Assembly (NCBI RefSeq): GCF_003614185.1
Contig: NZ_KZ987724.1
Location: 4,061,068 to 4,125,067 of the forward strand
Direction: 5' to 3'
DNA from: Paenibacillus aceti
GTDB lineage: Bacteria > Bacillota > Bacilli > Paenibacillales > Paenibacillaceae
Length of the DNA: 64,000 bases
Part shown: positions 1 through 64,000 of the stretch, one piece after another
Layout of the letters: every line of letters starts with the position of its first letter
How positions within the stretch are numbered: the first letter of the stretch is position 1
Notes under the pieces: generated by a model
Told to the model about the DNA's origin: nothing
The model's database searches: none
The model's input: the letters and a program-made list of their open reading frames with translations, nothing else
Position numbers and translations under genes: made by a program

Positions 1-792
1 GTGACAGTTTGTTCATTGGCCGTGTAGTAGAAAATGTACTCGTTTCCTTCAGCCTTCACGGTGTACGTGTCTTCCGCTTTCTCTGGAGTATAGCCCGGAA
101 CCGATACCGCCTCTAGATTCACTACTTCTCCCGTTTTTCCTGCTACGGAGATCGGTGAAGATAGCTCTTTTTCCGTGCCTTTCTCCAGATACTTCACCGT
201 GACAGTTTGTTCATTGGCCGTGTAGTAGAAAATGTACTCGTTTCCTTCAGCCTTCACGGTGTACGTGTCTTCCGCTTTCTCTGGAGTATAGCCCGGAACC
301 GATACCGCCTCTAACTTCACTACTTCTCCCGTCTTTCCTGCTACGGAAGTCGGTGAAGATAGCTCTTTTTCCGTACCCTTCTCCAGATACTTCACCGTGA
401 CAGTTTGCTCATTCGCCGTGTAGTAGAAAATGTACTCATTTTCTCCGGCTTTCACGGTATACGTATCTTTCACTTTCTCTGGAGTATAGCCCGGAACCGA
501 TACCGCCTCTAGATTCACTACTTCTCCCGTTTTTCCTGCTACGGAGATCGGTGAAGATAGCTCTTTTTCCGTGCCTTTCTCCAGATACTTCACAACCACG
601 GTTTGTTCGTTCGCCGTGTAGTAGAAGATATACTCGTTATTGTCTTTGTTTTCCACTAGATAACTGTATTCTGTAGGCTCTTCTGGGGTATAGCCCGGAA
701 TTGACTTCGCTTCAAGCTCGATATGCTGGCCGACGACAGCATTATCGATCACATCCGGATCAGCGATGGCTCGATCGGTCTCGCGGTCCACA
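1..792 (-). repeat. Tandem 198-bp coding repeats (MucBP-like, 66 aa)
   Basis: Unit boundaries recur exactly every 198 bp (1, 199, 397, 595). The first three units are almost identical at DNA level; the unit at 595-792 is more diverged (its core differs around ENKDNNEY). The frame is kept, so these are protein repeats. More copies probably continue beyond base 1. Confidence 0.93.
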
Positions 793-2336
793 TATTTCAC
801 AGTCACCGACTTCTCGATTACCTTCGCATACCCAAACTTAACAATATTGTCTGCGACCGCTTGTGGGGTAACGATTGTCGGATCATCACCGACCTTCAGT
901 TGGTACCCGTCAATCTGCCTGGATGGGACAGAAATTGGCGCTCCGCCGACCGGGAAGGTATTCTCACCGTTGACAGCATGATAATCGCTATACAATTGTT
1001 CTGCCAGATCTGGACTCGAGACCACCTCACCAGCCGCATTGACCGGCTCTCCATCCAAGTTGACGGCGTAGCCCTTAACAAGGATTTTCACATGACCGAT
1101 CTTCACTTCAGGAACTATAAATTCCTTCTCAACATGTGGATCCCCATACACATTCGTGTAATCAATCGTCGTCTTGCCGTTCGTTGGATAGAGCGTATCT
1201 GAGACAGGATTCGCGGCAGGATCAATCACCACAATATAGCTTAATGTAGCCGGCTTGCCTTCAGAGATGGTGCCGACCTCCCAACGGAATGTCTCCATCG
1301 CTTCATCCCAGACGACCTCGCCTTGAGAGACTTCATAATCCTGTCCATTCAGCGCCCCAGGCTGCAGGTTGAACTTCTCACCCATCGGGTCGCTCACTAC
1401 CGCATCTCTAGCCGCAAATTTAATGTCGCTGGAGATCTCGGAAAATACCCGCTGAAGATCTTCGCTAGTTGCAGAATAGTAACCCCGATCCTGACTGTTG
1501 CCGAGTACGTATTCAGCATTGTTATTGTTGCCCACTTCCAAACCAATGCTATAAATACTAATCCCTTGCTTGAGAAGTAACTTAGCGTGGGATATCGTAG
1601 GGAGCCCATTATCCTCGACCTTATATGAACCGATTCTGTAAGGATTCGGGTTTCCGAAAAAGTCGAGAAATTTATAGCTATTCCCTGCCCCTTTTACGGA
1701 GTTAAAATCAAATTTAGTAATCGCGAAGTTGTATCTGTTATCAGGCCAGACGGAGTTCTCAGCAGCCGTCCCCTGATAGCTATATGTCGGCTCCCCATCA
1801 CTTAATAGCACAATATACTTCTTATCAGCCGGACTTCTGTTCAATAGATCATCAGCAGCGTTAAGTCCCGCTTGAATATTAGTACCGCCGGAGGCCGTGA
1901 TCTTGTCGATATTCTTCTTGAAATCCGCTCTCCCGGAAGCATCTGTAAATCCGGACACCTGAGACGCTTTCCCTTCACTAAACGCGACCGCCGCCAAGCG
2001 AATACCTGAATCGCTCGTCAGCAGGGAATCCGCGAAGCTCTTAGCCGCTTCCTTAGCTTTGGTTAGGCGCGTGCCAGTATTCATGCTTCCCGACTTATCA
2101 ATGACAAGTACGATGTCTGTAGTAGTCTTCAGTTGCTTTCCTTCCAGGGTTAATGTGACCTTCCACTCTCCGAAGTTACCAGTAGGCTCTGCTGTCTTAT
2201 TCAATTTAATAGATCCTGGATTCGGCCAAGTTGGATCACTTCCATTACTACCAGCCCCCGATGCCATAGCTGGCATACCAATCACTAGAGATATCGCGCA
2301 CAACCAAGAAACGATCCACCTCATTCTACTTCTCAT
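1..2336 (-). CDS. VWA-domain surface adhesin with MucBP-like repeats (partial, C-terminus outside window)
   Basis: The reading frame starts at ATG 2336 with a GAGGAG site just upstream and stays open to base 1, so the C-terminus and any anchor lie outside. The first ~28 residues are a signal peptide ending near GMPAMASG. A von Willebrand A domain follows (about residues 50-330), with MIDAS motif DKSGS in VLVIDKSGSMNTGTR and a later LLSDGEPTY strand, so metal-dependent ligand binding is expected. An isopeptide/Cna-like or DUF11-type stretch comes next, then MucBP-like repeats of 66 residues (VKYLEKGTEKEL ... YIFYYTANEQ). Such proteins bind host or matrix glycans or proteins at the cell surface (family knowledge). 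The leader holds a probable c-di-GMP riboswitch, which fits an adhesin. Ligand and anchoring are unknown. Confidence 0.88.
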   Translation of the reverse strand, partial: MRSRMRWIVSWLCAISLVIGMPAMASGAGSNGSDPTWPNPGSIKLNKTAEPTGNFGEWKVTLTLEGKQLKTTTDIVLVIDKSGSMNTGTRLTKAKEAAKSFADSLLTSDSGIRLAAVAFSEGKASQVSGFTDASGRADFKKNIDKITASGGTNIQAGLNAADDLLNRSPADKKYIVLLSDGEPTYSYQGTAAENSVWPDNRYNFAITKFDFNSVKGAGNSYKFLDFFGNPNPYRIGSYKVEDNGLPTISHAKLLLKQGISIYSIGLEVGNNNNAEYVLGNSQDRGYYSATSEDLQRVFSEISSDIKFAARDAVVSDPMGEKFNLQPGALNGQDYEVSQGEVVWDEAMETFRWEVGTISEGKPATLSYIVVIDPAANPVSDTLYPTNGKTTIDYTNVYGDPHVEKEFIVPEVKIGHVKILVKGYAVNLDGEPVNAAGEVVSSPDLAEQLYSDYHAVNGENTFPVGGAPISVPSRQIDGYQLKVGDDPTIVTPQAVADNIVKFGYAKVIEKSVTVKYVDRETDRAIADPDVIDNAVVGQHIELEAKSIPGYTPEEPTEYSYLVENKDNNEYIFYYTANEQTVVVKYLEKGTEKELSSPISVAGKTGEVVNLEAVSVPGYTPEKVKDTYTVKAGENEYIFYYTANEQTVTVKYLEKGTEKELSSPTSVAGKTGEVVKLEAVSVPGYTPEKAEDTYTVKAEGNEYIFYYTANEQTVTVKYLEKGTEKELSSPISVAGKTGEVVNLEAVSVPGYTPEKAEDTYTVKAEGNEYIFYYTANEQTV

Positions 2337-2469
2337 AGCTCCTCCTCAATTTGTTCTAATCACTCCCTGGCTGCTCATTTTTTCACAAATCTCCTCCCCT
2401 CTTCAGTACTAATATTTATCTTACGAAGGCCATTCACTGGGAATGCCTCCACAAGAGAGAAAAGCATAT

Positions 2470-2518
2470 AAAAACAAAAAAACGGCTGCCTCACCTTGAA
2501 AAATGGTGAATGCAGCCG
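2470..2518 (-). terminator. Intrinsic terminator, likely riboswitch expression platform
   Basis: Minus-strand hairpin CGGCTGC..TCACC / GGTGA..GCAGCCG (2483-2518) followed by a long T tract (2471-2482). It lies between the aptamer and the adhesin start at 2336, so it would abort transcription of the adhesin unless it is opened. Confidence 0.88.
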
Positions 2519-2612
2519 GACGATCATCAGACCTAACCTTAAGCAAGGGTCAGGACTATTAGACTCCAAAGCTTTGCGACCTAATCTTTCGACTAGTGTG
2601 CCCAAATAAGAA
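2519..2612 (-). promoter_or_regulatory. Probable cyclic-di-GMP-I (GEMM-I) riboswitch aptamer
   Basis: Read on the minus strand, the leader of the adhesin gene holds the GEMM-I landmarks in order. These are GGGCACAC (2596-2603), a P1b hairpin CUAGUC-GAAA-GAUUAG with a GAAA tetraloop, then GGUCGCAAAGC (2571-2580 region), which matches the conserved GGACGCAAAGC, then GGAGUCUAA, and a second hairpin CCUGACC/GGUUAGG. It is followed directly by a rho-independent terminator and then, ~135 nt on, by the adhesin start codon. GEMM-I RNAs bind c-di-GMP and often control adhesin or motility genes. The outer P1 helix could not be paired convincingly by eye, so the exact ends are uncertain. Confidence 0.72.
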
Positions 2613-2653
2613 ATATAAAAAGGCCCTTGTTCTCTGGATGAAGAACAACGACC
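2611..2653 (-). terminator. Intrinsic terminator of the Bax-inhibitor gene
   Basis: A 12-bp stem (2642-2653 with 2622-2633, one mismatch) is followed on the minus strand by TTTTTATATTT. It ends the transcript of the gene at 2753-3493 and insulates the riboswitch leader that follows. Confidence 0.85.
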
Positions 2654-2752
2654 TTGATGTGACAATAATATATTTCAGATTTGAAGCTGGAGTCAATCGC
2701 TAAAAAAGGTAAATATATACTAGTTTTGTCGAAGCCGGATCACTAGTTTTGT

Positions 2753-3493
2753 CTAATCTCGGCTCCAGATTTTGGCGATTAAACGGAGCAGTTCGAGATA
2801 CAGCCAAACGAGCGTGACCATCAGGCCGAACGCGCCATACCACTCCATATACTTCGGAGCCCCGTTCTGTGCGCCATTCTCGATAAAGTCAAAGTCCAGC
2901 ACCAAATTCAGCGCTGCGATAATTACGATGACTACCGAGATCCCGATACCAATCGGCGTGCTATCATGCAGATAAGGAATCTGAATGCCGAACCAGCGCA
3001 GAACGATGCTAAGCAGGTAGACCAGCGCAACGCCACCGGTTGCCGAGACTACACCTAGCTTAAAGTTCTCTGTCGCCTTGATAATTCTAGTCTTGTAAAC
3101 CAGCAGCAGGGCGAGGAATACTCCCATCGTCAACAAGGCTGCCTGTAAGGTAATTCCGTAATAAGCACTCTCATATATTGCTGAGATCGCTCCGAGGAAG
3201 AAGCCTTCGCAAAGCGCATAGACAGGCACCAAATAGGGGGAAATCGCTGGCTTAAACGCCAGGATAAGCGCTATAACAAACCCGGCAATAGCTCCGCCGA
3301 TGGCGAAAGGAACTACATTCTTGCCCTCGAAGAACATCATCCATGTACTGAAGGCACTTCCCAGTAAAATAATGAGCGTAATGAACGCTTTATTCACTGT
3401 GCCTCCAATCGTCATCCGGTTCATATCACTAAACTGACCGGCTCTTTCAAAAGTCTTGTCACTTAAAGTGGGATTTCCGCTACGACCTATCAA
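2753..3493 (-). CDS. Bax inhibitor-1/YccA family membrane protein
   Basis: 246 residues with about seven hydrophobic segments after a soluble N-terminus (MIGRSGNPTLSDKTFERA). The conserved pattern is PVYALCEGFFLGAISAIYES in the middle and an acidic, glycine-rich segment LDFDFIENGAQNGAPKYMEWYGAFGLMVTLVWLYLELLRL near the end. Both are typical of the bacterial BI-1 subfamily of about this length. Members are multi-pass membrane proteins, and homologues behave as pH-dependent calcium leak channels; a cellular role here is not known. The start is TTG at 3493, supported by AGGTGAT about 8 nt upstream. It is monocistronic, closed by the terminator at 2611-2653. Confidence 0.9.
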   Translation of the reverse strand: MIGRSGNPTLSDKTFERAGQFSDMNRMTIGGTVNKAFITLIILLGSAFSTWMMFFEGKNVVPFAIGGAIAGFVIALILAFKPAISPYLVPVYALCEGFFLGAISAIYESAYYGITLQAALLTMGVFLALLLVYKTRIIKATENFKLGVVSATGGVALVYLLSIVLRWFGIQIPYLHDSTPIGIGISVVIVIIAALNLVLDFDFIENGAQNGAPKYMEWYGAFGLMVTLVWLYLELLRLIAKIWSRD

Positions 3494-3579
3494 GAATAAA
3501 TCACCTCATCAATGAATTTGTATCTATATTACCATAATACTTCGTCCAATCCCATAATATCCCTACCATTTTAAACAAA

Positions 3580-4689
3580 CTATAATGCCTTTGCCCCACT
3601 CGCCCCGCGACTCTTCATGATCTTCTGCATACCCTTCGTAGCTTCCAGCGTCCCGTCAGGCATCACCCAAAGGGCCTCTACCCCATCCAACTGCTTGACC
3701 AGAGCAGCACTCTCTTCATAAGGCAGCAGGAATATCACTGTGGACAGAAAGTCAGCCAGCCCCGAGTCCTCAGTGACGACGGTAACCGCGCGATAATAAT
3801 CGCCCGGCAGTAACGTCTTCGGATCGATCAGATGATGATATCTGACACCGTCTACCGTATAATACCGCTGATAATCACCGCTGCTGACCACAGAAGCATC
3901 CTTTATAAAGACCGTATCCAGCAAATTATCCTCTTCCACCGTAATCAGCTTATTCGGATTCTGAATACCAACGCCCCAGCGCTGCCTTACTCCATCCAAC
4001 GGCTGGCCTACAGAGCGGATATTACCGCCTGCACTGATCATGAAGGAATTCATTCCCGCAGCCTTCATTTCCTTGGCGACCAGCTCCGTTGCGTAGCCTT
4101 TAGCGACAGCCCCCACACTAAGCGACATTTGCGGATCAGCCAGATAAACCGTACTATTCACCTCATCGATAATTACTTGGTCAAAATCGGTGTGCTCCGC
4201 AGCCTTCCTCAGCGCTTCCATCGGTGGCAGCTCCGCCTTCTCCGGGTTGGCCATGCCGGCCTCACGATAGTCATGCCACAGATCAAGCACAGAGCCCATC
4301 GCGATATTGGTCTCTCCGACCTTCCAATACCATTCCTTAGAGAACTGGATGAGTTCAATAATCTCCCGGTCTACCTTCACAGGCTGAATTCCCGCTTGAT
4401 CATTAATCGTCTTCAGGTTGTTCAAGCCTTCGTAATTGTTGTAGATATCGTATAAGCAATGCAGTTCAAGAAATCGCTCGTGAATTTTCGCAAAATATTG
4501 ATCGAATTGCGCTTCATTCTCCGTATACGCCACCACCTGGGTCATCGTATCGAAAGCATCAAAGAAGCTGTCGCTAAACTTAGGGTATACAACGTTCTGT
4601 TGATCCGCCTTGGCTGTACAGCCTGCCAGCATGAGGACTGCGATCATGATAGCCCATAGCCATCTGCTCTGTTTTACTATTCTATACAT
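3580..4689 (-). CDS. apbE: FAD:protein FMN transferase (ApbE family lipoprotein)
   Basis: 369 residues with a lipoprotein signal peptide (lipobox MLAGC, about residues 19-24), so the enzyme is anchored outside the membrane. The ApbE fold is evident from FDAFDTMTQVVAYTE near the start, SVGAVAKGYATELVAKEM (nucleotide-binding GKGY-like loop), GNIRSVGQP, and YHHLIDPKTLLPGD with the metal-binding region. ApbE transfers FMN from FAD onto a Ser/Thr of exported flavoproteins. The gene directly upstream in the same direction encodes a two-domain FMN_bind-like lipoprotein, the obvious candidate substrate. ATG 4689 has GAGGTG 4 nt upstream. A hairpin between the two genes may lower apbE expression relative to its substrate. 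Confidence 0.93.
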   Translation of the reverse strand: MYRIVKQSRWLWAIMIAVLMLAGCTAKADQQNVVYPKFSDSFFDAFDTMTQVVAYTENEAQFDQYFAKIHERFLELHCLYDIYNNYEGLNNLKTINDQAGIQPVKVDREIIELIQFSKEWYWKVGETNIAMGSVLDLWHDYREAGMANPEKAELPPMEALRKAAEHTDFDQVIIDEVNSTVYLADPQMSLSVGAVAKGYATELVAKEMKAAGMNSFMISAGGNIRSVGQPLDGVRQRWGVGIQNPNKLITVEEDNLLDTVFIKDASVVSSGDYQRYYTVDGVRYHHLIDPKTLLPGDYYRAVTVVTEDSGLADFLSTVIFLLPYEESAALVKQLDGVEALWVMPDGTLEATKGMQKIMKSRGASGAKAL

Positions 4690-4745
4690 GGTTCACCTCT
4701 CAACCGCTTCTTTCCGTGCTTCATCTATCTTAACCCGGTTTTAAG

Positions 4746-4773
4746 CAAAACTCCCCCATAAATATGGGGGAGT
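4746..4773 (-). terminator. Hairpin between lipoprotein and apbE genes (terminator/attenuator)
   Basis: Perfect stem ACTCCCCCATA/TATGGGGGAGT with a minimal loop, followed on the minus strand by TTTTGC. The T tract is short, so partial termination between the two co-directional genes is more likely than a full stop. Confidence 0.65.
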
Positions 4774-4821
4774 CTGTTCTCATTACTATTTGTACAAAAG
4801 CTTTATAAAAGAGCAACCTTA

Positions 4822-5964
4822 TTATTTCGCGTTATCATAGGATTCAACCAAACCAGCGATATAATCCTGAACACTGATCGTAACGGAGGAGGTCAGATCT
4901 GCCTCATCCGGAACTGCTGGATGTGCCTCGTCTTTTTGCTTCGTCTTCATGCCCTTGATCTCATCAACTGACTTGCCAACCATCCAGTCACCAAGTGCCT
5001 TCGCTTGTTCGTACCAGTCTTTGCCGATGGAGGAAGCCTTCTTCATGCCGTACTCGTCGCCAAGCTCAACCTTCGTCTTGATCTCCGCATTCTTATCGGA
5101 AGTCACCTTACCATCCTTGTCGAAGTTCACCTTCGTCTGTGCGTTGTCGATGATCGTTCCCGCAACCTTGCCGTCTTTGTCAAATGCGGTAACTACCATA
5201 ACTGTGTTAACTTCTGCAGCTGGCAATACCTCTTGGCCATCCTTGGAGCTCAAGCCCTTCGACTTGGCGATAGAGATGTCCGTGCCAAGGCCTAATTTCT
5301 CAGCACCCGCTTGCACATCCACCGCATTATCGTAAGCTTCAGTTACACCTTCAATGAAATCAGATACGTTCATCGTAACTGTAGAAGACAAATCAGCTTC
5401 ATCTGGAACTGCCGGATGATGATCATCCTTCTTCTTCGTCTTCATCGCCTTGATCTCATCAATGCTCTTGCCGACCATCCAGTCGCCAAGCGCCTTCGCT
5501 TGCTCATTCCATTCCTTGCCGATGGTGGAAGCCTTCTTCATGCCGTATTCATCGCCAAGCTCTACCTTCGTCTTATTCTCTGCATTTAAATCGGTAGCCA
5601 CTTGCATATCCTTGTCATAACTTACCTTCGATTGAGCATTATCGATCTCGATCTTAACTACCTTGCCGTCTTTATCAAATGCTGCCGCAACAATCGTCGT
5701 ATCCACTTGTGCAGTAGCCATCGTATCGCCTTCCATATCCTTCGAGCTGCCAATGGATGTAATGTGACCAAGGCCGATCTTGGCAATTTGTCCTGCTGCC
5801 GCTTCCGACCCTGCTGCATTGTTCGTCGAGCCATTGTTCGTTGATTCGTTCGCTGCAGGTTGGTTGGAATCACCTGAGTTGGATTTCTTGTCACCACAGC
5901 CAGCCAGCATAGAGACAGCAACCATAGATACCAACAATGCATACATCATTTTCCTCATTTTCAT
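4822..5964 (-). CDS. Two-domain FMN_bind-like lipoprotein, probable ApbE substrate
   Basis: 380 residues: a lipoprotein signal (SMLAGCGDKK, cysteine about 23), a low-complexity Asn/Ser/Thr linker (about 25-60), then two tandem copies of a ~155-residue domain. Each copy has a strand AFDKDGKV..IDNAQ(S/T)KV, a block KVELGDEYGMKKAS, a helix EQAKALGDWMVGKS, the segment HPAVPDEADL and a tail VSDFIEGVTEAYDNA. The tail is laid out like the SGAT(V)T..AV..AV segment of FMN_bind domains, but reads DLSSTVT and DLTSSVT. FMN binding is inferred from this and from the adjacent apbE, not shown. Listeria PplA is a known two-flavin lipoprotein of similar plan. ATG 5964 follows AGGGGGC. Two FNR/CRP-type boxes lie upstream. 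Confidence 0.7.
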   Translation of the reverse strand: MKMRKMMYALLVSMVAVSMLAGCGDKKSNSGDSNQPAANESTNNGSTNNAAGSEAAAGQIAKIGLGHITSIGSSKDMEGDTMATAQVDTTIVAAAFDKDGKVVKIEIDNAQSKVSYDKDMQVATDLNAENKTKVELGDEYGMKKASTIGKEWNEQAKALGDWMVGKSIDEIKAMKTKKKDDHHPAVPDEADLSSTVTMNVSDFIEGVTEAYDNAVDVQAGAEKLGLGTDISIAKSKGLSSKDGQEVLPAAEVNTVMVVTAFDKDGKVAGTIIDNAQTKVNFDKDGKVTSDKNAEIKTKVELGDEYGMKKASSIGKDWYEQAKALGDWMVGKSVDEIKGMKTKQKDEAHPAVPDEADLTSSVTISVQDYIAGLVESYDNAK

Positions 5965-5998
5965 GTAAGCCCCCTAAGATAAACTTTTTTAAATAAAA

Positions 5999-6033
5999 GT
6001 GAAATATTTCACTATATAGGTGAATTCTATCAC
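5999..6033 (-). promoter_or_regulatory. Two tandem FNR/CRP-type boxes upstream of flavin lipoprotein
   Basis: GTGA-N6-TCAC occurs twice: GTGAAATATTTCAC at 5999-6012 (a perfect palindrome that extends to 16 bp) and GTGAATTCTATCAC at 6020-6033. The centres are 21 bp apart, two helical turns. They sit 35-70 bp upstream of the lipoprotein start. This is the recognition pattern of CRP/FNR-family regulators; the regulator is not in the window. Confidence 0.6.
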
Positions 6034-6094
6034 AATCTTTTTTGGTATACAATACCTTAATTTCCTGTCCCAAAAGTGAAAACTCTGTGAACCA

Positions 6095-6126
6095 CTGAAA
6101 CAACTATCTCCAGATAGTTGTTTCAG
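6095..6126. repeat. Perfect 15-bp inverted repeat (strong hairpin)
   Basis: CTGAAACAACTATCT and its exact reverse complement are separated by 2 bp. It lies between the transporter stop (6149) and the lipoprotein promoter. No clear T tract follows on the minus strand, so it is either a weak terminator for the transporter (which would have to lie after its end) or an operator. Confidence 0.6.
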
Positions 6127-6148
6127 TTAAGTTATATCTTAGTATACC

Positions 6149-7564
6149 TCATACCAGAAAAATAGCCACCAACGTGGTTACTGCAAGCCCGATCAGCACA
6201 GGCTTCAAATTGCGCCGAGCCAGCTCAAACGGGCTAACTCCGCAGATCGCCGCAGCCGGAATCAACGCCCAGGGAATGAGCGTACCGCCTCCCACCCAAA
6301 TGGCCGCAACTTGGCCCAATGCAGTCAAGGTGGCCGTGCCGGAATGAGTCGCTGCCGCGAATAGCTGCGCTACCGAGCCAGCTAGCGAAATCCCAGAGAA
6401 TCCAGATCCATCCAAACCGGTGATCACCCCGATGATCGTCAGCGTAATCGCGCCAACCGCCTTATTCAGCGGTACGATTTCAGCCAGTGCAACCCCGAGA
6501 TCATTCACAATGCCATGGGAGGCCTCAGGGAGTACATTACCGAACAACTCCGTAAAGGCAGCATCTCCTAAATAGAAAAATGCAGCGATCGGGATAACCG
6601 GGCCGAACACTTTGAAGCCAAATACGAAGCCATCGATTAAATAGGAAGTAACTTTCTCCAAGCCACGATTGCGATGCGCTAACAAAGTAACGACGATCAG
6701 AATGAATACTGCCGTACCGCCTACCAGAGCAGTAGCGTCGCCCCCCTGTAAATGCAGCAGGAACATCGCGATGACGTCGGCCAGAAAAAGCAGAGGAATC
6801 GCGATCGCCAATCCTTTTCTCATCCCAGGCGAAATAACTGCTTGCTCCCCATCCTCTTCAGACTGTAAATGAGCTTGAGTCTTCCCCGCCACAAGTCCGT
6901 CTCTCCATGTCCCACGCTTCATATCGCGGCGCATCATCCAGAAGGCAGTGATTGTCGTCACCAATCCCATGACGATGACGAGTGGAATACTTGCCTCCAT
7001 CACACTGGAAACAGGTAATCCAGCCGCATCCGCGGTCAGCTTCGGAGCGCCCTGAATAATATAGTCACCGGACAGAGCAATCCCGTGGCCGAACAGATTC
7101 ATCGCCATCGCGGCGCCGAGCGCTGGCAATCCAACCCGGACCGCCACCGGCAGCAGCACCGCGCCGATTAAGGCTACACCGGGAGAAGGCCAGAAGAACC
7201 AGGAGGTGACCATCATAATGAGGCCGATTCCCCAGAAGGCGATCGCAGGCGTCCTTATAAAATGTGTCAGCGGCGCGATCATCGCTTCATTAATACCCGT
7301 ACGCATTAATATCTGGCTCATCGCCACAATGATCGAGATGATCATAATCGTTCCCAGCAGTTCTCGGGTAGCATAGACGAAAGAATTGAAGACGCCGGAT
7401 ATCGACCCGCCGAGGGTCTCCGTAGCGATTATCCCTAATATGAAGATCCCCGCCACACAAATCATGGTCGTATCGCGGCGTCGGATCAATAACGCCATAA
7501 TCAATACGATAAAAGTCAGATACACATAGTGGATTGCCGTTAAATGAATCCCCATCCCAGGCAC
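6149..7564 (-). CDS. Multi-pass membrane transporter, ion/carboxylate transporter-like, substrate unknown
   Basis: About 470 residues with roughly 11-12 hydrophobic segments, interrupted by a charged cytoplasmic loop (RRDMKRGTWRDGLVAGKTQAH..). The two halves carry similar re-entrant-like Gly/Ser/Pro stretches (WPSPGVALIGAVLLP; GLDGSGFSGISLAGSVAQLF). This is the layout of ion-transporter-superfamily anion carriers (Dcu/GntP/CitM-like), but I cannot place the subfamily or substrate. Start choice: GTG 7564 (or ATG 7555) is preceded by AGGAGAGG; a TTG at 7624 extends the frame but has no ribosome site and adds an unlikely Pro-rich leader. It is convergent with nothing and is followed by the aldo/keto reductase upstream at 85 nt, so co-transcription is possible. 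Confidence 0.75.
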   Translation of the reverse strand: MPGMGIHLTAIHYVYLTFIVLIMALLIRRRDTTMICVAGIFILGIIATETLGGSISGVFNSFVYATRELLGTIMIISIIVAMSQILMRTGINEAMIAPLTHFIRTPAIAFWGIGLIMMVTSWFFWPSPGVALIGAVLLPVAVRVGLPALGAAMAMNLFGHGIALSGDYIIQGAPKLTADAAGLPVSSVMEASIPLVIVMGLVTTITAFWMMRRDMKRGTWRDGLVAGKTQAHLQSEEDGEQAVISPGMRKGLAIAIPLLFLADVIAMFLLHLQGGDATALVGGTAVFILIVVTLLAHRNRGLEKVTSYLIDGFVFGFKVFGPVIPIAAFFYLGDAAFTELFGNVLPEASHGIVNDLGVALAEIVPLNKAVGAITLTIIGVITGLDGSGFSGISLAGSVAQLFAAATHSGTATLTALGQVAAIWVGGGTLIPWALIPAAAICGVSPFELARRNLKPVLIGLAVTTLVAIFLV

Positions 7565-7649
7565 GCCCTCTCCTGCTAACAAAGTCGTGCTATATGCTAT
7601 GCTTGGGCCTGGGCAAGGGTTCAAGCCAGACTATTCCGGTCAAGGGAGC

Positions 7650-8624
7650 TTAAGGCAAACGATAGGTGGCAAATGGCTCACTATATCTGCTCGATTGGCT
7701 GATTCGGTCAAGTTCCTCGGCTAGAGTCGCATCCAGCTCGATCTCCACACTGCGCAGGTTCTCCTTCAACTGATCTGCACGGGTCGCACCGACAATGACC
7801 GTACTGACCGCAGGCTGATGCATCAGCCAAGCCAGGGCAAGACTGCTCGGAGTATAGCCATGCGCAGCCGCCAGCTCACTTACTTGGTCGCCAAGCGTGA
7901 CCGTGCGCTCGTTAATGAAGCGATTGAAGCTAGGGTCTTTATCCGCCCGCGAATGCGCTGGAATTTTAGCTGTCAAGCTGTATTTTCCACTTAGAATCCC
8001 CCCTGCCAACGGATAATAAGGAATAATGCCAACCCCTTGATCCAGACAGAGAGGAACCATCTCCTGCTCTGGGGTCCGATCGGCCAAGGAGTAACTGATC
8101 TGCAGTGACACAAACCGATTCAAGCCCTTCAACTCACTAATACCCAGCGCCTTCATCAGCTCCCACGCTGCATAGTTGGAAGCACCGATATAACGCACTT
8201 TACCCGCCCGGACCATATCATCAAGCGTGCGCAGCGTCTCCTCCAACGGCGTATGAGGATCGAAGGTATGGATTTGATACAGATCGATATAATCCGTATT
8301 AAGCCGCTTCAGGCTCTCTTCCAATTCATGCTGCAGATGATAGCGCGAGGAGCCGCGCTGATTCGGGCCCTCTCCCCTTACTAGCCCAGCCTTCGTAGCG
8401 AGCACAACCTGATGCCGCCTGCCAGCAAGGGCTTGCCCAATGATCCGTTCCGATTCCGTCCCGGCATATATGTTGGCCGTATCTATGAAGTTAATGCCGT
8501 TATCCAGCGCCTCATCCATAATCCGTAGTGAGGTTGGCTGGTCCGCTCTTTTACCGAATGAATTCGTCCCGAGCCCCATTGCCGATACTTCAAGCCCACT
8601 GTTACCAAGTCTGTAATACTTCAT
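7650..8624 (-). CDS. Aldo/keto reductase
   Basis: 324 residues. The TIM-barrel aldo/keto reductase pattern is complete, with the catalytic tetrad at Asp48 (NFIDTANIY), Tyr53, Lys78 (VVLATKAGL) and His119 (LYQIHTFDPHTP). The NADPH-binding C-terminal motif is STVIVGATRADQLKENL. It reduces aldehydes or ketones with NADPH; the substrate is unknown. It resembles the YhdN/YghZ-type general reductases. Start ATG 8624 is chosen because GGAGGAG lies 9 nt upstream; an in-frame ATG at 8672 lacks a site. It is divergent from the iron-uptake operon, and the transporter at 6149-7564 lies downstream in the same direction. Confidence 0.9.
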   Translation of the reverse strand: MKYYRLGNSGLEVSAMGLGTNSFGKRADQPTSLRIMDEALDNGINFIDTANIYAGTESERIIGQALAGRRHQVVLATKAGLVRGEGPNQRGSSRYHLQHELEESLKRLNTDYIDLYQIHTFDPHTPLEETLRTLDDMVRAGKVRYIGASNYAAWELMKALGISELKGLNRFVSLQISYSLADRTPEQEMVPLCLDQGVGIIPYYPLAGGILSGKYSLTAKIPAHSRADKDPSFNRFINERTVTLGDQVSELAAAHGYTPSSLALAWLMHQPAVSTVIVGATRADQLKENLRSVEIELDATLAEELDRISQSSRYSEPFATYRLP

Positions 8625-8766
8625 ATCACTCAGCTCCTCCACGTAAAAATAACCCTTCTTGCGCCACAACAACAGGCGGCCTCACCCCAGCATATCATAT
8701 CTGGAATGCATGCTACATCTTGCCGTGTATCCTTATATTCGGATGCCTGGAGCTTTAAATTATTTA

Positions 8767-8829
8767 TTGACATCTCCTGTACCTACCTATTATATTTATA
8801 ACGTCCGCAAATGATAATCATTATCATTT
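8767..8829 (+). promoter_or_regulatory. Promoter with Fur box for siderophore uptake operon
   Basis: A -35 TTGACA (8767-8772) and a -10-like TTATAT (8790-8795) with a 17-bp spacer are followed by the 21-bp palindrome AAATGATAAT-C-ATTATCATTT (8809-8829). This fits the Fur consensus (GATAATGATAATCATTATC) almost perfectly. Its position at or just after +1 predicts iron-dependent repression of the operon starting at 8855. Confidence 0.9.
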
Positions 8830-8854
8830 ATTATATTTTAAGGGAGTAATAGAC

Positions 8855-9808
8855 ATGAAAAAGATTATTCTACCTCTGCTGTTGATCTGTATTTTGTTGA
8901 TCAGCGCCTGTGGCAACCAAGCACAAACTCAGAATAGCGCTGCTACAAATTCAAATACCAAGACAAATGCTGTTACGAATGACGGCAGCTCCAAGGATAC
9001 AATTACCTATCCATCCGAGAACGGACCGATCGAGGTGCCGGCGCATCCAGAGCGCGTCATCGTCCTGTCCAGCTATGTTGGCGACGTTCTATCCCTCGGC
9101 GTCCATCTGGTCGGCGTCGATTCCTGGTCTAAGATGAATCCGAACTTCCAGGATCAATTAAAAGATGTCGAAGAAGTATCGGATGAGAACCTGGAGAAGA
9201 TCATCGAGCTTAACCCGGACTTGATTATCGGCCTGTCCAACACCAAAAATCTGGACAAGCTCAAGTCGATCGCGCCGACGGTTACCTTCACCTATGGTAA
9301 GGTGGACTATCTGACGCAGCATCTTGAGATCGGCAAGGTACTGAACAAGGAGAAGGAGGCGCAAGCCTGGATCGATGACTTCAAGCAGCGGGCAGAGAAA
9401 GCTGGCGAGGAAATCAGAGCCAAAATCGGTGAGAATGCGACAGTGTCTGTCTTCGAGAATTTCGACAAGCAAATCTATGTCTTCGGTGATCACTGGGCCC
9501 GGGGAACGGAGATTCTGTATCAAGCTATGAAGCTGAAAATGCCAGAGAAAGTCGAAGAATCGGTGCTTAAAGACGGTTATTACGCTCTATCGCCGGAAGT
9601 ATTGCCGGAATATGCAGGAGACTATATCATATTAAGTAAAAATAGTGAGACCGATAACTCCTTCATGAACACGGATACGTATAATAATATCCCGGCGGTC
9701 AAGAATGGCCATGTCTTTGAAGCGAATGCTCAGAGCTTCTACTTCAACGATGCACTGACGCTGGATTATCAGCTTGACTTCTTTATTAAACATTTTCTCG
9801 GAAAATAA
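8855..9808 (+). CDS. Iron-siderophore ABC transporter substrate-binding lipoprotein
   Basis: 317 residues: lipoprotein signal (LLISACGNQ, Cys about 19), a polar linker, then a periplasmic-binding-protein class III fold. The fold shows AHPERVIVLSSYVGDVLSLGV at the N-lobe, ENLEKIIELNPDLIIGLSN at the hinge region and ALTLDYQLDFFIKHFLGK at the end. Such proteins capture ferric siderophores outside the membrane and hand them to FecCD-type permeases, which follow at once here. The ligand (catecholate, hydroxamate or citrate) cannot be told from sequence. A Fur box overlaps its promoter, and AAGGGAG precedes ATG 8855. Confidence 0.93.
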   Translation: MKKIILPLLLICILLISACGNQAQTQNSAATNSNTKTNAVTNDGSSKDTITYPSENGPIEVPAHPERVIVLSSYVGDVLSLGVHLVGVDSWSKMNPNFQDQLKDVEEVSDENLEKIIELNPDLIIGLSNTKNLDKLKSIAPTVTFTYGKVDYLTQHLEIGKVLNKEKEAQAWIDDFKQRAEKAGEEIRAKIGENATVSVFENFDKQIYVFGDHWARGTEILYQAMKLKMPEKVEESVLKDGYYALSPEVLPEYAGDYIILSKNSETDNSFMNTDTYNNIPAVKNGHVFEANAQSFYFNDALTLDYQLDFFIKHFLGK

Positions 9809-9835
9809 GTCATTTCAAAAAGAGAGACGAAACTG

Positions 9836-10846
9836 ATGATGAGATCAAATCGACGTTCCCTATCATTCCTGATCCAACTGATCGTTGGATGTATATTATT
9901 AGTGCTCATATTTGCGATAGCGATGACATTAGGGGCGGCGGACACGCCGCTTCGCGATGTCTGGTTAGCCCTGACTTCCCATGCTAGTGGGGAGTCTATT
10001 TCGATCATCCGGGAAATCCGCCTGCCGCGAGAAATCGGTGCGATGGTCGTCGGGGCCGCTTTGGCTATCTCCGGGGCGATGATGCAGGGGATTACGAGAA
10101 ATCCACTGGCCGATCCCGGTCTGCTTGGCTTAACCTCAGGGGCTAATGCCGCCTTGGCGATTACACTCGCTTTTATTCCCGCTGCGAACTATTTCGGCAT
10201 TATGATCGCTTGCTTCATCGGGGCGGCCCTGGGGGCTACGCTCGTGCTTGGCATCGGCGCGCTGAAGAAGGGTGGGTTATCCCCGCTGCGTCTCGTCCTG
10301 GCTGGTTCGGCCGTGTCTGCCTTCCTCTATGCCATCGCTGAAGGAGTCGGCATCTACTTCAAAATCTCCAAGGATGTCTCCATGTGGACCTCCGGCGGAG
10401 TGATCGGTACGACCTGGGGACAGCTACAGGTCATCGTTCCCTTCATTCTTATCGGAATGATTCTGTCCCTGCTCTTCTCCAAGCAACTGACCGTGATGAG
10501 CTTAAGCGAAGAAATCGCCGTCGGCTTGGGCCAGAGGACAGCGCTGATCAAAGGACTGATGATTGTACTCATCATTATTCTGGCCGGTGCTTCGGTCGCA
10601 TTGGTCGGTAACCTGGCTTTTATTGGCTTGATGGTGCCGCATTTAGTCCGCGGTGTCGTCGGAACCGATTACCGGTACATACTGCCGATGTCCGGCATTG
10701 GGGGCGCTGCATTCATGCTGATCGCCGATACGCTCGGCCGTACGATCAACGCTCCCTACGAGACGCCGGTAGCGGCTATCGTCGCTATGATAGGCCTGCC
10801 ATTCTTCTTGTTCATCGTACGCAAAGGAGGTAAGGGCTTGTCATGA
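9836..10846 (+). CDS. FecCD-family iron-siderophore ABC permease (first)
   Basis: 336 residues, about nine to ten membrane segments. FecCD signatures: REIRLPREIGAMVVGAALAISGAMMQGITRNPLADPGLLGLTSGA near the N-terminus and LAFIGLMVPHLVRGVVGTDYR (the ATPase-coupling loop) near residue 265. The gene follows the binding protein by 27 bp and overlaps the second permease by 4 bp (ATGA), so the two should form a translationally coupled heterodimeric channel. No ATPase gene follows. Confidence 0.94.
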   Translation: MMRSNRRSLSFLIQLIVGCILLVLIFAIAMTLGAADTPLRDVWLALTSHASGESISIIREIRLPREIGAMVVGAALAISGAMMQGITRNPLADPGLLGLTSGANAALAITLAFIPAANYFGIMIACFIGAALGATLVLGIGALKKGGLSPLRLVLAGSAVSAFLYAIAEGVGIYFKISKDVSMWTSGGVIGTTWGQLQVIVPFILIGMILSLLFSKQLTVMSLSEEIAVGLGQRTALIKGLMIVLIIILAGASVALVGNLAFIGLMVPHLVRGVVGTDYRYILPMSGIGGAAFMLIADTLGRTINAPYETPVAAIVAMIGLPFFLFIVRKGGKGLS

Positions 10847-11847
10847 ACCCATCCACTGCTGTTAGAAAACAACGCCAGATCGTCGCGATCCTGATTCTGC
10901 TCATTATTGTAACCACCGTGGTCGGCATGGGAATGGGGTATTCGTCATTATCCTATAACAGACTGATTCCGACACTATTCGGGCAAGGGACATTCAAGGA
11001 AGAGTTCGTGCTATTCTCGGTACGCTTACCGCGTATTGCCATTACACTGCTATCCGGTATGGCACTGGCCCTGTCGGGGGCTATCCTGCAGAGCATTTCA
11101 CGTAATGATCTGGCCGATCCGGGCATTCTCGGCATTAACTCGGGGGCTGGCGTCGCCATTTCCGTCTTCTTCCTGTTCTTCCCGATCGAAGCCGGCTCCT
11201 TCATCTATATGCTGCCGATCGTCGCCTTCATCGGCGCGGTGATAACGGCCTGTCTGATCTATATTTTCTCCTATAGCCGGACAGAGGGGCTTCAGCCGGT
11301 CCGCTTAGTGCTGACCGGGGTCGGATTCTCCATGGCCTTATCGGGAATCATGATCGTACTAATCTCCTCTGCGGAACGGTCGAAGGTCGATTTTATCGCC
11401 AGATGGATTGCCGGAAATATATGGGGCACGGACTGGGTGTTCGTATGGGCGATGCTCCCCTGGCTGCTGATCCTCTTGCCGTTCACCTTCTATAAGGCGA
11501 ATCGGATGAACCTGCTGACACTGGATGAGCATGTTTCGATCGGTGTCGGAGTGCCCGTCGAGCGGGAAAGGCTCATTCTGCTCCTGACCGCCGTCGCTCT
11601 GGCTGCCTCAGCCGTATCGGTTACCGGGGGCATCGCCTTCGTCGGTCTGATGGCGCCGCATATCGCCAAGGCCCTCGTCGGGCCAAGGCATCAGCTATTC
11701 CTGCCGATCGCTGTCTTAGTCGGCGGCTGGATGCTGCTGCTGGCCGATACGATTGGCCGCAATATCGCTGAACCGAGCATCCCGGTCGGGATCATGATCT
11801 CGTTCATCGGCGCGCCTTACTTCGTATACCTGCTGTTAAAGAAATAA
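10843..11847 (+). CDS. FecCD-family iron-siderophore ABC permease (second)
   Basis: 334 residues with the same family motifs: VRLPRIAITLLSGMALALSGAILQSISRNDLADPGILGINSGAGVAI and GGIAFVGLMAPHIAKALVGPRHQ. It pairs with the preceding permease, with which it shares a 4-bp overlap. The operon then ends in a strong terminator, so the nucleotide-binding subunit must come from elsewhere in the genome, as with shared FhuC/YusV-type ATPases in Bacillus (known precedent). Confidence 0.94.
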   Translation: MNPSTAVRKQRQIVAILILLIIVTTVVGMGMGYSSLSYNRLIPTLFGQGTFKEEFVLFSVRLPRIAITLLSGMALALSGAILQSISRNDLADPGILGINSGAGVAISVFFLFFPIEAGSFIYMLPIVAFIGAVITACLIYIFSYSRTEGLQPVRLVLTGVGFSMALSGIMIVLISSAERSKVDFIARWIAGNIWGTDWVFVWAMLPWLLILLPFTFYKANRMNLLTLDEHVSIGVGVPVERERLILLLTAVALAASAVSVTGGIAFVGLMAPHIAKALVGPRHQLFLPIAVLVGGWMLLLADTIGRNIAEPSIPVGIMISFIGAPYFVYLLLKK

Positions 11848-11868
11848 GAGACGCGCTATCTCTTATCA

Positions 11869-11915
11869 AGAAAGGCCCTCCTCTCCACTACAGATGGAGA
11901 ATGAGGGCCTTTCTT
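11869..11915. terminator. Bidirectional terminator after iron-uptake operon
   Basis: Stem AAGAAAGGCCCTC / GAGGGCCTTTCTT around a small inner hairpin, with T-rich ends in both directions. It serves the permease (plus) and the small gene at 11960-12238 (minus). Confidence 0.85.
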
Positions 11916-11959
11916 AGGTGGCAGGACCTAAGATCCTGCCAAGCGAACAGAAAAAACGA

Positions 11960-12238
11960 TTAGCGCTCTGAAGTTTCCTGCTGCTGATTCAGCTTGTCAA
12001 GTCTGTCCTTCTCCACGGCCAGCATCTCCTCAGCCAGCTCGACCCCTTGGGGCCCTAAAGAACGGTTGACCTGCCGAATCGATTGCTCGGCATGCTCCAT
12101 ACTATTCTCCGCCTGTTCCACGGTCTGTTCCGTAGGATGGCTAAGCGCCTGGGATACGGCATGGTGCAGCTTGTTCACTGAATTTTGCGCGCGAGCTACA
12201 GTGCTATCTGCTTGCAGACTGGAATCGTAACGTTTCAT
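11960..12238 (-). CDS. Small coiled-coil protein of unknown function
   Basis: 92 residues, wholly hydrophilic and rich in Gln, Glu and Ala (AENSMEHAEQSIRQVNRS), with heptad-like spacing that predicts coiled coil. There is no signal peptide, membrane segment or cysteine. AAGGGAGAG about 12 nt upstream of ATG 12238 and a shared terminator downstream support a real gene. I do not recognise a family. The size and composition resemble small Paenibacillaceae proteins annotated as hypothetical. Confidence 0.7.
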   Translation of the reverse strand: MKRYDSSLQADSTVARAQNSVNKLHHAVSQALSHPTEQTVEQAENSMEHAEQSIRQVNRSLGPQGVELAEEMLAVEKDRLDKLNQQQETSER

Positions 12239-12374
12239 GAATGAGATACTCTCCCTTCTGAAATGTTTCTGTTCCCCATTAGCATGATGTAACTCGGAGC
12301 TTCTTATACCTTACTTAAGTGGCCTTGATCCGATCCGTGGACGTGTGGAATTCGTTTCGCTTCTATCGTATCTT

Positions 12375-14051
12375 TTAAGGAAACATAGCCCGATGCCGTT
12401 TCCAGGGTCTGCAGAACAGCGGGAAGATCAAAGAGAGCGCCAGCGCAGCAATAACCATAAGCGTCCCCGCCTTATCCAAGGTCATCAGATAATAGACAAG
12501 ATAGACAATCGGCGTTAGCAGTACAAAGCCAGGCACGGCGAGTACGACAGAGAGCCAGACCCTCGCCTCCTCCTCCATGAAGAAGAGCAAATTCAGTCCA
12601 ATCAGGCTAAAAATAAGTGGCCAGGTGAATACATAGCTGCCCCCAGGCAGATAAATACTCGTTCCTACACATAACAGGAGCCACAGCGCTAATACGCTGA
12701 GCCATATATTTTCCAGACGAATAAAGCGTGAGAATATCCTGATAATCAGAACGGTGAGCAACAGCGTGACCATCAGCGACCCCGCTAAATAATATACGCT
12801 TATCTGCGGATCGGTCAGAATCTCCCGGTAGCGCTCCTCCGTTACCCCGGAACGGAGCCATTTCCAGAGCCAGGTATTTACCAAGAATATGACAACCAAA
12901 GTTAGCAGACTGACCAGCAATCCGCCTAATAGCCCTAACCAATTAACCCGACGTGCATATAGTCCATGCCACGCCGTTGCGATGAATAAAAGTACAGCCA
13001 GGCCAGTGAACCATGGAATCCAGGACTTCGGATAGCTGATCATGCTCCAGCCCAACGTATTGAAATAGACCCGATCCTGCTGCTTGATCTGATCGAGATC
13101 GAGATTGCCGAAGTGCTGAGCCAGGCTTAACATATAGTCACCTTGGTGCTGTAAGCTCGACGGGTCCAGATTCGCTGCCGTATCAAGCTCAGTATGATAG
13201 GCATTCAGGCCGAAGCCGAAGGCAAAGTTCATTCCCGGCATCCCGCTCTCTTTGAAGACCGTTAAATCCGTATCATTAGGCATCAATTTATAAATATTGT
13301 ATATAAGGGAGTAGGCTACCGGATGCGGGGCAGCTTGGAGAAATTCCCGAATGATCCAGCCGTTCTGGTCGCTGGTCTCAAACATAAATGAAGGACCCTT
13401 ATTGCCACGCGCCTCAAAATTCAGAACCAGGCCTACCTCACGAGCCAAGGGGTGCTCATTCACAAACGCCTTGGCGCCCAGCAGCCCCAACTCCTCGCCA
13501 TCCGTTATCAATAAAATGAGATCATTCTTCAACGGCTCTGAGTGCTGCAGTGCTCTTACCGCCTCCAGCATCGCTGCGACGCCTGATCCATCATCCGCCG
13601 CTCCCGGCCCTGTCTGAACAGAATCATAGTGGGCTGCCAGCATAAGCGGCTTGCTCGAATCCGTTCCAGGGATGCGGACGATAATATTCTCGAGCTTGCC
13701 TGTATATCGCCGAGACACCCCCGGCGCGACGTCGGATTGCTGAATCTCTGGATGCAATCCGAGCTGTTTAAGCTCCGCGATAATATAATCGCGGACTTCC
13801 GCATGAGCCGCTGAGCCCGACGGATGCGGTTCTCTGGCGATGATCTCCAGCTTCTCCATCGCTCGTGCAGATGAGAAGACTTCTGGTGATGCATCCAAGC
13901 CAGTTGGCTGCGGAGAGCGAATCTGCAGCAGGCCTGCCCATATAGCTACAACAAGAATGATCATGATCAGTATTCCCTTCAACCATTTACCATATCTCGG
14001 TCCGGTCCGGTGGCTTACTCGAATCGGAGTTCCATAATAATTAGGCTTCAC
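12375..14051 (-). CDS. Membrane-anchored M28-family metallopeptidase
   Basis: 558 residues. One N-terminal membrane segment (about 24-43) is followed by an extracytoplasmic M28 catalytic domain with the di-zinc ligands and catalytic acid in place: His141 (LAAHYDSV), the Asp153-Asp154 pair (GAADDGSGVAAM), Glu186-Glu187 (TDGEELGLLG), and further ligands around NFEARGNKG and NAYHTELDT. The C-terminal third (from ~350) has about six to seven membrane helices. This is the plan of Fxna/ERMP1-like membrane aminopeptidases. It should trim N-terminal residues from peptides outside the cell. GTG 14051 follows AGGGGG. Single-gene unit, convergent with nothing. Confidence 0.9.
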   Translation of the reverse strand: MKPNYYGTPIRVSHRTGPRYGKWLKGILIMIILVVAIWAGLLQIRSPQPTGLDASPEVFSSARAMEKLEIIAREPHPSGSAAHAEVRDYIIAELKQLGLHPEIQQSDVAPGVSRRYTGKLENIIVRIPGTDSSKPLMLAAHYDSVQTGPGAADDGSGVAAMLEAVRALQHSEPLKNDLILLITDGEELGLLGAKAFVNEHPLAREVGLVLNFEARGNKGPSFMFETSDQNGWIIREFLQAAPHPVAYSLIYNIYKLMPNDTDLTVFKESGMPGMNFAFGFGLNAYHTELDTAANLDPSSLQHQGDYMLSLAQHFGNLDLDQIKQQDRVYFNTLGWSMISYPKSWIPWFTGLAVLLFIATAWHGLYARRVNWLGLLGGLLVSLLTLVVIFLVNTWLWKWLRSGVTEERYREILTDPQISVYYLAGSLMVTLLLTVLIIRIFSRFIRLENIWLSVLALWLLLCVGTSIYLPGGSYVFTWPLIFSLIGLNLLFFMEEEARVWLSVVLAVPGFVLLTPIVYLVYYLMTLDKAGTLMVIAALALSLIFPLFCRPWKRHRAMFP

Positions 14052-14155
14052 GGCGTCCCCCTATAAGCATCGTCATTTTTATTGGCATCGTTTATTAATT
14101 CTATATAAGGGTTAAATTACCTTTACCCATGCTTCAAATTCTCCCTAAAATACGA

Positions 14156-14188
14156 TAAAAACCGACGATAGGAGCATCGTCGGCTTTT
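14156..14188. terminator. Terminator after nitroreductase gene
   Basis: CCGACGAT / ATCGTCGG hairpin (14162-14183) with an A/T-rich tract on both sides; it lies 12 bp after the nitroreductase stop codon. Confidence 0.85.
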
Positions 14189-14199
14189 CAGAATATTCA

Positions 14200-14838
14200 T
14201 TACTTCCAGGTAGCGATATCCTCTACCGGCAGACGGGCGGATTGGAACCCTTCCTCAGCGGCTTTACCGATGGAAATAATCATGACTGGATAATAACGCT
14301 CGGGGTCCAACTCAAGGGCGGCGGCAATATGATCGCGATCAAAACCACCGATAGGATTCGTATCATAGCCATAGGCGCGTGCCGTCAGCATCAGTTGCAT
14401 CGCTACCAGACCGCCATCGATCAGGACGATCTCGGTCTTCTTCTGCTTCGGCATATCCTTATACAGAGGTGTGATCCAGCCTATTTGACGCTCCTTCACT
14501 TCCGCTGGCATCCATCCGCGTTCCACGGCGGTACCATATATCTTCTCGGCCATTTCAATGCTATCCATATCACCAAAGATGACGATCATCGCAGCAGATG
14601 TCTCCAGCTGCAACTGATTGGAGCGAACTAATGGCTGCAGCTTCGCCTTGGCCTCGTCCGATTCCACTACGACAAAGCGCCATGGCTGCATATTTACCGA
14701 AGAAGGGGCCGTCGTCGCATCTTCAAGAATCGACTTCATCTCTTCCTTGCTTATTTTGACGGTCTCGTCATATTTGCGAATCGAACGGCGACCCTTCATG
14801 ATCTGTGCGAAATCATTCTGTTTATACGCTGGTTTCAT
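14200..14838 (-). CDS. Nitroreductase-family FMN oxidoreductase
   Basis: 212 residues. Family marks: MKGRRSIRKYDETVKISKEEM (FMN phosphate contacts), APSSVNMQPWRFVVVES, and the C-terminal ..GYDTNPIGGFDRDHIAAALEL followed by YYPVMIISIGKA. These enzymes use NAD(P)H to reduce nitro compounds, quinones or related electrophiles as FMN-containing dimers. The physiological substrate is unknown. ATG 14838 has GGAGGG 8 nt upstream; an in-frame ATG 12 codons earlier lacks one. Monocistronic, divergent from threonine synthase. Confidence 0.92.
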   Translation of the reverse strand: MKPAYKQNDFAQIMKGRRSIRKYDETVKISKEEMKSILEDATTAPSSVNMQPWRFVVVESDEAKAKLQPLVRSNQLQLETSAAMIVIFGDMDSIEMAEKIYGTAVERGWMPAEVKERQIGWITPLYKDMPKQKKTEIVLIDGGLVAMQLMLTARAYGYDTNPIGGFDRDHIAAALELDPERYYPVMIISIGKAAEEGFQSARLPVEDIATWK

Positions 14839-15029
14839 TGGAATGTCCCTCCAGTTATTTTTTATGTCGTTCAATGATTAGCTCGAGGATTCCCGAACAA
14901 TGGAAATATAACATAATTATACGGCCTATGTCCCCTCATCTGAAATATCATCCAGAACTTTTCCCCTTACCAAAAGAGCATTTTCTGATACAATAATGAA
15001 AAACTATCAAAGCGGGGGGAAATCATTCT

Positions 15030-16418
15030 ATGCACTATAAAAGCACGAGAGGGCAAGTTGCCGGAATCGGCTTCATCGATGCCATTCTGATGGGTCTGGC
15101 CGATGATGGAGGCTTGCTTGTTCCTGAATACATTCCACAGGTATCTGCCGAGACGCTGAAGAGCTGGCAGTCGCTTAGCTATGTGGAGCTGGCCACCGAA
15201 ATATTCTCGCTCTTCGTGAATGACGAAATACCGCGCTCTGATCTGGAGAAGCTCGTTCAGGACAGCTACGGCACCTTCCGGCATCCTGAGGTAACACCGG
15301 TTCGCAAGCTTCGCGACAACCGTTATGTCATGGAGCTGTTCCATGGCCCGACCTTTGCCTTCAAGGACGTCGCCCTGCAATTCCTGGGCAATCTCTATGC
15401 TTATGTATCCCGGAAAACAGGCTCGGTCATTCACATTCTGGGCGCAACCTCCGGAGATACGGGAGCCTCGGCGATCGAGGGAGTTCGCGGCAAGGAAGGA
15501 ATTCGCATCTGTATCCTGCATCCTCATCAGAAGGTGAGCAAGGTGCAAGAGCTGCAAATGACGACCGTGGATGATGCGAATGTGCTTAACCTGGCCGTCG
15601 AGGGAACCTTCGATGATTGCCAGCGCATTATCAAGGAATTGTTCGCCGACGTGGACTTCAAGCATCGTTATCATCTACGCGCAATCAATTCCATCAATAT
15701 CGCCCGCATTCTGGCTCAGACGGTATATTATTTCTATGCTTATCTACAACTCGCCAAGCAGGGTCTGGCCGACAAACTGAATTTCAGTGTGCCGACTGGT
15801 AATTTCGGCGATATCTTCGCCGGTTATTTGGCGCAGCGCATGGGCTTGCCAATTCATAAGCTTATTCTGGCGACGAATGAGAATAATATTCTTGAGCGCT
15901 TCGTGAACGAGGGAGTCTATCAGCCGGGTGAATTCCGCGGCACCTACAGCCCTTCGATGGACATTCAGGTCGCCAGCAACTTCGAGCGCTACCTGTTCTA
16001 CCTCTACGGAGAGAATACCGAGGATGCAGCAGCGTTGATGTCCCTGGTCAAGACAGAGGGCAAACTTGTCATCCCGGACGATAAGAAAGCTACAGTTGCC
16101 GCCGATTTTGCCGCGCATGCCGTGGAGAATGATGAATGTCTGGCCGTAATCAGCCAGTATTATGATGACTATAGCTATCTGCTCGATCCTCATACCGCCT
16201 GCGGTGTAGCGGCAGCAGACCAGCTGACTGGCACGGACGAAGTGACCGTGACGCTGTCCACTGCTCATCCTGCCAAGTTCAACGAGGCCATAGCATTATG
16301 TGAGATCAAGCAGTCTTACCCAGAGCAAATCGAGGCGCTCTTCTCCAAGCCGCAGCATCTGAAGATCGTCAAAGGTACAAATGAAGCTGTTCAAGACGAG
16401 CTTGTTCGCTTCTTCTAA
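15030..16418 (+). CDS. thrC: Threonine synthase
   Basis: 462 residues. Motifs for the long, enteric/yeast-type PLP fold-II threonine synthase: N-terminal YKSTRG, the PLP lysine in HGPTFAFKDVALQF (Lys112), the phosphate loop GATSGDTGASAIEG, PTGNFGDIFAGYLAQRMGLP, and STAHPAKFNEAI near the end. It converts O-phosphohomoserine to threonine in the cytoplasm. GGGGGG lies 11 nt before ATG 15030. The gene stands alone, away from hom/thrB, which is common in Paenibacillus-type genomes that carry this second type of ThrC (inference). Confidence 0.95.
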   Translation: MHYKSTRGQVAGIGFIDAILMGLADDGGLLVPEYIPQVSAETLKSWQSLSYVELATEIFSLFVNDEIPRSDLEKLVQDSYGTFRHPEVTPVRKLRDNRYVMELFHGPTFAFKDVALQFLGNLYAYVSRKTGSVIHILGATSGDTGASAIEGVRGKEGIRICILHPHQKVSKVQELQMTTVDDANVLNLAVEGTFDDCQRIIKELFADVDFKHRYHLRAINSINIARILAQTVYYFYAYLQLAKQGLADKLNFSVPTGNFGDIFAGYLAQRMGLPIHKLILATNENNILERFVNEGVYQPGEFRGTYSPSMDIQVASNFERYLFYLYGENTEDAAALMSLVKTEGKLVIPDDKKATVAADFAAHAVENDECLAVISQYYDDYSYLLDPHTACGVAAADQLTGTDEVTVTLSTAHPAKFNEAIALCEIKQSYPEQIEALFSKPQHLKIVKGTNEAVQDELVRFF

Positions 16419-16443
16419 GCGACTAGCGGGTAAATACTATACT

Positions 16444-16490
16444 AAGAGCGGGGCTCGTGGATCACTTTCAACGATGTCTTCGCTCTTTTT
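16444..16490 (+). terminator. Probable terminator after thrC
   Basis: AAGAGCG (16444-16450) pairs with CGCTCTT (16481-16487), with a large loop, and runs into TTTTT. The loop is long, so moderate confidence. Confidence 0.6.
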
Positions 16491-16572
16491 ATCATAATGA
16501 GCTCCGTCCCTACTACTCTGTTATAATAATCGACAAATACATATCACTCTCGAATTAATGGTGGTGCTCGCT

Positions 16573-17265
16573 TTGTTCAAGATCATGCTAATTGAAGATG
16601 ATGAAAGTCTCTATCATGAAATCAAGGATCGACTGTCACAATGGTCCTACGACGTATATGGCGTTAGCGATTTCAGCAACGTGATGCAAGACTTCGCGGC
16701 GATCAAGCCGGATCTGGTCATTATCGATATTCAGTTGCCGAAATTCGACGGCTTCCATTGGTGCCGAAACATCCGTGCGCATTCGAACATCCCGATCATA
16801 TTCTTGTCCTCGCGGGATCATCCGACGGATATGGTCATGTCCATGCAGCTGGGCGCGGACGACTTCGTGCAGAAGCCGTTCCATTTCGATGTGCTGATCG
16901 CCAAGCTTCAGGCGACCCTTCGCCGGGCCTACAATTACAACGCAGAGCTTGTATCCCTTAAGACCTGGTGTGGAGCAACCGTAGACTACGAGAAGAACAC
17001 CGTAACTAATGAGCAAGGATGCGTCGAATTGACGAAGAATGAGAGCTTCATTCTGAAGCAATTAATCGAGCAAAAGAATCGAATTATATCTCGGGAGGAC
17101 CTGATTAGGAATCTATGGGATGATGAACGCTTCATCAGCGACAATACGCTGACTGTGAACGTTAACCGTCTGCGCAAGAAGCTGGAGGCGATCGGCCTGG
17201 GCCGAATGATCGAGACCAAGGTAGGACTCGGATATATCGCCATTGAAGAAGGGACCCTACCATGA
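16573..17265 (+). CDS. bceR: BceR-type response regulator (OmpR family)
   Basis: 230 residues: receiver domain with acidic pocket IEDDE (residues 7-11), phospho-acceptor Asp52 (LVIIDIQLP) and Lys in VQKPFHF, then an OmpR-type winged-helix (LTKNESFILKQLIEQKNRIISREDLI..DNTLTVNVNRLRKKLE). Length and start (FKIMLIEDDE) match BceR homologues. I chose TTG 16573, which has GGTGGTG 5-7 nt upstream, over ATG 16558, which has no ribosome site. It overlaps the kinase gene by 4 bp. It should activate the transporter genes in response to cell-wall-active peptides, probably through the 18-bp inverted repeat at 18262. Confidence 0.93.
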   Translation: MFKIMLIEDDESLYHEIKDRLSQWSYDVYGVSDFSNVMQDFAAIKPDLVIIDIQLPKFDGFHWCRNIRAHSNIPIIFLSSRDHPTDMVMSMQLGADDFVQKPFHFDVLIAKLQATLRRAYNYNAELVSLKTWCGATVDYEKNTVTNEQGCVELTKNESFILKQLIEQKNRIISREDLIRNLWDDERFISDNTLTVNVNRLRKKLEAIGLGRMIETKVGLGYIAIEEGTLP

Positions 17266-18266
17266 TCAAAAAATATCTCATCGAACGCCGCAGTTGGATC
17301 TTTCTATTCCTGTGTTTGCAGCTATTGACCCTATTGACAACTTACCTAGACCCGGCTATTCCTTTCGGTCCACTGCTCTATATCAGCTTCCTGTCCTCCA
17401 TTATTTTCGTTATTTTCCTCGCTGTCCGCTATACCAAGGAGACGAGGTTCTACAAAAGCCTGGATGAATGGGACCCCCATCTCGACTTGAACAACCTGCC
17501 GCCTGGGGATAGCCCGTTCGAACAGATTGTACAGTCCCATCTCTATGAGCAAACGGAGCGGCTGCGGCAAGAGGCCACTCTGAGTCAAGGTATGCTGGAG
17601 GCCGAGAAGGATGAGCTGCTATCCTGGATTCATGAGGTGAAGACACCGCTGACTGCGATGCAGCTGATGATCGAACGGCTCGAGGACCGGGCAGCCAGAG
17701 AAGCCATGAATTACGAGTGGCTGCGCATCCATCTCCTGCTCGACCGTCAGCTGCACCAGAAACGCCTCCCCTTCATGGAGAATGACTTATTCATTGAACA
17801 GGTGGAGCTCCGCTCCCTGCTCTCTCAGGAAATCCGTACCCTGCGCCCCTGGTGCATGCGCCGCGGCATCGGCTTCGACATAAGGCTGGAGCTAGAAGAG
17901 CTTCTATCCGATGCCAAGTGGCTCGCTTTTATCGTGAGACAGCTGCTCACTAATGCAGTGAAATATAGCGAGAATGCTGACATTATGGTCAGCAGCTATC
18001 TACACGCTGGCCACGCCATCCTGGAGATCAAGGATCAGGGCCGGGGCATCGACCCCAAGGATCTACCGCGTATCTTCGACCGAGGCTTCACCTCAACGAC
18101 GCTGCACAATGATCCGAAGGCGACGGGCATGGGGCTATATCTGGCCAAAAGAGCGGCACAGCCGCTGCATATCCGCATCGAAGCCAGCTCAAAGCCCGGG
18201 GAAGGCACCTGTATGAAGTTGATTTTTCCGCTCAGAAATGAGTTCCTGCAGATCAGGGGCGTGTGA
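17262..18266 (+). CDS. bceS: BceS-type intramembrane-sensing histidine kinase
   Basis: 334 residues. Two membrane helices (about 12-30 and 36-55) are joined by only a few residues, so there is no extracellular sensor domain, the hallmark of intramembrane-sensing kinases. The H-box is DELLSWIHEVKTPLTAMQLM. The N-box is VRQLLTNAVKYS, followed by DQGRGIDPKDLPRIFDRGFTS and KATGMGLYLAKRAA. In Bce systems the kinase senses transporter flux by contacting the permease BceB, whose gene is next but one here. It starts inside the bceR stop (ATGA). Confidence 0.93.
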   Translation: MIKKYLIERRSWIFLFLCLQLLTLLTTYLDPAIPFGPLLYISFLSSIIFVIFLAVRYTKETRFYKSLDEWDPHLDLNNLPPGDSPFEQIVQSHLYEQTERLRQEATLSQGMLEAEKDELLSWIHEVKTPLTAMQLMIERLEDRAAREAMNYEWLRIHLLLDRQLHQKRLPFMENDLFIEQVELRSLLSQEIRTLRPWCMRRGIGFDIRLELEELLSDAKWLAFIVRQLLTNAVKYSENADIMVSSYLHAGHAILEIKDQGRGIDPKDLPRIFDRGFTSTTLHNDPKATGMGLYLAKRAAQPLHIRIEASSKPGEGTCMKLIFPLRNEFLQIRGV

Positions 18267-18279
18267 CAATAATGTCACA
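18262..18279 (+). promoter_or_regulatory. BceR-type operator upstream of bceAB
   Basis: A perfect inverted repeat TGTGACA-ATAA-TGTCACA lies over the bceS stop codon. It has the 4-bp spacer and TnACA/TGTnA arms known for BceR-like regulators. A TATAAT at 18332-18337 with a poor -35 gives an activator-dependent promoter about 50 bp downstream, before bceA. Confidence 0.8.
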
Positions 18280-18367
18280 TGCCTCTATTTATTGTTAGAC
18301 GAATCGAAGGATTGAAGCGGGAGGATCAATTTATAATGGAGCTAACATGTGAAGGAGTGTGGGGATC

Positions 18368-19138
18368 ATGAGTATCCTGGAAGCAGCCAAAATTCATAAG
18401 AGCTATGGCAATAAATTTAATAGAGAAGAAGTATTGAAAGGCATCGATCTGACGATCGAGCAAGGGGAATTCGTCAGCATTATGGGCGCATCAGGCTCCG
18501 GCAAGACAACCCTGCTTAACGTCCTCTCCTCGATCGACAAGGTCAGTCACGGCAGTGTGATCATCGATGGCCAGGAGATGACAGGACTGAAGGAGAAGCA
18601 ATTGGCCGAGTTTCGTAAGCAACACCTCGGTTTTATTTTCCAAGACTATAATTTGCTTGATACCTTAACGGTGAAGGAGAACATTCTGCTTCCGCTATCG
18701 GTTGCGAAGATCTCCAAGAAGGCCGCCAATCAGAGATTCGAGAAGCTGGCGACAGAGCTTGGTATATATGAACTCAAGGACAAGTACCCCAATGAAATAT
18801 CAGGAGGACAGAAGCAGCGTACGTCCGCAGCCCGGGCGTTCATCCATGACCCCAGTGTCATATTCGCCGATGAACCGACCGGGGCGCTCGATTCGAAATC
18901 GGCTTCCGATCTGCTCAACAAGCTCAGTCAATTGAATAAGCAGCGCAGGGCTACCATTCTAATGGTCACCCATGATCCGGTCGCGGCCAGCTATTGCAGC
19001 AGAGTGATCTTCATCAAGGACGGATTGGTCTATACGCAGCTTCATCGGGGGAATGAGACGAGACAGGTCTTTTTCAAGGATATTATGAAGACGCAAGGGA
19101 TTCTGGGAGGGGTGCAGGATGAGCCATCTGAGTATTAA
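18368..19138 (+). CDS. bceA: BceA-type ABC transporter ATPase
   Basis: 256 residues. Walker [10 protein letters not shown] (about 40-48), Q-loop FIFQDYNLL, signature [16 protein letters not shown], Walker [15 protein letters not shown] and H-loop MVTHDP are all intact. It powers the BceB permease in removing peptide antibiotics from their lipid targets. ATG 18368 follows GAAGGAG by 10 nt; an upstream GTG at 18359 overlaps that site. It overlaps bceB by 20 bp. Confidence 0.95.
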
Positions 19139-21077
19139 TTACATCATTCTTCGCAACTTCCGCAAAAATATTAAGAACTACTATCTGTACGTCTTTGCGC
19201 TTATTTTCAGCGTGTCGCTGTATTTCGCTTTTGTAACACTGCAGTTCGATCCGGCCATGGAGGAAATCAAGGGCAGCGTCAAGGGCGAAGCGGGTCTCAA
19301 AGCAGCCTCGATTCTTCTGATCGTGATCGTGTCCATCTTCCTGCTCTATGCCAATAAACTGTTTATCAAGCGGCGCAGCAAGGAAATCGGGCTATACCAG
19401 TTAGTCGGTATAACCAAGCAGAGAATCTTCCGTATTCTATCGGCGGAGAATTCCATTCTCTACTGCGGCTCTCTGGTGGTCGGTATCCTGATCGGATTTT
19501 CCTTCTCCAGACTCGTTGCGATGGTCCTATTTAAAATTACCGAAGTGGAAACCTCCGCGAAGCTGCGCTTCTCCGTAGATGCGCTTATTCAGACGGCAAT
19601 CGTATTTTTGGTTATTTTCATAGCTATTCTGTTAATGAATTATTGGTTCATCCGGCGGCAGAGCATTCTGTCCCTGTTCAGGGTTCAATCCTCTACCGAG
19701 GAGACGATCAAGAAGGTTACGCTGAACGAAATGGTGATCGGCATGTTCGGCATCGCCCTGATTCTGACCGGATACTACATCTCGACCGGTCTGTTCTCCG
19801 GGCGTTTCGGCACGATGAATCAACTCTTACTGGCCATGATCACGATTCTGGGTACAGTCATTCTCGGCACCTACTTATTCTATCGAGGCTCCGTCCGCTT
19901 CATCTTCTATCTGATTCGCAAGCAAAAGGGCGGATATCTTAACATTCGCGAGGTATTATCGCTATCCTCGATCATGTTCCGCATGAAGTCGAACGCGGTT
20001 TTGCTCACGGTTATTACGACGGTGTCGGCGCTGGCCATCGGGCTGCTGTCGCTGTGCTATATCTCTTACTATTCTGCGGAGAAGACGGCCAGGGGCGACT
20101 CGCCCGCCGATTTCTCCATCGTAAACGCACAAGATGCGAAACAGTTTAAGCAGAGCTTGTCAGACCAAGGCATCGATTATAAGGAAACGCAGATCGAAGT
20201 GATCCGCAGCATCGTCGATCCCAGTGAGATCTTAGATATCTCTTCGGACAATATTGTTTTTGATCCAAAGAAGACACCCTTGTCCATAGTAAGCGCCAAA
20301 GATGTGGAGGATGTTCAACTCGCCGAAGATGAAATGCTACTGGCAGGCTTCAGCGACATACTTAAGTCAGCGTTCTCCTATCAAGGAACAGGACTTGTTA
20401 AAATTCAGGGGCTGCATAAGACTATTTCCTTGCACCTGATTGGCCTAAGGGATGAATCGATCGTCTCCTGGCCTTTCACCAATGGACGACTGCCAGTTGC
20501 CATTATCCCGGAGGCTACCTTTGAACAATTGAAGCAGGACCTCGATCCGAAGCTTCAGGTAAAGCACACTACCTATTACGGCATCGATATTACTGACCGG
20601 GAGCAGGTTAAAGCAGCGAATGAGCTCTTCAAGACTCTGCCGCCTGGAGACGCACGGTTCAGCAATGAATCCCAGCTTGAATCGGCAATCGAACAGAAGC
20701 AGATGTTCGGGCTAGTGATGTTCATCGTCGGCTTCCTGGGCCTGACCTTCCTCGTCACCTCCGGTTGCATTCTCTATTTCAAGCAGATGGACGAAAGCGA
20801 AGAAGAGAAGCCGAACCTGACGATTCTTCGCAAGCTCGGCTTCACTCAAGGAGATCTGTTGACCGGGGTACAGATCAAGCAGCTATTCAACTTCGGCATT
20901 CCGCTTCTGATCGGCCTGTCGCACAGCTATTTCGCCGTCAAATCCGGCTGGTTTTTCTTCGGAAGTGAGCTGTGGACACCGATGCTGCTGGTGATGCTGC
21001 TGTACACCGCCCTCTATTCGATCTTCGGAGTTCTCTCCGTTATATATTATAAGAAAGTCATTCGCTCGGCCCTGTAG
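19119..21077 (+). CDS. bceB: BceB-type FtsX-family permease with large extracellular domain
   Basis: 652 residues. One N-terminal helix, a 3-helix FtsX core (about 55-170), further helices to ~310, then a soluble extracellular domain of about 200 residues between helices VII and VIII ([17 protein letters not shown] ... [16 protein letters not shown]), then the last three helices. This ten-helix plan is specific to Bce-type transporters and sets them apart from other FtsX permeases. Resistance spectrum (bacitracin, mersacidin-like lantibiotics, defensins) cannot be read from sequence. The stop codon lies within the terminator hairpin. Confidence 0.95.
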
Positions 21078-21092
21078 ATACAGGGCCTTTTC
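21068..21092 (+). terminator. Terminator of the bce operon
   Basis: GGCCCTG / CAGGGCC hairpin followed by TTTTC; the bceB TAG stop lies in the loop. Confidence 0.88.
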
Positions 21093-21140
21093 TTTATGTC
21101 AGCGTCTCCGGTAATCTGTCCTTTTCTATCCTGCCGGATC

Positions 21141-22202
21141 TTATTCCTTCGGCTCGTCCGCGGCTTCCCAGCTCGCTATTTCATCACGTACTCGCGGGGC
21201 AACCTCTGTGCCCAGCAGTTCGATCGCATGCATGACATCCGCATGCGGCATCGTGCCCAGCGGCACATGCAGCATGAAGCGCGTGATACCTACATTCTTG
21301 CGCAAGTCGATAATCTTGCGAGCCACAGTGTCGGGATCACCTACGTATAAGGCGCCCTCCGGGCTGCGGGCGGCGTCATAGCTGGCGCGGCTATAATGGC
21401 CCCAGCCACGCTCTCTGCCGATCACATTCATCCCCTGCTGAGTCGGCAGGAAGAATTTCTCCACCGCGTCATCATGATCATCCGCGATGAAGCCGTGCGA
21501 ATGTGAGGCGACTGGCAGCTTGGACACATCATGCCCGGCCTGAGCCGCCGCCTTCTTATACAGCTGCACCAGCGGGGCGAACTGCACTGGTCGTCCCCCG
21601 ATAATCGCCAGCACCAAGGGAAGGCCGAGCAGACCAGCTCGCGCGACCGACTCTGGATTCCCGCCGCTGCCGATCCAAACCGGGAGCGAGTTCTGCACGG
21701 GACGCGGATAGATGCCCAGATTACGAATCGCCGGACGATGCTTGCCCTCCCAGGTTACATACTCAGATTCGCAGAGCTTGAGCAGCAATTCCAGCTTCTC
21801 ATCGAATAATTCATCATAATCATCAAGGTCATATCCGAATAACGGGAAGGATTCGATGAACGATCCCCGTCCCGCCATAATCTCAGCTCGTCCATTCGAT
21901 ATCCCGTCCAAGGTAGCGAAATCCTGGAACACACGCACAGGATCATCCGAAGATAATACAGTGACCGCACTGGTCAAGCGAATCCGCTTCGTCTGCGATG
22001 CGGCCGCAGCCAGAACCAGCACAGGCGAGGATGCCGCATAGTCTTTCCGATGATGCTCACCAACTCCGAACACGTCCAGCCCGACCTGATCGGCAAGTAC
22101 AATTTCCTCAACCACCTCGCGCAATCTCTGCGCATGGCTCATCACCTCGCCTGTATGTACATCCGGCGATGTCTCTGCAAACGTACTAATCCCTATTTCC
22201 AT
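21141..22202 (-). CDS. LLM-class flavin-dependent oxidoreductase
   Basis: 353 residues of the bacterial luciferase-like monooxygenase family. Visible: N-terminal strand EIGISTFAET, GLDVFGVGEHHRKDYAASSP, IRLTSAVTVLSSDDPVRVFQDFATLDGISNGRAEIMAGRGSF (core FMN/F420 site), and VWIGSGGNPESVARAGLLGLPL. Such enzymes use reduced FMN or F420 for monooxygenation; the substrate is unknown. ATG 22202 follows GGAGGGATCACAGG. It is convergent with the bce operon. Confidence 0.92.
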   Translation of the reverse strand: MEIGISTFAETSPDVHTGEVMSHAQRLREVVEEIVLADQVGLDVFGVGEHHRKDYAASSPVLVLAAAASQTKRIRLTSAVTVLSSDDPVRVFQDFATLDGISNGRAEIMAGRGSFIESFPLFGYDLDDYDELFDEKLELLLKLCESEYVTWEGKHRPAIRNLGIYPRPVQNSLPVWIGSGGNPESVARAGLLGLPLVLAIIGGRPVQFAPLVQLYKKAAAQAGHDVSKLPVASHSHGFIADDHDDAVEKFFLPTQQGMNVIGRERGWGHYSRASYDAARSPEGALYVGDPDTVARKIIDLRKNVGITRFMLHVPLGTMPHADVMHAIELLGTEVAPRVRDEIASWEAADEPKE

Positions 22203-22508
22203 CCTGTGATCCCTCCTGTTTATGTCAATCTGTATCTATTGCCAGCAATTAGAGGTTGTTCAAAAAGCCCGCCATTTATGACGGAAGCAACCGGACAGCG
22301 GATGATTATCCTGCTATCTGCTGCCCCGCTGCAATATTGACTATATTGTGAAGCTTTGGCGCAGCTTTTTCAAGCGATTAGGAGAAAAGCATTACGCCCT
22401 ACCGAACTTCATTTCTCATATGATTACAGTGTACAATGGAGGTTAGAGAATGAATCTACTTGAGGATAAACTTACTTTCAGTCATTAGAGAAAGGAAACT
22501 AGACAGCA
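22203..22508. other. Intergenic region, possible leader peptide before Sel1 gene
   Basis: About 300 bp between divergent genes. No gene over 20 codons is evident. At 22450-22488 a 12-codon frame (MNLLEDKLTFSH) has a GGAGG site 7 nt before its ATG, a better site than that of the Sel1 gene that follows 20 nt later. This could be a coupling leader or chance. An imperfect inverted pair with AAAAAGC / GCTTTTT cores (about 22259-22375) is present; I see nothing else. Confidence 0.3.
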
Positions 22509-23504
22509 ATGGAATTACATACAAAGGAAAAGTTGGATATGGACAGACTATCTCGGCAAGCCAAACGTGGCGATGCTGGCGCTCAATTCGCTCTAGGCGA
22601 GGTATACCGGAATTTCAAAGATAATTGGCGGGCAATCTACTGGTTGAAGAAGGCCGCCAAGCAAGGGATGGCTCAGGCCAGCCGGGCTATAGCCGATATA
22701 TATCGTTCCCAGAACAAGCAGCGGAAAGCAGATAAATGGTCCGCCCTAGCCAGACAGATGGAAGCTCAGAATAGGGATGAATATGAATCTATCGGCGACT
22801 CTAGCTCTGCAAGCCCTTCCGAGACGCTGGAGCATGAAGAGGAATCCGTTGAAGATATCGAGATCGCGGCCGCTGAGGGCGATGTCGAAGCGATGTACCA
22901 TCTCGGCGTTTATTACGAAGAAGAGAATAACACTCAGATGGCCGTCCATTGGTATGACTTGGCTGTGGTTGAGGGTCATGTTCAGGCCGCGTTTAACTTA
23001 GCCCTAATATATAGTAAAGCAGGACAGAAGAAATACGCCCTGGAGCTGTTCAAGCTAGCGGCTGAGCAAGATCATGACCAGGCACAGTATCGCCTGTCGC
23101 TGCTATTGGCTGCTGAAGGTCTGGTAAGCGAGGCCAAGACATGGTGTGAAATGGCGGCAAAACAAGGCCTGATCAGCGCCCAATTCCAGATGGCCGCCTT
23201 GCTTGAAGAGGAGCAGCGGTTCGATGAAGCGATCGAATGGTATACCGTTGCTGCCAAGCGCGGGGATATTGACTCACAGTACAATCTCGCCAATCTGCTT
23301 GCCCAAAGAGGAGATCGCACGGACGCGATGAAATGGTACCAGGCTGCGGCCGAGCAGGGCGATGCCATGGCCCAGCATAATTATGCGATCATGCTGCATC
23401 AGGACGGGCGGATGGACGAGGCGCTAACCATGTACAAGGCCGCCGCCCGCCAAGGCCTGGAGGCCAGCCAGCTGCTGCTGCAGCGCAATAATGAGACCTG
23501 GTGA
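22509..23504 (+). CDS. Sel1/TPR-repeat protein
   Basis: 331 residues built from about seven Sel1-like repeats of ~36 residues (AQFALGEVYRN..NWRAIYWLKKAAKQGMAQA; AMYHLGVYYEEENNTQMAVHWYDLAVVEGHVQA; and so on), split by an acidic Ser/Glu-rich linker at about 95-125. There is no signal peptide or membrane segment, so it is cytoplasmic. Sel1 arrays are protein-binding scaffolds; the partner is unknown. It stands alone between a divergent oxidoreductase and the repeat-rich intergenic region. Confidence 0.9.
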   Translation: MELHTKEKLDMDRLSRQAKRGDAGAQFALGEVYRNFKDNWRAIYWLKKAAKQGMAQASRAIADIYRSQNKQRKADKWSALARQMEAQNRDEYESIGDSSSASPSETLEHEEESVEDIEIAAAEGDVEAMYHLGVYYEEENNTQMAVHWYDLAVVEGHVQAAFNLALIYSKAGQKKYALELFKLAAEQDHDQAQYRLSLLLAAEGLVSEAKTWCEMAAKQGLISAQFQMAALLEEEQRFDEAIEWYTVAAKRGDIDSQYNLANLLAQRGDRTDAMKWYQAAAEQGDAMAQHNYAIMLHQDGRMDEALTMYKAAARQGLEASQLLLQRNNETW

Positions 23505-23521
23505 CGGGGGACGGGAGACAC

Positions 23522-23657
23522 TGACTATTGACCTATTAGCTTACAGCCTTACTGTCTACTGACTTATTGACTTATTGGCTTATTGACTTATTGGCTTATT
23601 GGCTTACTAACCTACTGTCTTACTATCTTACAGTCTGTAGTCTTGCTGACCTACTGC
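23522..23657. repeat. Degenerate 8-bp tandem repeat (about 17 units)
   Basis: From 23522 the sequence falls into 8-bp words of the form (G/A)CTTATTG / (C/T)CTTACTG for about 17 units, the central five nearly perfect. It is non-coding and directly follows the Sel1 gene. Confidence 0.8.
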
Positions 23658-23725
23658 CCTTCCGGCTACTGGATGCTGAACCTATACCGGTGGCTCATTT
23701 GTCACTTAACACTTGTTGCACCTCA

Positions 23726-23910
23726 AAACCTGCAGAAATGCAGGTTTTTCCAACCAAACCGACCTGTTTTTAGGAAATTCCTGCAAATATGCAGGCTTTT
23801 TGCCCTTTTATCCTGAAATCGGGGTTATATGAAGAAAAAGCCTGCATTATCGCAGGAATTTACTATCGTGGGGCGGATGACTGGGCAAATTCCTGCATAA
23901 TTGCAGGCTT
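23726..23910. repeat. Four-hairpin array, class II (CCTGCA-N4-TGCAGG)
   Basis: CCTGCA-N4-TGCAGG palindromes start at 23729, 23780, 23841 (one base off) and 23892, giving spacings of 51, 61 and 51 bp. Flanks are A/T-rich (AATT on one side, GCTTT on the other) and show that the third unit is inverted relative to the second and fourth. The spacing equals that of the unrelated-sequence array at 60141-60325. Each unit would form a 6-bp hairpin with a 4-nt loop. Function unknown. Confidence 0.85.
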
Positions 23911-23960
23911 TGGCGGGGACCGAGGCTTCGATAGCAAGCGAGCTAACCCGCTCTGCCACT

Positions 23961-24145
23961 CTAACGAAACGTCGTAACGCTATTCACGCCAATATGGACC
24001 TCCTAAAAATGCAACGAAACAGGGTAACGTTATTACGCCCAAATAGTAGCTTGAAGCATGGATTTTACTCAAATAGAGATACCGTGTTTCGTTAGAATCG
24101 AACTACCTCTGTTTTAGCGCAAATAGCGTTATGGTGTTTCGTTAG
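23961..24145. repeat. Four-hairpin array, class I copy A (CTAACGAAAC)
   Basis: Two direct units (CTAACGAAAC at 23961, GCAACGAAAC at 24011) face two inverted units (GTTTCGTTAG at 24086 and 24136). Each unit forms TAACG-N11-CG(T/C)TA or close to it; units start at 23962, 24012, 24074 and 24124, so spacing is 50, 62, 50 bp. The 185-bp layout is the same to the base at 43836-44020. It lies between convergent genes, directly after the class II array. Confidence 0.88.
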
Positions 24146-24168
24146 AGCGCTAGATCGAATCAACTATG

Positions 24169-24756
24169 TCAACTTTTCACCGTTCTGAAGTACCTGTACA
24201 CTCGCTCCAGCTTCTGCTGATGTCTCCCTTTGGCGCTCTCCATACTTCCAAATTCAAAAAATTTGACTTTGCGAACCCCTACAAACTGCAGCAGCACCCT
24301 CCGCATCAACACTTTATGCGCATTGTTCAACCAGAAAAATGGATACATCGCCGGCCCTTTCATGACCGAGATACAGACCGCCGATTTCCCCTTAAGCAGC
24401 CCTTCGGGGAGCAATCCCCCCTTCTCCCGGTACGCAAACCCGGACGCAAACATTCTATCGATATAGCCCAGCAGCATAGCTGGCGGCCGCCCCCACCAAA
24501 TCGGGTAAATGAACACGATCTTATCTGCCCAAATCAGTTGCTCCCGATATAATTCCAGGCTTGGCTCCTTATGCATATCCCTTCTGCGCCGCTCCTGATT
24601 GAAGACCAGTACAGGATCGAAGCCCTCCTCATACAGATCAAGCACCTTAATATCGCTAATTGCTGCGTTCTCACCCCCACCTTGCAGGGTTCTCTGCAAA
24701 AAGGCATAACTTAAACTCTGATGGTTCGGATGCGTATAAATCACTAACAGGTTCAT
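24169..24756 (-). CDS. NAD(P)H-dependent flavodoxin-fold oxidoreductase (quinone reductase family)
   Basis: 195 residues. Flavodoxin-like start MNLLVIYTHPNHQSLSYAFLQ, FMN site with IVFIYPIWWGRPPAMLLGYIDRMF and a GLLKGKSAVCISVMKGP strand, typical of the MdaB/KefF/YheA-like family. These reduce quinones and azo compounds by two electrons with FMN. It is divergent from a MarR regulator with a shared 53-bp operator region, so induction by quinones or other electrophiles through that regulator is likely (inference). Confidence 0.9.
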   Translation of the reverse strand: MNLLVIYTHPNHQSLSYAFLQRTLQGGGENAAISDIKVLDLYEEGFDPVLVFNQERRRRDMHKEPSLELYREQLIWADKIVFIYPIWWGRPPAMLLGYIDRMFASGFAYREKGGLLPEGLLKGKSAVCISVMKGPAMYPFFWLNNAHKVLMRRVLLQFVGVRKVKFFEFGSMESAKGRHQQKLERVYRYFRTVKS

Positions 24757-24777
24757 TCTCCTTCTCCCCCTACTTAC

Positions 24778-24830
24778 TTATCATTTGACAACAATATCGT
24801 ATCACCTGGAAACAAGTTGTCAAATGATAA
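24778..24830. promoter_or_regulatory. Probable MarR operator: 15-bp inverted repeat in divergent promoter
   Basis: TTATCATTTGACAAC (24778-24792) and its exact reverse complement GTTGTCAAATGATAA (24816-24830) flank 23 bp, with centres 38 bp apart. The two arms sit in front of the oxidoreductase and marR genes respectively and would allow one regulator to control both. Confidence 0.75.
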
Positions 24831-24876
24831 TTGTTAATTGATAATTAGTTTGTTATGTTGGGATGGAGGTGATTTC

Positions 24877-25329
24877 ATGGACAAGACCCCATTATTTCAG
24901 AAATTCGTGAAGTTTATATCATCCGTACATCAAGTGACCCACAAAATTACAATCGGTGTTAGAGATGAGACAATTACTCCACTTCAATACAGAATTCTCG
25001 AATATATCGTTGTATCCGGCCCCATTACTCCCAGCCAGATCAGCGATTGCATGCATATCTCTCTGCCCAACACAAGCCGTGAGATCAAAAAACTAATTCA
25101 GAAAGATTTATGTAAGAAATATACCTCTTCCGAAGATCGACGCTTGCAATACATCTGCCTTACGGATACCGGAACAGAGATGATGAGTCAAGCATTTTCG
25201 ACCATTGAGGCGCGATTCTGGGAGCGAGCCCGAAGCTTTTCCCCCGCAGAGCTTGCAGAGATTGAACAGGCTATTGAATTACTGCAAATGAAACTGTTCA
25301 ATGAAACAGAAGAGCCCCCATCGCGTTGA
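24877..25329 (+). CDS. MarR-family transcriptional regulator
   Basis: 150 residues. The winged helix-turn-helix is visible (LQYRILEYIVVSGPITPSQISDCMHISLPNTSREIKKLIQKDLCKKYTSSEDRRLQYICLTDTG), with the DRR wing motif. No cysteine lies in the sensing N-terminus, which would argue against YodB-type thiol sensing; a Cys at the DNA-binding helix (ISDCMH) is present. ATG 24877 has GGAGG 8 nt upstream. It likely represses itself and the divergent quinone reductase. Confidence 0.92.
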   Translation: MDKTPLFQKFVKFISSVHQVTHKITIGVRDETITPLQYRILEYIVVSGPITPSQISDCMHISLPNTSREIKKLIQKDLCKKYTSSEDRRLQYICLTDTGTEMMSQAFSTIEARFWERARSFSPAELAEIEQAIELLQMKLFNETEEPPSR

Positions 25330-25352
25330 TCTCGACAGGGGCTCTTCATTTT
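25311..25352 (+). terminator. Terminator of marR
   Basis: AGAGCCCC / GGGGCTCT hairpin that overlaps the last codons of marR, followed by TCATTTT. Confidence 0.82.
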
Positions 25353-25523
25353 CCCGCAAATCCAATAACCGCTATAATACACTTATTTCACGTACAATAG
25401 GAGAAGATGACCATACTGATGTGCATTTCAATGCTTGATACAGATTAATGGAGCCTGATCCCGGCTTCATGCTATATAATCATAAATACATATTGCTTTA
25501 AATTTAAGGGGGTATATTGGCCA

Positions 25524-26588
25524 ATGATAATCAGGCTAACACTTAAAGCGCTTATCGGGATCATACTTGCACTTCTCGCGGTGATCGTTATCTTCATCAT
25601 TTATATTACAGCCTCTGACTATAAGCCTGCGGCTGTGGTCGCGCTGACGACCGATAACAACCCCGAGTCCAAGCTCAAGCAAGGGGAACCGTTCTCCGTC
25701 ACTACATTTAATATCGGTTACGCCGGGCTGGATCAAGGGCAGGACTTCTTCATGGACGGAGGCACGATGTCCCGCTCCAGCAGCCGGGAGCAAACTGAGG
25801 CCAATCTTCAAGCCATCATTCAATTTCTCAAAGAGTCCGCCTCTGACTTCTACCTGCTACAGGAAGTAGACGTTGACTCCACGCGGAGCAATCATATTCA
25901 TGAAGTCGAGCAGATCCGTACGAATCTGCCAAGCTATGGTCAGACCTTCGCTCATAATTACAAAGTACCCTGGGTACCTGTTCCGATATCGAAGCCGATG
26001 GGTGCCGTGCAGAGCGGTCTCGTAACCCTATCTTCCTTCCATAGCTCAAACCAGAGACGCTTCGATTTGCCAGGTAAAGAGAGCTGGCCAGTTCAGCTGT
26101 TCGAGCTGGATCGCGCATTTATCGAGAGCAGAATTCCCGTCGGCCAGGATCGGGAGCTTATCCTCATTAACCTGCATCTGTCTGCTTTTGATAAGGGCGG
26201 AACCATCCGCAAGCAGCAGCTCGATTTCATGGAGGAATACATCCAGCGTGAAATGCGCAAGGATAACTATATCATCATCGGCGGTGACTGGAATCATTCT
26301 CTCCCAGGCACAGATCCGAGCGATTTCCCTACCCAGCAAGGATGGCCGGAATGGCTGCAGCCCTTCCCGGACAGCTTCGGCCCCACAGATTTCAAATGGG
26401 CTGTGGACGCGAGCACGCCGAGTGTAAGAACGCTGGATTCGGCCTATCAGCAGGGAGTTAATTTCCTGGCTGTAATCGACGGCTTCCTTGTCTCTCCCAA
26501 TGTTGAGATCATCAGCGTTACAGGGCATCCGCTCAGCTTCAGCCATAGCGACCACAATCCGGTTACAGGGCAATTTATTCTAAAGTAG
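25524..26588 (+). CDS. Endonuclease/exonuclease/phosphatase-family protein, membrane-anchored
   Basis: 354 residues. An N-terminal membrane helix (about 5-28) is followed by an extracytoplasmic EEP domain: FSVTTFNIGYAGL, DFYLLQEVDVD (metal-binding Glu), LILINLHLSAFD, YIIIGGDWNHSLPG (Asn/Asp motif) and the catalytic FSHSDHNPVTGQF. Such secreted EEP proteins hydrolyse phosphodiesters (DNA, phospholipid headgroups or inositol phosphates); the substrate is not determinable. GGGGG precedes ATG 25524 by about 12 nt. Single gene. Confidence 0.9.
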   Translation: MIIRLTLKALIGIILALLAVIVIFIIYITASDYKPAAVVALTTDNNPESKLKQGEPFSVTTFNIGYAGLDQGQDFFMDGGTMSRSSSREQTEANLQAIIQFLKESASDFYLLQEVDVDSTRSNHIHEVEQIRTNLPSYGQTFAHNYKVPWVPVPISKPMGAVQSGLVTLSSFHSSNQRRFDLPGKESWPVQLFELDRAFIESRIPVGQDRELILINLHLSAFDKGGTIRKQQLDFMEEYIQREMRKDNYIIIGGDWNHSLPGTDPSDFPTQQGWPEWLQPFPDSFGPTDFKWAVDASTPSVRTLDSAYQQGVNFLAVIDGFLVSPNVEIISVTGHPLSFSHSDHNPVTGQFILK

Positions 26589-26726
26589 CAGTAGAAATCG
26601 CGTTCGATCCAAGAACATATTCCTATCTTTTTGCGCCCGAATCGAAGACTTATTTTGTGCAGCGCCTTATATTCATCTCACTCCCGGAATATAATTTCTA
26701 TAAATTATAGACCCAGGGAGGGGAGC

Positions 26727-28019
26727 ATGATGAAGAAGAAGTGGATCAACTCACCGTATACCTTCGCATTAGGCATGTTCGCAATGATGGTGCCAAGCCA
26801 GGCCTTCAGCTCTTTCTATAGTTATTTCTATGTGGAGAAGCTGGGGCTGGGCATTGGACTGGCTACACTGGCTCGAACCATCTTCCTGATCTGGGATGCG
26901 GTCAACAACCCATTATTCGGCTATTGGTCAGATCGTACGAATACCCGTTATGGGCGGCGACGGCCTTGGGTGTTCGGGACGATTCCACTCTTCATGCTGT
27001 TCTTCGTCATGATCTTCTCCCCTCCTGGCGGCTTGACCCAAAATGGACTGTTCACCTGGTTCCTGGTGGCGCTTGTTCTATTTGAAGCCGCTGCTACCGT
27101 ACTATGGGTGAATTATGGAGCCCTGTTCCCCGAATTGTTCCGGGGCGATCGCCTGCGTGCCAAGGCCTCGGCAATTCAGCAGGGCTATCAGGTCGTAGCG
27201 CTGCTTATTGCTTCCGCACTGACCCCCATTATATATACCGCGCTCAACTTCAAGAGCATGGCTCTGATCTATGCTCTTCTATTCGGAATCAGCATGCTCC
27301 TGTGTATGGCCTATGTGCAGGAACGGCCGGACTCCTCCGGCAAGCCACAGCTGAAGCTGGCTAAGGCTTTCAAGCTGACACTAAGTAACAAGAAGTTCTG
27401 GATATTTAACATTTCCAATTCCTTCGCTCAGACCGTAAATGGACTGATCAGCTCCATTATCCCGTTCTACGCCAAATATGTACTGAAGATTTCAGAGGCT
27501 CATGTCTCGATTCTGCTGGCCTCTGTATTCGTCTCGGTCATTCCGCTCGTATTCGTCTGGTACTGGATCATCCGTAGAATGGATGGCGTCAAGGCCTGGC
27601 GGGTATCCCTCATCGTCTATGCCCTCTCCGTCATCCCGCTCTGGTTCGGCACGGATCTGATCAGCGGCATCATCGCCGGGATTGCCGTCGGCTTCGGGCT
27701 GGCCGGCTTCCTCGTTACTCCCGCGATGGTAAGCGGAAGAATTATCGATGAGGATGCCGAAATCACCGGCTTGAGAAGAGAAGGCATCTACACGGCAGTC
27801 GCCGGATTTATTACCCGTTCGAGCGGCCTCATCTCAGCACTGGCCTTCTTCATCGTCGGCCTCATCTTCGGTTATGAGAGCGGCGATCGCCCCGGGCCGA
27901 ACCCTGAGTTAACCTTCCGTTATCTGATCAGCGCCGTCCCGCTCCTCCTGTTGAGCACAGCCGTCATCATTTCCTTTTCCACGAAATTCAAGTTCAAGGA
28001 CGAACCCTCATCAGATTAA
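26727..28019 (+). CDS. MFS transporter of the GPH (glycoside-pentoside-hexuronide) type
   Basis: 430 residues with about 12 membrane helices. GPH/MFS_2 marks: WDAVNNPLFGYWSDRTNTRYGRRRPWV (the conserved loop 2-3 motif with DRT and RRRPW) and RIIDEDAEITGLRREGIYTAV in the second half, which is the cation/substrate region of the family. It probably symports a sugar or related solute with Na+ or H+; the substrate is unknown. ATG 26727 has GGGAGGGGA directly upstream. It is not linked to a glycosidase here. Confidence 0.9.
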   Translation: MMKKKWINSPYTFALGMFAMMVPSQAFSSFYSYFYVEKLGLGIGLATLARTIFLIWDAVNNPLFGYWSDRTNTRYGRRRPWVFGTIPLFMLFFVMIFSPPGGLTQNGLFTWFLVALVLFEAAATVLWVNYGALFPELFRGDRLRAKASAIQQGYQVVALLIASALTPIIYTALNFKSMALIYALLFGISMLLCMAYVQERPDSSGKPQLKLAKAFKLTLSNKKFWIFNISNSFAQTVNGLISSIIPFYAKYVLKISEAHVSILLASVFVSVIPLVFVWYWIIRRMDGVKAWRVSLIVYALSVIPLWFGTDLISGIIAGIAVGFGLAGFLVTPAMVSGRIIDEDAEITGLRREGIYTAVAGFITRSSGLISALAFFIVGLIFGYESGDRPGPNPELTFRYLISAVPLLLLSTAVIISFSTKFKFKDEPSSD

Positions 28020-28247
28020 TAGAACCTGCCACTGTGTGGCATTATATGGATGTTTATATAGATTATCTCATCCCTCTTCAAAGAATAATAAGAAAATTAA
28101 GCGATTCTTAAGAAATTTGCTTGAAATGAAGTGCTATAGTCTTAATAGAGCATTCTAAGTAAAATGTAACTTCTACATAATCAGGAGGATATACATGTCT
28201 GCAAGAGGAACGATATTGCTAGTCGATGACGAGAAAGAAATTATTAA

Positions 28248-29765
28248 CTCAACTTTCGCAGCTTAATTTCGGCAGGTAGGCCTTGATGTAATTAGGCAAA
28301 CCAGCGATCCATTGCTGGAGTTGTGTCTGGATGAGTATTGTGATCTTCTTACTGGCCTTCTTGGCGATATCCTCAAGCAATTCAATAAGTTGTGTTAAGG
28401 CGACTGCCCAATCTAGTTGACTTACTTCGTCGCACAGCAAATGAAATAAGCCGCCCAGCGTGCGGTTGTCAGTGCTTTGTCGGTGTTGCCATGCCAGCAA
28501 AATGTAACGTGAAAAGACAATCGTCGTATGACTAATCAGCAGGTCATAAGAACGGCCCTGAAACTCCTTTTGTAGACGCAGCAAGGATTTGGCGCACTTG
28601 AAAAACACTTCAATATCCCAACGAATTCCGTAAATCCGGATAATTTCTTCTTCGGGGATCGAGAGATCGGTGCATAGAATCGCAAGCCATTCCTTCTTCT
28701 TCGAGCGGTGGCGGACAAATACCATCATAACCGGAATCCCTGGGGATAACTCGGTACGGATGGAACGTAAGATTCCCTTGTTTTTTCCTTGGACAGGGGT
28801 TGCTCTAAAGTAAAGCTCTTGCAAAGTTAATCGGCTTCCGCCAACAAGATAACGCTTCTTGTCATCTTTAACCATGCCGATCACATCCAGACCGCGATCA
28901 AGTATCGATTGGATCAATGGGGCATGAGTGAACCAACTATCCATGAGGACGTATGAAGCCTGCACACCCGCTGAAAGCGCCCGATCAATCATCGCCGGAA
29001 TGACTTCAGGAGCAGGAAGCAAAGCTTCAACTCGCCGCTTGTAGCCGGACGTACGCTTATCAATCTCTTGCATGATGCCGTTCACTTGAGACTTCATCGA
29101 AGCAAGCAAGGAGAAGTCCACCGGAATGAACGTATGGCCATCTGACCAACCTAGAGTAAGCATACGAAATCCCTTATAGTAGCACCCCGTTGCATGGTCT
29201 TTAAATCGGGAAAGCAGTTCAACCGCTTTGCTGCGATTGCGCTCGAACATGGAGTCGTCAACTACAAATACGGATACGCGATCTTCTCCCGTTAGCGGTT
29301 GAATTTTCTCAATTGTAGAGGAACTGAGCAACGACAGAAACCGCCGCCATGCATAGCCGCTGTGATTCAGGAAGCGATAGACCGCATCTTTGCCAGGAAA
29401 GGATGCACCTTTCTCGCTTTCCAGTAGACGAAACCAGTTCTTGTGGTGGAACAAAAGGACAAAGACAAGCTGGAATAAAAACGAACAGGTATAACCGAAT
29501 TTCTTTTTAAAGCCCGCTGTTCTTAGGTGTTGCAGTACTTTTAGTTCTTTAAAGGCTGGTTTAATTTCATTTGGAAGTTGATTCTGCTGTACGTTTTGTT
29601 CTATCATGTAGAGGACACCTCTTCTGCGTGGTAGTGATTGCTTAGGACACTCTCACTTTACCAAACGAAGCGGTGTTTTTCTATTTTTACAACTTCCATA
29701 TTGAATCGACATTCTACCCAGTAACACCATGTAATAAGGCTAGTTTTCGCTCTGCGAAAGTTGAG
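28248..29765 (-). mobile_element. IS4-family insertion sequence, 1518 bp, 7-bp target duplication
   Basis: Terminal inverted repeats CTCAACTTTCGCAG (left, 28248-28261) and its exact complement (right, 29752-29765) bound the element. The direct repeat TTATTAA flanks both ends (28241-28247, 29766-29772). It carries one transposase gene on the minus strand. Confidence 0.95.
28249..29607 (-). CDS. IS4-family transposase
   Basis: 452 residues. DDE catalytic pattern: first Asp in VSVFVVDDSMFER, second in YVLMDSWFTH, and the IS4 signature Y-2-R-3-E-6-K in YGIRWDIEVFFKCAK. Length is in the family range and the gene is intact, so the element may be active. The start is inside the element; its stop lies just inside the left inverted repeat. 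Confidence 0.95.
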   Translation of the reverse strand: MIEQNVQQNQLPNEIKPAFKELKVLQHLRTAGFKKKFGYTCSFLFQLVFVLLFHHKNWFRLLESEKGASFPGKDAVYRFLNHSGYAWRRFLSLLSSSTIEKIQPLTGEDRVSVFVVDDSMFERNRSKAVELLSRFKDHATGCYYKGFRMLTLGWSDGHTFIPVDFSLLASMKSQVNGIMQEIDKRTSGYKRRVEALLPAPEVIPAMIDRALSAGVQASYVLMDSWFTHAPLIQSILDRGLDVIGMVKDDKKRYLVGGSRLTLQELYFRATPVQGKNKGILRSIRTELSPGIPVMMVFVRHRSKKKEWLAILCTDLSIPEEEIIRIYGIRWDIEVFFKCAKSLLRLQKEFQGRSYDLLISHTTIVFSRYILLAWQHRQSTDNRTLGGLFHLLCDEVSQLDWAVALTQLIELLEDIAKKASKKITILIQTQLQQWIAGLPNYIKAYLPKLSCES

Positions 29766-30444
29766 TTATTAAGCTAATGGATATATATCTTAAGAACGAG
29801 GGTTACAGACTCTTGAAAGCGAATGATGGTCAGGAGGCCCTTGAATTACTGGAACGTTATCAGGTAGATTTAATTATTCTGGATGTGATGATGCCACGGA
29901 TGGACGGGATTGAAGCGTGCATGAAAATCCGCGAGAGCAAGAATATGCCTATCATCATGCTGTCAGCGAAAGGCCAGGATATGGACAAAATCGCCGGACT
30001 CAGCATCGGTGCGGATGACTATGTGACGAAGCCGTTCAACCCGTTAGAGCTAATGGCCCGGGTTAAGTCACAGCTCAGACGCTACCATCAATTCAGCGGT
30101 CCGCAACGGTCGGATGAGAGCGAACTTGAAATCGGCGATCTTGTGATCAATACCTCGACGCATGAGGTTACTGTGGATGGACAAGAAGTCCAGATGACTC
30201 CGCGGGAGTTCGCTATTCTGGAGCTGCTGGCATCTAATCAGGGCATTGTGCTGAGCATGGAGAGGATCTACCAGGAAGTATGGAATGAGCCCTTCATGGA
30301 ATCGAAGAACACCGTCATGGTACATATCCGCAAAATCCGCGAGAAAATTGAGAAGGATACTCACAATCCCCGCTATATCAAGACCGTCTGGGGAATCGGA
30401 TATAAGATGGAACGCCTCTAAACTTTCAGAGAAGGAGAACTGCT

Positions 30445-31965
30445 ATGAAATCAAAAAAGGTCATTACGGTGCAAAGGAAATTATGGGCAATCGTACTGGC
30501 CGGCTTAGGGACGGCTATTCTATTATATATTGGATATCAGCTAAGCTCTATTCTAATCACGGTCCCTCGGTATAACGGAATTATTATTTTCTTAGTACAA
30601 GAGTACGGCTCTCGCATGGTCATGAGTATAGTCGGGCCTATCTTATTCATCATATTGTACTATCTCCTGACGCGGAGAACGAACGAGAAAAATAAAGGGA
30701 TCACGGAATTAAAATGGGTCAACACGATCCGTTGGAAATTCCTGATAATCGTACTGACCAGCTTGGGACTGACAGCGATCCTGCTATATGTTGGATATCA
30801 GCTTAGTGAATTTCTGATTACGGTTCCTCCGTTTAGCAGCATTCTTATTTTCATCATACAGACGTATGGGTCCCGCATGGCAATGAGTATCGTGGGGCCA
30901 TTCATATTCCTCACACTGTATTATATCTTGACGCGGAAGATCATTAAGCGACTGGATAACGTCAACCACAGTTTGCAGAAAATTGCCGAGGGCAACTTCA
31001 ATGAAGTGCTCCCCGCTTCCTCGCATGATGAGATCGGACGGGTGGCGAATAGTACGAATGAGTTAGCCTCCCAGCTGCGTACCAAGGTAGATGAAATCTC
31101 CTCGGGACTCGGGAAGGTAGCCAGTGGTCAACTCGATCACCGTCTGCATCTGGAGGATAATCCATTAAGCGAATGGAGGAAAATGGCGGATAGCATCAAT
31201 CAAATGGCGGAGAAGCTTGACCATTCGATCCAGGAGGAACGTAATGCCGAGAAGACCAAGAATGATCTCATCACCGGTGTATCTCATGATCTGCGCACAC
31301 CGCTCACCTTGATCCTTGGCTTCCTGGGGGTCATCGAGAACGACCGTTATCAGGATGAGGTTGAACTGCGGCATTACGTCAACATCGCCTATGAGAAATC
31401 TATAACGCTTAAGAAGCTGGTGGACGAACTGTTCGAATACACCCGCATCAATAACGGTATGCCACTGCATGTAGAGAAGCTGGACATGATCGCCTTCCTT
31501 CGCCAATTGGCTGAGGAATTCGTCCCAAGTCTGGAGAAGGCCGGCATGGCCTGCCGCATTACTACAGAGCTGGAATCGTTAATCATCGAAGGGGATGGAG
31601 ACCTGCTCGCCCGCGGCTTCGATAATTTGATCTCCAATGCGATTCGTTACGGGCACAAGGGAGAATATGTTGACATTCAGATTAGCCGTACGGAGGAGAA
31701 GGCCTGCGTCAAAGTGATCAATTATGGTGAGCCGATACCGCAGAGCGATCTCCAGTTTATATTTGAACGCTTCTATCGGGGAGACCGCTCCAGATCGTCG
31801 GGAGGCACTGGGTTAGGGCTTGCGATCGTCAAAAGTATTATGGAGGTACATGGAGGCAGCATCTCCGCGACGAGCGACCGAACCCAGACCACCTTTGAAG
31901 CCTGCCTGCCTTTACATTTGAATATGACGGATTGTAAAATGAAGTGCGACACCTGCTGGAAATAA
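30445..31965 (+). CDS. VanS-type sensor histidine kinase with duplicated membrane module, C-terminus altered by IS30
   Basis: 506 residues. Residues 11-78 and 97-164 are two copies of one membrane module (period 86; both contain YQLS..LITVP and YGSRM.MSIVGP). Then come HAMP-like linkers (about 165-265), the H-box GVSHDLRTPLTLI (His281), the N-box DNLISNAIRYG, YGEPIPQSDLQFIFERFYRGDRS and GGTGLGLAIVKS. It lies 23 bp after its (broken) response regulator. The IS30-family insertion at 31926 replaces the last codons, so residues after HLN are encoded by the element; the catalytic core is complete. Confidence 0.92.
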   Translation: MKSKKVITVQRKLWAIVLAGLGTAILLYIGYQLSSILITVPRYNGIIIFLVQEYGSRMVMSIVGPILFIILYYLLTRRTNEKNKGITELKWVNTIRWKFLIIVLTSLGLTAILLYVGYQLSEFLITVPPFSSILIFIIQTYGSRMAMSIVGPFIFLTLYYILTRKIIKRLDNVNHSLQKIAEGNFNEVLPASSHDEIGRVANSTNELASQLRTKVDEISSGLGKVASGQLDHRLHLEDNPLSEWRKMADSINQMAEKLDHSIQEERNAEKTKNDLITGVSHDLRTPLTLILGFLGVIENDRYQDEVELRHYVNIAYEKSITLKKLVDELFEYTRINNGMPLHVEKLDMIAFLRQLAEEFVPSLEKAGMACRITTELESLIIEGDGDLLARGFDNLISNAIRYGHKGEYVDIQISRTEEKACVKVINYGEPIPQSDLQFIFERFYRGDRSRSSGGTGLGLAIVKSIMEVHGGSISATSDRTQTTFEACLPLHLNMTDCKMKCDTCWK

Positions 31966-33007
31966 ATAAAAAAGAGCCCATGGCCGGATTCGTGTAGAAT
32001 GAAAGTTCCTACACCCTACATTCACACAAGGAGAATCCACCATGAACTACACACATCTTAGCATAATCGAGCGCAGCAAGCTAGAAATCCTCCACCAGCA
32101 GGGGAAAAGTGCCAGAGCGATTGCCAGAGAGCTCGGCAGACATCATTCCACCATCAGCCGTGAACTGGAGCGTCACGAGGGTCAGGAGACCTATGGTGCA
32201 CAGCGAGCCCAGGAGAGCTATACCCAGCGTCGTAAAACCTCGGTTCCCGAAGGCAAGTGGACGCCGGAGCTGGCTAGAGTCATCGAAGAGAAGCTTCAGG
32301 CCACCTGGTCTCCGGAGCAGATCACACAGCGGTTTCGGCAGGAGAAGCAAGCCATCGTATGCTTTAAAACGATCTATCGCTGGCTGTACGCGGGCCTGTT
32401 GTCCAAAGGCATCCTCACCGTTCTCAGACACAAAGGCAAGCGGCAGAAGCCTGCTGAGACGCGTGGCAAGTTTACCGTGGGCAAGTCTATCTCTCAGCGT
32501 CCCAAAGAGGTACGGTCTCGGGAAACGTTTGGTCATTGGGAACTCGATACGGTGGTCTCAGGCCGTGGGAAAAGCAAGGGCTGTGTAGCTACGTTCATTG
32601 AGCGTAAAACGCGCTTGTACAAAGCCATTCGGATGCCAGACCGCACAGCGTTGTCTATGGAGATCGCTTTTGGTGTAGTTGCTTCTGAGTATCCTATCGG
32701 AGCCTTTCAAACCGCTACAGCAGATCGTGGCAAGGAGTTTGCTTGCTACACCAATCTGGAGGCCACCCATAGCATACAGGTGTACTTTGCTGATCCGTAT
32801 TCCTCCTGGCAACGAGGCTCCAATGAGAACGCCAACGGCCTCTTGCGAGAGTTTTTTCCCAAAGGAACGGACTTCGCTCAAGTTACGGACGAGGCTTTAC
32901 ACCATGCTCTTGATCTGATTAACCACAGACCACGAAAATGTCTGGGATGGAGAACCGCTCGCGAATCTTTTTCAGAGGAACTGTCGCACTTGCCTTGACA
33001 ATCCGTC
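31926..33007 (+). mobile_element. IS30-family insertion sequence, about 1.08 kb
   Basis: Imperfect terminal inverted repeats: GACGGATTGTAAAATG.. (31926 on) against the complement of ..CAATCCGTC (ending 33007), sharing AAGTGCGACA further in. The flanks are AT-rich (ATAT on each side), so a 2-4 bp duplication is possible but the exact edge is ambiguous. It carries one transposase on the plus strand. Confidence 0.88.
32042..32998 (+). CDS. IS30-family transposase
   Basis: 318 residues. An N-terminal helix-turn-helix (HLSIIERSKLEILHQQGKSARAIARELGRHHSTISREL) is the family hallmark. The DDE core has WELDTVVSG (first Asp), TATADRGKEFA (second Asp) and the glutamate in YSSWQRGSNENANGLLREFFPKGTDF. 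AGGAG lies 7 nt before ATG 32042. Complete. Confidence 0.95.
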   Translation: MNYTHLSIIERSKLEILHQQGKSARAIARELGRHHSTISRELERHEGQETYGAQRAQESYTQRRKTSVPEGKWTPELARVIEEKLQATWSPEQITQRFRQEKQAIVCFKTIYRWLYAGLLSKGILTVLRHKGKRQKPAETRGKFTVGKSISQRPKEVRSRETFGHWELDTVVSGRGKSKGCVATFIERKTRLYKAIRMPDRTALSMEIAFGVVASEYPIGAFQTATADRGKEFACYTNLEATHSIQVYFADPYSSWQRGSNENANGLLREFFPKGTDFAQVTDEALHHALDLINHRPRKCLGWRTARESFSEELSHLP

Positions 33008-33037
33008 ATATATAAAAAGACGCTGAGACTTAAAGTG

Positions 33038-33097
33038 ACCGACTAAGACCGATTTCCATCCTCACGCAATGGTGAGCCTAAGGAGTCGGTTTTTTTG
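33038..33097 (+). terminator. Terminator behind the kinase/IS30 unit
   Basis: ACCGACT (33038-33044) pairs with AGTCGGT (33084-33090), with an inner TCACGCAATGGTGA stem-loop, then a run of seven T. It probably was the original terminator of the two-component operon before the insertion. Confidence 0.88.
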
Positions 33098-33239
33098 TCT
33101 TTATTCCATTGTTAAGGAAAATTTAAGGGTTTAGATAGTTAGTTATTAAGAATTCCTTCATTAGCCAATAAGAACTCTCTTATATGCTTATTAGACCGCT
33201 AGTCGGACTGGAATATAGAGAGGAGAACACAGATCACTT

Positions 33240-34484
33240 ATGTTGTCAAATCTTACTAACTGGTCAAAGCGTCTGGCCAACCCTAAAACTGTAATATGCA
33301 TATTAATTTTTGCTGTAGCTTTATTTATACGTATCGATTTCGTAAATTCCGTCAAACATCATGTCCCTCATGACAGCCTCAATTACGACATCATGGTCAG
33401 ACAGCTGTTGGAGAAAGGGGTCTACGCATATAAAAGCGAAGAGCCGAATGCTCAGGTATCACCGGGATATCCGCTGCTGATGGCGGGAAGCTACCTGCTC
33501 GCTGATTATAAGAACCATGACCCCTACCCATTGATCAGATATATTCAAGTAGGATTCAGCATGGTGACGCTGTGGCTGGTATATGCAGTCGGAAGAATGC
33601 TGCGGGGAGAATGGGCCGGAATCTTCGCCGCCGCAGCCTTGGCTGTGTATCCGCCCTATGTATGGGCGAACGGAGCGATATTAACGGAGACGCTGGCAGC
33701 CATGCTATTCATGCTATATATCTATCTGCAGCTTAAGGTGTTCAAGAAGGAGACCAACGTGTCCGCCCTGCTGGCCGGGGGAGTGCTGGGATTGCTGGTT
33801 CTTACAAGACCTGAATTTCTCATCCTGATCGTACCCGCATATGCATTCTACTGGCTATGGAAGAAAAGATCGGTTCACGTTGTGAAGCTGGCGATAGTGT
33901 CCTGTCTGGGGCTGTTCCTGACGTTATCGCCCTGGATTGTACGGAATATGGTCACCCTGCATGAATTCGTCCTGACCGCTACGCAGGTGAACCCTTTCGC
34001 AGCCGGGACTTATCCGAATAAAAATTATGATGACGACATGGTCGACCGCAAAGGCAAAACCCAGATGGAAGTGGCCAAGGAACGGTTGAAGGTCGGATTT
34101 ACAGAGCATACCTGGACCTTTGTCAAATGGTATACCATCGGCAAGACCAAATATATCTATGGGCGGATGTTCTTCGGAGCAGGACATGCACCGATGTATC
34201 CTGTCATTCCGTTTGGCACGCTCTATCACAGGATGATTCTCGTAGCGGGATTCGTATCGAGTGTAGCCCTGCTGCGCAAATGGCGACAGCCCGCGCTGCT
34301 ACTAGTTGTACTGGTGGTGTCGATCAGCATTACTCGCTTAGCCTTTGTTCCTGAATTCCGCTACAATTTCACAGCCATGCCGCTGTTCATTATCCTTGCC
34401 AGCTTCCTCGCTGCCGCAGCTCTCGATTATCTGTTGGGACGGCGGACGATGAAGGGGCAACCATCGGTTGGAAAGGAGTTCTAA
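33240..34484 (+). CDS. GT-C membrane glycosyltransferase (family 39-like)
   Basis: 414 residues, about ten membrane helices. The first extracytoplasmic loop carries HVPHDSLNYDIMVRQLLEKG with the acidic DxxxYD pair expected of the GT-C catalytic loop, then SPGYPLLMA. Such enzymes move a sugar from a polyprenyl-phosphate carrier to an exported acceptor. The next genes supply a carrier-charging GT2 and a DUF2304 protein, so the three likely form one glycan-modification pathway. First gene after the terminator at 33097. ATG 33240 lies about 13 nt after AGGAG. Confidence 0.83.
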   Translation: MLSNLTNWSKRLANPKTVICILIFAVALFIRIDFVNSVKHHVPHDSLNYDIMVRQLLEKGVYAYKSEEPNAQVSPGYPLLMAGSYLLADYKNHDPYPLIRYIQVGFSMVTLWLVYAVGRMLRGEWAGIFAAAALAVYPPYVWANGAILTETLAAMLFMLYIYLQLKVFKKETNVSALLAGGVLGLLVLTRPEFLILIVPAYAFYWLWKKRSVHVVKLAIVSCLGLFLTLSPWIVRNMVTLHEFVLTATQVNPFAAGTYPNKNYDDDMVDRKGKTQMEVAKERLKVGFTEHTWTFVKWYTIGKTKYIYGRMFFGAGHAPMYPVIPFGTLYHRMILVAGFVSSVALLRKWRQPALLLVVLVVSISITRLAFVPEFRYNFTAMPLFIILASFLAAAALDYLLGRRTMKGQPSVGKEF

Positions 34485-34488
34485 TCAT

Positions 34489-35217
34489 ATGAGAAAAGAA
34501 GTGCTTATTATCATTCCAGCCTATAACGAGGCCGAGGGAATCAAGGAAGTTATAAATGATGTTCGTAGACAGGTCCCTTACGCGGATATTCTCGTCGTCA
34601 ATGATGGATCGAAGGATCTCACCGGAGAGATCGCTGCTGAGGAAGGCGTGCTCGTCGTCAATCTGAGCTGTAATCTGGGCATTGGCGGCGCAGTTCAGAC
34701 CGGTTATCAATATGCTCACAGGCATGGATATCTGTATGCTGCCCAGCTAGATGGAGATGGTCAGCATAACCCGCGTGACTTCGGCCGGCTGCTCAATGAA
34801 TTGAAGCAGAGCAGCTCGGATATGGTCGTTGGCTCCCGCTTCATGGAGAAGCAGGGCTTCCAATCGACCTTTGCCCGCCGAGTCGGCATTGACCTGCTGT
34901 CAGGGCTGTTAACCGTGCTGCTGCACCGCAAGGTGACGGACCCGACATCCGGCTATCGCCTGTGCGGACAGCGAGCTATATCGCTGTTCGCGCAGGAGTA
35001 CCCTACCGACTATCCAGAGGTAGAGGCGCTCGTGCAGCTTGACAACAGAGGCTGTAGCTTCAGCGAAGTACCTGTGATTATGCGGGAGCGGACCACCGGG
35101 TCCTCAAGCATCCGCCCCTGGAGCTCGGCCTATTACATGTTCAAGGTAATTCTGGCCGTTCTGATTACAAGAACTAAGAAGAAAGAAAAGAAGTGGGATA
35201 TAGGCTATGAGAATTGA
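34489..35217 (+). CDS. GT2 glycosyltransferase, dolichol-phosphate-mannose-synthase-like
   Basis: 242 residues. GT-A fold of family 2: IIIPAYNEAEGIKEV, LVVNDGSKDLT, AAQLDGDGQHNP (DxD) and DMVVGSRFMEKQGF, with TDPTSGYRLCGQRAI, which is typical of Dpm1/polyprenyl-phosphate sugar synthases. There are no C-terminal membrane helices. It should load a sugar on undecaprenyl phosphate at the inner face. ATG 34489 follows AAGGAG by 10 nt; it starts 4 bp after the GT-C stop and overlaps the DUF2304 gene by 11 bp. Confidence 0.9.
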   Translation: MRKEVLIIIPAYNEAEGIKEVINDVRRQVPYADILVVNDGSKDLTGEIAAEEGVLVVNLSCNLGIGGAVQTGYQYAHRHGYLYAAQLDGDGQHNPRDFGRLLNELKQSSSDMVVGSRFMEKQGFQSTFARRVGIDLLSGLLTVLLHRKVTDPTSGYRLCGQRAISLFAQEYPTDYPEVEALVQLDNRGCSFSEVPVIMRERTTGSSSIRPWSSAYYMFKVILAVLITRTKKKEKKWDIGYEN

Positions 35218-35602
35218 TATTTTTGTACTCAGCTTTATAATCTGTTTGATTTTCCTTGGTACCATACTGTACTTGATCCGTAACGGAAAGCTGCGGGAGC
35301 AATACGCAGTTCTCTGGATCATTCTTACTGCCGTGATGATGCTGTTATCCCTGTTTCCTTCACTGATCGACAGCATGGCCAGGTGGATCGGTGTCTCTTA
35401 CGCACCTTCCCTGCTCTATCTGCTGGGACTGATCAGCATTCTATTCATCCTGCTGCATCTGACTATAGCCGTATCTTCGCTCACCGCACGGTTTGTAGTA
35501 TTAACCCAGAAGATCGGCTTGCTGGAACAAGAGAACCTGGCGCTTAAGAGGGGTGAAGCAGCGATCCATCCGGCTGTTCCGCCAACGGGCGCAGAGAGCT
35601 AA
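35207..35602 (+). CDS. DUF2304-family membrane protein
   Basis: 131 residues with three membrane helices (about 4-22, 33-50, 68-90), the conserved RNGKLREQYAVLWI segment between helices I and II, and a C-terminal coiled tail (VVLTQKIGLLEQENLALKRG). DUF2304 proteins nearly always sit beside polyprenyl-phosphate GT2 genes, as here, and may act as membrane anchors or flippase partners; no activity is established. It overlaps the GT2 gene by 11 bp. Confidence 0.88.
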   Translation: MRIDIFVLSFIICLIFLGTILYLIRNGKLREQYAVLWIILTAVMMLLSLFPSLIDSMARWIGVSYAPSLLYLLGLISILFILLHLTIAVSSLTARFVVLTQKIGLLEQENLALKRGEAAIHPAVPPTGAES

Positions 35603-35632
35603 GAGTATGCAAGACTGCAAATAGAGAGAGGA

Positions 35633-37663
35633 GTGGACAACATTAAAACGATAGGTAGAATAACAACAGGACTGGCGGCGGCGATGATCATTGGACAACT
35701 GACCGCAGCCGTCCCTGCCGTCAAAGCGGAGGCTGCTATAACAGCACCGCAACAAGAGCAAGAGAGCAAGGTATCATCAGAGAAGTCGAATTGGAATCAT
35801 ATCATTCTTTATATGAATAGCAATAAGGTAGAGCAAGGTGGTCAGACATATCAAGCACCTCGTCCTACAGTGGTCAAGAAGGGAACAACCTATGTGGGTC
35901 TCCGATTCATGGCCGAGCGTCTGGGTGCGAAGGTATCTATAGACTCCAAGACGAAGGAGACGGTGATCAAGTTCGACAGCACCGAGCTCAGATATAAGAA
36001 TAACAGTAAGAGCTTTAGTGTAAATGGAAAAGAAACCAAAATGAGCGCGGAGTCCTACACGGACAACCATATGCAGATGATCCCCTTAATTCCGTTCATT
36101 CAGAGCCTGGACATCCCTTATACCGTAGAAGAGGAGACCATTACGCTGAAGCTTTCTACCAAGCCGGTCGCCTCGTTCAAGGTACAGCCCGATGAAATTA
36201 TCGCGGGCGAAACAACCGTGACCTATGAGACGAAATCTTCTTCCCCACTGGGGCTGGATATCGTCGATGAGCGTTGGGAAGGAAGACAAGAGCGATTCGA
36301 TGCGCCCGGCAGCTATGCTGTCACCTACTCCGTACAGGATTCGGCAGGAGTCTGGAGCGATCCTTTCACGCTGACGCTGGAAGCCGCCAAGCCTAATGAG
36401 CCTCCGGTTGCGAACTTCACAACAGATAAGGACACCTACCGGATGGGGGAGCCTATCGTATATACCGATCAGAGCTATGATGATGAAGATGCGATCGTAG
36501 ATAGAACCTGGATGAACAAGGAGGAGGCCTTCTTCACCCCAGGCGTCGTAACGGTGAGCCTTGAAGTCAAGGACCGGCATGGTGCTACGGGTATATTCAG
36601 TAAGAAAATAACGATTACCGAAGAGACTCTGTATACTCGCGATGAGTTCTATAAGCTGTTCACCCCTGTTGGCAATAAGCTGGCTGTAGACGGATATTCC
36701 GTCAAAAAGATGGAGGCCGTTCCCTATAGCTACAAGACTGAACCGATCACACTGTTCCGCAGCAGCGGACCGGAATCGATCGATTCAGAAGGGATTCTCT
36801 ATCAGGATACGATCACTGGAGCGGCCCGATTCCTGCTCCATCACAAGAATAAGATGGATCAGCCAGCGAAGCTCTACACCCTTGCCGAGAATCTAGGGAC
36901 TACGCCAGCCACCATCACCTTCAAGAATGAAGCGATGGCTGGTCCATCGACTTATGCGGAATGGGCAGGCAGAGTATCGCTTACCCGCTATTTCGAGGGC
37001 ATAATAGCTGGCGATAGCAATAAGGAGTTGGTCCTGCAGCCTGGCGAGAGACGGGTCATATGGAACAGTATCAATAAGAATGTTATGAACCCCCAAGAGA
37101 TTATTACTTTTACAGGGGAACTTAGCAGCGATGCACCTATTCGCTATACCACCTTGCTGATATCTGCGAAGCGCGATCCGATTGAAGATCTGGACTCGCT
37201 GCCTTATCTGGACCCGAATGAATCGATCGTCCGTGGAACCTTCGCCGACTCTAACCGTGTATTCGAATATAACGAGCCGCTCGGCAGCCGCTCTGTCAAA
37301 TTATCTTTAACTGACAATAGAGAAGATCCCTTCCAATCAGGGTCGGACGGAATTAAGGGAACCGCTGCCATCAACTCAGGCAACTACGGCTTGGTGTACA
37401 AGCTGAAATTGAATCATGTCGCCCCTAACACGCTCATTTTGTTCAATCCACGCGGAGGATTGTTCGTCGGATCAGCACTGGTGAACAATAAAGTAGTGAC
37501 CTTCGGTCATAGCGGCAAAGAAGATATCTCCAGTACCGCTAGTGTGCTGTATCGCACCGGAGATCGTGAGGAGAGTGTCGAGATCTGGATCAGCCCTGCT
37601 GCGGGAAGCAATCTCCCGTTCGTGCTGCTGTTCGAACCGATGCCACAGAAGAAGACACCTTAA
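35633..37663 (+). CDS. Secreted protein with copper-amine-oxidase-like stalk domain and PKD-like domains
   Basis: 676 residues. Signal peptide (about 1-32, cleavage near VKAEA). A copper-amine-oxidase N-terminal-like domain (about 70-180: RPTVVKKGTTYVGLRFMAERLGAKVSI.. MIPLIPFIQSL) is followed by two immunoglobulin-like/PKD domains (VTYSVQDSAGVWSDPFTLTLE; FTTDKDTYRMGEPIVYTDQSYDDED) and a ~330-residue C-terminal region I do not recognise. No metal-site cluster is evident, so the name reflects a wall-binding fold, not an oxidase. GTG 35633 follows GAGAGAGGA. It closes the glycan cluster and is probably its exported acceptor or a wall-glycan binder (inference). Confidence 0.82.
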   Translation: MDNIKTIGRITTGLAAAMIIGQLTAAVPAVKAEAAITAPQQEQESKVSSEKSNWNHIILYMNSNKVEQGGQTYQAPRPTVVKKGTTYVGLRFMAERLGAKVSIDSKTKETVIKFDSTELRYKNNSKSFSVNGKETKMSAESYTDNHMQMIPLIPFIQSLDIPYTVEEETITLKLSTKPVASFKVQPDEIIAGETTVTYETKSSSPLGLDIVDERWEGRQERFDAPGSYAVTYSVQDSAGVWSDPFTLTLEAAKPNEPPVANFTTDKDTYRMGEPIVYTDQSYDDEDAIVDRTWMNKEEAFFTPGVVTVSLEVKDRHGATGIFSKKITITEETLYTRDEFYKLFTPVGNKLAVDGYSVKKMEAVPYSYKTEPITLFRSSGPESIDSEGILYQDTITGAARFLLHHKNKMDQPAKLYTLAENLGTTPATITFKNEAMAGPSTYAEWAGRVSLTRYFEGIIAGDSNKELVLQPGERRVIWNSINKNVMNPQEIITFTGELSSDAPIRYTTLLISAKRDPIEDLDSLPYLDPNESIVRGTFADSNRVFEYNEPLGSRSVKLSLTDNREDPFQSGSDGIKGTAAINSGNYGLVYKLKLNHVAPNTLILFNPRGGLFVGSALVNNKVVTFGHSGKEDISSTASVLYRTGDREESVEIWISPAAGSNLPFVLLFEPMPQKKTP

Positions 37664-38639
37664 CACTTAGCTAGTCGGTAATGTGAAAAAAGGAATAACC
37701 CCCTTTTATGCCGAATTCTTATATATGATGCGAAAACCTAATACTTCAGCTCTAAAATATATAGTTATTATCACGTTATTTATCAGCATACTGCTCAGCC
37801 TGCGGTGGATTTGGTCGGAGCTTCTCTTCTCCCCCGCAGAGCAGCTTGCTGCCGTCAACGGTGTACTTGATCTGCGTGGCAGAGAATTCGATAACACATC
37901 AACCTATGCATTGACTGGCGAATGGGAAATTTACCCCGGGGAATTGTTATCCGCTCAGGATATACAAACGAACGGGGTCTCTTCACGTTCTATTCAGGTT
38001 CCAGGTGATTGGAGCGGGGCCTTATCTGAGACCCCGAAATCCTCCTACGGGTATGGAACATATCGGCTGCGGATTCTGATCGATCCCCTGGAAGAGCCTT
38101 TAGCCTTCTGGATTCGAGGCATCCAGGCCTCCTCCATCATCGAAGTTAACGGATTAGCCGAGTCTCCTTTTGGCCGTCCTGCTGAGGATGCACTTCATTA
38201 TCAGCCGAGAAATGTATCCTATACCGTTTCTTATTCCAGGACAGGCACCACGGAAATCGAGCTGCTCGTTCGTGTGGCCAATTTCGATAATCCCTACGAT
38301 GGAGGGATTGCCAAGTCGATTCGCTTCGGCTCTCAGGCGGCGATTGATCATGTTCGCTGGTACTCGATTGGATTTCAGCTGGTTACATTTATTACTTTAT
38401 TGCTGCACGGTATATATGCGTTGATCCTCTATTTATTCAATCCTAGAGAGAAAACGCTGGCCTTGATCAGCCTATTAACGATAGCTGTAGCTACAGCGAC
38501 TGCAGTCGGCAATGATAATCTGTTCCTGCTATGGCTGCCTCTTAACTATACCTGGGCACTTAAAACTCAATTGCTGGCTCAATTATGGCAGCCCTTGCTT
38601 ATTCTGATTGTCTTTAAAGGCTTCATCTCCCACTATAAA

Positions 38640-39024
38640 TTAATGTTTTCTTTCATTTGCTCACGTTTTCTTAGAATCTCAAACACGATGTTCTCAAGAG
38701 ATGGGGATATCATGCTGTTATGACATATTTTTCTCGAGGAACCGGTGACGGGAATAAAGCCTGGAACACATTTTCCAATCTGTGGATGGTACCTATGATC
38801 GCACCTTGGATATCCACAATTCCCTCGACGGTTTACCCTCCCATGTCACACTGGGTCTATGCCCTCACATTCCTTCGTTCTACCTCTCAAGGGGTGGATG
38901 CCGCTTCTTGCTCCTTTACTGGGTCGTTGCCCTTATGATGAAAAATCTGCGGCTACTCCGTGCTTCTGTTTGTCGCGTTTGAAGTCTAAGCACTGTGAAG
39001 CAAGATGAATCGTTAATGTTTGAA
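38640..39024 (-). ncRNA. Putative bridge/seek RNA region of the IS110-family element
   Basis: About 385 bp of non-coding sequence between the transposase stop and the element end. In IS110-family elements a structured guide RNA with target- and donor-binding loops is encoded in the long non-coding end; in the IS1111 group this end is downstream of the transposase, as here. I infer it from position and length; I have not folded it. No conserved coding frame crosses it. Confidence 0.55.
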
Positions 39025-40320
39025 TTAAGCAACCATCTGTAGCTGAGACTGGCGTACCGGTCCCAATACGTCATTTGCATTGTAGCGTATCTGTTTTGTT
39101 CCCAACGTATGCAATACTCGAATGAGTTTTCCACATAAGGCTACAATAGATTGTTTCTTCTTTAGCGGGTTCTGGGCTCGTTTCGTGTAATAGTGATGCA
39201 GCGCTTTAAATTCTGTATTTTTTGCCACCATGGGCATCATCGCACGGAACAGTAAAGCTCGAAGTCGAGACCGTCCCCGTTTGGTAATCGTGGACTTCCC
39301 TTTCTTCTTCCCAGAACTGTTCTCCCTTAGATTAAAGCCCGCAAGCCGTATAATCTGCTGACTATGATTATATCCTTTGAGATCGCCTACCTCGGCCAGA
39401 AATCCAGCCAATGTTACGACTCCAACCCCAGGAACCGTTAGCATTTCTTCCGAACCAGGGATCTGTTCAAGCAGTTCTACCACCTGTCTCATGATGTCGT
39501 CTATCTGCCGAGTAAACAAAGTATGCTGCTCCAGCAAGTTCTTCAATTCAATCTTGGCTGCCATTAAACCCTCTGTGAGGCCGATAGAGTCCTGAGCTGC
39601 TTGAACCAGTTTCTCTGCTCGCTTCATGCCAACCGCCCGTTTAACCTCTTGTTTCCACCGTTTCAAAACTGTGAAAGCTCCAAGTGTTACAATTTCTTGC
39701 GGGGTAGGAAATTCTGCAAGCGTGATGAGAGAGGCTTTTCCTTCCCAGTCAGCAAACACGTTTTGATATTCAGGAAAGAACCGGTCGAGCCAATTTTGAA
39801 TCCGTCTTTGGACTTGACCCAGGTTTAACATAACCTTTTCTCGATGATTCATGAGGATGCGTAAATCCGCATAAACGCTCTTTGGAAGCCGGGGCTCCGA
39901 ATAATGGCCGTTACGAACGAGATCTGCAATAACCTTGGCATCCTTGTAGTCGTTTTTCGTTGGTGAATTGTCTTCAAGTTCTTTACTCTTGCTAACATGA
40001 TGAGGGTTTACGATAACTAGTTTAATGCCCTCATGCTGTAGAAACTCAGCCAGGGTAAACCAGTAGTGTCCGGTTGGTTCGATGCCGAAGATGACGTCAG
40101 TCTTGGCATGTTGCCGTTGAAGTTCCTTCATCCACGATACTAGTTTTAACAAACCTGAACGGTCGTTTTTAAATACACAATCTTTTCCCAATTCGATCCC
40201 ACGAAAATCGATCCCGCGTGCTACATGGGTTTCTTTGGCGATGTCTGCACCGATAACCAGTGTATTTTCGGTAATTTGTTCAATACGTTGATTCTGTTTC
40301 TTAGATTGTTTATACTTCAT
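39025..40320 (-). CDS. IS110-family transposase (DEDD, serine C-terminal domain)
   Basis: 431 residues. N-terminal RuvC-like DEDD domain: IGADIAKETHVA (first Asp), VIFGIEPTGHYW (Glu), NDYKDAKVIADLV (two Asp). The C-terminal Tnp_20 domain has MLTVPGVGVVTLAGFLAEVGDLKGYNHSQQIIRLAGFNLRENSSGKKKGKS (nucleophilic serine in NSSGKKKG). Complete and probably functional. Starts ATG 40320 after AGAAGGAGG. Confidence 0.95.
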   Translation of the reverse strand: MKYKQSKKQNQRIEQITENTLVIGADIAKETHVARGIDFRGIELGKDCVFKNDRSGLLKLVSWMKELQRQHAKTDVIFGIEPTGHYWFTLAEFLQHEGIKLVIVNPHHVSKSKELEDNSPTKNDYKDAKVIADLVRNGHYSEPRLPKSVYADLRILMNHREKVMLNLGQVQRRIQNWLDRFFPEYQNVFADWEGKASLITLAEFPTPQEIVTLGAFTVLKRWKQEVKRAVGMKRAEKLVQAAQDSIGLTEGLMAAKIELKNLLEQHTLFTRQIDDIMRQVVELLEQIPGSEEMLTVPGVGVVTLAGFLAEVGDLKGYNHSQQIIRLAGFNLRENSSGKKKGKSTITKRGRSRLRALLFRAMMPMVAKNTEFKALHHYYTKRAQNPLKKKQSIVALCGKLIRVLHTLGTKQIRYNANDVLGPVRQSQLQMVA

Positions 40321-42672
40321 ATTGAGCGTCCTCCTTCTAACTTAGGGAATGAATGTCGACCATTCGGAACCCAGCATACAGGAGACGCTCTTTTTATTCA
40401 AACCTCAAATTAATTCATTACAGGAATGGCTCCTTTAATCTGAATCATGGTTTGCTGAGAGCTTACAGCTCATTACTCGTTATATATACTTTGTGCCTGC
40501 TCATTGCGCCCGCGACCTTCGTTAATGGAACCGTTGAGCTGGGCATATTCAATCTGATCTACATCCTCCCCTTCCTCTGGTTCATCTATGTCATCGTGGA
40601 TATGATCCTGAGAGGGCCGACGGATAGCGGCAGCGTCTTCCTGCTCTTGTCAGCGTCAGGCATTATATTGAACATTTACTGGACCCTGTGGAATTCCTAT
40701 AAAGACTCAGCGATGGTCTATTACCCCTTGGATATGATGGCGGCCATCGTCGGTTTTGCAGCGTACTGGTTCAGGGAGTTCTTCCTTAATTCCCGAGAAA
40801 ATGAGCTGCTTACTGAGAAGCTCAAGAAGGAAGACAAGCTGAAGGACCAGTTCCTGGCCAATACATCGCATGAGCTGCGAACACCTCTGCATGGCATTAT
40901 TAATATTGCTCAGACTGTCCTAACCAAAGAGAAGCATAAGCTTGATCCGACCAGCCTTAAAGATATGGAGCTGCTGATCACGATCAGCCGCCGAATGTCT
41001 CATATGCTCGGCGATCTGCTCGATGTGGCCCGTCTTCATGAGCATCGCATTATCCTCCAGCAGGAGCCCATCAAGATTCAGTCTATCGTTCCTGGAGTGT
41101 TTGAAATGCTGAGATATATGACGGAGGGCAAGCCTATTCAGCTGCAGATGAATATTGCAGAATCGGTGCCTACGGTGATGGCGGATGAGAAGCGGCTCGT
41201 ACAAGTTATATATAACTTGCTGCATAATGCAATTAAATACACGGAGAAAGGAAGAATCACCGTCTCTGCCCGGGTGAGAGATAACCGCGTCGTCATTCGA
41301 GTAACCGATACAGGAGTAGGGATGGATAAAGAGACACGTAAACGTATATTCCTCCCTTATGAACAAGGGGCTTACGGGGTAAGCGACGGCAGAGGGATCG
41401 GACTTGGGCTAAGCATCTGCCAACAGATGATAGAGCTGCACGGAGGAACACTGAATGTGCGTTCAGAACCAGGTAAAGGCTCGATATTCAGCTTCGATCT
41501 GCCCTTAGCCAGTTCATCCGATGTTCCGGTATCTAGTAACACTCCGGACCTTCAAGACATAACTAACCGGATCAAGGAGGATTACGCGGAGCTCGTACTT
41601 CCTGATACCTCAGCGGACGAGGCTATGTCCGCATTGGAATCTCCACTGCTCACGATCGAGACGATGCATATTCTCGCTGTAGACGATGATCCGGTCAACC
41701 TGAATGTGCTGACCGGCATTCTCTCAACAGAGCCTTATTCTATTACCTCGGCTCATTCAGCCCAGGAGGCACTCGAGCTGATTGGAATAAAGCCATGGGA
41801 TCTAGTGATTGCCGATGTGATGATGCCCCATATGTCCGGATATGAATTGACGCAGCGGATCAGGGAGCATTATTCCTTATCGGAGCTTCCGATCCTGCTG
41901 CTAACTGCACGCAGTCAGCCAGCTGACATCTATACAGGGTTCTTGTCGGGGGCCAATGACTATGTGACCAAGCCCGTTGATGCCTTGGAGCTAAGATACC
42001 GGATCAAGGCGCTAACGGCCTTGAAGCGGTCGATCAATGAACGATTACGCATGGAGGCAGCATATCTGCAGGCCCAGATTCACCCCCATTTCCTGTTCAA
42101 TACGCTGAATTCTATCCTGGCGCTTAGTGAGGTTGATTCAGAGAAGATGCTCCAGCTAGGCGATGCCTTCGCCTCTTTTCTGCGTATCAGCTTCGACTTC
42201 CTGAATACCGGGGAGCTCGTTGAGCTGTCTCATGAGCTGGAATTGGTCCGAGCCTATCTGTACATTGAGAAGGAGCGCTTCGGTAACAGGCTGAACATCG
42301 TATGGGAAGTCGAGCAGAACGTTCAACTGCTGCTCCCACCGTTGTCGATACAGCCGCTGGTCGAGAATGCGGTCAGACATGGCCTGCTAAGCCGCCTTCA
42401 AGGGGGAACCGTGCGAATCCGGATTACCCGCAAGGAGAGCGACGGTACCGGTACACTCATTGAAGTCAGTGACAACGGTAAAGGTATGAATCAAGAGCAG
42501 ATCAGCCAGCTGCTAAATCCTGTGATGCAGGGCAAGAGCGGGATCGGAGTGACCAATACCAACCGACGCTTGATTCAGTTATATGGACAGGGCTTGTCCA
42601 TCGTCAGCAGGCCTGGTGAGGGAACGATTATTTCTTTTGTGATTCCAGATTAACTCTCCCTAAGAAACATAG

Positions 42673-42722
42673 AAAAGGCACAGAGCCTGGCGCGAAACCT
42701 ACGCTTTGCTCTGTGCCTTTTG
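42673..42722. terminator. Bidirectional terminator between hybrid kinase and SMI1/KNR4 gene
   Basis: AAAAGGCACAGAGC / GCTCTGTGCCTTTT perfect 14-bp stem; both strands end in T-rich tracts. Confidence 0.92.
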
Positions 42723-42729
42723 GATTGAC

Positions 42730-43686
42730 TTAGTCTGCGCTATCCTCCGCCTTCACCAGACCTTGGATGAAGGCTTCAAAATGATCTGCCAGCTTAATGA
42801 CCTTATTGTCAGCTTCCCGGTCTATATAGATCACCACAGGCTCGCCATCGTTGCCGGATGGACGGTAATCCAGCATTACCGCGTCGCCTGTAGCAGGACA
42901 ATCGCAGATGACCACGCCAATTTCAGGATAGTTCCAATTCTCAATCATATATCGACTGCCTTGCTTCCCGCATAGAGATTTGGGCTTGTCCCGTCCAATG
43001 CCGAAGAAGCCGGAGATGGTGATATGATTATCCCCGCGAGAAGTCTTCTCACCTATTGGGAATTTCGTGTTATGAGGCACTCCCCCATTATGCAGCTTCA
43101 TCATGCGAATATAGGAAGCCGGCAGCTTGAAGACGAGTCCTTCCTCTATGGAAGCAATCTGCTCATCTGTGACCGGATCTGATACGTATTCTTTTAGAGC
43201 AGATTCACTGTCATTCCAGAATTCCGACCATTCCGGGTCTGTAATGGGTTGAGGCTTCATAGCGGGCTCTGGGCTTGTTTCGGTCTCGGGCTCCGGATCC
43301 GGTTCAGCGGGAACGCTCTCTGCGGTTTCTTGTTCCGTCTTGCTTGCAATCCACTCCAGGAACTCCAGGGTATCCTCATCATCAGGCTCAAGCTTGTCGG
43401 CAAGCTCAAATTCCTTCCGGGCTTCCTCATACCGATCCAGATAGTAATAAGCCAGCCCCATGCGATAATGCCATAATGCATCATCCTTGCCTTCCTCAGC
43501 CACGCTCAGAAACTGCTCGATCGCTTCTTCATAACGCTCAAGATTGTTCAGCGCTCTTCCCAAATGGCTGACCAGCGAATAGTCTCTGTCCTCTGCGGGA
43601 ATGTCCTTAATTGTATTTACGATTTCTTCAAATTGGTCTTCTTCATGTAACGCATTCAGCTTAGCCTCAAGCTCGTCTCTCATCAT
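42730..43686 (-). CDS. TPR protein with C-terminal SMI1/KNR4 (SUKH) domain
   Basis: 318 residues. N-terminal tetratricopeptide repeats (about 10-115: RALNNLERYEEAIEQFLSVAEEG; YRMGLAYYYLDRYEEARKEFELADKLEPDDED), a Pro/Glu-rich linker (about 120-150), then an SMI1/KNR4 domain (VTDEQIASIEEGLVFKLPASYIRMMKLHNGGVP .. YMIENWNYPEIGVVICDCPATGDAVMLDYR). SUKH domains occur in toxin-immunity proteins and as general protein-binding modules. No toxin gene is next to it, so an immunity role is not supported. Start is ATG 43686 or 43683, after a GGGAGGTAAGGATG stretch. Confidence 0.9.
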   Translation of the reverse strand: MMRDELEAKLNALHEEDQFEEIVNTIKDIPAEDRDYSLVSHLGRALNNLERYEEAIEQFLSVAEEGKDDALWHYRMGLAYYYLDRYEEARKEFELADKLEPDDEDTLEFLEWIASKTEQETAESVPAEPDPEPETETSPEPAMKPQPITDPEWSEFWNDSESALKEYVSDPVTDEQIASIEEGLVFKLPASYIRMMKLHNGGVPHNTKFPIGEKTSRGDNHITISGFFGIGRDKPKSLCGKQGSRYMIENWNYPEIGVVICDCPATGDAVMLDYRPSGNDGEPVVIYIDREADNKVIKLADHFEAFIQGLVKAEDSAD

Positions 43687-43835
43687 CCTTACCTCCCAGG
43701 GCGATAACTCAAATTATATAAATTATACCATTCCAGGCAGGACAAAACGAAATCACACTGACGTTATGCAGCCAAATCGCCGAGCAAAAGGGATAAATTT
43801 GTGACAAACGAACAAGCAACCCGTCTTCCGCAGCT

Positions 43836-44020
43836 CTAACGAAACACCATATCGTTATTCCCGCAAAAACCCACCCAACACAAATCTAACGAAACACCAT
43901 ATCGCTATTTCGATGGAAATCCGCCATTTCGCCCCTATTTCGCCGCAATAGCGATCCCTAGTTTCGTTAGATTTCTAAATCGCCCTTTTTGACGCAGATA
44001 GCGTTACCTAGTTTCGTTAC
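43836..44020. repeat. Four-hairpin array, class I copy B (CTAACGAAAC)
   Basis: Direct units at 43836 and 43886 (CTAACGAAAC) and inverted units at 43961 and 44011 (GTTTCGTTAG/C). Hairpins TAACG-N11-CG(T/C)TA start at 43837, 43887, 43949 and 43999, spacing 50, 62, 50 bp, matching copy A to the base although the sequence between units differs. It lies in a ~470-bp gap between co-directional genes; the remainder of that gap (43687-43835, 44021-44154) is AT-rich and shows nothing I can name. Confidence 0.88.
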
Positions 44021-44154
44021 AAGACACATGACCTTGCGGTCAAATTTTAAAAACTTCGAATTAACTTTTTGGAGTGGAAAATCTTTTCGTCTCAAAAACG
44101 GAAAAGCTCATTTTCGTATAATTTAGGGCAGCGACGGCCCAAGGGTCGGTCGGC

Positions 44155-45495
44155 CTACATACCTAATTCTGCTCCCGCCGCGAGCAGCGTCCGCTGCAGC
44201 TCCTGCACCGATATATCCCTCACCCCGATCCCATTCTGACTTGCCTGCGCCGCTGCCGTTCCAGCCGCCTGGCCAATAGCCATACAGCTCGGCGTTAGCC
44301 GGGTCGTCGCCTGTGCCTCATGCGTCGTCGAGATACAGCGCCCAGCAAGAAGCAGATTCTCAACCCGTGCAGGGATAAGCGAGCGGTAAGGAATGTCATA
44401 GGCGCCGCCGCCTTTAATGAAATTGGCCGTTACTCCGCTCCCCTCCGGATTATGGATATCAATCGGGTAACCACTGCGGGCAATGACATCGTCGAAGGCT
44501 CGGGCACTCAGCACATCGATTCCGTTCAGCACATATTCACCGACCACCCGGCGGGTCTCCCGAACACCGATTTGCGCCCCGGTCTGAGCCACGTAAGCCG
44601 CCGAGAAGCCGGGAATATGCGAGCGGAAGAATTGCTCCAGGAGCTGTACCTGCTCCCGTCCCTCGACTTCTGCAGCAGTCAGATCTTCCGGCTGCGTTGG
44701 ATCGAGTCCAGATACGCGGGACACATTGATGAGCACCTCGTCGGGCTCGGGGCCTGTAAAGAACAGGACGCCATCTCGCTGAATCGGCAGCCCGGCCTGG
44801 CGCCACTTGCTATAGAAGCCCATCACGCCTGTCAATGGGAGTTGATCCAGTTCTGAGATTAGTGATCTCTCGTAGAACTCCTCTGGATGCCTTTTCATAT
44901 ATTCAGTCACTTCATCCAGCCTGACCCCCTTCATTCGGAACTTCATCGTCATCGGCTGAACCTTGCCCACTTCATTCCCCTTTTCAAAGCTTGCTCCGGC
45001 TAAATAAGCAATGTCCGCATCACCACTCGCATCGACAAAGACCCGCGCCTCAATCAGCATCCTCCCCCCCTTGTTCCATACAGCGATTCCCTTCAAATGC
45101 TGGTCAGACATCTGCACCTCAGCTGCGAACGAATGCAGCAGAAGCTTCACCCCCGCTTCCCGCAGCATATGGAAAGCCAACCATTTAAATGTCTCGGGAC
45201 AGAATGGGGTCAGCGTATGCACGAAGCCGATCGTATCACGCAAATGGCCGGGCGAGGCTCCAAGGGCGGCGAGGCGGTCGACGATCTCTTGGGCGATTCC
45301 CTTGACAGCCTGATCACCAGAAGCCGTATGGAAGGTCATCCATGGGTAGACCAGAGATGCTGTCGACATCCCCCCTAAGAATCCATACCTCTCCACCAAT
45401 ATCACGTTCGCCCCGCTGCGCACTGCCGCCAAGGCCGCCGCAATCCCTGCTGGACCTCCACCCAATACAGCTACATCGTACACTACTTTACTCAA
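44155..45495 (-). CDS. FAD-dependent oxidoreductase
   Basis: 446 residues of the FAD_oxidored (PF12831-like) family. Rossmann motif YDVAVLGGGPAGIAAALAAVRSGANVILVERYGFLGGMSTASLV at the N-terminus, ARVFVDASGDADIAYLAG in the middle, and the C-terminal ENLLLAGRCISTTHEAQATTRLTPSCMAIGQAAGTAA. Such enzymes oxidise or reduce small molecules, often near sugar or uronate catabolic genes. It starts (TTG 45495) inside the last codons of the AraC regulator (8-bp overlap), so it was translated with it, and closes the carbohydrate locus. The substrate is unknown. Confidence 0.9.
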   Translation of the reverse strand: MSKVVYDVAVLGGGPAGIAAALAAVRSGANVILVERYGFLGGMSTASLVYPWMTFHTASGDQAVKGIAQEIVDRLAALGASPGHLRDTIGFVHTLTPFCPETFKWLAFHMLREAGVKLLLHSFAAEVQMSDQHLKGIAVWNKGGRMLIEARVFVDASGDADIAYLAGASFEKGNEVGKVQPMTMKFRMKGVRLDEVTEYMKRHPEEFYERSLISELDQLPLTGVMGFYSKWRQAGLPIQRDGVLFFTGPEPDEVLINVSRVSGLDPTQPEDLTAAEVEGREQVQLLEQFFRSHIPGFSAAYVAQTGAQIGVRETRRVVGEYVLNGIDVLSARAFDDVIARSGYPIDIHNPEGSGVTANFIKGGGAYDIPYRSLIPARVENLLLAGRCISTTHEAQATTRLTPSCMAIGQAAGTAAAQASQNGIGVRDISVQELQRTLLAAGAELGM

Positions 45496-47045
45496 TCATC
45501 CCGCTCCCCTTCCCAGGTATTGTCGTCTGTCCATTGCCACGATGACCAATCATCGCGGGTTGCCCCGCCCACGAAGCCCTGAAATCTCCCGGTGTTGCAC
45601 CATGGATCCGCTTGAATACGCGAATGAAGTTCTGCGAATTGTTATATCGCAGCTTGTCGGCGATCTCCGCCACCTTCATATCCGTCGAGATCAGCAACTC
45701 CTTGGCCTTCTCCATCCGATAGGCGATCAGATAATCGCTGAACGTCATGCCGAGCTCCTCCTTGAAAATATGGCTGAAATGCGATGGAGGCATACCCGCC
45801 AGCTCGGCCATCATCGGCTGCGACAGATCATCGTCATAATGCTGCTCGATATACTGCTGCACGGTCGTAATCGATTGATGATTGCTGTCCTTGCGGCGCA
45901 GCATAATATGGCGCGAAATGGCCGGGAATACCTCTTCCTTCAGCCAGGCGATCATCTGGCTCATCGTCCGCAGCTCATTCACCCGCTCGTACGGACTGTA
46001 CGTGAACAGCAAGGGGCCACCATCCGGATCAAGCTCATACAGCTCACGCAGCAGCCGTGATATGAGCTGCATGAACGCCATTCGTACATGCTCTGTAGAG
46101 ATCCCGCCCCGCTGCTGCAAGCCTTGCCCGAACTCATCGAGAAGTACAGCCAGCTGCTGTTCATTACCCAGCTTAACCTGCAGTATCATCTGCTGCTCCA
46201 GCTCGGATGGATAAGCAAAGCCTTGCTGCTGTCTATTCGGCTCGACCTGCTCCACATAGATCACCTTGCCGCTGCCAAGGATAAGACGATACTGCAGCGC
46301 ATCCATCGCCTCCTTGAACGAGTGACGGATGCTGCTCAGCCCTTCATGGCAACGTCCGACGCCGATAGTAGCCGTTATATTCAACACACACTCCACCATC
46401 GTGTGAATTTCCTCCGCCAGCTGGAAGGCCTCTGTCCTCCGGGAAGCGGTTGTCCCCGATAGTTTATGATTGATCAGCAACACGACATCCGCCCTCATCT
46501 TGATAACAGTACCGCTGGCCACTCCACCGAGAATTTCTTCAGAAATATTCTTGACCGCATACACGAACAGGTTAATATCTCGCTCCGTTTTCCCCCGGAC
46601 ATCATCCAGTTCAATGCACATGACGGTATAATACGGGCTGATTCGCGGCAGATCATAATAATCGAACTTCTCGGTCAGCTCATGGGTCGGCACTGCTTCC
46701 GTCAGAACATGCTGCATAAATCCAGCGGCCAGCAACGGCTTCGAGTTCTCAATCTGATCATTCAATGAGTCATTGACTGTATGTAGCATTTCAACATAGT
46801 GGCGGATGAGTCCGAATTCGTCCTGCTTGCCATTCGAGAGAGGGGGCCGGTTCGCCCTGCCACGAATCAGGTCCAATATGCTCTTGATCAGACGGTAGAA
46901 ATGCTTGGATAGCAGCAGCGCAGCCGTTAAGCATCCTACAATAAGCGTCAGGCATAGGATCATTGTCAGCACCTTAATCCGGACGAACATAGGCGTCAGC
47001 TCCTTAATCGGTACGATCGATACATAGATCCAGCCGTTATAGGGG

Positions 47046-47790
47046 GACTGCCAAATCATGACCACCCGTCCAACGGGTGGTTTGCACTTGGGGTATAACC
47101 CCCTGTTGCCAAACTGCGCCTAAAGACGCTAGCCTGACCACAAATCTGTTCAGGCTCAGTGTAATTTGTCACTTTCACTAACCAGTTAAACTGGTTTATT
47201 TCTTTTTGCTCCTGTTACTGCTAAACGGATCTTCGTACTCTTTTACACTCAACTTATCTATTGCTTGGTCATGTGCTTCTTGTTCACGAATGTATTTTGC
47301 TACGGTTGCTTCATTTAGGCCCACTGTACTTACATAATAGCCTTCTGCCCAAAATTTTCGATTCCCATATTTATACTTTAGTTGCGCGTGCTTTTCAAAG
47401 ATCATTAGCGAACTTTTCCCCTTCAGATATCCCATGAATGTGGACACGGCTATCTTTGGGGGGATCGCTACCAGCATGTGTACATGATCTGGCATCATAT
47501 GACCTTCCAGGATGTCCACTCCCTTATACTTACATAAACGTTTGAAAATTTCGATTAAGTCTTTCCTCACTTGATTATAGATCTCTTTCCGTCTATACTT
47601 CGGGGTGAACACAATGTGGTATTTGCACATCCACTTCGTGTGAGCTAGACTATAGCTCTTGTTTGCCATCTAAGACCATTCCTTTCAATTGAGCCTGAAC
47701 ATCTCAATTCTATCGGGATGGTCTTATTGGTCAAACCCTCGATCCCTCCACCCGCATAGCGGGTGGTTTTTTGTTTCGCGCGTTTCACGC
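47046..47790 (-). mobile_element. IS200/IS605-family element (tnpA only), about 745 bp
   Basis: Imperfect hairpins CCACCCG-tccaa-CGGGTGG (47071-47089 region) and CCACCCG-catag-CGGGTGG (47749-47767 region) lie near the two ends, as expected for subterminal hairpins recognised by a Y1 transposase. There is no inverted-repeat terminus or target duplication. Edges are inferred from the restored host frame (SQLS-PYNGW). Confidence 0.9.
47196..47669 (-). CDS. tnpA: IS200/IS605-family Y1 transposase TnpA
   Basis: 157 residues. HUH metal motif HVH in MMPDHVHMLVAIPP, catalytic tyrosine in KYIREQ near residue 131, and the family start KWMCKYHIVFTPKYRRKEIY. Complete. No tnpB gene accompanies it, so the element is of the IS200 type. 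Confidence 0.95.
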   Translation of the reverse strand: MANKSYSLAHTKWMCKYHIVFTPKYRRKEIYNQVRKDLIEIFKRLCKYKGVDILEGHMMPDHVHMLVAIPPKIAVSTFMGYLKGKSSLMIFEKHAQLKYKYGNRKFWAEGYYVSTVGLNEATVAKYIREQEAHDQAIDKLSVKEYEDPFSSNRSKKK

Positions 47791-48716
47791 ACTCAACTGG
47801 CTAAAGCCATAATAATTAATGAGCATATCCTGCCCATCCACCTTCTCGGTGTAGCCGCTCTCCTTTAGCCCGCTCCTGCGGATATCCGATAAGAATTGAT
47901 AAGAAGCGAGATCATCCTGCAGCAGACTTTTGTTCCAATCTGAGAAAATATTGCCCGAAGCCGTCAAGACGAGCATCTCACTGTTCACTTCCCGGTCCAT
48001 CTCGCTATAGACCTGGAAGAACGCTCGATCATTCAGCTTGACTATGATGTAGCCGCGTGGATTATCGCCACGAACGGGAACTTCGCGCACATAGGTAACC
48101 TCCTGCGAGCCGCCGCGCGTCATCCTGCTGTCCGTCTTGCGATCGATCCAGAAATAGGGCGCAGAGCGGCTGCGAAGCCGAGCCTTCAGCTCAGGATCCA
48201 TGCTATCCGCCGGATTCAGGCCATTCGTAACAGATAGAATCTTATCCTCTCGTACAAAATAAAGCTCGGCCGAATCGACTATTGTCGACCAGAACCTCGA
48301 TTGAATTTAGGTTGGCAATCACCTCTTGATACAGCTTGATATTCGCATAGGGATCATCCAGTTTCAAAAATTCGTCCAAGGAAGGATTGAATAAATGCTG
48401 CAGGATCGTTTTATTCAAGGCAATGAGCTTATCATCGATTCTCTGTTGAACCTGCTTCAGCGTCTCACGCTTGGCCCGGCCCACTTCCTGCTGCAAGCTG
48501 GTCGACGCAACGGTATACGTTCCGATGCTAATAATTAGCACCGGAACGATCGACAATAGACACGCCGCTAATATCAGCTTCAATCGGATATTACGTTTCA
48601 CGGAAAACCGCTTCATGTACGCTCACTTCCTCGGATCGTAGTCGGTACTGCTCCAGTACAAGCAAAATGGGGGACGTGAAGTCCCCACATATAAGCAAAT
48701 CCGCTCTATTGTAGCT

Positions 48717-50213
48717 TTATTGCTGTTTATACCATTCGTTCACTTCCTCAGTCATTTTCCTGCCGCCCTTATTCATCCATTCCTCAACATATTGATCGAA
48801 TGAATCGAGCGACTTTCCGCCGATCACTATTTTGATAAAAGTCTCTGTACTATATTTCTCAAGATCAGCCATCTTCTCCTGCATCGTAGGCGTCAGAGCT
48901 GCAACTGCCGGATTAGGGACGCCAAGCTGCTCAATATTCTTCCATTGATCGAGCTGGGCTTGCGCAACCTCCTCTGTCGCACCAGGCGTAGTGAAGTATG
49001 GATTATACTTGTTATGCGCGATGAGATTGATTACACCGTCAGCGTTATATTGCTCATTGACTACAGGAACGCCGTTCTCCAGCTTGTGATGCACGCCTTC
49101 TATTCCTTTCCGTTTGAATTCCAGCGCTTCATCGGTCGCTTGCCAATCGAGAATCTCCATGATCTTATCCACCTTTTCCGGTGAGGTCTTGGCACTGATT
49201 ACCCAATGTCCGTAGAACCCAGCGGATTGCGGCGTGCCCTTCGTACCGCTCGGCCCTGTAGGCGGATCAATCATGATAATCTCCGCATTCGGGTTAACCT
49301 TCTTCATGTCGACCATGAATTGCCCGAAGTTCGCAATACCGCCACCGATCAGGATACCGGCCTTACCTGCGATAAATTTCTCATTCACCTGTGTATACTT
49401 CAGAACCGGGAAGTCCTTATCGATGGCGCCCTGCTTGTAAAGGTCGGCCAGCCAGCCTAGCGCCTCCTTGCGCCCCGGCGTAACATCTGAGTTCATCAAC
49501 GTGCCGTCCTCCATCTTGCGCCAGCCATTTCCTGCATCAAAAGCAAGCCATAGCTGCTCCAGGAAACTCAGATTCTCACCTACACCAATACCGAATGTAT
49601 CCGCCTTGCCATTCTTATCAGGGTCCTCCGTCGTAAACTTGAGTGCCACATTCGCGAAGTCCTCTATCGTTACTGGAACTGGTAATCCTAGATTGTCGAG
49701 CCAATCCTTGCGGATCAAGACCGCATTCGTCTGCAGCGGACGTGTGCGTGGGATCGAATACAACTTCTTGTCGATCTTCACATTTTCGAAGGCCTGCTGC
49801 GGGGTCTCCATCAGGTTCTTATAATTGCCGACCAGATCATCCAGCGGTAGGAATGCATTCTGCTTCACATATTTGTTCAATTCCGGGTCCGGGTATGTCG
49901 TCCACACCATCATGTCCGGTAGTTCTCCCGAAGCGACCGTCAGCCGCAGCTTCTCGGCATAACCGTTAGCCGGGATCGCCATCAGATCAAGCTCCACATT
50001 GAACTTATTCTCCATCCACTTCCAGGCCTCGCCCTTCTTCGGGGCATCTCCATTCAGCGGATACATCATGCTGATCTTGAGCCTCTCCTGCTTATCTTTT
50101 CCGCCGCTTCCCGCCTCACTCTTGCCATCCTTACTCCCGCAGCCGACGATGATCGTCGCTAGCAGAGACATAGCTACCGTGAAGCTAACGATCTTTCTCC
50201 AGTTCATGTTCAT
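48717..50213 (-). CDS. LplA-type extracellular solute-binding lipoprotein
   Basis: 498 residues. Lipoprotein signal (LATIIVGCGSKDGK, Cys about 24), then a family 1 solute-binding fold with Asp/Gly-rich helices (GEAWKWMENKFNVELDLMAIP, DNLGLPVPVTIEDFANVALKFTTEDPDKNGKADTFGIG). It would bind an oligosaccharide outside the membrane and feed the LplB/LplC permeases encoded just upstream. ATG 50213 has AAGGAGGG 10 nt upstream; an earlier in-frame ATG lacks one. Like other such systems it needs a shared MsmX-type ATPase, not in the window. Confidence 0.92.
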   Translation of the reverse strand: MNMNWRKIVSFTVAMSLLATIIVGCGSKDGKSEAGSGGKDKQERLKISMMYPLNGDAPKKGEAWKWMENKFNVELDLMAIPANGYAEKLRLTVASGELPDMMVWTTYPDPELNKYVKQNAFLPLDDLVGNYKNLMETPQQAFENVKIDKKLYSIPRTRPLQTNAVLIRKDWLDNLGLPVPVTIEDFANVALKFTTEDPDKNGKADTFGIGVGENLSFLEQLWLAFDAGNGWRKMEDGTLMNSDVTPGRKEALGWLADLYKQGAIDKDFPVLKYTQVNEKFIAGKAGILIGGGIANFGQFMVDMKKVNPNAEIIMIDPPTGPSGTKGTPQSAGFYGHWVISAKTSPEKVDKIMEILDWQATDEALEFKRKGIEGVHHKLENGVPVVNEQYNADGVINLIAHNKYNPYFTTPGATEEVAQAQLDQWKNIEQLGVPNPAVAALTPTMQEKMADLEKYSTETFIKIVIGGKSLDSFDQYVEEWMNKGGRKMTEEVNEWYKQQ

Positions 50214-50310
50214 ACTTGGTTGACCCTCCTTAAATGGTATATATCGCAAGCAGATTAATCCGCGACTTGCCGCACTTGTATGCGCATTCATTTTCAAATA
50301 AGGACTTACC

Positions 50311-51189
50311 TCAGCCCTTGACCGATCCTAACAGCACACCCTTGGCAAAATGCTTCTGCAAGAATGGATAGACGAGAAGAATCGGAACTGTAGCGACGAC
50401 AATCGCTGCCATTTTGATCGTCATCGGGATGACCTGAATGCTCTCATTGGCAATAGCCGCCTGGTATTCCTCGGTAGAACCCTCGATAATCATCTGCCTC
50501 AGGATGACCTGAATCGGCCATAGGCTTGAATTAGTCACATACATAATCGACTGGAAGAATTGATTCCAATGTCCCACCGCATAGAATAATGTGAAAGTAG
50601 CCAGTGCAGGCATCGAGAGCGGCAGCACAATTTTCAACAATACTCCGAAGTGGCTGCATCCGTCGATGCGCGCTGATTCTTCCAACGCCTCGGGAATGCC
50701 CTGGAAGAAGTTCTTGAGAATAATCAGGTTGAATGCGCTGATCGCTCCCGGCATAATGACTGACCAGAATGAATTAAGGAGACCAAGCCATTTCATCACC
50801 AGGTACCCTGGAATCATCCCACCGCTGAACAGCATCGTGAACAGTACGAGGAACAGGATGATCCGCCGTCCCTTAAGACGGGTTTTAGAGAGCGGATAAG
50901 CCATCAATACGGTCAGAGCCAGATTAGTAATCGTCCCGACAACCGTAATCGATATAGTCATCCAGAGTGCCTGCATGAAATGCGAGTTGGAGAAAATCAT
51001 AGAATAAGAGTCCCAGGTGAACTTCTCCGGCCACAGGATCAGCCCCCCGCGCATCACCTGTTCCATTGGAGATAGCGATACGGCTAACACATAGAGAAAA
51101 GGGAATAATGTCGCTGTGCCGCACAGTACCAAAAGGAATCCATTGATGCCCCTGAAGACCATGTCACCGGTTAAACGATACTGCCGCAT
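50311..51189 (-). CDS. LplC-type carbohydrate ABC permease
   Basis: 292 residues, six membrane helices. The ABC-permease EAA loop reads EALEESARIDGCSHFGVLLKIVLPLSMPALATF, and the end PFLQKHFAKGVLLGSVKG is the family C-terminus. It partners the upstream permease (1-bp overlap of stop and start). Substrate set by the binding protein, unknown. Confidence 0.94.
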   Translation of the reverse strand: MRQYRLTGDMVFRGINGFLLVLCGTATLFPFLYVLAVSLSPMEQVMRGGLILWPEKFTWDSYSMIFSNSHFMQALWMTISITVVGTITNLALTVLMAYPLSKTRLKGRRIILFLVLFTMLFSGGMIPGYLVMKWLGLLNSFWSVIMPGAISAFNLIILKNFFQGIPEALEESARIDGCSHFGVLLKIVLPLSMPALATFTLFYAVGHWNQFFQSIMYVTNSSLWPIQVILRQMIIEGSTEEYQAAIANESIQVIPMTIKMAAIVVATVPILLVYPFLQKHFAKGVLLGSVKG

Positions 51190-52133
51190 TAGTACACTCC
51201 CTCCTCTCCGAAGCGCTTGGCCAGGCGATTTGCTGCCACGACCATAATCAGGCCAATCACCGATTTGAACAGTCCAACGGCTGTCGTATAGCTATAATTA
51301 CCACCTACCAGGCCTTCGCGATATACGTATGTCTCGAAGACGTCGCCGACCTCATAGGTCGTTGCACTCAGCATCAGAAAGATCTGTTCGAAGCCGTTAT
51401 CAAGGATATGACCTAGCCTCAGAATCAGCATGATGAGAATCGTGCTGCGGATGGCTGGCAGAGTAATATGCCAGATCTGCCTCCAGCGGTTCGCGCCGTC
51501 GACGACTGCTGCCTCATAGAGCTGGGGGTCGACACCAGATAGAGCGGCGAGGAATATAATCGTCCCCCAGCCCGCTTCCTTCCATATACTCTGCGAGACG
51601 ATCAGGGTACGGAACCATTCATTCGAGGTTAAGAAATTGATCGGCTCTCCCCCGGCCTTGACGACAAACTCATTTACGATGCCCCCCTGAGTCCCCAAGA
51701 GCAGATATGTAATTCCTGCCACGACCACCCAGGATATGAAGTGGGGCATATAGATGATGGACTGAATCGTGTTCTTAAAAGCCCGCTTACGGACCTCATT
51801 CAGCATAAGCGCGATAATAATCGGCATCGGGAAGAAGAAGATAAGATTCAGCATGCTCAGCACAATCGAGTTACGGAAGATGCGCCAGAACCCGTCATAC
51901 TGCAGCAGCGCTACAAAATGCTGCAGACCGACCCATTCGCTCTTCCAGATCCCGCCGAACGGATTATAATCCTGGAAAGAGATAATGATTCCCCACATCG
52001 GGAAATAGCGAAATAGAATGAAGAATAATGCTCCGGGAATCAACATCATGTATAATTCCCAGTCCTTCCATGAGCTCCTGCGCCGGACTCCCCGAGCTAG
52101 CTCAGGCCTTGACAGCAACGATGGCTGGTTCAT
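51189..52133 (-). CDS. LplB-type carbohydrate ABC permease
   Basis: 314 residues with six membrane helices and EAA loop LYEAAVVDGANRWRQIWHITLPAIRSTI. The N-terminus WKDWELYMMLIPGALFFILFRYFPMWGIIISFQDYNPFGG is typical of LplB/YtcP-like permeases. Forms a heterodimer with the LplC-type protein; the genes overlap by one base. ATG 52133 follows GGGAGCCCACTCT. Confidence 0.94.
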   Translation of the reverse strand: MNQPSLLSRPELARGVRRRSSWKDWELYMMLIPGALFFILFRYFPMWGIIISFQDYNPFGGIWKSEWVGLQHFVALLQYDGFWRIFRNSIVLSMLNLIFFFPMPIIIALMLNEVRKRAFKNTIQSIIYMPHFISWVVVAGITYLLLGTQGGIVNEFVVKAGGEPINFLTSNEWFRTLIVSQSIWKEAGWGTIIFLAALSGVDPQLYEAAVVDGANRWRQIWHITLPAIRSTILIMLILRLGHILDNGFEQIFLMLSATTYEVGDVFETYVYREGLVGGNYSYTTAVGLFKSVIGLIMVVAANRLAKRFGEEGVY

Positions 52134-52157
52134 AGAGTGGGCTCCCTTCTTCGTTGT

Positions 52158-54131
52158 TTAGTTGACTAGATTTAGGCTGAACGGATTATCCGGCAGAATA
52201 AGCCGATATAACTCCTTATTCTGGGCGTAATACAGCCGTCCATGATGGTCCAGCGCCATGTTGCCGACGATCGCGTTACTAAGCTGCACATATTCAAGCG
52301 TAGCCGGATCGACGACAATCAAGCGTCTGGCCAAGGTCGTATATAAATAACCATCGGCTCCCCATCGAAGATAAATCGGCCGATACTTGCTGTACTTGTA
52401 CTCGCTCGGGAAGAAGACTCTACTCTTGACAATTCGCGTCGTCACCGGGTCCATCGCGAATAATGTCCTGTCGATAGCTCCCCAGATTAGTCCATCAGGC
52501 CCCGCGCTCAGTTCTCCGATCATGCAAGGCGGCCTATCCATATCTGGAATCTCCGGCACGAACTCCGCCACCTTTATCCGCTTGTCCACATCCCAGATGA
52601 ACATCCGGGCAGGCCCGTCTGCGGGTGTAGCACCAAGACCACCCCATATGCTAGTTCCCCCATAGATTAAGCCGTCCTTGTAAGCCACGCCTTGGATGCT
52701 ATGTTCCGGCATGATATCCGGGTAAACCTCCCAATGGCCGACGCTAGGGTCATACATCGCCAGCGCTCCGCCGCGCAATCCATAATCCGGTACCGTCCCG
52801 GCGAATACTCGCCCGCCACCTCTTGTCATGGCAAACGGGCGATCCTGCGCATGACCAAGCTCCCCGATCCACCCCGGATTATGCTCCAATGTGGTACCGA
52901 AATCGACCGGGCTCAACGGGTCAAAGCGGAACATATGGGCATGGGTATACGTCCCAAAATAAGCGACTCCGTCCAGGAAGGTCATTCCCTCCGATTGGGG
53001 AAATAGTTCAAAGGTGTGCCGAATTTCATCAGTTTCCGGATCGAACAGGCTAAATCCCCGTTGATAACCCCCGATGTACAGCTTGCCATCATCGCCGGTT
53101 TCTAAACAGTGGATAAGGATCGGCTGCGGCTCAATGTCCAAACTGCGAATGGTCACCTGACCGTCCAGGAAGCTAATAAGAGCCACCTGGGCATTTACAG
53201 TCACTAGAGCGAGTGTGGACTCTTCAGTTCCAACCTGTTGCCCGCCAGACCTAGATCTCCCCGCTCCACTCTCAGCTCCAGGCTCACCGTCCACACACAC
53301 CCATTCAAGTGCCTTGACTCTGCCTTCAGGCAGTGTACAAATCTCTGTCTCGCTCCAGCTCTCCCCAGCGATATCCCAATAGCATAACTTCCTGCCCTGC
53401 TTGAAGTAGACTCTCCCCGGGTGCCTAACTCGCGAATTAATCAGCATGTTGTCATAGGAGAAAGCGCCGACCTGGGTTAGCGTATCAAGCCGGAAGACGC
53501 GGGCCTCCGTATAATTACAAGAGACAAATAAGTAACCATCGATCACCCAAAGACGGTCTACGAAGCCTTGTGAACCGCTGATTCCCTCTAGCTTCAGCTC
53601 CTCCAACTCACCGGTCGTCCGATCGATTCGTACTACATGCTTAGTAGCCCCGATTCCGGCGTAGATCGAATCTTCATCGGCGGTAAGCCCGCGTACATAA
53701 TCCTGTCCTTCCTTCACAACTCCGTAGTCGCGAAATACGCCTGTCTTGAGGTGATACTCAAACACTTTAGCTCCCGGATACGTCCCGCCGAATACTCTGT
53801 CATGGGTACTGAATAGCTGCCATACCCAGCGATCCGATGGGTTCGTACCGATGGTCTGCAATCCGTCTGATGAATAACGATATAGCACACCATCATTGAT
53901 TCCGCTTAGATAGATATCACCGTTTTCTGCAGCGCACATTCCCCAACAGCAGTCTGTATCAGGGATAGACTCGCGGAACAGCAGCTCGCCAGACAGCAGG
54001 TCGAATTCCTGCAGAACTGCCGGTACACCATTGCTCGCGAAGCATACCGTATAACGCGCACCATCAAAGCGGAAAGCCGCTGCTTGCCCAAAGCGGGATT
54101 GGATCATCGCCCCCAGATTCTGTACCTCCAC
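52158..54131 (-). CDS. Cytoplasmic beta-propeller protein of unknown function
   Basis: 657 residues with no signal peptide. Repeated blade-like strands (DGKLYIGGYQRGFSLFDPETDEI; AYKDGLIYGGTSIWGG; ADGYLYTTLARRLIVVDPATLEY; DHHGRLYYAQNKELYRL) repeat every ~45-50 residues, predicting two propellers or one large one. A low-complexity Gly/Ser/Glu stretch near residue 285 may be a loop. Position as the first gene of the LplBCA unit, 24 bp before lplB, ties it to the transported glycan, perhaps as a lyase, epimerase or lactonase-like enzyme (speculative). Start is GTG 54131 or ATG 54107; neither has a clear ribosome site, so the N-terminus is uncertain. Confidence 0.75.
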   Translation of the reverse strand: MEVQNLGAMIQSRFGQAAAFRFDGARYTVCFASNGVPAVLQEFDLLSGELLFRESIPDTDCCWGMCAAENGDIYLSGINDGVLYRYSSDGLQTIGTNPSDRWVWQLFSTHDRVFGGTYPGAKVFEYHLKTGVFRDYGVVKEGQDYVRGLTADEDSIYAGIGATKHVVRIDRTTGELEELKLEGISGSQGFVDRLWVIDGYLFVSCNYTEARVFRLDTLTQVGAFSYDNMLINSRVRHPGRVYFKQGRKLCYWDIAGESWSETEICTLPEGRVKALEWVCVDGEPGAESGAGRSRSGGQQVGTEESTLALVTVNAQVALISFLDGQVTIRSLDIEPQPILIHCLETGDDGKLYIGGYQRGFSLFDPETDEIRHTFELFPQSEGMTFLDGVAYFGTYTHAHMFRFDPLSPVDFGTTLEHNPGWIGELGHAQDRPFAMTRGGGRVFAGTVPDYGLRGGALAMYDPSVGHWEVYPDIMPEHSIQGVAYKDGLIYGGTSIWGGLGATPADGPARMFIWDVDKRIKVAEFVPEIPDMDRPPCMIGELSAGPDGLIWGAIDRTLFAMDPVTTRIVKSRVFFPSEYKYSKYRPIYLRWGADGYLYTTLARRLIVVDPATLEYVQLSNAIVGNMALDHHGRLYYAQNKELYRLILPDNPFSLNLVN

Positions 54132-54342
54132 TGTACCTACTATGTAAATCTCCTCCCTCTCCTTCTCTCTATCGTGCTGTGCTACGACGTGCTACGGGGC
54201 CTGTTGGCCCATAGCAATACGCCTGTATATCTGGATTGTAAGGGGCGTAACCCAGATAAAGAAATAATCAGATCAAATGATTACATTAAAAAAAACGCCA
54301 ATAGGTGTAATGATGAGTAGATCATTAGGAAAGGACTATTTA

Positions 54343-54381
54343 GAAAAACAAAAAGGAGTGGAAAATGATCAATTCCACTCC
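54343..54381 (-). terminator. Terminator of the ABC-2/small-protein unit
   Basis: GGAGTGGAA / TTCCACTCC stem followed on the minus strand by TTTTTGTTTTT. It ends the operon whose last gene stops at 54403. The rest of 54132-54342 shows short hairpins (GGGCC-AACA-GGCCC) but no gene. Confidence 0.9.
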
Positions 54382-54402
54382 ATTATGATTCGCTTTTCAA
54401 AC

Positions 54403-54573
54403 TTACCGCCTCTTCTTGAACAATAACCCGATTCCAACCAGGACGCCTATTATTGCACTGCCAAACAGATTGATGAGCACTCCAGGGTTACCGGTCCCCC
54501 AATACAATAGTACGTTCAAGACGAAAGAAACCGCGCAAATCAACAACACCCATTTTAATACTCGATATACCAT
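54403..54573 (-). CDS. 56-residue two-helix membrane protein
   Basis: ATG 54573, 25 bp after the permease stop, with GGGAGG about 9 nt upstream, and TAA at 54403 just before the operon terminator. Residues 6-25 and 31-51 are hydrophobic, ending in the positively charged KKRR. It begins MVYRVLKWVLLICAVSFVLN. No family is recognised. Position as last gene of the transporter operon suggests an accessory or immunity-type small protein (inference). Confidence 0.75.
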   Translation of the reverse strand: MVYRVLKWVLLICAVSFVLNVLLYWGTGNPGVLINLFGSAIIGVLVGIGLLFKKRR

Positions 54574-54597
54574 CCAGATCTCGCCTCCCGCTTCTCG

Positions 54598-55302
54598 CTA
54601 CTTCAGCACATCCACATGCTCGATGTTACGAATCGCCATATAAGCAATGCCCGCTCCAAGGAGTGCAAACCCGATCGGCACCGCAATGATGGAATACAAG
54701 GTGAAGCCATTTACATTCTGGCAGATGATTCCGACGACGATGAGCGATGATACGATGGTAGCTGCGATGGAATGCTTGCGCATGCCGAAGTATAGCGGAA
54801 TGAGGCTCAGGAAGCTGGTAGCCAGCGCGCTCATCATAAACTTTAATATTAATTGGACTGCAATTGCCCCTGTGAGCGGCTCTGGAATAACAGATACGGA
54901 TAGATTTAAAATATAGAAGCCTAGGCCAACAAATAGATTGGCCACAATATCCGCAACTAACGTAAACAGCACTACGATGAGTAGCTTGGCGGCGATGAGC
55001 TTTTTACGGTTGATCGGGTACATGAACAGCACCGTGATCGACTTGCTACGGTATTCATCAATGATCAGCCGTGAAATAAGCACCGAGGCGAACACGATAT
55101 AGGTTGCACGAACGAATGTATCGATGACAGAGAATACCATATCATAGCTGTTAAAGGGCAATTCTTCCTTGAATTCCGTAGTAAAGCTGATCAGGAAGAT
55201 AAAACCCAATATTAGAATGTTGGCGACAATCGCTCCCCAAACATAACCCCCTATCCGGAATTTACGCATTTCCAGTTTCATCAGCTTAAGCAACGATGCC
55301 AC
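54598..55302 (-). CDS. ABC-2 type permease (lantibiotic-immunity/bacitracin-export-like)
   Basis: 234 residues with six membrane helices. The ABC-2 pattern includes SRLIIDEYRSKSITVLFMYPINRKKLIAAKLLIVVLF in the loop after helix II, characteristic of BcrB/NatB-like exporters. It overlaps the ATPase gene by 17 bp. Together with the two-component genes upstream the unit resembles peptide-antibiotic resistance systems, but the substrate is unknown. Confidence 0.9.
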   Translation of the reverse strand: MASLLKLMKLEMRKFRIGGYVWGAIVANILILGFIFLISFTTEFKEELPFNSYDMVFSVIDTFVRATYIVFASVLISRLIIDEYRSKSITVLFMYPINRKKLIAAKLLIVVLFTLVADIVANLFVGLGFYILNLSVSVIPEPLTGAIAVQLILKFMMSALATSFLSLIPLYFGMRKHSIAATIVSSLIVVGIICQNVNGFTLYSIIAVPIGFALLGAGIAYMAIRNIEHVDVLK

Positions 55303-56209
55303 CCCCGTTCAGGATGGATAAGAAGTAATCTTCCAACGACCCTTTTTTCTTATGAACCGCCTCAATCGCTACATCGTGCAGCACTAAAGTCTTCATCAGC
55401 TCGCTCTGAGGAATACGGCTATCATAGATGCGGACCTGGCCTTCATCGGTAATGCGTACATTGGATATGTTCAAATGGTGCTCAAGCACATAAGCCGCCT
55501 TGCTGCAATCGTTCGTGGTAATCTCGATATACTCCGAGGTTTGCTGAACGATATGCTCCATCGTAACCTCCTGCAGCAGCTTGCCATCATTCATCACAGC
55601 GATCGTGTCGGCGATCAATTCAATCTCGCCAAGAATATGGCTGGAGATGAGAATAGTGATGCCATATTGCTTGCATAGCATTTTGAAGAGATCACGCAGC
55701 TCCTTGATTCCGAGCGGATCAAGACCGTTAATCGGCTCATCCAGAATCAGCAGCTCCGGCTTTGTCATAATCGCCCGCGCGATACCAAGCCGCTGCTTCA
55801 TCCCCATGGAGAACTCCTTGACCGCTTTATGATCAATTCCCTGCAAATTGACCAGTTCAAGTGCCTTATCGATCGATTTTTTGTTATGGTAGCCCATGTA
55901 TTCACAATGCAGATCCAGATTCTCACGAGCGGTCAGCTTGTCATAAAAAATAGGATGTTCGATAATCGTCCCCATCCGTCCTAACTGTCGGTACGATGTG
56001 TCCGTCAATCGCTCCCCGAAAATTTCAATTTCTCCCGCTGTCGGCTTAATCAGATTCGTGATCATTTTCATGACTGTTGTTTTGCCGGCGCCATTCGGGC
56101 CAAGCATGCCATAGATTTCCCCTGGCTTGATGTTAATATTGACGTTGGATACGACCTCTTTGCCCATGTAAGCCCGGGTCAACTGCTTCGTTCTAACGAT
56201 ATATGTCAT
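55286..56209 (-). CDS. ABC transporter ATP-binding protein (BcrA-like)
   Basis: 307 residues: Walker A GPNGAGKTT (about 38-46), signature KEFSMGMKQRLGIARAI (LSGGQ is replaced by FSMGM, as is usual in BcrA types), Walker B LLILDEPINGLDP, H-loop SSHILGEIE, then a ~85-residue C-terminal extension typical of BcrA/drug-export ATPases. It drives the adjacent ABC-2 permease. It lies 85 bp downstream of the kinase gene, on the same strand. Confidence 0.93.
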   Translation of the reverse strand: MTYIVRTKQLTRAYMGKEVVSNVNINIKPGEIYGMLGPNGAGKTTVMKMITNLIKPTAGEIEIFGERLTDTSYRQLGRMGTIIEHPIFYDKLTARENLDLHCEYMGYHNKKSIDKALELVNLQGIDHKAVKEFSMGMKQRLGIARAIMTKPELLILDEPINGLDPLGIKELRDLFKMLCKQYGITILISSHILGEIELIADTIAVMNDGKLLQEVTMEHIVQQTSEYIEITTNDCSKAAYVLEHHLNISNVRITDEGQVRIYDSRIPQSELMKTLVLHDVAIEAVHKKKGSLEDYFLSILNGGGIVA

Positions 56210-56294
56210 CCGCTTTCCATGCCTCCTTAGCTAGTTACAGCCTTATTGTAAGCAGCGAATTTAGCTTTTTTCTTACTCGATTCTTACAAATTCC

Positions 56295-57236
56295 TTAAGT
56301 TGCAAAGGCGATTCGCTTCAGCTTAACAGTAAACACCGTTTTTTCATAAGGCTTGCTATGGATGTGGATCGTTCCTCCCTGCGCTTCGACCAGTCTTTTC
56401 GTAATCGTCAGACCGAGGCCGCTACCCTGATACGATTTATTACGCGAGTCCTCCAGTGTATACATTCGCTCGAATACCCGATCCTGATGCAGTTCGCCGA
56501 TTCCTTTGCCCCGATCCCATACATCCACGTACACATACTCGTCATCGCCTCGCAGGGTTAAGCCGACGACCCTTCCCTCGCCGCCATGCTGAATGGCATT
56601 GGAGATTAAATTGTTCAGCACACGATCCAGCGCTTCCTCATTCCCCCGAGCTAGCATCGGCTTATCCGGCATCTCAATCGCAACATCAAAGCCCTTGACC
56701 GTCAACGTATCATAGAAGGTTAGCATGTTCTTCCCGCAGATGTCGTTCATATGAACCTGGGAGAGCGAGATTGGGGTATCCCCCGACTCAAGTCTGGCCA
56801 GATCAAAAAACTGACGGATCAGCTCCAATACCTCATTTGCCTTGGCATGCGCCTTGGACAGCAGGACCCGCCTCTCCTCCGCATCCATGTCCGGGTCGAG
56901 ATGGATCGTCTCGATGTAACCCAGTACCACCGTCAAGGGGGTCTTCAGATCATGCGAGATATTCGAGATCATTTTCCGTATTGACTGCTCCATCTTTAGG
57001 AAGTGGGCCGCCTTCTGCTGATTATGCTCCAGCAAACGATTGATCTCGACCAGAACCGGGATTAAGCCAGGGTCATCCGTAAAAATAAGCAGCTTCTCGC
57101 TGGTGTCCCCCGTAATTATTTCTTTTAGCTTATTATGTATCTGCCCCAGGTTATAGCTTCTGACCCGATAGGTGTGATATTGGAGTGCGATGATCGCCAG
57201 CAAAATAACGACGAGTATGGATAGCGCAATTACCAT
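56295..57236 (-). CDS. Sensor histidine kinase with one membrane helix
   Basis: 313 residues. A single N-terminal helix (about 3-20), then a linker, H-box SNISHDLKTPLTVVLGYIET (His about 95), N-box LDRVLNNLISNAIQHG, DVWDRGKGIGELHQDRVFERMYTLEDS and GSGLGLTITKRLVEA. There is no extracellular domain, like kinases of YxdK/YvcQ and lantibiotic-immunity type. It starts one base after the response regulator stop and should phosphorylate it. Confidence 0.92.
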   Translation of the reverse strand: MVIALSILVVILLAIIALQYHTYRVRSYNLGQIHNKLKEIITGDTSEKLLIFTDDPGLIPVLVEINRLLEHNQQKAAHFLKMEQSIRKMISNISHDLKTPLTVVLGYIETIHLDPDMDAEERRVLLSKAHAKANEVLELIRQFFDLARLESGDTPISLSQVHMNDICGKNMLTFYDTLTVKGFDVAIEMPDKPMLARGNEEALDRVLNNLISNAIQHGGEGRVVGLTLRGDDEYVYVDVWDRGKGIGELHQDRVFERMYTLEDSRNKSYQGSGLGLTITKRLVEAQGGTIHIHSKPYEKTVFTVKLKRIAFAT

Positions 57237-57237
57237 A

Positions 57238-57963
57238 TCATTCTCCTACCCATTTATAGCCGATGCCCCACAGCGTCTTAATATATTGGGGTGCGGACGG
57301 CTGGTCTTCGATTTTCTCGCGCAAGCGGCGAATATGTACGTTAATCACGTTCTCATCGCCATAATACTCGTCGTTCCATATAAAACCGTACAGCTGGGCC
57401 TTCGTGAATACACGATTCGGATTCGTAGCGAACAGCTTCAGAATTTCAAACTCTTTGGCCGTCAGCTTCAGATCGACATCGTTCCTCGACGCTGAATAAT
57501 TGTCCAGGTCTATACACAGGTCGCCGAACGTCAATACTCTAGCTGGCAAAGGGGCCTGATCTCCGACCGCGACGGCGGTCTGTCCGAGAGTGGAATAGGT
57601 CGTGGCACGGCGAATCGCTGCTTTGACCCGGGCCGACACTTCAATAAGGGAAAAGGGCTTCGCGATGTAATCATCTGCCCCGAAGCCCAGCCCGATCGCC
57701 TTATCGACATCACTGTCCTTCGCTGACATGATAAGGATCGGCACGGAGCTATCCTCCCGAATTAGCTTAATCACTTCGATCCCATCCAGCTTCGGCATCA
57801 TCAGATCAACGATGACCATATCAAAGCCGCCCCGCCGAAATAAGGTTAGTCCGTCCAGCCCATTATACGCTGCCGAGACAGCATACCCTTCTTTGACCAG
57901 ATAACTCTGTAGTATTTCAACGATTTGGGTATCATCCTCAATCAGTAATATGTTGTACGGCAT
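57238..57963 (-). CDS. OmpR-family response regulator
   Basis: 241 residues: receiver with IEDD pocket, Asp53 (MVIVDLMMPKLDG), Lys in IAKPFSL, and an OmpR wing (LTAKEFEILKLFATNPNRVFTKAQLYGFIW..NVINVHIRRLREKIE). ATG 57963 is chosen because GGGGAGAAG lies 4-7 nt upstream; an earlier in-frame start at 57987 has none. First gene of the RR-HK-ABC unit. Confidence 0.93.
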   Translation of the reverse strand: MPYNILLIEDDTQIVEILQSYLVKEGYAVSAAYNGLDGLTLFRRGGFDMVIVDLMMPKLDGIEVIKLIREDSSVPILIMSAKDSDVDKAIGLGFGADDYIAKPFSLIEVSARVKAAIRRATTYSTLGQTAVAVGDQAPLPARVLTFGDLCIDLDNYSASRNDVDLKLTAKEFEILKLFATNPNRVFTKAQLYGFIWNDEYYGDENVINVHIRRLREKIEDQPSAPQYIKTLWGIGYKWVGE

Positions 57964-58083
57964 GATCTTCTCCCCTTCATGTATCAATACAAAGAATTAT
58001 AGCCCAGGGTAGACAGAGTGCATAGGTATTAGTGGTTGTAGTTGATCTGGGACTCGGGCGATCACATGAAAACGAGAACCATC

Positions 58084-59307
58084 TCATTTATCGGTACTTA
58101 CATAACGGTCTCTACCCGCACCAAGGCCAAATAAAAAGAGCAGGACGGAGGCGCCGACCAATATCCATAATGGGAGTGTCCAATCGCCAGTAATATCATG
58201 CAAATAACCGAACAGTGTCGGGCCGAGTGCGGCAAGCAAATATCCAATAGATTGAGCCATCCCGGACAGTTCTGATGCTTGATGGGCATTCTTCGTCCGT
58301 AAGCCAAAGAACATCATCGCTAGACCAAAAGCAAAGCCACCCCCGATTCCAAGTATGATTATCCATAACATAATCAAGCTGGAGCTGCCATAGAGTAGGC
58401 CGAGTGTTCCAGTCAGCATCAATCCGAACGTAAATACAACCAGCAAGCGTTGACTACGCATACGCCCGGCTATAACCGGAACAACGAACGTGAATGGAAG
58501 CAGAGCCAGCTGCATCATGGAGAGCAGCAAGCCAGATCGATCAGCAGATACACCCTGCTGCTTCATTATCTCAGGAAGCCAGGTAATGATGACATAGAAC
58601 ACCATCGATTGTAGTCCCACGAACATCGTTACTTGCCAGGCAAGGGGGGAACGCCATAAATTCACATGCTGGCCTGCCGCCTGACCTTGCGCAGCAGATA
58701 CACCTGCAGAGCTACGTTTCAGATGAGGTAGCCAGAATAAAATAGAAACGAAGCTTAGAATTCCCCACACCCCTAGAGCCCCTCGCCAGCCTAATCCGGA
58801 TGCCAGTGGAACACTGATTCCAGAAGCTACGGCTCCAAACAAATTCATAGAAATAGAATACAAGCCTGTCATCAGTCCCATGCGTTCAGGGAACTCCCGT
58901 TTAATAAGACCGGGCAGCAATACATTGCAAACGGCGATGGATAAGCCCAGAATGGCGGTACCGAGATAAAGGGCAGCAACCCCCGGAAATGAACGCAACA
59001 GAATGCCGATCGTCAAAAAAACGACAGAAACCAATATCATTAATTCCATTCCCAGCTTGCGCCCCAAACGAGGTACGAAAGGCGAGAAGATCGCAAAGGC
59101 AAGCAAAGGAAGTGTAGTAATCATTCCGGCTAAGGTGTTTGATATATGCATATGGTCACGAATAAGACCTATTAATGGACCCACCGAAGTTAAGGGCGCC
59201 CTTAAATTGGCAGCTATAAAAAGGATTCCAATGATGACTGCCCCTGCAGCAATCTTGGGCTTCGCTTGGACATGGCGTATATGGCTTTTTATTTTTGACG
59301 TACTCAT
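58084..59307 (-). CDS. MFS transporter, CynX/NimT type
   Basis: 407 residues, 12 helices. The start FIAANLRAPLTSVGPLIGLIRDHMHISNTLAGMITTLPLLAFAIFSPFVPRLGRKLGMELMI is the hallmark of CynX/NimT/YycB-like transporters (cyanate, 2-nitroimidazole and similar). The function here is unknown. It is divergent from an XRE-cupin regulator across ~195 bp of very AT-rich DNA, the likely control region. Confidence 0.92.
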   Translation of the reverse strand: MSTSKIKSHIRHVQAKPKIAAGAVIIGILFIAANLRAPLTSVGPLIGLIRDHMHISNTLAGMITTLPLLAFAIFSPFVPRLGRKLGMELMILVSVVFLTIGILLRSFPGVAALYLGTAILGLSIAVCNVLLPGLIKREFPERMGLMTGLYSISMNLFGAVASGISVPLASGLGWRGALGVWGILSFVSILFWLPHLKRSSAGVSAAQGQAAGQHVNLWRSPLAWQVTMFVGLQSMVFYVIITWLPEIMKQQGVSADRSGLLLSMMQLALLPFTFVVPVIAGRMRSQRLLVVFTFGLMLTGTLGLLYGSSSLIMLWIIILGIGGGFAFGLAMMFFGLRTKNAHQASELSGMAQSIGYLLAALGPTLFGYLHDITGDWTLPLWILVGASVLLFLFGLGAGRDRYVSTDK

Positions 59308-59502
59308 GAATGTTTCCTCTCCAATCTATACTTAAAAAGTTATTTATAATATATTAAATACATTCATCGATATATTATAATATATAAATTTTAAATTTGT
59401 CCAGTTAAAAAGTATAGTATAATTTACTTTAACGTCTTAAATATAATCTATGATATACTAACTATAATGTTATTGTCATTGAAAAGAGAGGTTAGAAATG
59501 CC

Positions 59503-60066
59503 ATGGAAGCTGATGATCCGAAGCAAGTGGTGTTACAGGTTGGAGCCGTCTTAAAGAAACTTCGCAAAGAGCGGAATATGAGCCTTAGTGATCTAGCGGA
59601 GCTGTCAGATGTTAGCAAGCTTACGCTTGGGAATATTGAACGGGGAGAGACAAATCCGACGCTAGGCATGCTATGGAAAATTTCAAAGAGCCTGTCTATT
59701 CCCCTCATGGCGTTATTCTCAAGCGGAGGCAGCGTGAGCTTGTCACGAGCTGGGGAAGGATTAAGAATCGCCGGGGATGATAAAACTTGGATTGTTGAAC
59801 CGATATTCCAAAATGCAAGCGATGAGATTGAAATGTGCCGGGCTTATTTGCAGCCTAACAGCTCCTACTATCCAGAACAGCATCATTTTAATACTACCGA
59901 AATTGTCACTGTGATGTCAGGAGAAATTACAATCACGGTGAATGATGAGCCATATCAATTGAATCAATATGACTCCATAAGTTTTCGTGCCGACAAAACA
60001 CATTCCTATACCAATCATTCCGATGATGTAGTGGTTCTCCATATCATTCTTAAATACGGAGTCTGA
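59503..60066 (+). CDS. XRE-family regulator with C-terminal cupin domain
   Basis: 187 residues. Helix-turn-helix (VGAVLKKLRKERNMSLSDLAELSDVSKLTLGNIERGETNPTLGMLWKISKSL, about 10-62), then a cupin (YYPEQHHFNTTEIVTVMSGEITITVNDEPYQLNQYDSISFRADKTHSYTN). Such regulators sense small molecules through the cupin and usually control an adjacent catabolic or export gene; the divergent CynX-type transporter is the likely target. ATG 59503 is preceded by AGAGAGG at 12 nt; an upstream in-frame ATG at 59467 has no site. Confidence 0.9.
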   Translation: MEADDPKQVVLQVGAVLKKLRKERNMSLSDLAELSDVSKLTLGNIERGETNPTLGMLWKISKSLSIPLMALFSSGGSVSLSRAGEGLRIAGDDKTWIVEPIFQNASDEIEMCRAYLQPNSSYYPEQHHFNTTEIVTVMSGEITITVNDEPYQLNQYDSISFRADKTHSYTNHSDDVVVLHIILKYGV

Positions 60067-60140
60067 ATTTTATCCACTAGTCTAGTGTCATGGATTAATT
60101 CGATTTGGGTATCATCCATAATCCGCGGTAGCGCAGAATT

Positions 60141-60325
60141 TTAAGTGCAACTAATACACTTATTTTGAGGGATGGGTGGGGCAACGTTCTTTTAATTGTA
60201 TTTAGTACATTTAAAGTCCCCCCTCTTTTACCAAATCAATGAAATCGTGATTTCAAGTGTACTTTTTACAATTAAAATACAACTAGAGTCGATTTGTGTG
60301 AAGTTAGTTGTACTTTCTGCAATTA
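60141..60325. repeat. Four-hairpin array, class III (TGYA-N5-TRCA)
   Basis: Four short hairpins, TAAnTGYA-N5-TRCAnTTA or close to it, with TGYA at 60146, 60197, 60258 and 60309: spacings 51, 61 and 51 bp, the same as the class II array at 23726. It fills most of the 338-bp gap between the XRE-cupin gene and the lyase; the first 70 bp of that gap show nothing I can name. Confidence 0.82.
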
Positions 60326-60348
60326 GCAGAGCCACTCACTCCAGAATA

Positions 60349-60381
60349 TTAAAAAAGGAACAGCACAAGGCTGCTCCTTTT
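60349..60381. terminator. Terminator of the polysaccharide lyase gene
   Basis: AAAGGAACAGC / GCTGCTCCTTT hairpin (one mismatch) with an A run on the left and T run on the right, so it can act for the lyase transcript (minus) and, after the array, for plus-strand transcripts. Confidence 0.8.
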
Positions 60382-60404
60382 CACGAATGATATGACTTCC
60401 CTTG

Positions 60405-63400
60405 TTAGTTCTGTTCTTGAGACTCTTGAGACTGAAGCTGATAGACACGAATCTCCGCATAAGAGTTCCATTGATTCACACTGTTTCCATGCCCGGTGAT
60501 ACGGATGTACTGAGCTTCATGCTGCCTCACATACGTCTTCTCGATATCCAGGCTCTCCCCGCTGCTCTGGCCGGAATAGGCCTTATACCAGATCTGTCCG
60601 TCCACCGAGGTTTCGATATCATATTTGAAGCTGCGCTCATTCCCGCGGATAAACGCTATGCCAACACTATTGACCGTCTTCACTTCACCCAGATCCAGCC
60701 TGATCCACTGGTCGCCTTCTGCCCCCCAATAAGTATTCAGATCACCGTCAATTGCTTTATCTTCAGTATTCCCTTGTTCAGCCTGCGAGGCGCTTGCGGA
60801 GATAGCTACCACAGGGAGCTCGCTTAACCGCTCCTCTTCTCCGTTGAGAGGCACTAACTTGTAATTGAAGAAATAAATGCTCTTGATTTCCGGGTTTTGC
60901 AATGAAGATACAATTAACTTCGTTATACCCGGAACCTCATCCGCAGGGATGACCTGTACATCATTCAGCGTCTGATCATACGTGAATTCCAGCACAGGTA
61001 CATCTGCACGGTCAAGCGGCAGCTGTATATCATAACTGAATTTCTGCGCATTGAACTCAGCTAACGGTACCCCGTCTACGCTGGCGCTTTGAATAACTGG
61101 AATGATGAGTTCACCGTCCGTAATGCTCCAGTTATCAAGCGGTACACTGTTAACGGTCAGATTCGTATCCTCCATCGAACCAACGATGGGGACCATCGTG
61201 ACTGTCAATCTCATTTCCTTGACTTGATCCAGCTTCATAAACAGTTTGCGAATCCCGATATTCTGATTCTGCTTAGAAGGGTTAGGAGATTGTGGCAGCG
61301 GCTTTGCATCCATCACATCAAGCCACACATCGATCGGCTGGCCCGCCCCGTCACGCGCATCACTATCCAGTCCAATCCAGAGCTTCTCGCCGCCCTTGCT
61401 TAAGATCGCCGACTTGCCATCAGCACTAACTTGAATGTCAGCCTCTGTATGCATGAACCAATAGGCTGTTGAAGGATTCAAGAAGGATACTTCATCCTGA
61501 ATCATGGCTCTCGTCCGGTTCGCGGCCAGCATCACGCCCCGCTTCGCTTGAGCGACATGCCTGTTATAAGCCTCTGTTAGATTAGCAATCGCAAATCCGC
61601 CAGACGGTTTGCTCTCCACCTTCTCGATCTTGGAGAAGGCCTTAATGTTCTGCTGTGCGCCCCCCTCAGGGTTGATCACCAATGTGTTATGCCCCTCTGG
61701 ATTCAAACGGTAGTAAGTTAAGCGTTCCTTGTCATAATTCGAATATCCCGGCAGATTATAATCATCCTTGCCCAGATCAATCGCCCACTGCTGTCCCAAG
61801 GACTCGAACACGAAGCTACCCAGATCATAGTGACCGTGACTGACTACGTTATTACCTGCTTTGAAGCCTAAGAAGCTTGAATTGGGGTCTTCCCATTTGC
61901 TTCTGAATGTTGCTACCTCTGTTCCGCTAAAATATTGATCCAAATCAAGCGCTTGCTCCGGAATATAAAGAGCCGGCTCATACCACAGCATCTCAAACTC
62001 GGAGCCGGCATTCCTGAATTTGATTTTATTATCCAGATGAACAGAAGCTAATAATCGGTCCCCATATTTCTGCGCGATCCACAGCTCCTCAGCAGACATG
62101 ACCTTGTTGCTCGACGCATCCCCATAGTTCAGTGAGCCTACCGCACCGCTTAAATACGTTGGAAAATAAGCGGTCTTATTCAGCCCTGGGGTCTGGTCAT
62201 AACCATAGCTAGTCCCTAACGCAGTCTCCAAAGAAGACATGAACCGAACAATATACTCTAAAGTATATTTCCAATAGCTTGGCCCCTCCGCCCATGCTCC
62301 GTCAGGAGTAAATTCTAATAGAATATAGTCTTCCAGCGCGTTGAAGGCCGTGTCCAGTATCTTGCTGCCAAATTGCTGCATTGTTACTTTCTCTTTGGAC
62401 GGCAGAAGGATCTCCTTATCCAGGTCGCCGATGGCCATCAGAGTGAGAATCGAAGCTCCATTACATACCGCATTCCAGTTATTCGTTCTTGGATACGTAT
62501 GAATCCACCATATATTTTTGTTATAAGCCTCCAATGTTTTAACGAGACCCTTCTGAATCATCGCATCCTCAAGAATCTGTCTCTGCTCTGGAGTCCATGC
62601 GTCATACAGCCAGTCATAGGCAATAGCCAACCCTTCCATGAATTCTGCCGTATTCAGAAATTCATTCTCTTCATTCCAGTTCGGGAACTGAGACACCGTA
62701 TAGACTTCGTCCCAGATCCGCTGCTTATATTGCTCCTTCTTCACCGCATCATCGCTAAGATGATAGAGCATCCCCAAATTAATCACGAGCGGCCCTACTT
62801 GCCTGGAGCCGATCATTCGACGGCCATCCGGAAGATCATCCGTAGGCAAGGCCATATTCACATGCTTCTCGCCCTGCTTCTGAATATCCTGATACCATTT
62901 GCTAATCGTAGTCTCTCCTGACAGAACCATCGACTTCACCCGGGCGAAGTCAGATGAAGTAGCCAGGACTCTTGGATGAGCCGCATTATGGCTTAACAGC
63001 TGAGCGATGGCTTCGTCTCCGGTGGGTCTATCGTAAACGATCTCTTTGATAGCTTCCTCAATGAAGAACTTCTCATTATTCTGGGGCTTGATGCCCTCAT
63101 CCACCTTATCCAGCGCATCGTCAAACGGTTTAGCCTGATCGCCGATGACGATAAGCCCTCTGCCTTTATAATCCGTATACACTTGTTTATGAAGGAGAAT
63201 GCCTGCCAGATCTAAGGGAACCAGCACATCGTCAGAAGTATACTGTATATGCGGATGGGAATTGGCTATTTCCTCACTGATCTCCACATCTACACCAAAA
63301 AATTGACCTACAAAACGAAGCGGCACAAGGACTTCTCCCTCCACTTTTCGCGGTACATTCTCCTCACTGATCGCATTAACGTCCCTCACATTATCCTTCA

Positions 63401-64000
63401 GCACATTGGGGCTGTTTACGACCATAGCCAGAGCCCCCACCAGACGATCTGTAACGGAAATGCCGAGGTCATTGTCAAAATCCATTAACGAGTCCGGTGC
63501 ATTCAGTTCCTGTAGCTCTTCCATCGTCTTCAGCTCAGTACCGCTATATACCCTCATATTATCCAGCAAGGTTGTGAAGTTCTTATTCCCGCTGACATCG
63601 GTTGTCAGATCCGCTGGGAGGCTGCGCTTAGCCCGAATGCGGACGTAATTGATACCTGAGGCATTGCTGGTATTTTTCAGGGTGATCGAATCTATCTTTT
63701 TGATTCCGTCTACATAGACAGAAGCGGTCTGCACCGCAGATTGATAGTTGATCACAAAGGAAAGCCGGTGCCACTGGTCCGTATTCAACGGTATTTTATC
63801 GCCTTCCACTTTTAAGATACCATCAGGCCCTATGCTTCCGAGTGTAATGCCTTTATTACCGCTGTCTTTAATTTCGAAAAATCGGCTTCCATTGGAATCT
63901 AGCAGCTTAATATCAAAATCAAGGATGAGTTCACCCGTTAAGTCTTCCGTTACAAAACGCTTGGCGAGGCCCACATCAGGTTGATTCGCTACAGATTCGT
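60405..64000 (-). CDS. Heparinase II/III-type polysaccharide lyase with stalk and discoidin domains (partial N-terminus)
   Basis: The frame is open to the window edge (no stop before 64000), so the start is outside; about 1198 residues are visible. Domains in order: a LamG-like beta-sandwich (about 1-150), a copper-amine-oxidase-like stalk domain (about 175-280, [18 protein letters not shown]), an alpha/alpha-barrel of the heparinase/alginate-lyase type (about 320-700, with [21 protein letters not shown] and [11 protein letters not shown]), the heparinase II/III domain with [17 protein letters not shown] and [13 protein letters not shown], and a C-terminal F5/8-type-C domain ([23 protein letters not shown]). 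It likely cleaves uronic-acid polymers outside the cell by beta-elimination. The polymer is not known. Confidence 0.9.
   Translation of the reverse strand, partial: [1197 protein letters not shown]

Follow-up and report, generated by a model that had tools for sequence, protein, structure and literature searches.

What kind of element is built from four short palindromes whose spacing is nearly the same although their sequences are not? A first-pass annotation of the window (the whole 64,000-nt stretch of DNA analysed here) had pointed to intergenic groups of four hairpins that seemed to have one spacing in three unrelated sequences. Our results suggest that these arrays are probably dispersed non-coding recognition modules of a chromosomal family of nuclease-winged-helix proteins, with a paralogue located beside one class of array and that class scattered genome-wide in places that lack the gene.

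Four-palindrome arrays in the window

The following arrays were located in the window; for the first two, the strand is relative to an arbitrary consensus of the respective class.

23724..23911, strand -: class II four-palindrome array (CCTGCA-N4-TGCAGG type), with units of 25 bp each at 23724-23748, 23775-23799, 23836-23860 and 23887-23911, spacing 51/61/51 bp
23960..24146, strand -: class I four-palindrome array (TCTAACGAAAC...CGYTATT type), with 24-mers at 23961, 24011, 24072 and 24122 in the order forward, forward, reverse, reverse, spacing 50/61/50 bp
43835..44021 (43836-44020 in the scan), strand +: second class I array
60140..60327, strand +: class IIIb array (AATTGTA...TACAATT type), spacing 51/62/51 bp in the register of the sequence-free scan

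The annotation had placed the class II array and its 51/61/51 spacing correctly, but its third hairpin is imperfect (CCTGCA-N4-CGCAGG). For the class I array at 23960, both the position and the layout of two direct and two inverted units held, whereas the second of the four supposed TAACG hairpins starts with CAACG and the spacing was measured as 50/61/50 bp. A third sequence class had been noticed near 60.15 kb, and the class IIIb array indeed lies there. The stems of class II are GC-rich and are followed by T runs in the window sequence. A simple repeat tract resembling GACTTATTG (about 23520-23660) directly precedes the class II array, and the gap is short in relatives. The window also contains a c-di-GMP-I riboswitch (RF01051, 48.2 bits; 2508-2612, strand -) and a Y1 transposase gene (IS200 type, 157 aa; 47196-47669, strand -), one of 14 in the genome with equal scores.

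Copy number and sequence classes in the genome

We scanned the window together with 80 stretches of 20 kb distributed evenly over the chromosome (1.66 Mb; the exact 1.664 Mb counts 20 kb of stretch L105 twice) for four mutually similar 24-mers of any sequence, arranged forward/forward/reverse/reverse at 50-51/61-62/50-51 bp, with a score cut-off of 80. This sequence-free scan produced 86 matches at or above the cut-off and 85 distinct arrays, a count that leaves out matches scoring below 80 and the L105 duplicate of the window's array at 43836, as L105 overlaps the window. Extrapolation gives about 290 arrays per genome. Six decoys with shifted outer spacings yielded 0, 0, 0, 0, 1 and 0 matches in the same scan, and two decoys in which the middle spacing alone was shifted by 7 yielded 87 and 79; the latter were judged invalid because such a shift mostly moves the register of the inverted pair. 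When self-similarity of the units was not required, a plain palindrome-plus-spacing scan returned 18 matches at a score of at least 24 (0-5 in 14 decoys) and 32 at a score of at least 22 (4-15 in decoys), a weaker separation than that of the self-similarity scan. The spacing model proposed by the annotation exceeds its valid decoys with and without self-similarity and recovers mostly intergenic arrays of several classes.

The 85 arrays fall into class I (33), class II (20), class IIIa (15), class IIIb (6, two of which are copies of one duplication) and class IV (11), and at least four sequence classes have the 50/61/50-bp geometry in common. Describing the sequences as unrelated went too far; the classes resemble specificities of a single system that have diverged. 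Based on crude gene calls, 67 of the 85 arrays are intergenic, 15 overlap with called ORFs and 3 are at stretch ends; 28 of the 67 intergenic arrays lie between convergent genes, a type of gap that accounts for 71 of the 390 gaps with a length of 190 bp or more, and the median distance from an array to gene 3' ends is 81 bp. When the genome was queried with the 23.7-24.2 kb region, BLAST returned at least 66 matches along the chromosome (40 of 281 candidates scored), and the class I unit pattern matched 335 times forward and 342 times in reverse (677 units), compared with 1 and 5 matches for a reversed control. Exclusion of arrays from the terminus, considered on account of a gap at 1.47-3.2 Mb among the class I matches listed, was rejected, the sampled arrays being spread along the chromosome.

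Two near-identical class IIIb arrays, at L080:1371 and 1794, lie 423 bp apart and represent a recent tandem duplication. Arrays of class IV (L098, L049, L055 and other loci) are nested in a larger element whose ends are GGGGCTGTC...GACAGCCCC and which may be an array-carrying IS or MITE.

Rigid spacing over diverged linkers

The geometry of class I was further examined by a unit-profile search alone. A distance of 50 bp was found for 35 of 36 adjacent direct pairs and for all 37 inverted pairs of the second half. Complete quartets accounted for 34 of the 55 class I unit groups in the sampled genome; the other groups included no lone direct pair and one lone inverted pair (L078), the remainder being partial or single units. 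In a set of 113 different class I arrays taken from several species and selected for exact 50/61/50 spacing, mean identity was 81% in units and 49% in linkers. Since spacing is near-invariant while linkers diverge, linker length is kept and linker sequence is not, which supports the suggestion that the architecture of a non-autonomous element is what is selected. At about 10.2 bp per turn, spacings of 50, 61 and 50 bp correspond to 5, 6 and 5 turns, so that all units would face one side of the DNA. Among the structural functions initially considered, a nucleoprotein-type one, in the form of a DNA-protein geometry, fits best. In the 113-array alignment, units 3 and 4 of class I have common variants (columns 120/170 and 122/172).

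Gain, loss and retention among relatives

Six relatives were examined over 200 kb each using the same kind of four-unit scan with a wider middle spacing. It detected 15 matches (5 in G010, 6 in G019 and 4 in G011), compared with 1 in each of two decoys, and no array in the 200 kb each of G020, G029 and G039. About two thirds of the 15 belong, by eye, to new sequence classes with the geometry seen in the window. Class I is present in Paenibacillus, Saccharibacillus and Cohnella (named genomes among the matches listed). Whole class I arrays form tandem runs at L261, L226, L242 and L200, again in named Paenibacillus genomes among the matches listed; the period is 244 bp in Paenibacillus sp. GM2, and L261 has four arrays at that period.

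The copy number of arrays is very patchy among relatives, and individual loci also differ. G031, G011 and G032 lack the pair of arrays at 23.7 kb between the corresponding two genes; there, 115-125 bp separate two matching stretches that lie 697 bp apart in the window. G011 also lacks the class IIIb array at 60.1 kb in the corresponding gene gap, where the flanking stretches are 86-89% identical. The class I array at 43.8 kb has orthologous counterparts of identical geometry in G011 and G032, two other species. About 94 bp past this array (window about 44023-44116) are skipped by the G011 match, with a 5-bp overlap at the join. In one further gap, a class I array has opposite orientation in two species, as judged by eye.

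In five orthologous comparisons, geometry was identical, and differences affected 40 of 520 unit sites and 113 of 415 linker sites; this pool, in which two pairs have the window's array in common, is biased toward conserved units because three pairs include loci fetched by the class I motif. A sixth comparison outside the pool (G011 versus G032 at the 43.8-kb locus) gave 8 of 104 and 15 of 83 differences, respectively.

A search for target-site duplications over 2,601 offset/length combinations per class led to none being accepted in classes I, II, IIIa and IV; class I reached at best 6 of 32 two-base matches against an expected 1.7, class II reached 4 of 20 against 0.9, and IIIa and IV gave nothing. 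A joined-flank search for empty paralogous sites (57 queries, 19 spanning rows) revealed tandem copies only, either inside a single locus or from one tandem locus to another, and a second flank search gave no spanning row among the matches listed. The presence/absence differences that the annotation had proposed to look for do occur, but no clean empty site accompanied them. Searches for class I in plasmid and phage collections and for class II in plasmids gave no match. One class I array was observed on an IMG/VR contig (L280:9541-9723), beside a gene that clusters with cell-wall hydrolase-like proteins.

A nuclease-like gene family beside the arrays

The first-pass annotation had named no partner gene. 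Clustering of 503 proteins adjoining 212 arrays revealed a family of nuclease-like proteins beside arrays. At six loci the gene end lies 18-122 bp from an array, in one case of an unrelated class; these loci are a selected set, since they were found by the neighbour clustering itself. Of 41 genomes examined in the genus, 32 contain the family, with 1 to 11 matches each, and several paralogues per genome are the rule. Three sampled relatives without arrays have no family member, and three with arrays have 6-8.

The partner proteins, of about 220 aa, have a predicted DUF559/EDxHD-type nuclease-like domain and a C-terminal winged helix, as judged from profile and fold matches to one model. The DUF559 profile (PF04480) was passed by one of four members (L289, 22.9 bits against a cut-off of 20.6); L288 and L139 scored below it and L287 was not listed. 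The best Foldseek E-value for the one predicted model was 1.4e-3, the matched fold being the EDxHD catalytic domain, and the fold matches listed for a second model, from the class I branch, were winged-helix or similar small domains only. In a sequence alignment of eight members, D70, E83 and H90 (A3 numbering) are invariant in all eight and residue 85 varies between K, Q, H and D. At this position, two residues past the conserved E, some members have K, whereas the branch of classes I and IV has Q or H, so catalysis in that branch is uncertain. The family gave nothing significant in a sequence search of the PDB, and the member scanned had no Pfam match at E 0.001. NCBIfam, PADLOC and PHROGs returned weak matches alone, among them winged-helix regulators, SoFic and an endonuclease.

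Three paralogues are present in the window's genome, each with arrays of another class on its 3' side.

L287: class IV array beside the gene, palindrome centres 50/61/50/61/50/61 bp apart
L288: class IIIb arrays on both sides of the gene
L289: class II array about 405 bp away, three units seen at 61/50 bp and the remainder beyond the sequence examined

Six further paralogues, from G019 and G010 (6 of an initial choice of 20), were chosen blind to arrays, and arrays were found in the 300-bp 3' flanks of five of them: two complete and three running off the end of the flank. Among these three, the repeat signal exceeded all shuffles at L293 (52 bp apart) and, just barely, at L291 (17 versus at most 16), whereas that of L294 did not and rests on motif matches by eye. 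The sixth flank (L290) has, by eye, an IS110-like gene instead of an array. For comparison, 72 of 991 genes of the window's genome have an array within 450 bp of their 3' end, and arrays beside 8 of 9 genes would arise by chance, at p = 0.10, with a probability of 8e-8. Moreover, three of four gene-side arrays tested have a dispersed array of the same genome as their best match.

Related arrangements were detected beside other homologues. In L296, a viral-contig homologue from IMG/VR (37% identical), four palindromes lie about 50 bp downstream at 52/63/52 bp. The array scores 112 at this 52-bp spacing; the score was 69 (decoy level) at 50-51 bp, did not exceed 74 at any other outer spacing between 40 and 64 bp, and stayed at or below 65 in 30 shuffles. 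It is the only locus of the family found in scans of the viral collection, and the L289 protein had no match in the phage collection. Both homologues of P. cellulosilyticus (L297 and L298; NZ_CP054613.1) are located amid long runs of palindromes, about every 51 bp, which are tandem and do not form four-unit modules.

Class-specific association across genomes

Class II units and the class II-linked protein L289 were both sought in one set of 197 family genomes. At least five class II units were found in 23 of the 30 genomes with an L289 homologue of at least 344 bits versus 2 of the 167 others (Fisher p = 9e-22, with kinship ignored and the 344-bit line drawn post hoc); with the window's own genome left out, the former figure is 22 of 29. 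Some L289 homologue at E 1e-20 is present in 159 of the 197 genomes. Exceptions were seen on both sides: 7 of the 30 genomes with a close homologue have fewer than five units (four of them fewer than three), and two of the genomes without one have 7 and 9 units. A class II unit was located within 400 bp of the L289 homologue in 4 of 10 relatives, among the unit positions listed.

G052: about 21 bp after the gene
G205: 111 bp
G017: 297 bp
G188: 375 bp

The positions listed for G019, G022, G033, G067, G079 and G200 include no class II unit within 400 bp of the gene.

For class I, the number of units correlates with the best partner score across 41 genomes (Spearman 0.80, kinship ignored; -0.09 for a control pattern). 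The window's genome is a striking exception, having 677 class I units and a best partner score of 281 bits, compared with 355-407 bits in 18 other genomes, and class I therefore looks orphaned here. Taken class by class, each of the three paralogues of this genome lies beside a class of its own and arrays accompany five of the six others; class I has no close partner here.

A model for the arrays and its alternatives

The arrays, their geometry, their adjacency to the partner genes, the class-specific association and the greater conservation of units than of linkers were observed, the domain make-up being supported by profile and fold matches (one model), and the best reading of these results is a REPIN/RAYT-like system built on an unrelated nuclease, in which a protein assembly would fix the geometry and binding, cleavage and dispersal are inferred steps. 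The winged helix of a protein dimer may read each palindrome. The 50/61/50 spacing would set four dimers on one face of the DNA, and paired nuclease domains might bridge neighbouring sites. We propose that because such a bridging assembly needs fixed phasing, the geometry stays constant while the sequence changes with each paralogue; as paralogues shift specificity, the arrays would follow. Cleavage at or near the arrays may drive their copying, tandem growth and spread, by analogy with RAYTs and REPINs. RAYT proteins are thought to drive the copying and spread of REPINs. Repair-driven copying would fit both the tandem growth of arrays and the common variants of units 3 and 4. The fuller claim, that this is a separate bacterial genome-wide repeat system of paralogues with private four-palindrome codes for programmed cutting or bridging, whose pairs coexist and turn over between species, appears to us about evenly balanced.

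The main rival is a domesticated architectural role, in which a DNA-binding and perhaps non-cutting protein serves as an organiser or regulator and the arrays are host-selected sites near gene ends. The conservation of units over linkers at orthologous loci (40/520 versus 113/415), the enrichment between convergent genes (28/67 versus 71/390 gaps) and near 3' ends (median 81 bp), and the Q/H change in one branch, which hints at lost catalysis, would all suit a host function; yet promoter avoidance alone could explain the 3' bias, and the patchy copy number, the absence at syntenic loci and the orphan class I suggest parasite-like turnover, so that we regard this role as rather unlikely, albeit a serious contender. 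Considerably less probable are MITEs of a DDE transposase, where R1-R2 and R3-R4 would be two-site ends and an autonomous copy would carry the transposase between them. Such elements would account for inverted ends, dispersed copies and the larger element with GGGGCTGTC...GACAGCCCC ends around class IV arrays, but no target duplication was found in classes I, II, IIIa and IV, no class I half-arrays flanked a gene among the 55 unit groups of the 1.66-Mb sample, and the linked gene is predicted to be nuclease-like, not DDE.

The four-hairpin RNA favoured by some features of the sequence, or a tandem terminator, is very improbable. The GC-rich stems of class II with their T runs, the folding of class consensus sequences as long hairpins and the alignment fold energy of class IV (-62) are in its favour, the last coming from close copies of a young class; against it, the arrays in the window had no match in Rfam, the energies of classes I (-13), II (-21), IIIa (-8) and IIIb (-27) are weak, and separate hairpins need no rigid spacing over diverged linkers. 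Compensatory stem changes, which the annotation had named as a sign of support, did not appear either: in the covariation set, which consisted of class I alone (113 arrays), the 40 strongest covarying column pairs contained no helix, a few single pairs being complementary in about half of the arrays. A cloverleaf, that is, four-way-junction pairing of right and left half-sites, was suggestive by eye in classes II and III and was rejected, the covarying columns of class I having no helix. As for REP/REPIN elements mobilised by a RAYT (Y1, HUH) transposase, the life style is alike, with extragenic palindromic repeats beside a single-copy partner as outlined in parts of PMC3116915. However, the 14 Y1 (PF01797) matches in the genome all have equal score and length and correspond to the IS200-type 157-aa protein, none of the six Y1 genes in the sampled DNA is closer than about 3 kb to an array of the sequence-free scan, and the partner has another predicted fold; this origin is therefore scarcely credible. 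Because no RAYT gene was found, the earlier placement of the arrays nearest to REP/BIME families fails as a statement of descent.

Comparison with known systems

The closest parallel to the preferred reading, a nuclease-based system resembling REPINs, remains one of organisation. As outlined in parts of PMC3116915, a genome may carry several classes of palindromic extragenic repeats, each beside a single-copy partner with which it co-diversifies; here too, hundreds of short palindromic extragenic repeats occur in several classes, with a distinct partner gene per class and co-diversification. The systems differ in the partner, which is a Y1 HUH enzyme for REPINs and here a nuclease-like protein of the DUF559/EDxHD type that also has a winged helix. 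They differ in the module as well: in place of the REPIN doublet there are four palindromes spaced 50/61/50 bp (quartets make up 34 of the 55 class I groups), although a 50-bp pair may be the sub-unit within a quartet. REPs carry a GTAG/CGTC tag at one end, according to parts of PMC3733652. BIMEs also comprise regularly spaced palindromic units in both orientations (PMC2817692, in part); the present arrays differ in their fixed four-unit helical-phase spacing and nuclease-like partner. EDxHD homing endonucleases such as I-Bth0305I (described in parts of PMC3943268) have the fold matched here, but in our case non-coding target arrays have multiplied and there is no sign of the gene itself homing. 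MITEs are likewise small, dispersed and non-coding with inverted ends, whereas here no target duplication (classes I, II, IIIa and IV) and, for class I in the 1.66-Mb sample, no transposase counterpart was found. CRISPR arrays have short repeats, regular spacing and a linked nuclease gene (nuclease-like here), but the linkers of the present arrays are homologous between copies (49% identical on average in class I), the arrays are dispersed and four units are typical; no cas family was detected among the 8 neighbour proteins scanned (of 503).

We take the system to be new, because neither a nuclease-like partner nor a 5-6-5-turn module is a feature of any repeat system that we can name; on a stricter reading, it might be one more form of the REPIN kind. 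In searches of the open-access literature, no title or abstract among the papers listed described such arrays or a DUF559 protein with palindromic repeats. If true, our interpretation would provide a second, unrelated answer to how a chromosomal protein keeps hundreds of non-coding repeats in the long term, besides that of REPINs and RAYTs, and would account for many intergenic repeats of Paenibacillaceae. With many classes per family, the paralogous proteins offer a natural collection of DNA readers together with their candidate cognate sites, and such pairs would be useful for studying winged-helix specificity and the geometry of multi-site assembly.

A long CRISPR-like array was also observed in the sampled chromosome (L090:12010-15250), with the repeat GTCGCATCCTTCGTGGATGCGTGGATTGAAAG and a variant repeat in its second part; the flank of the class IIIb duplication in L080 has sequence in common with it.
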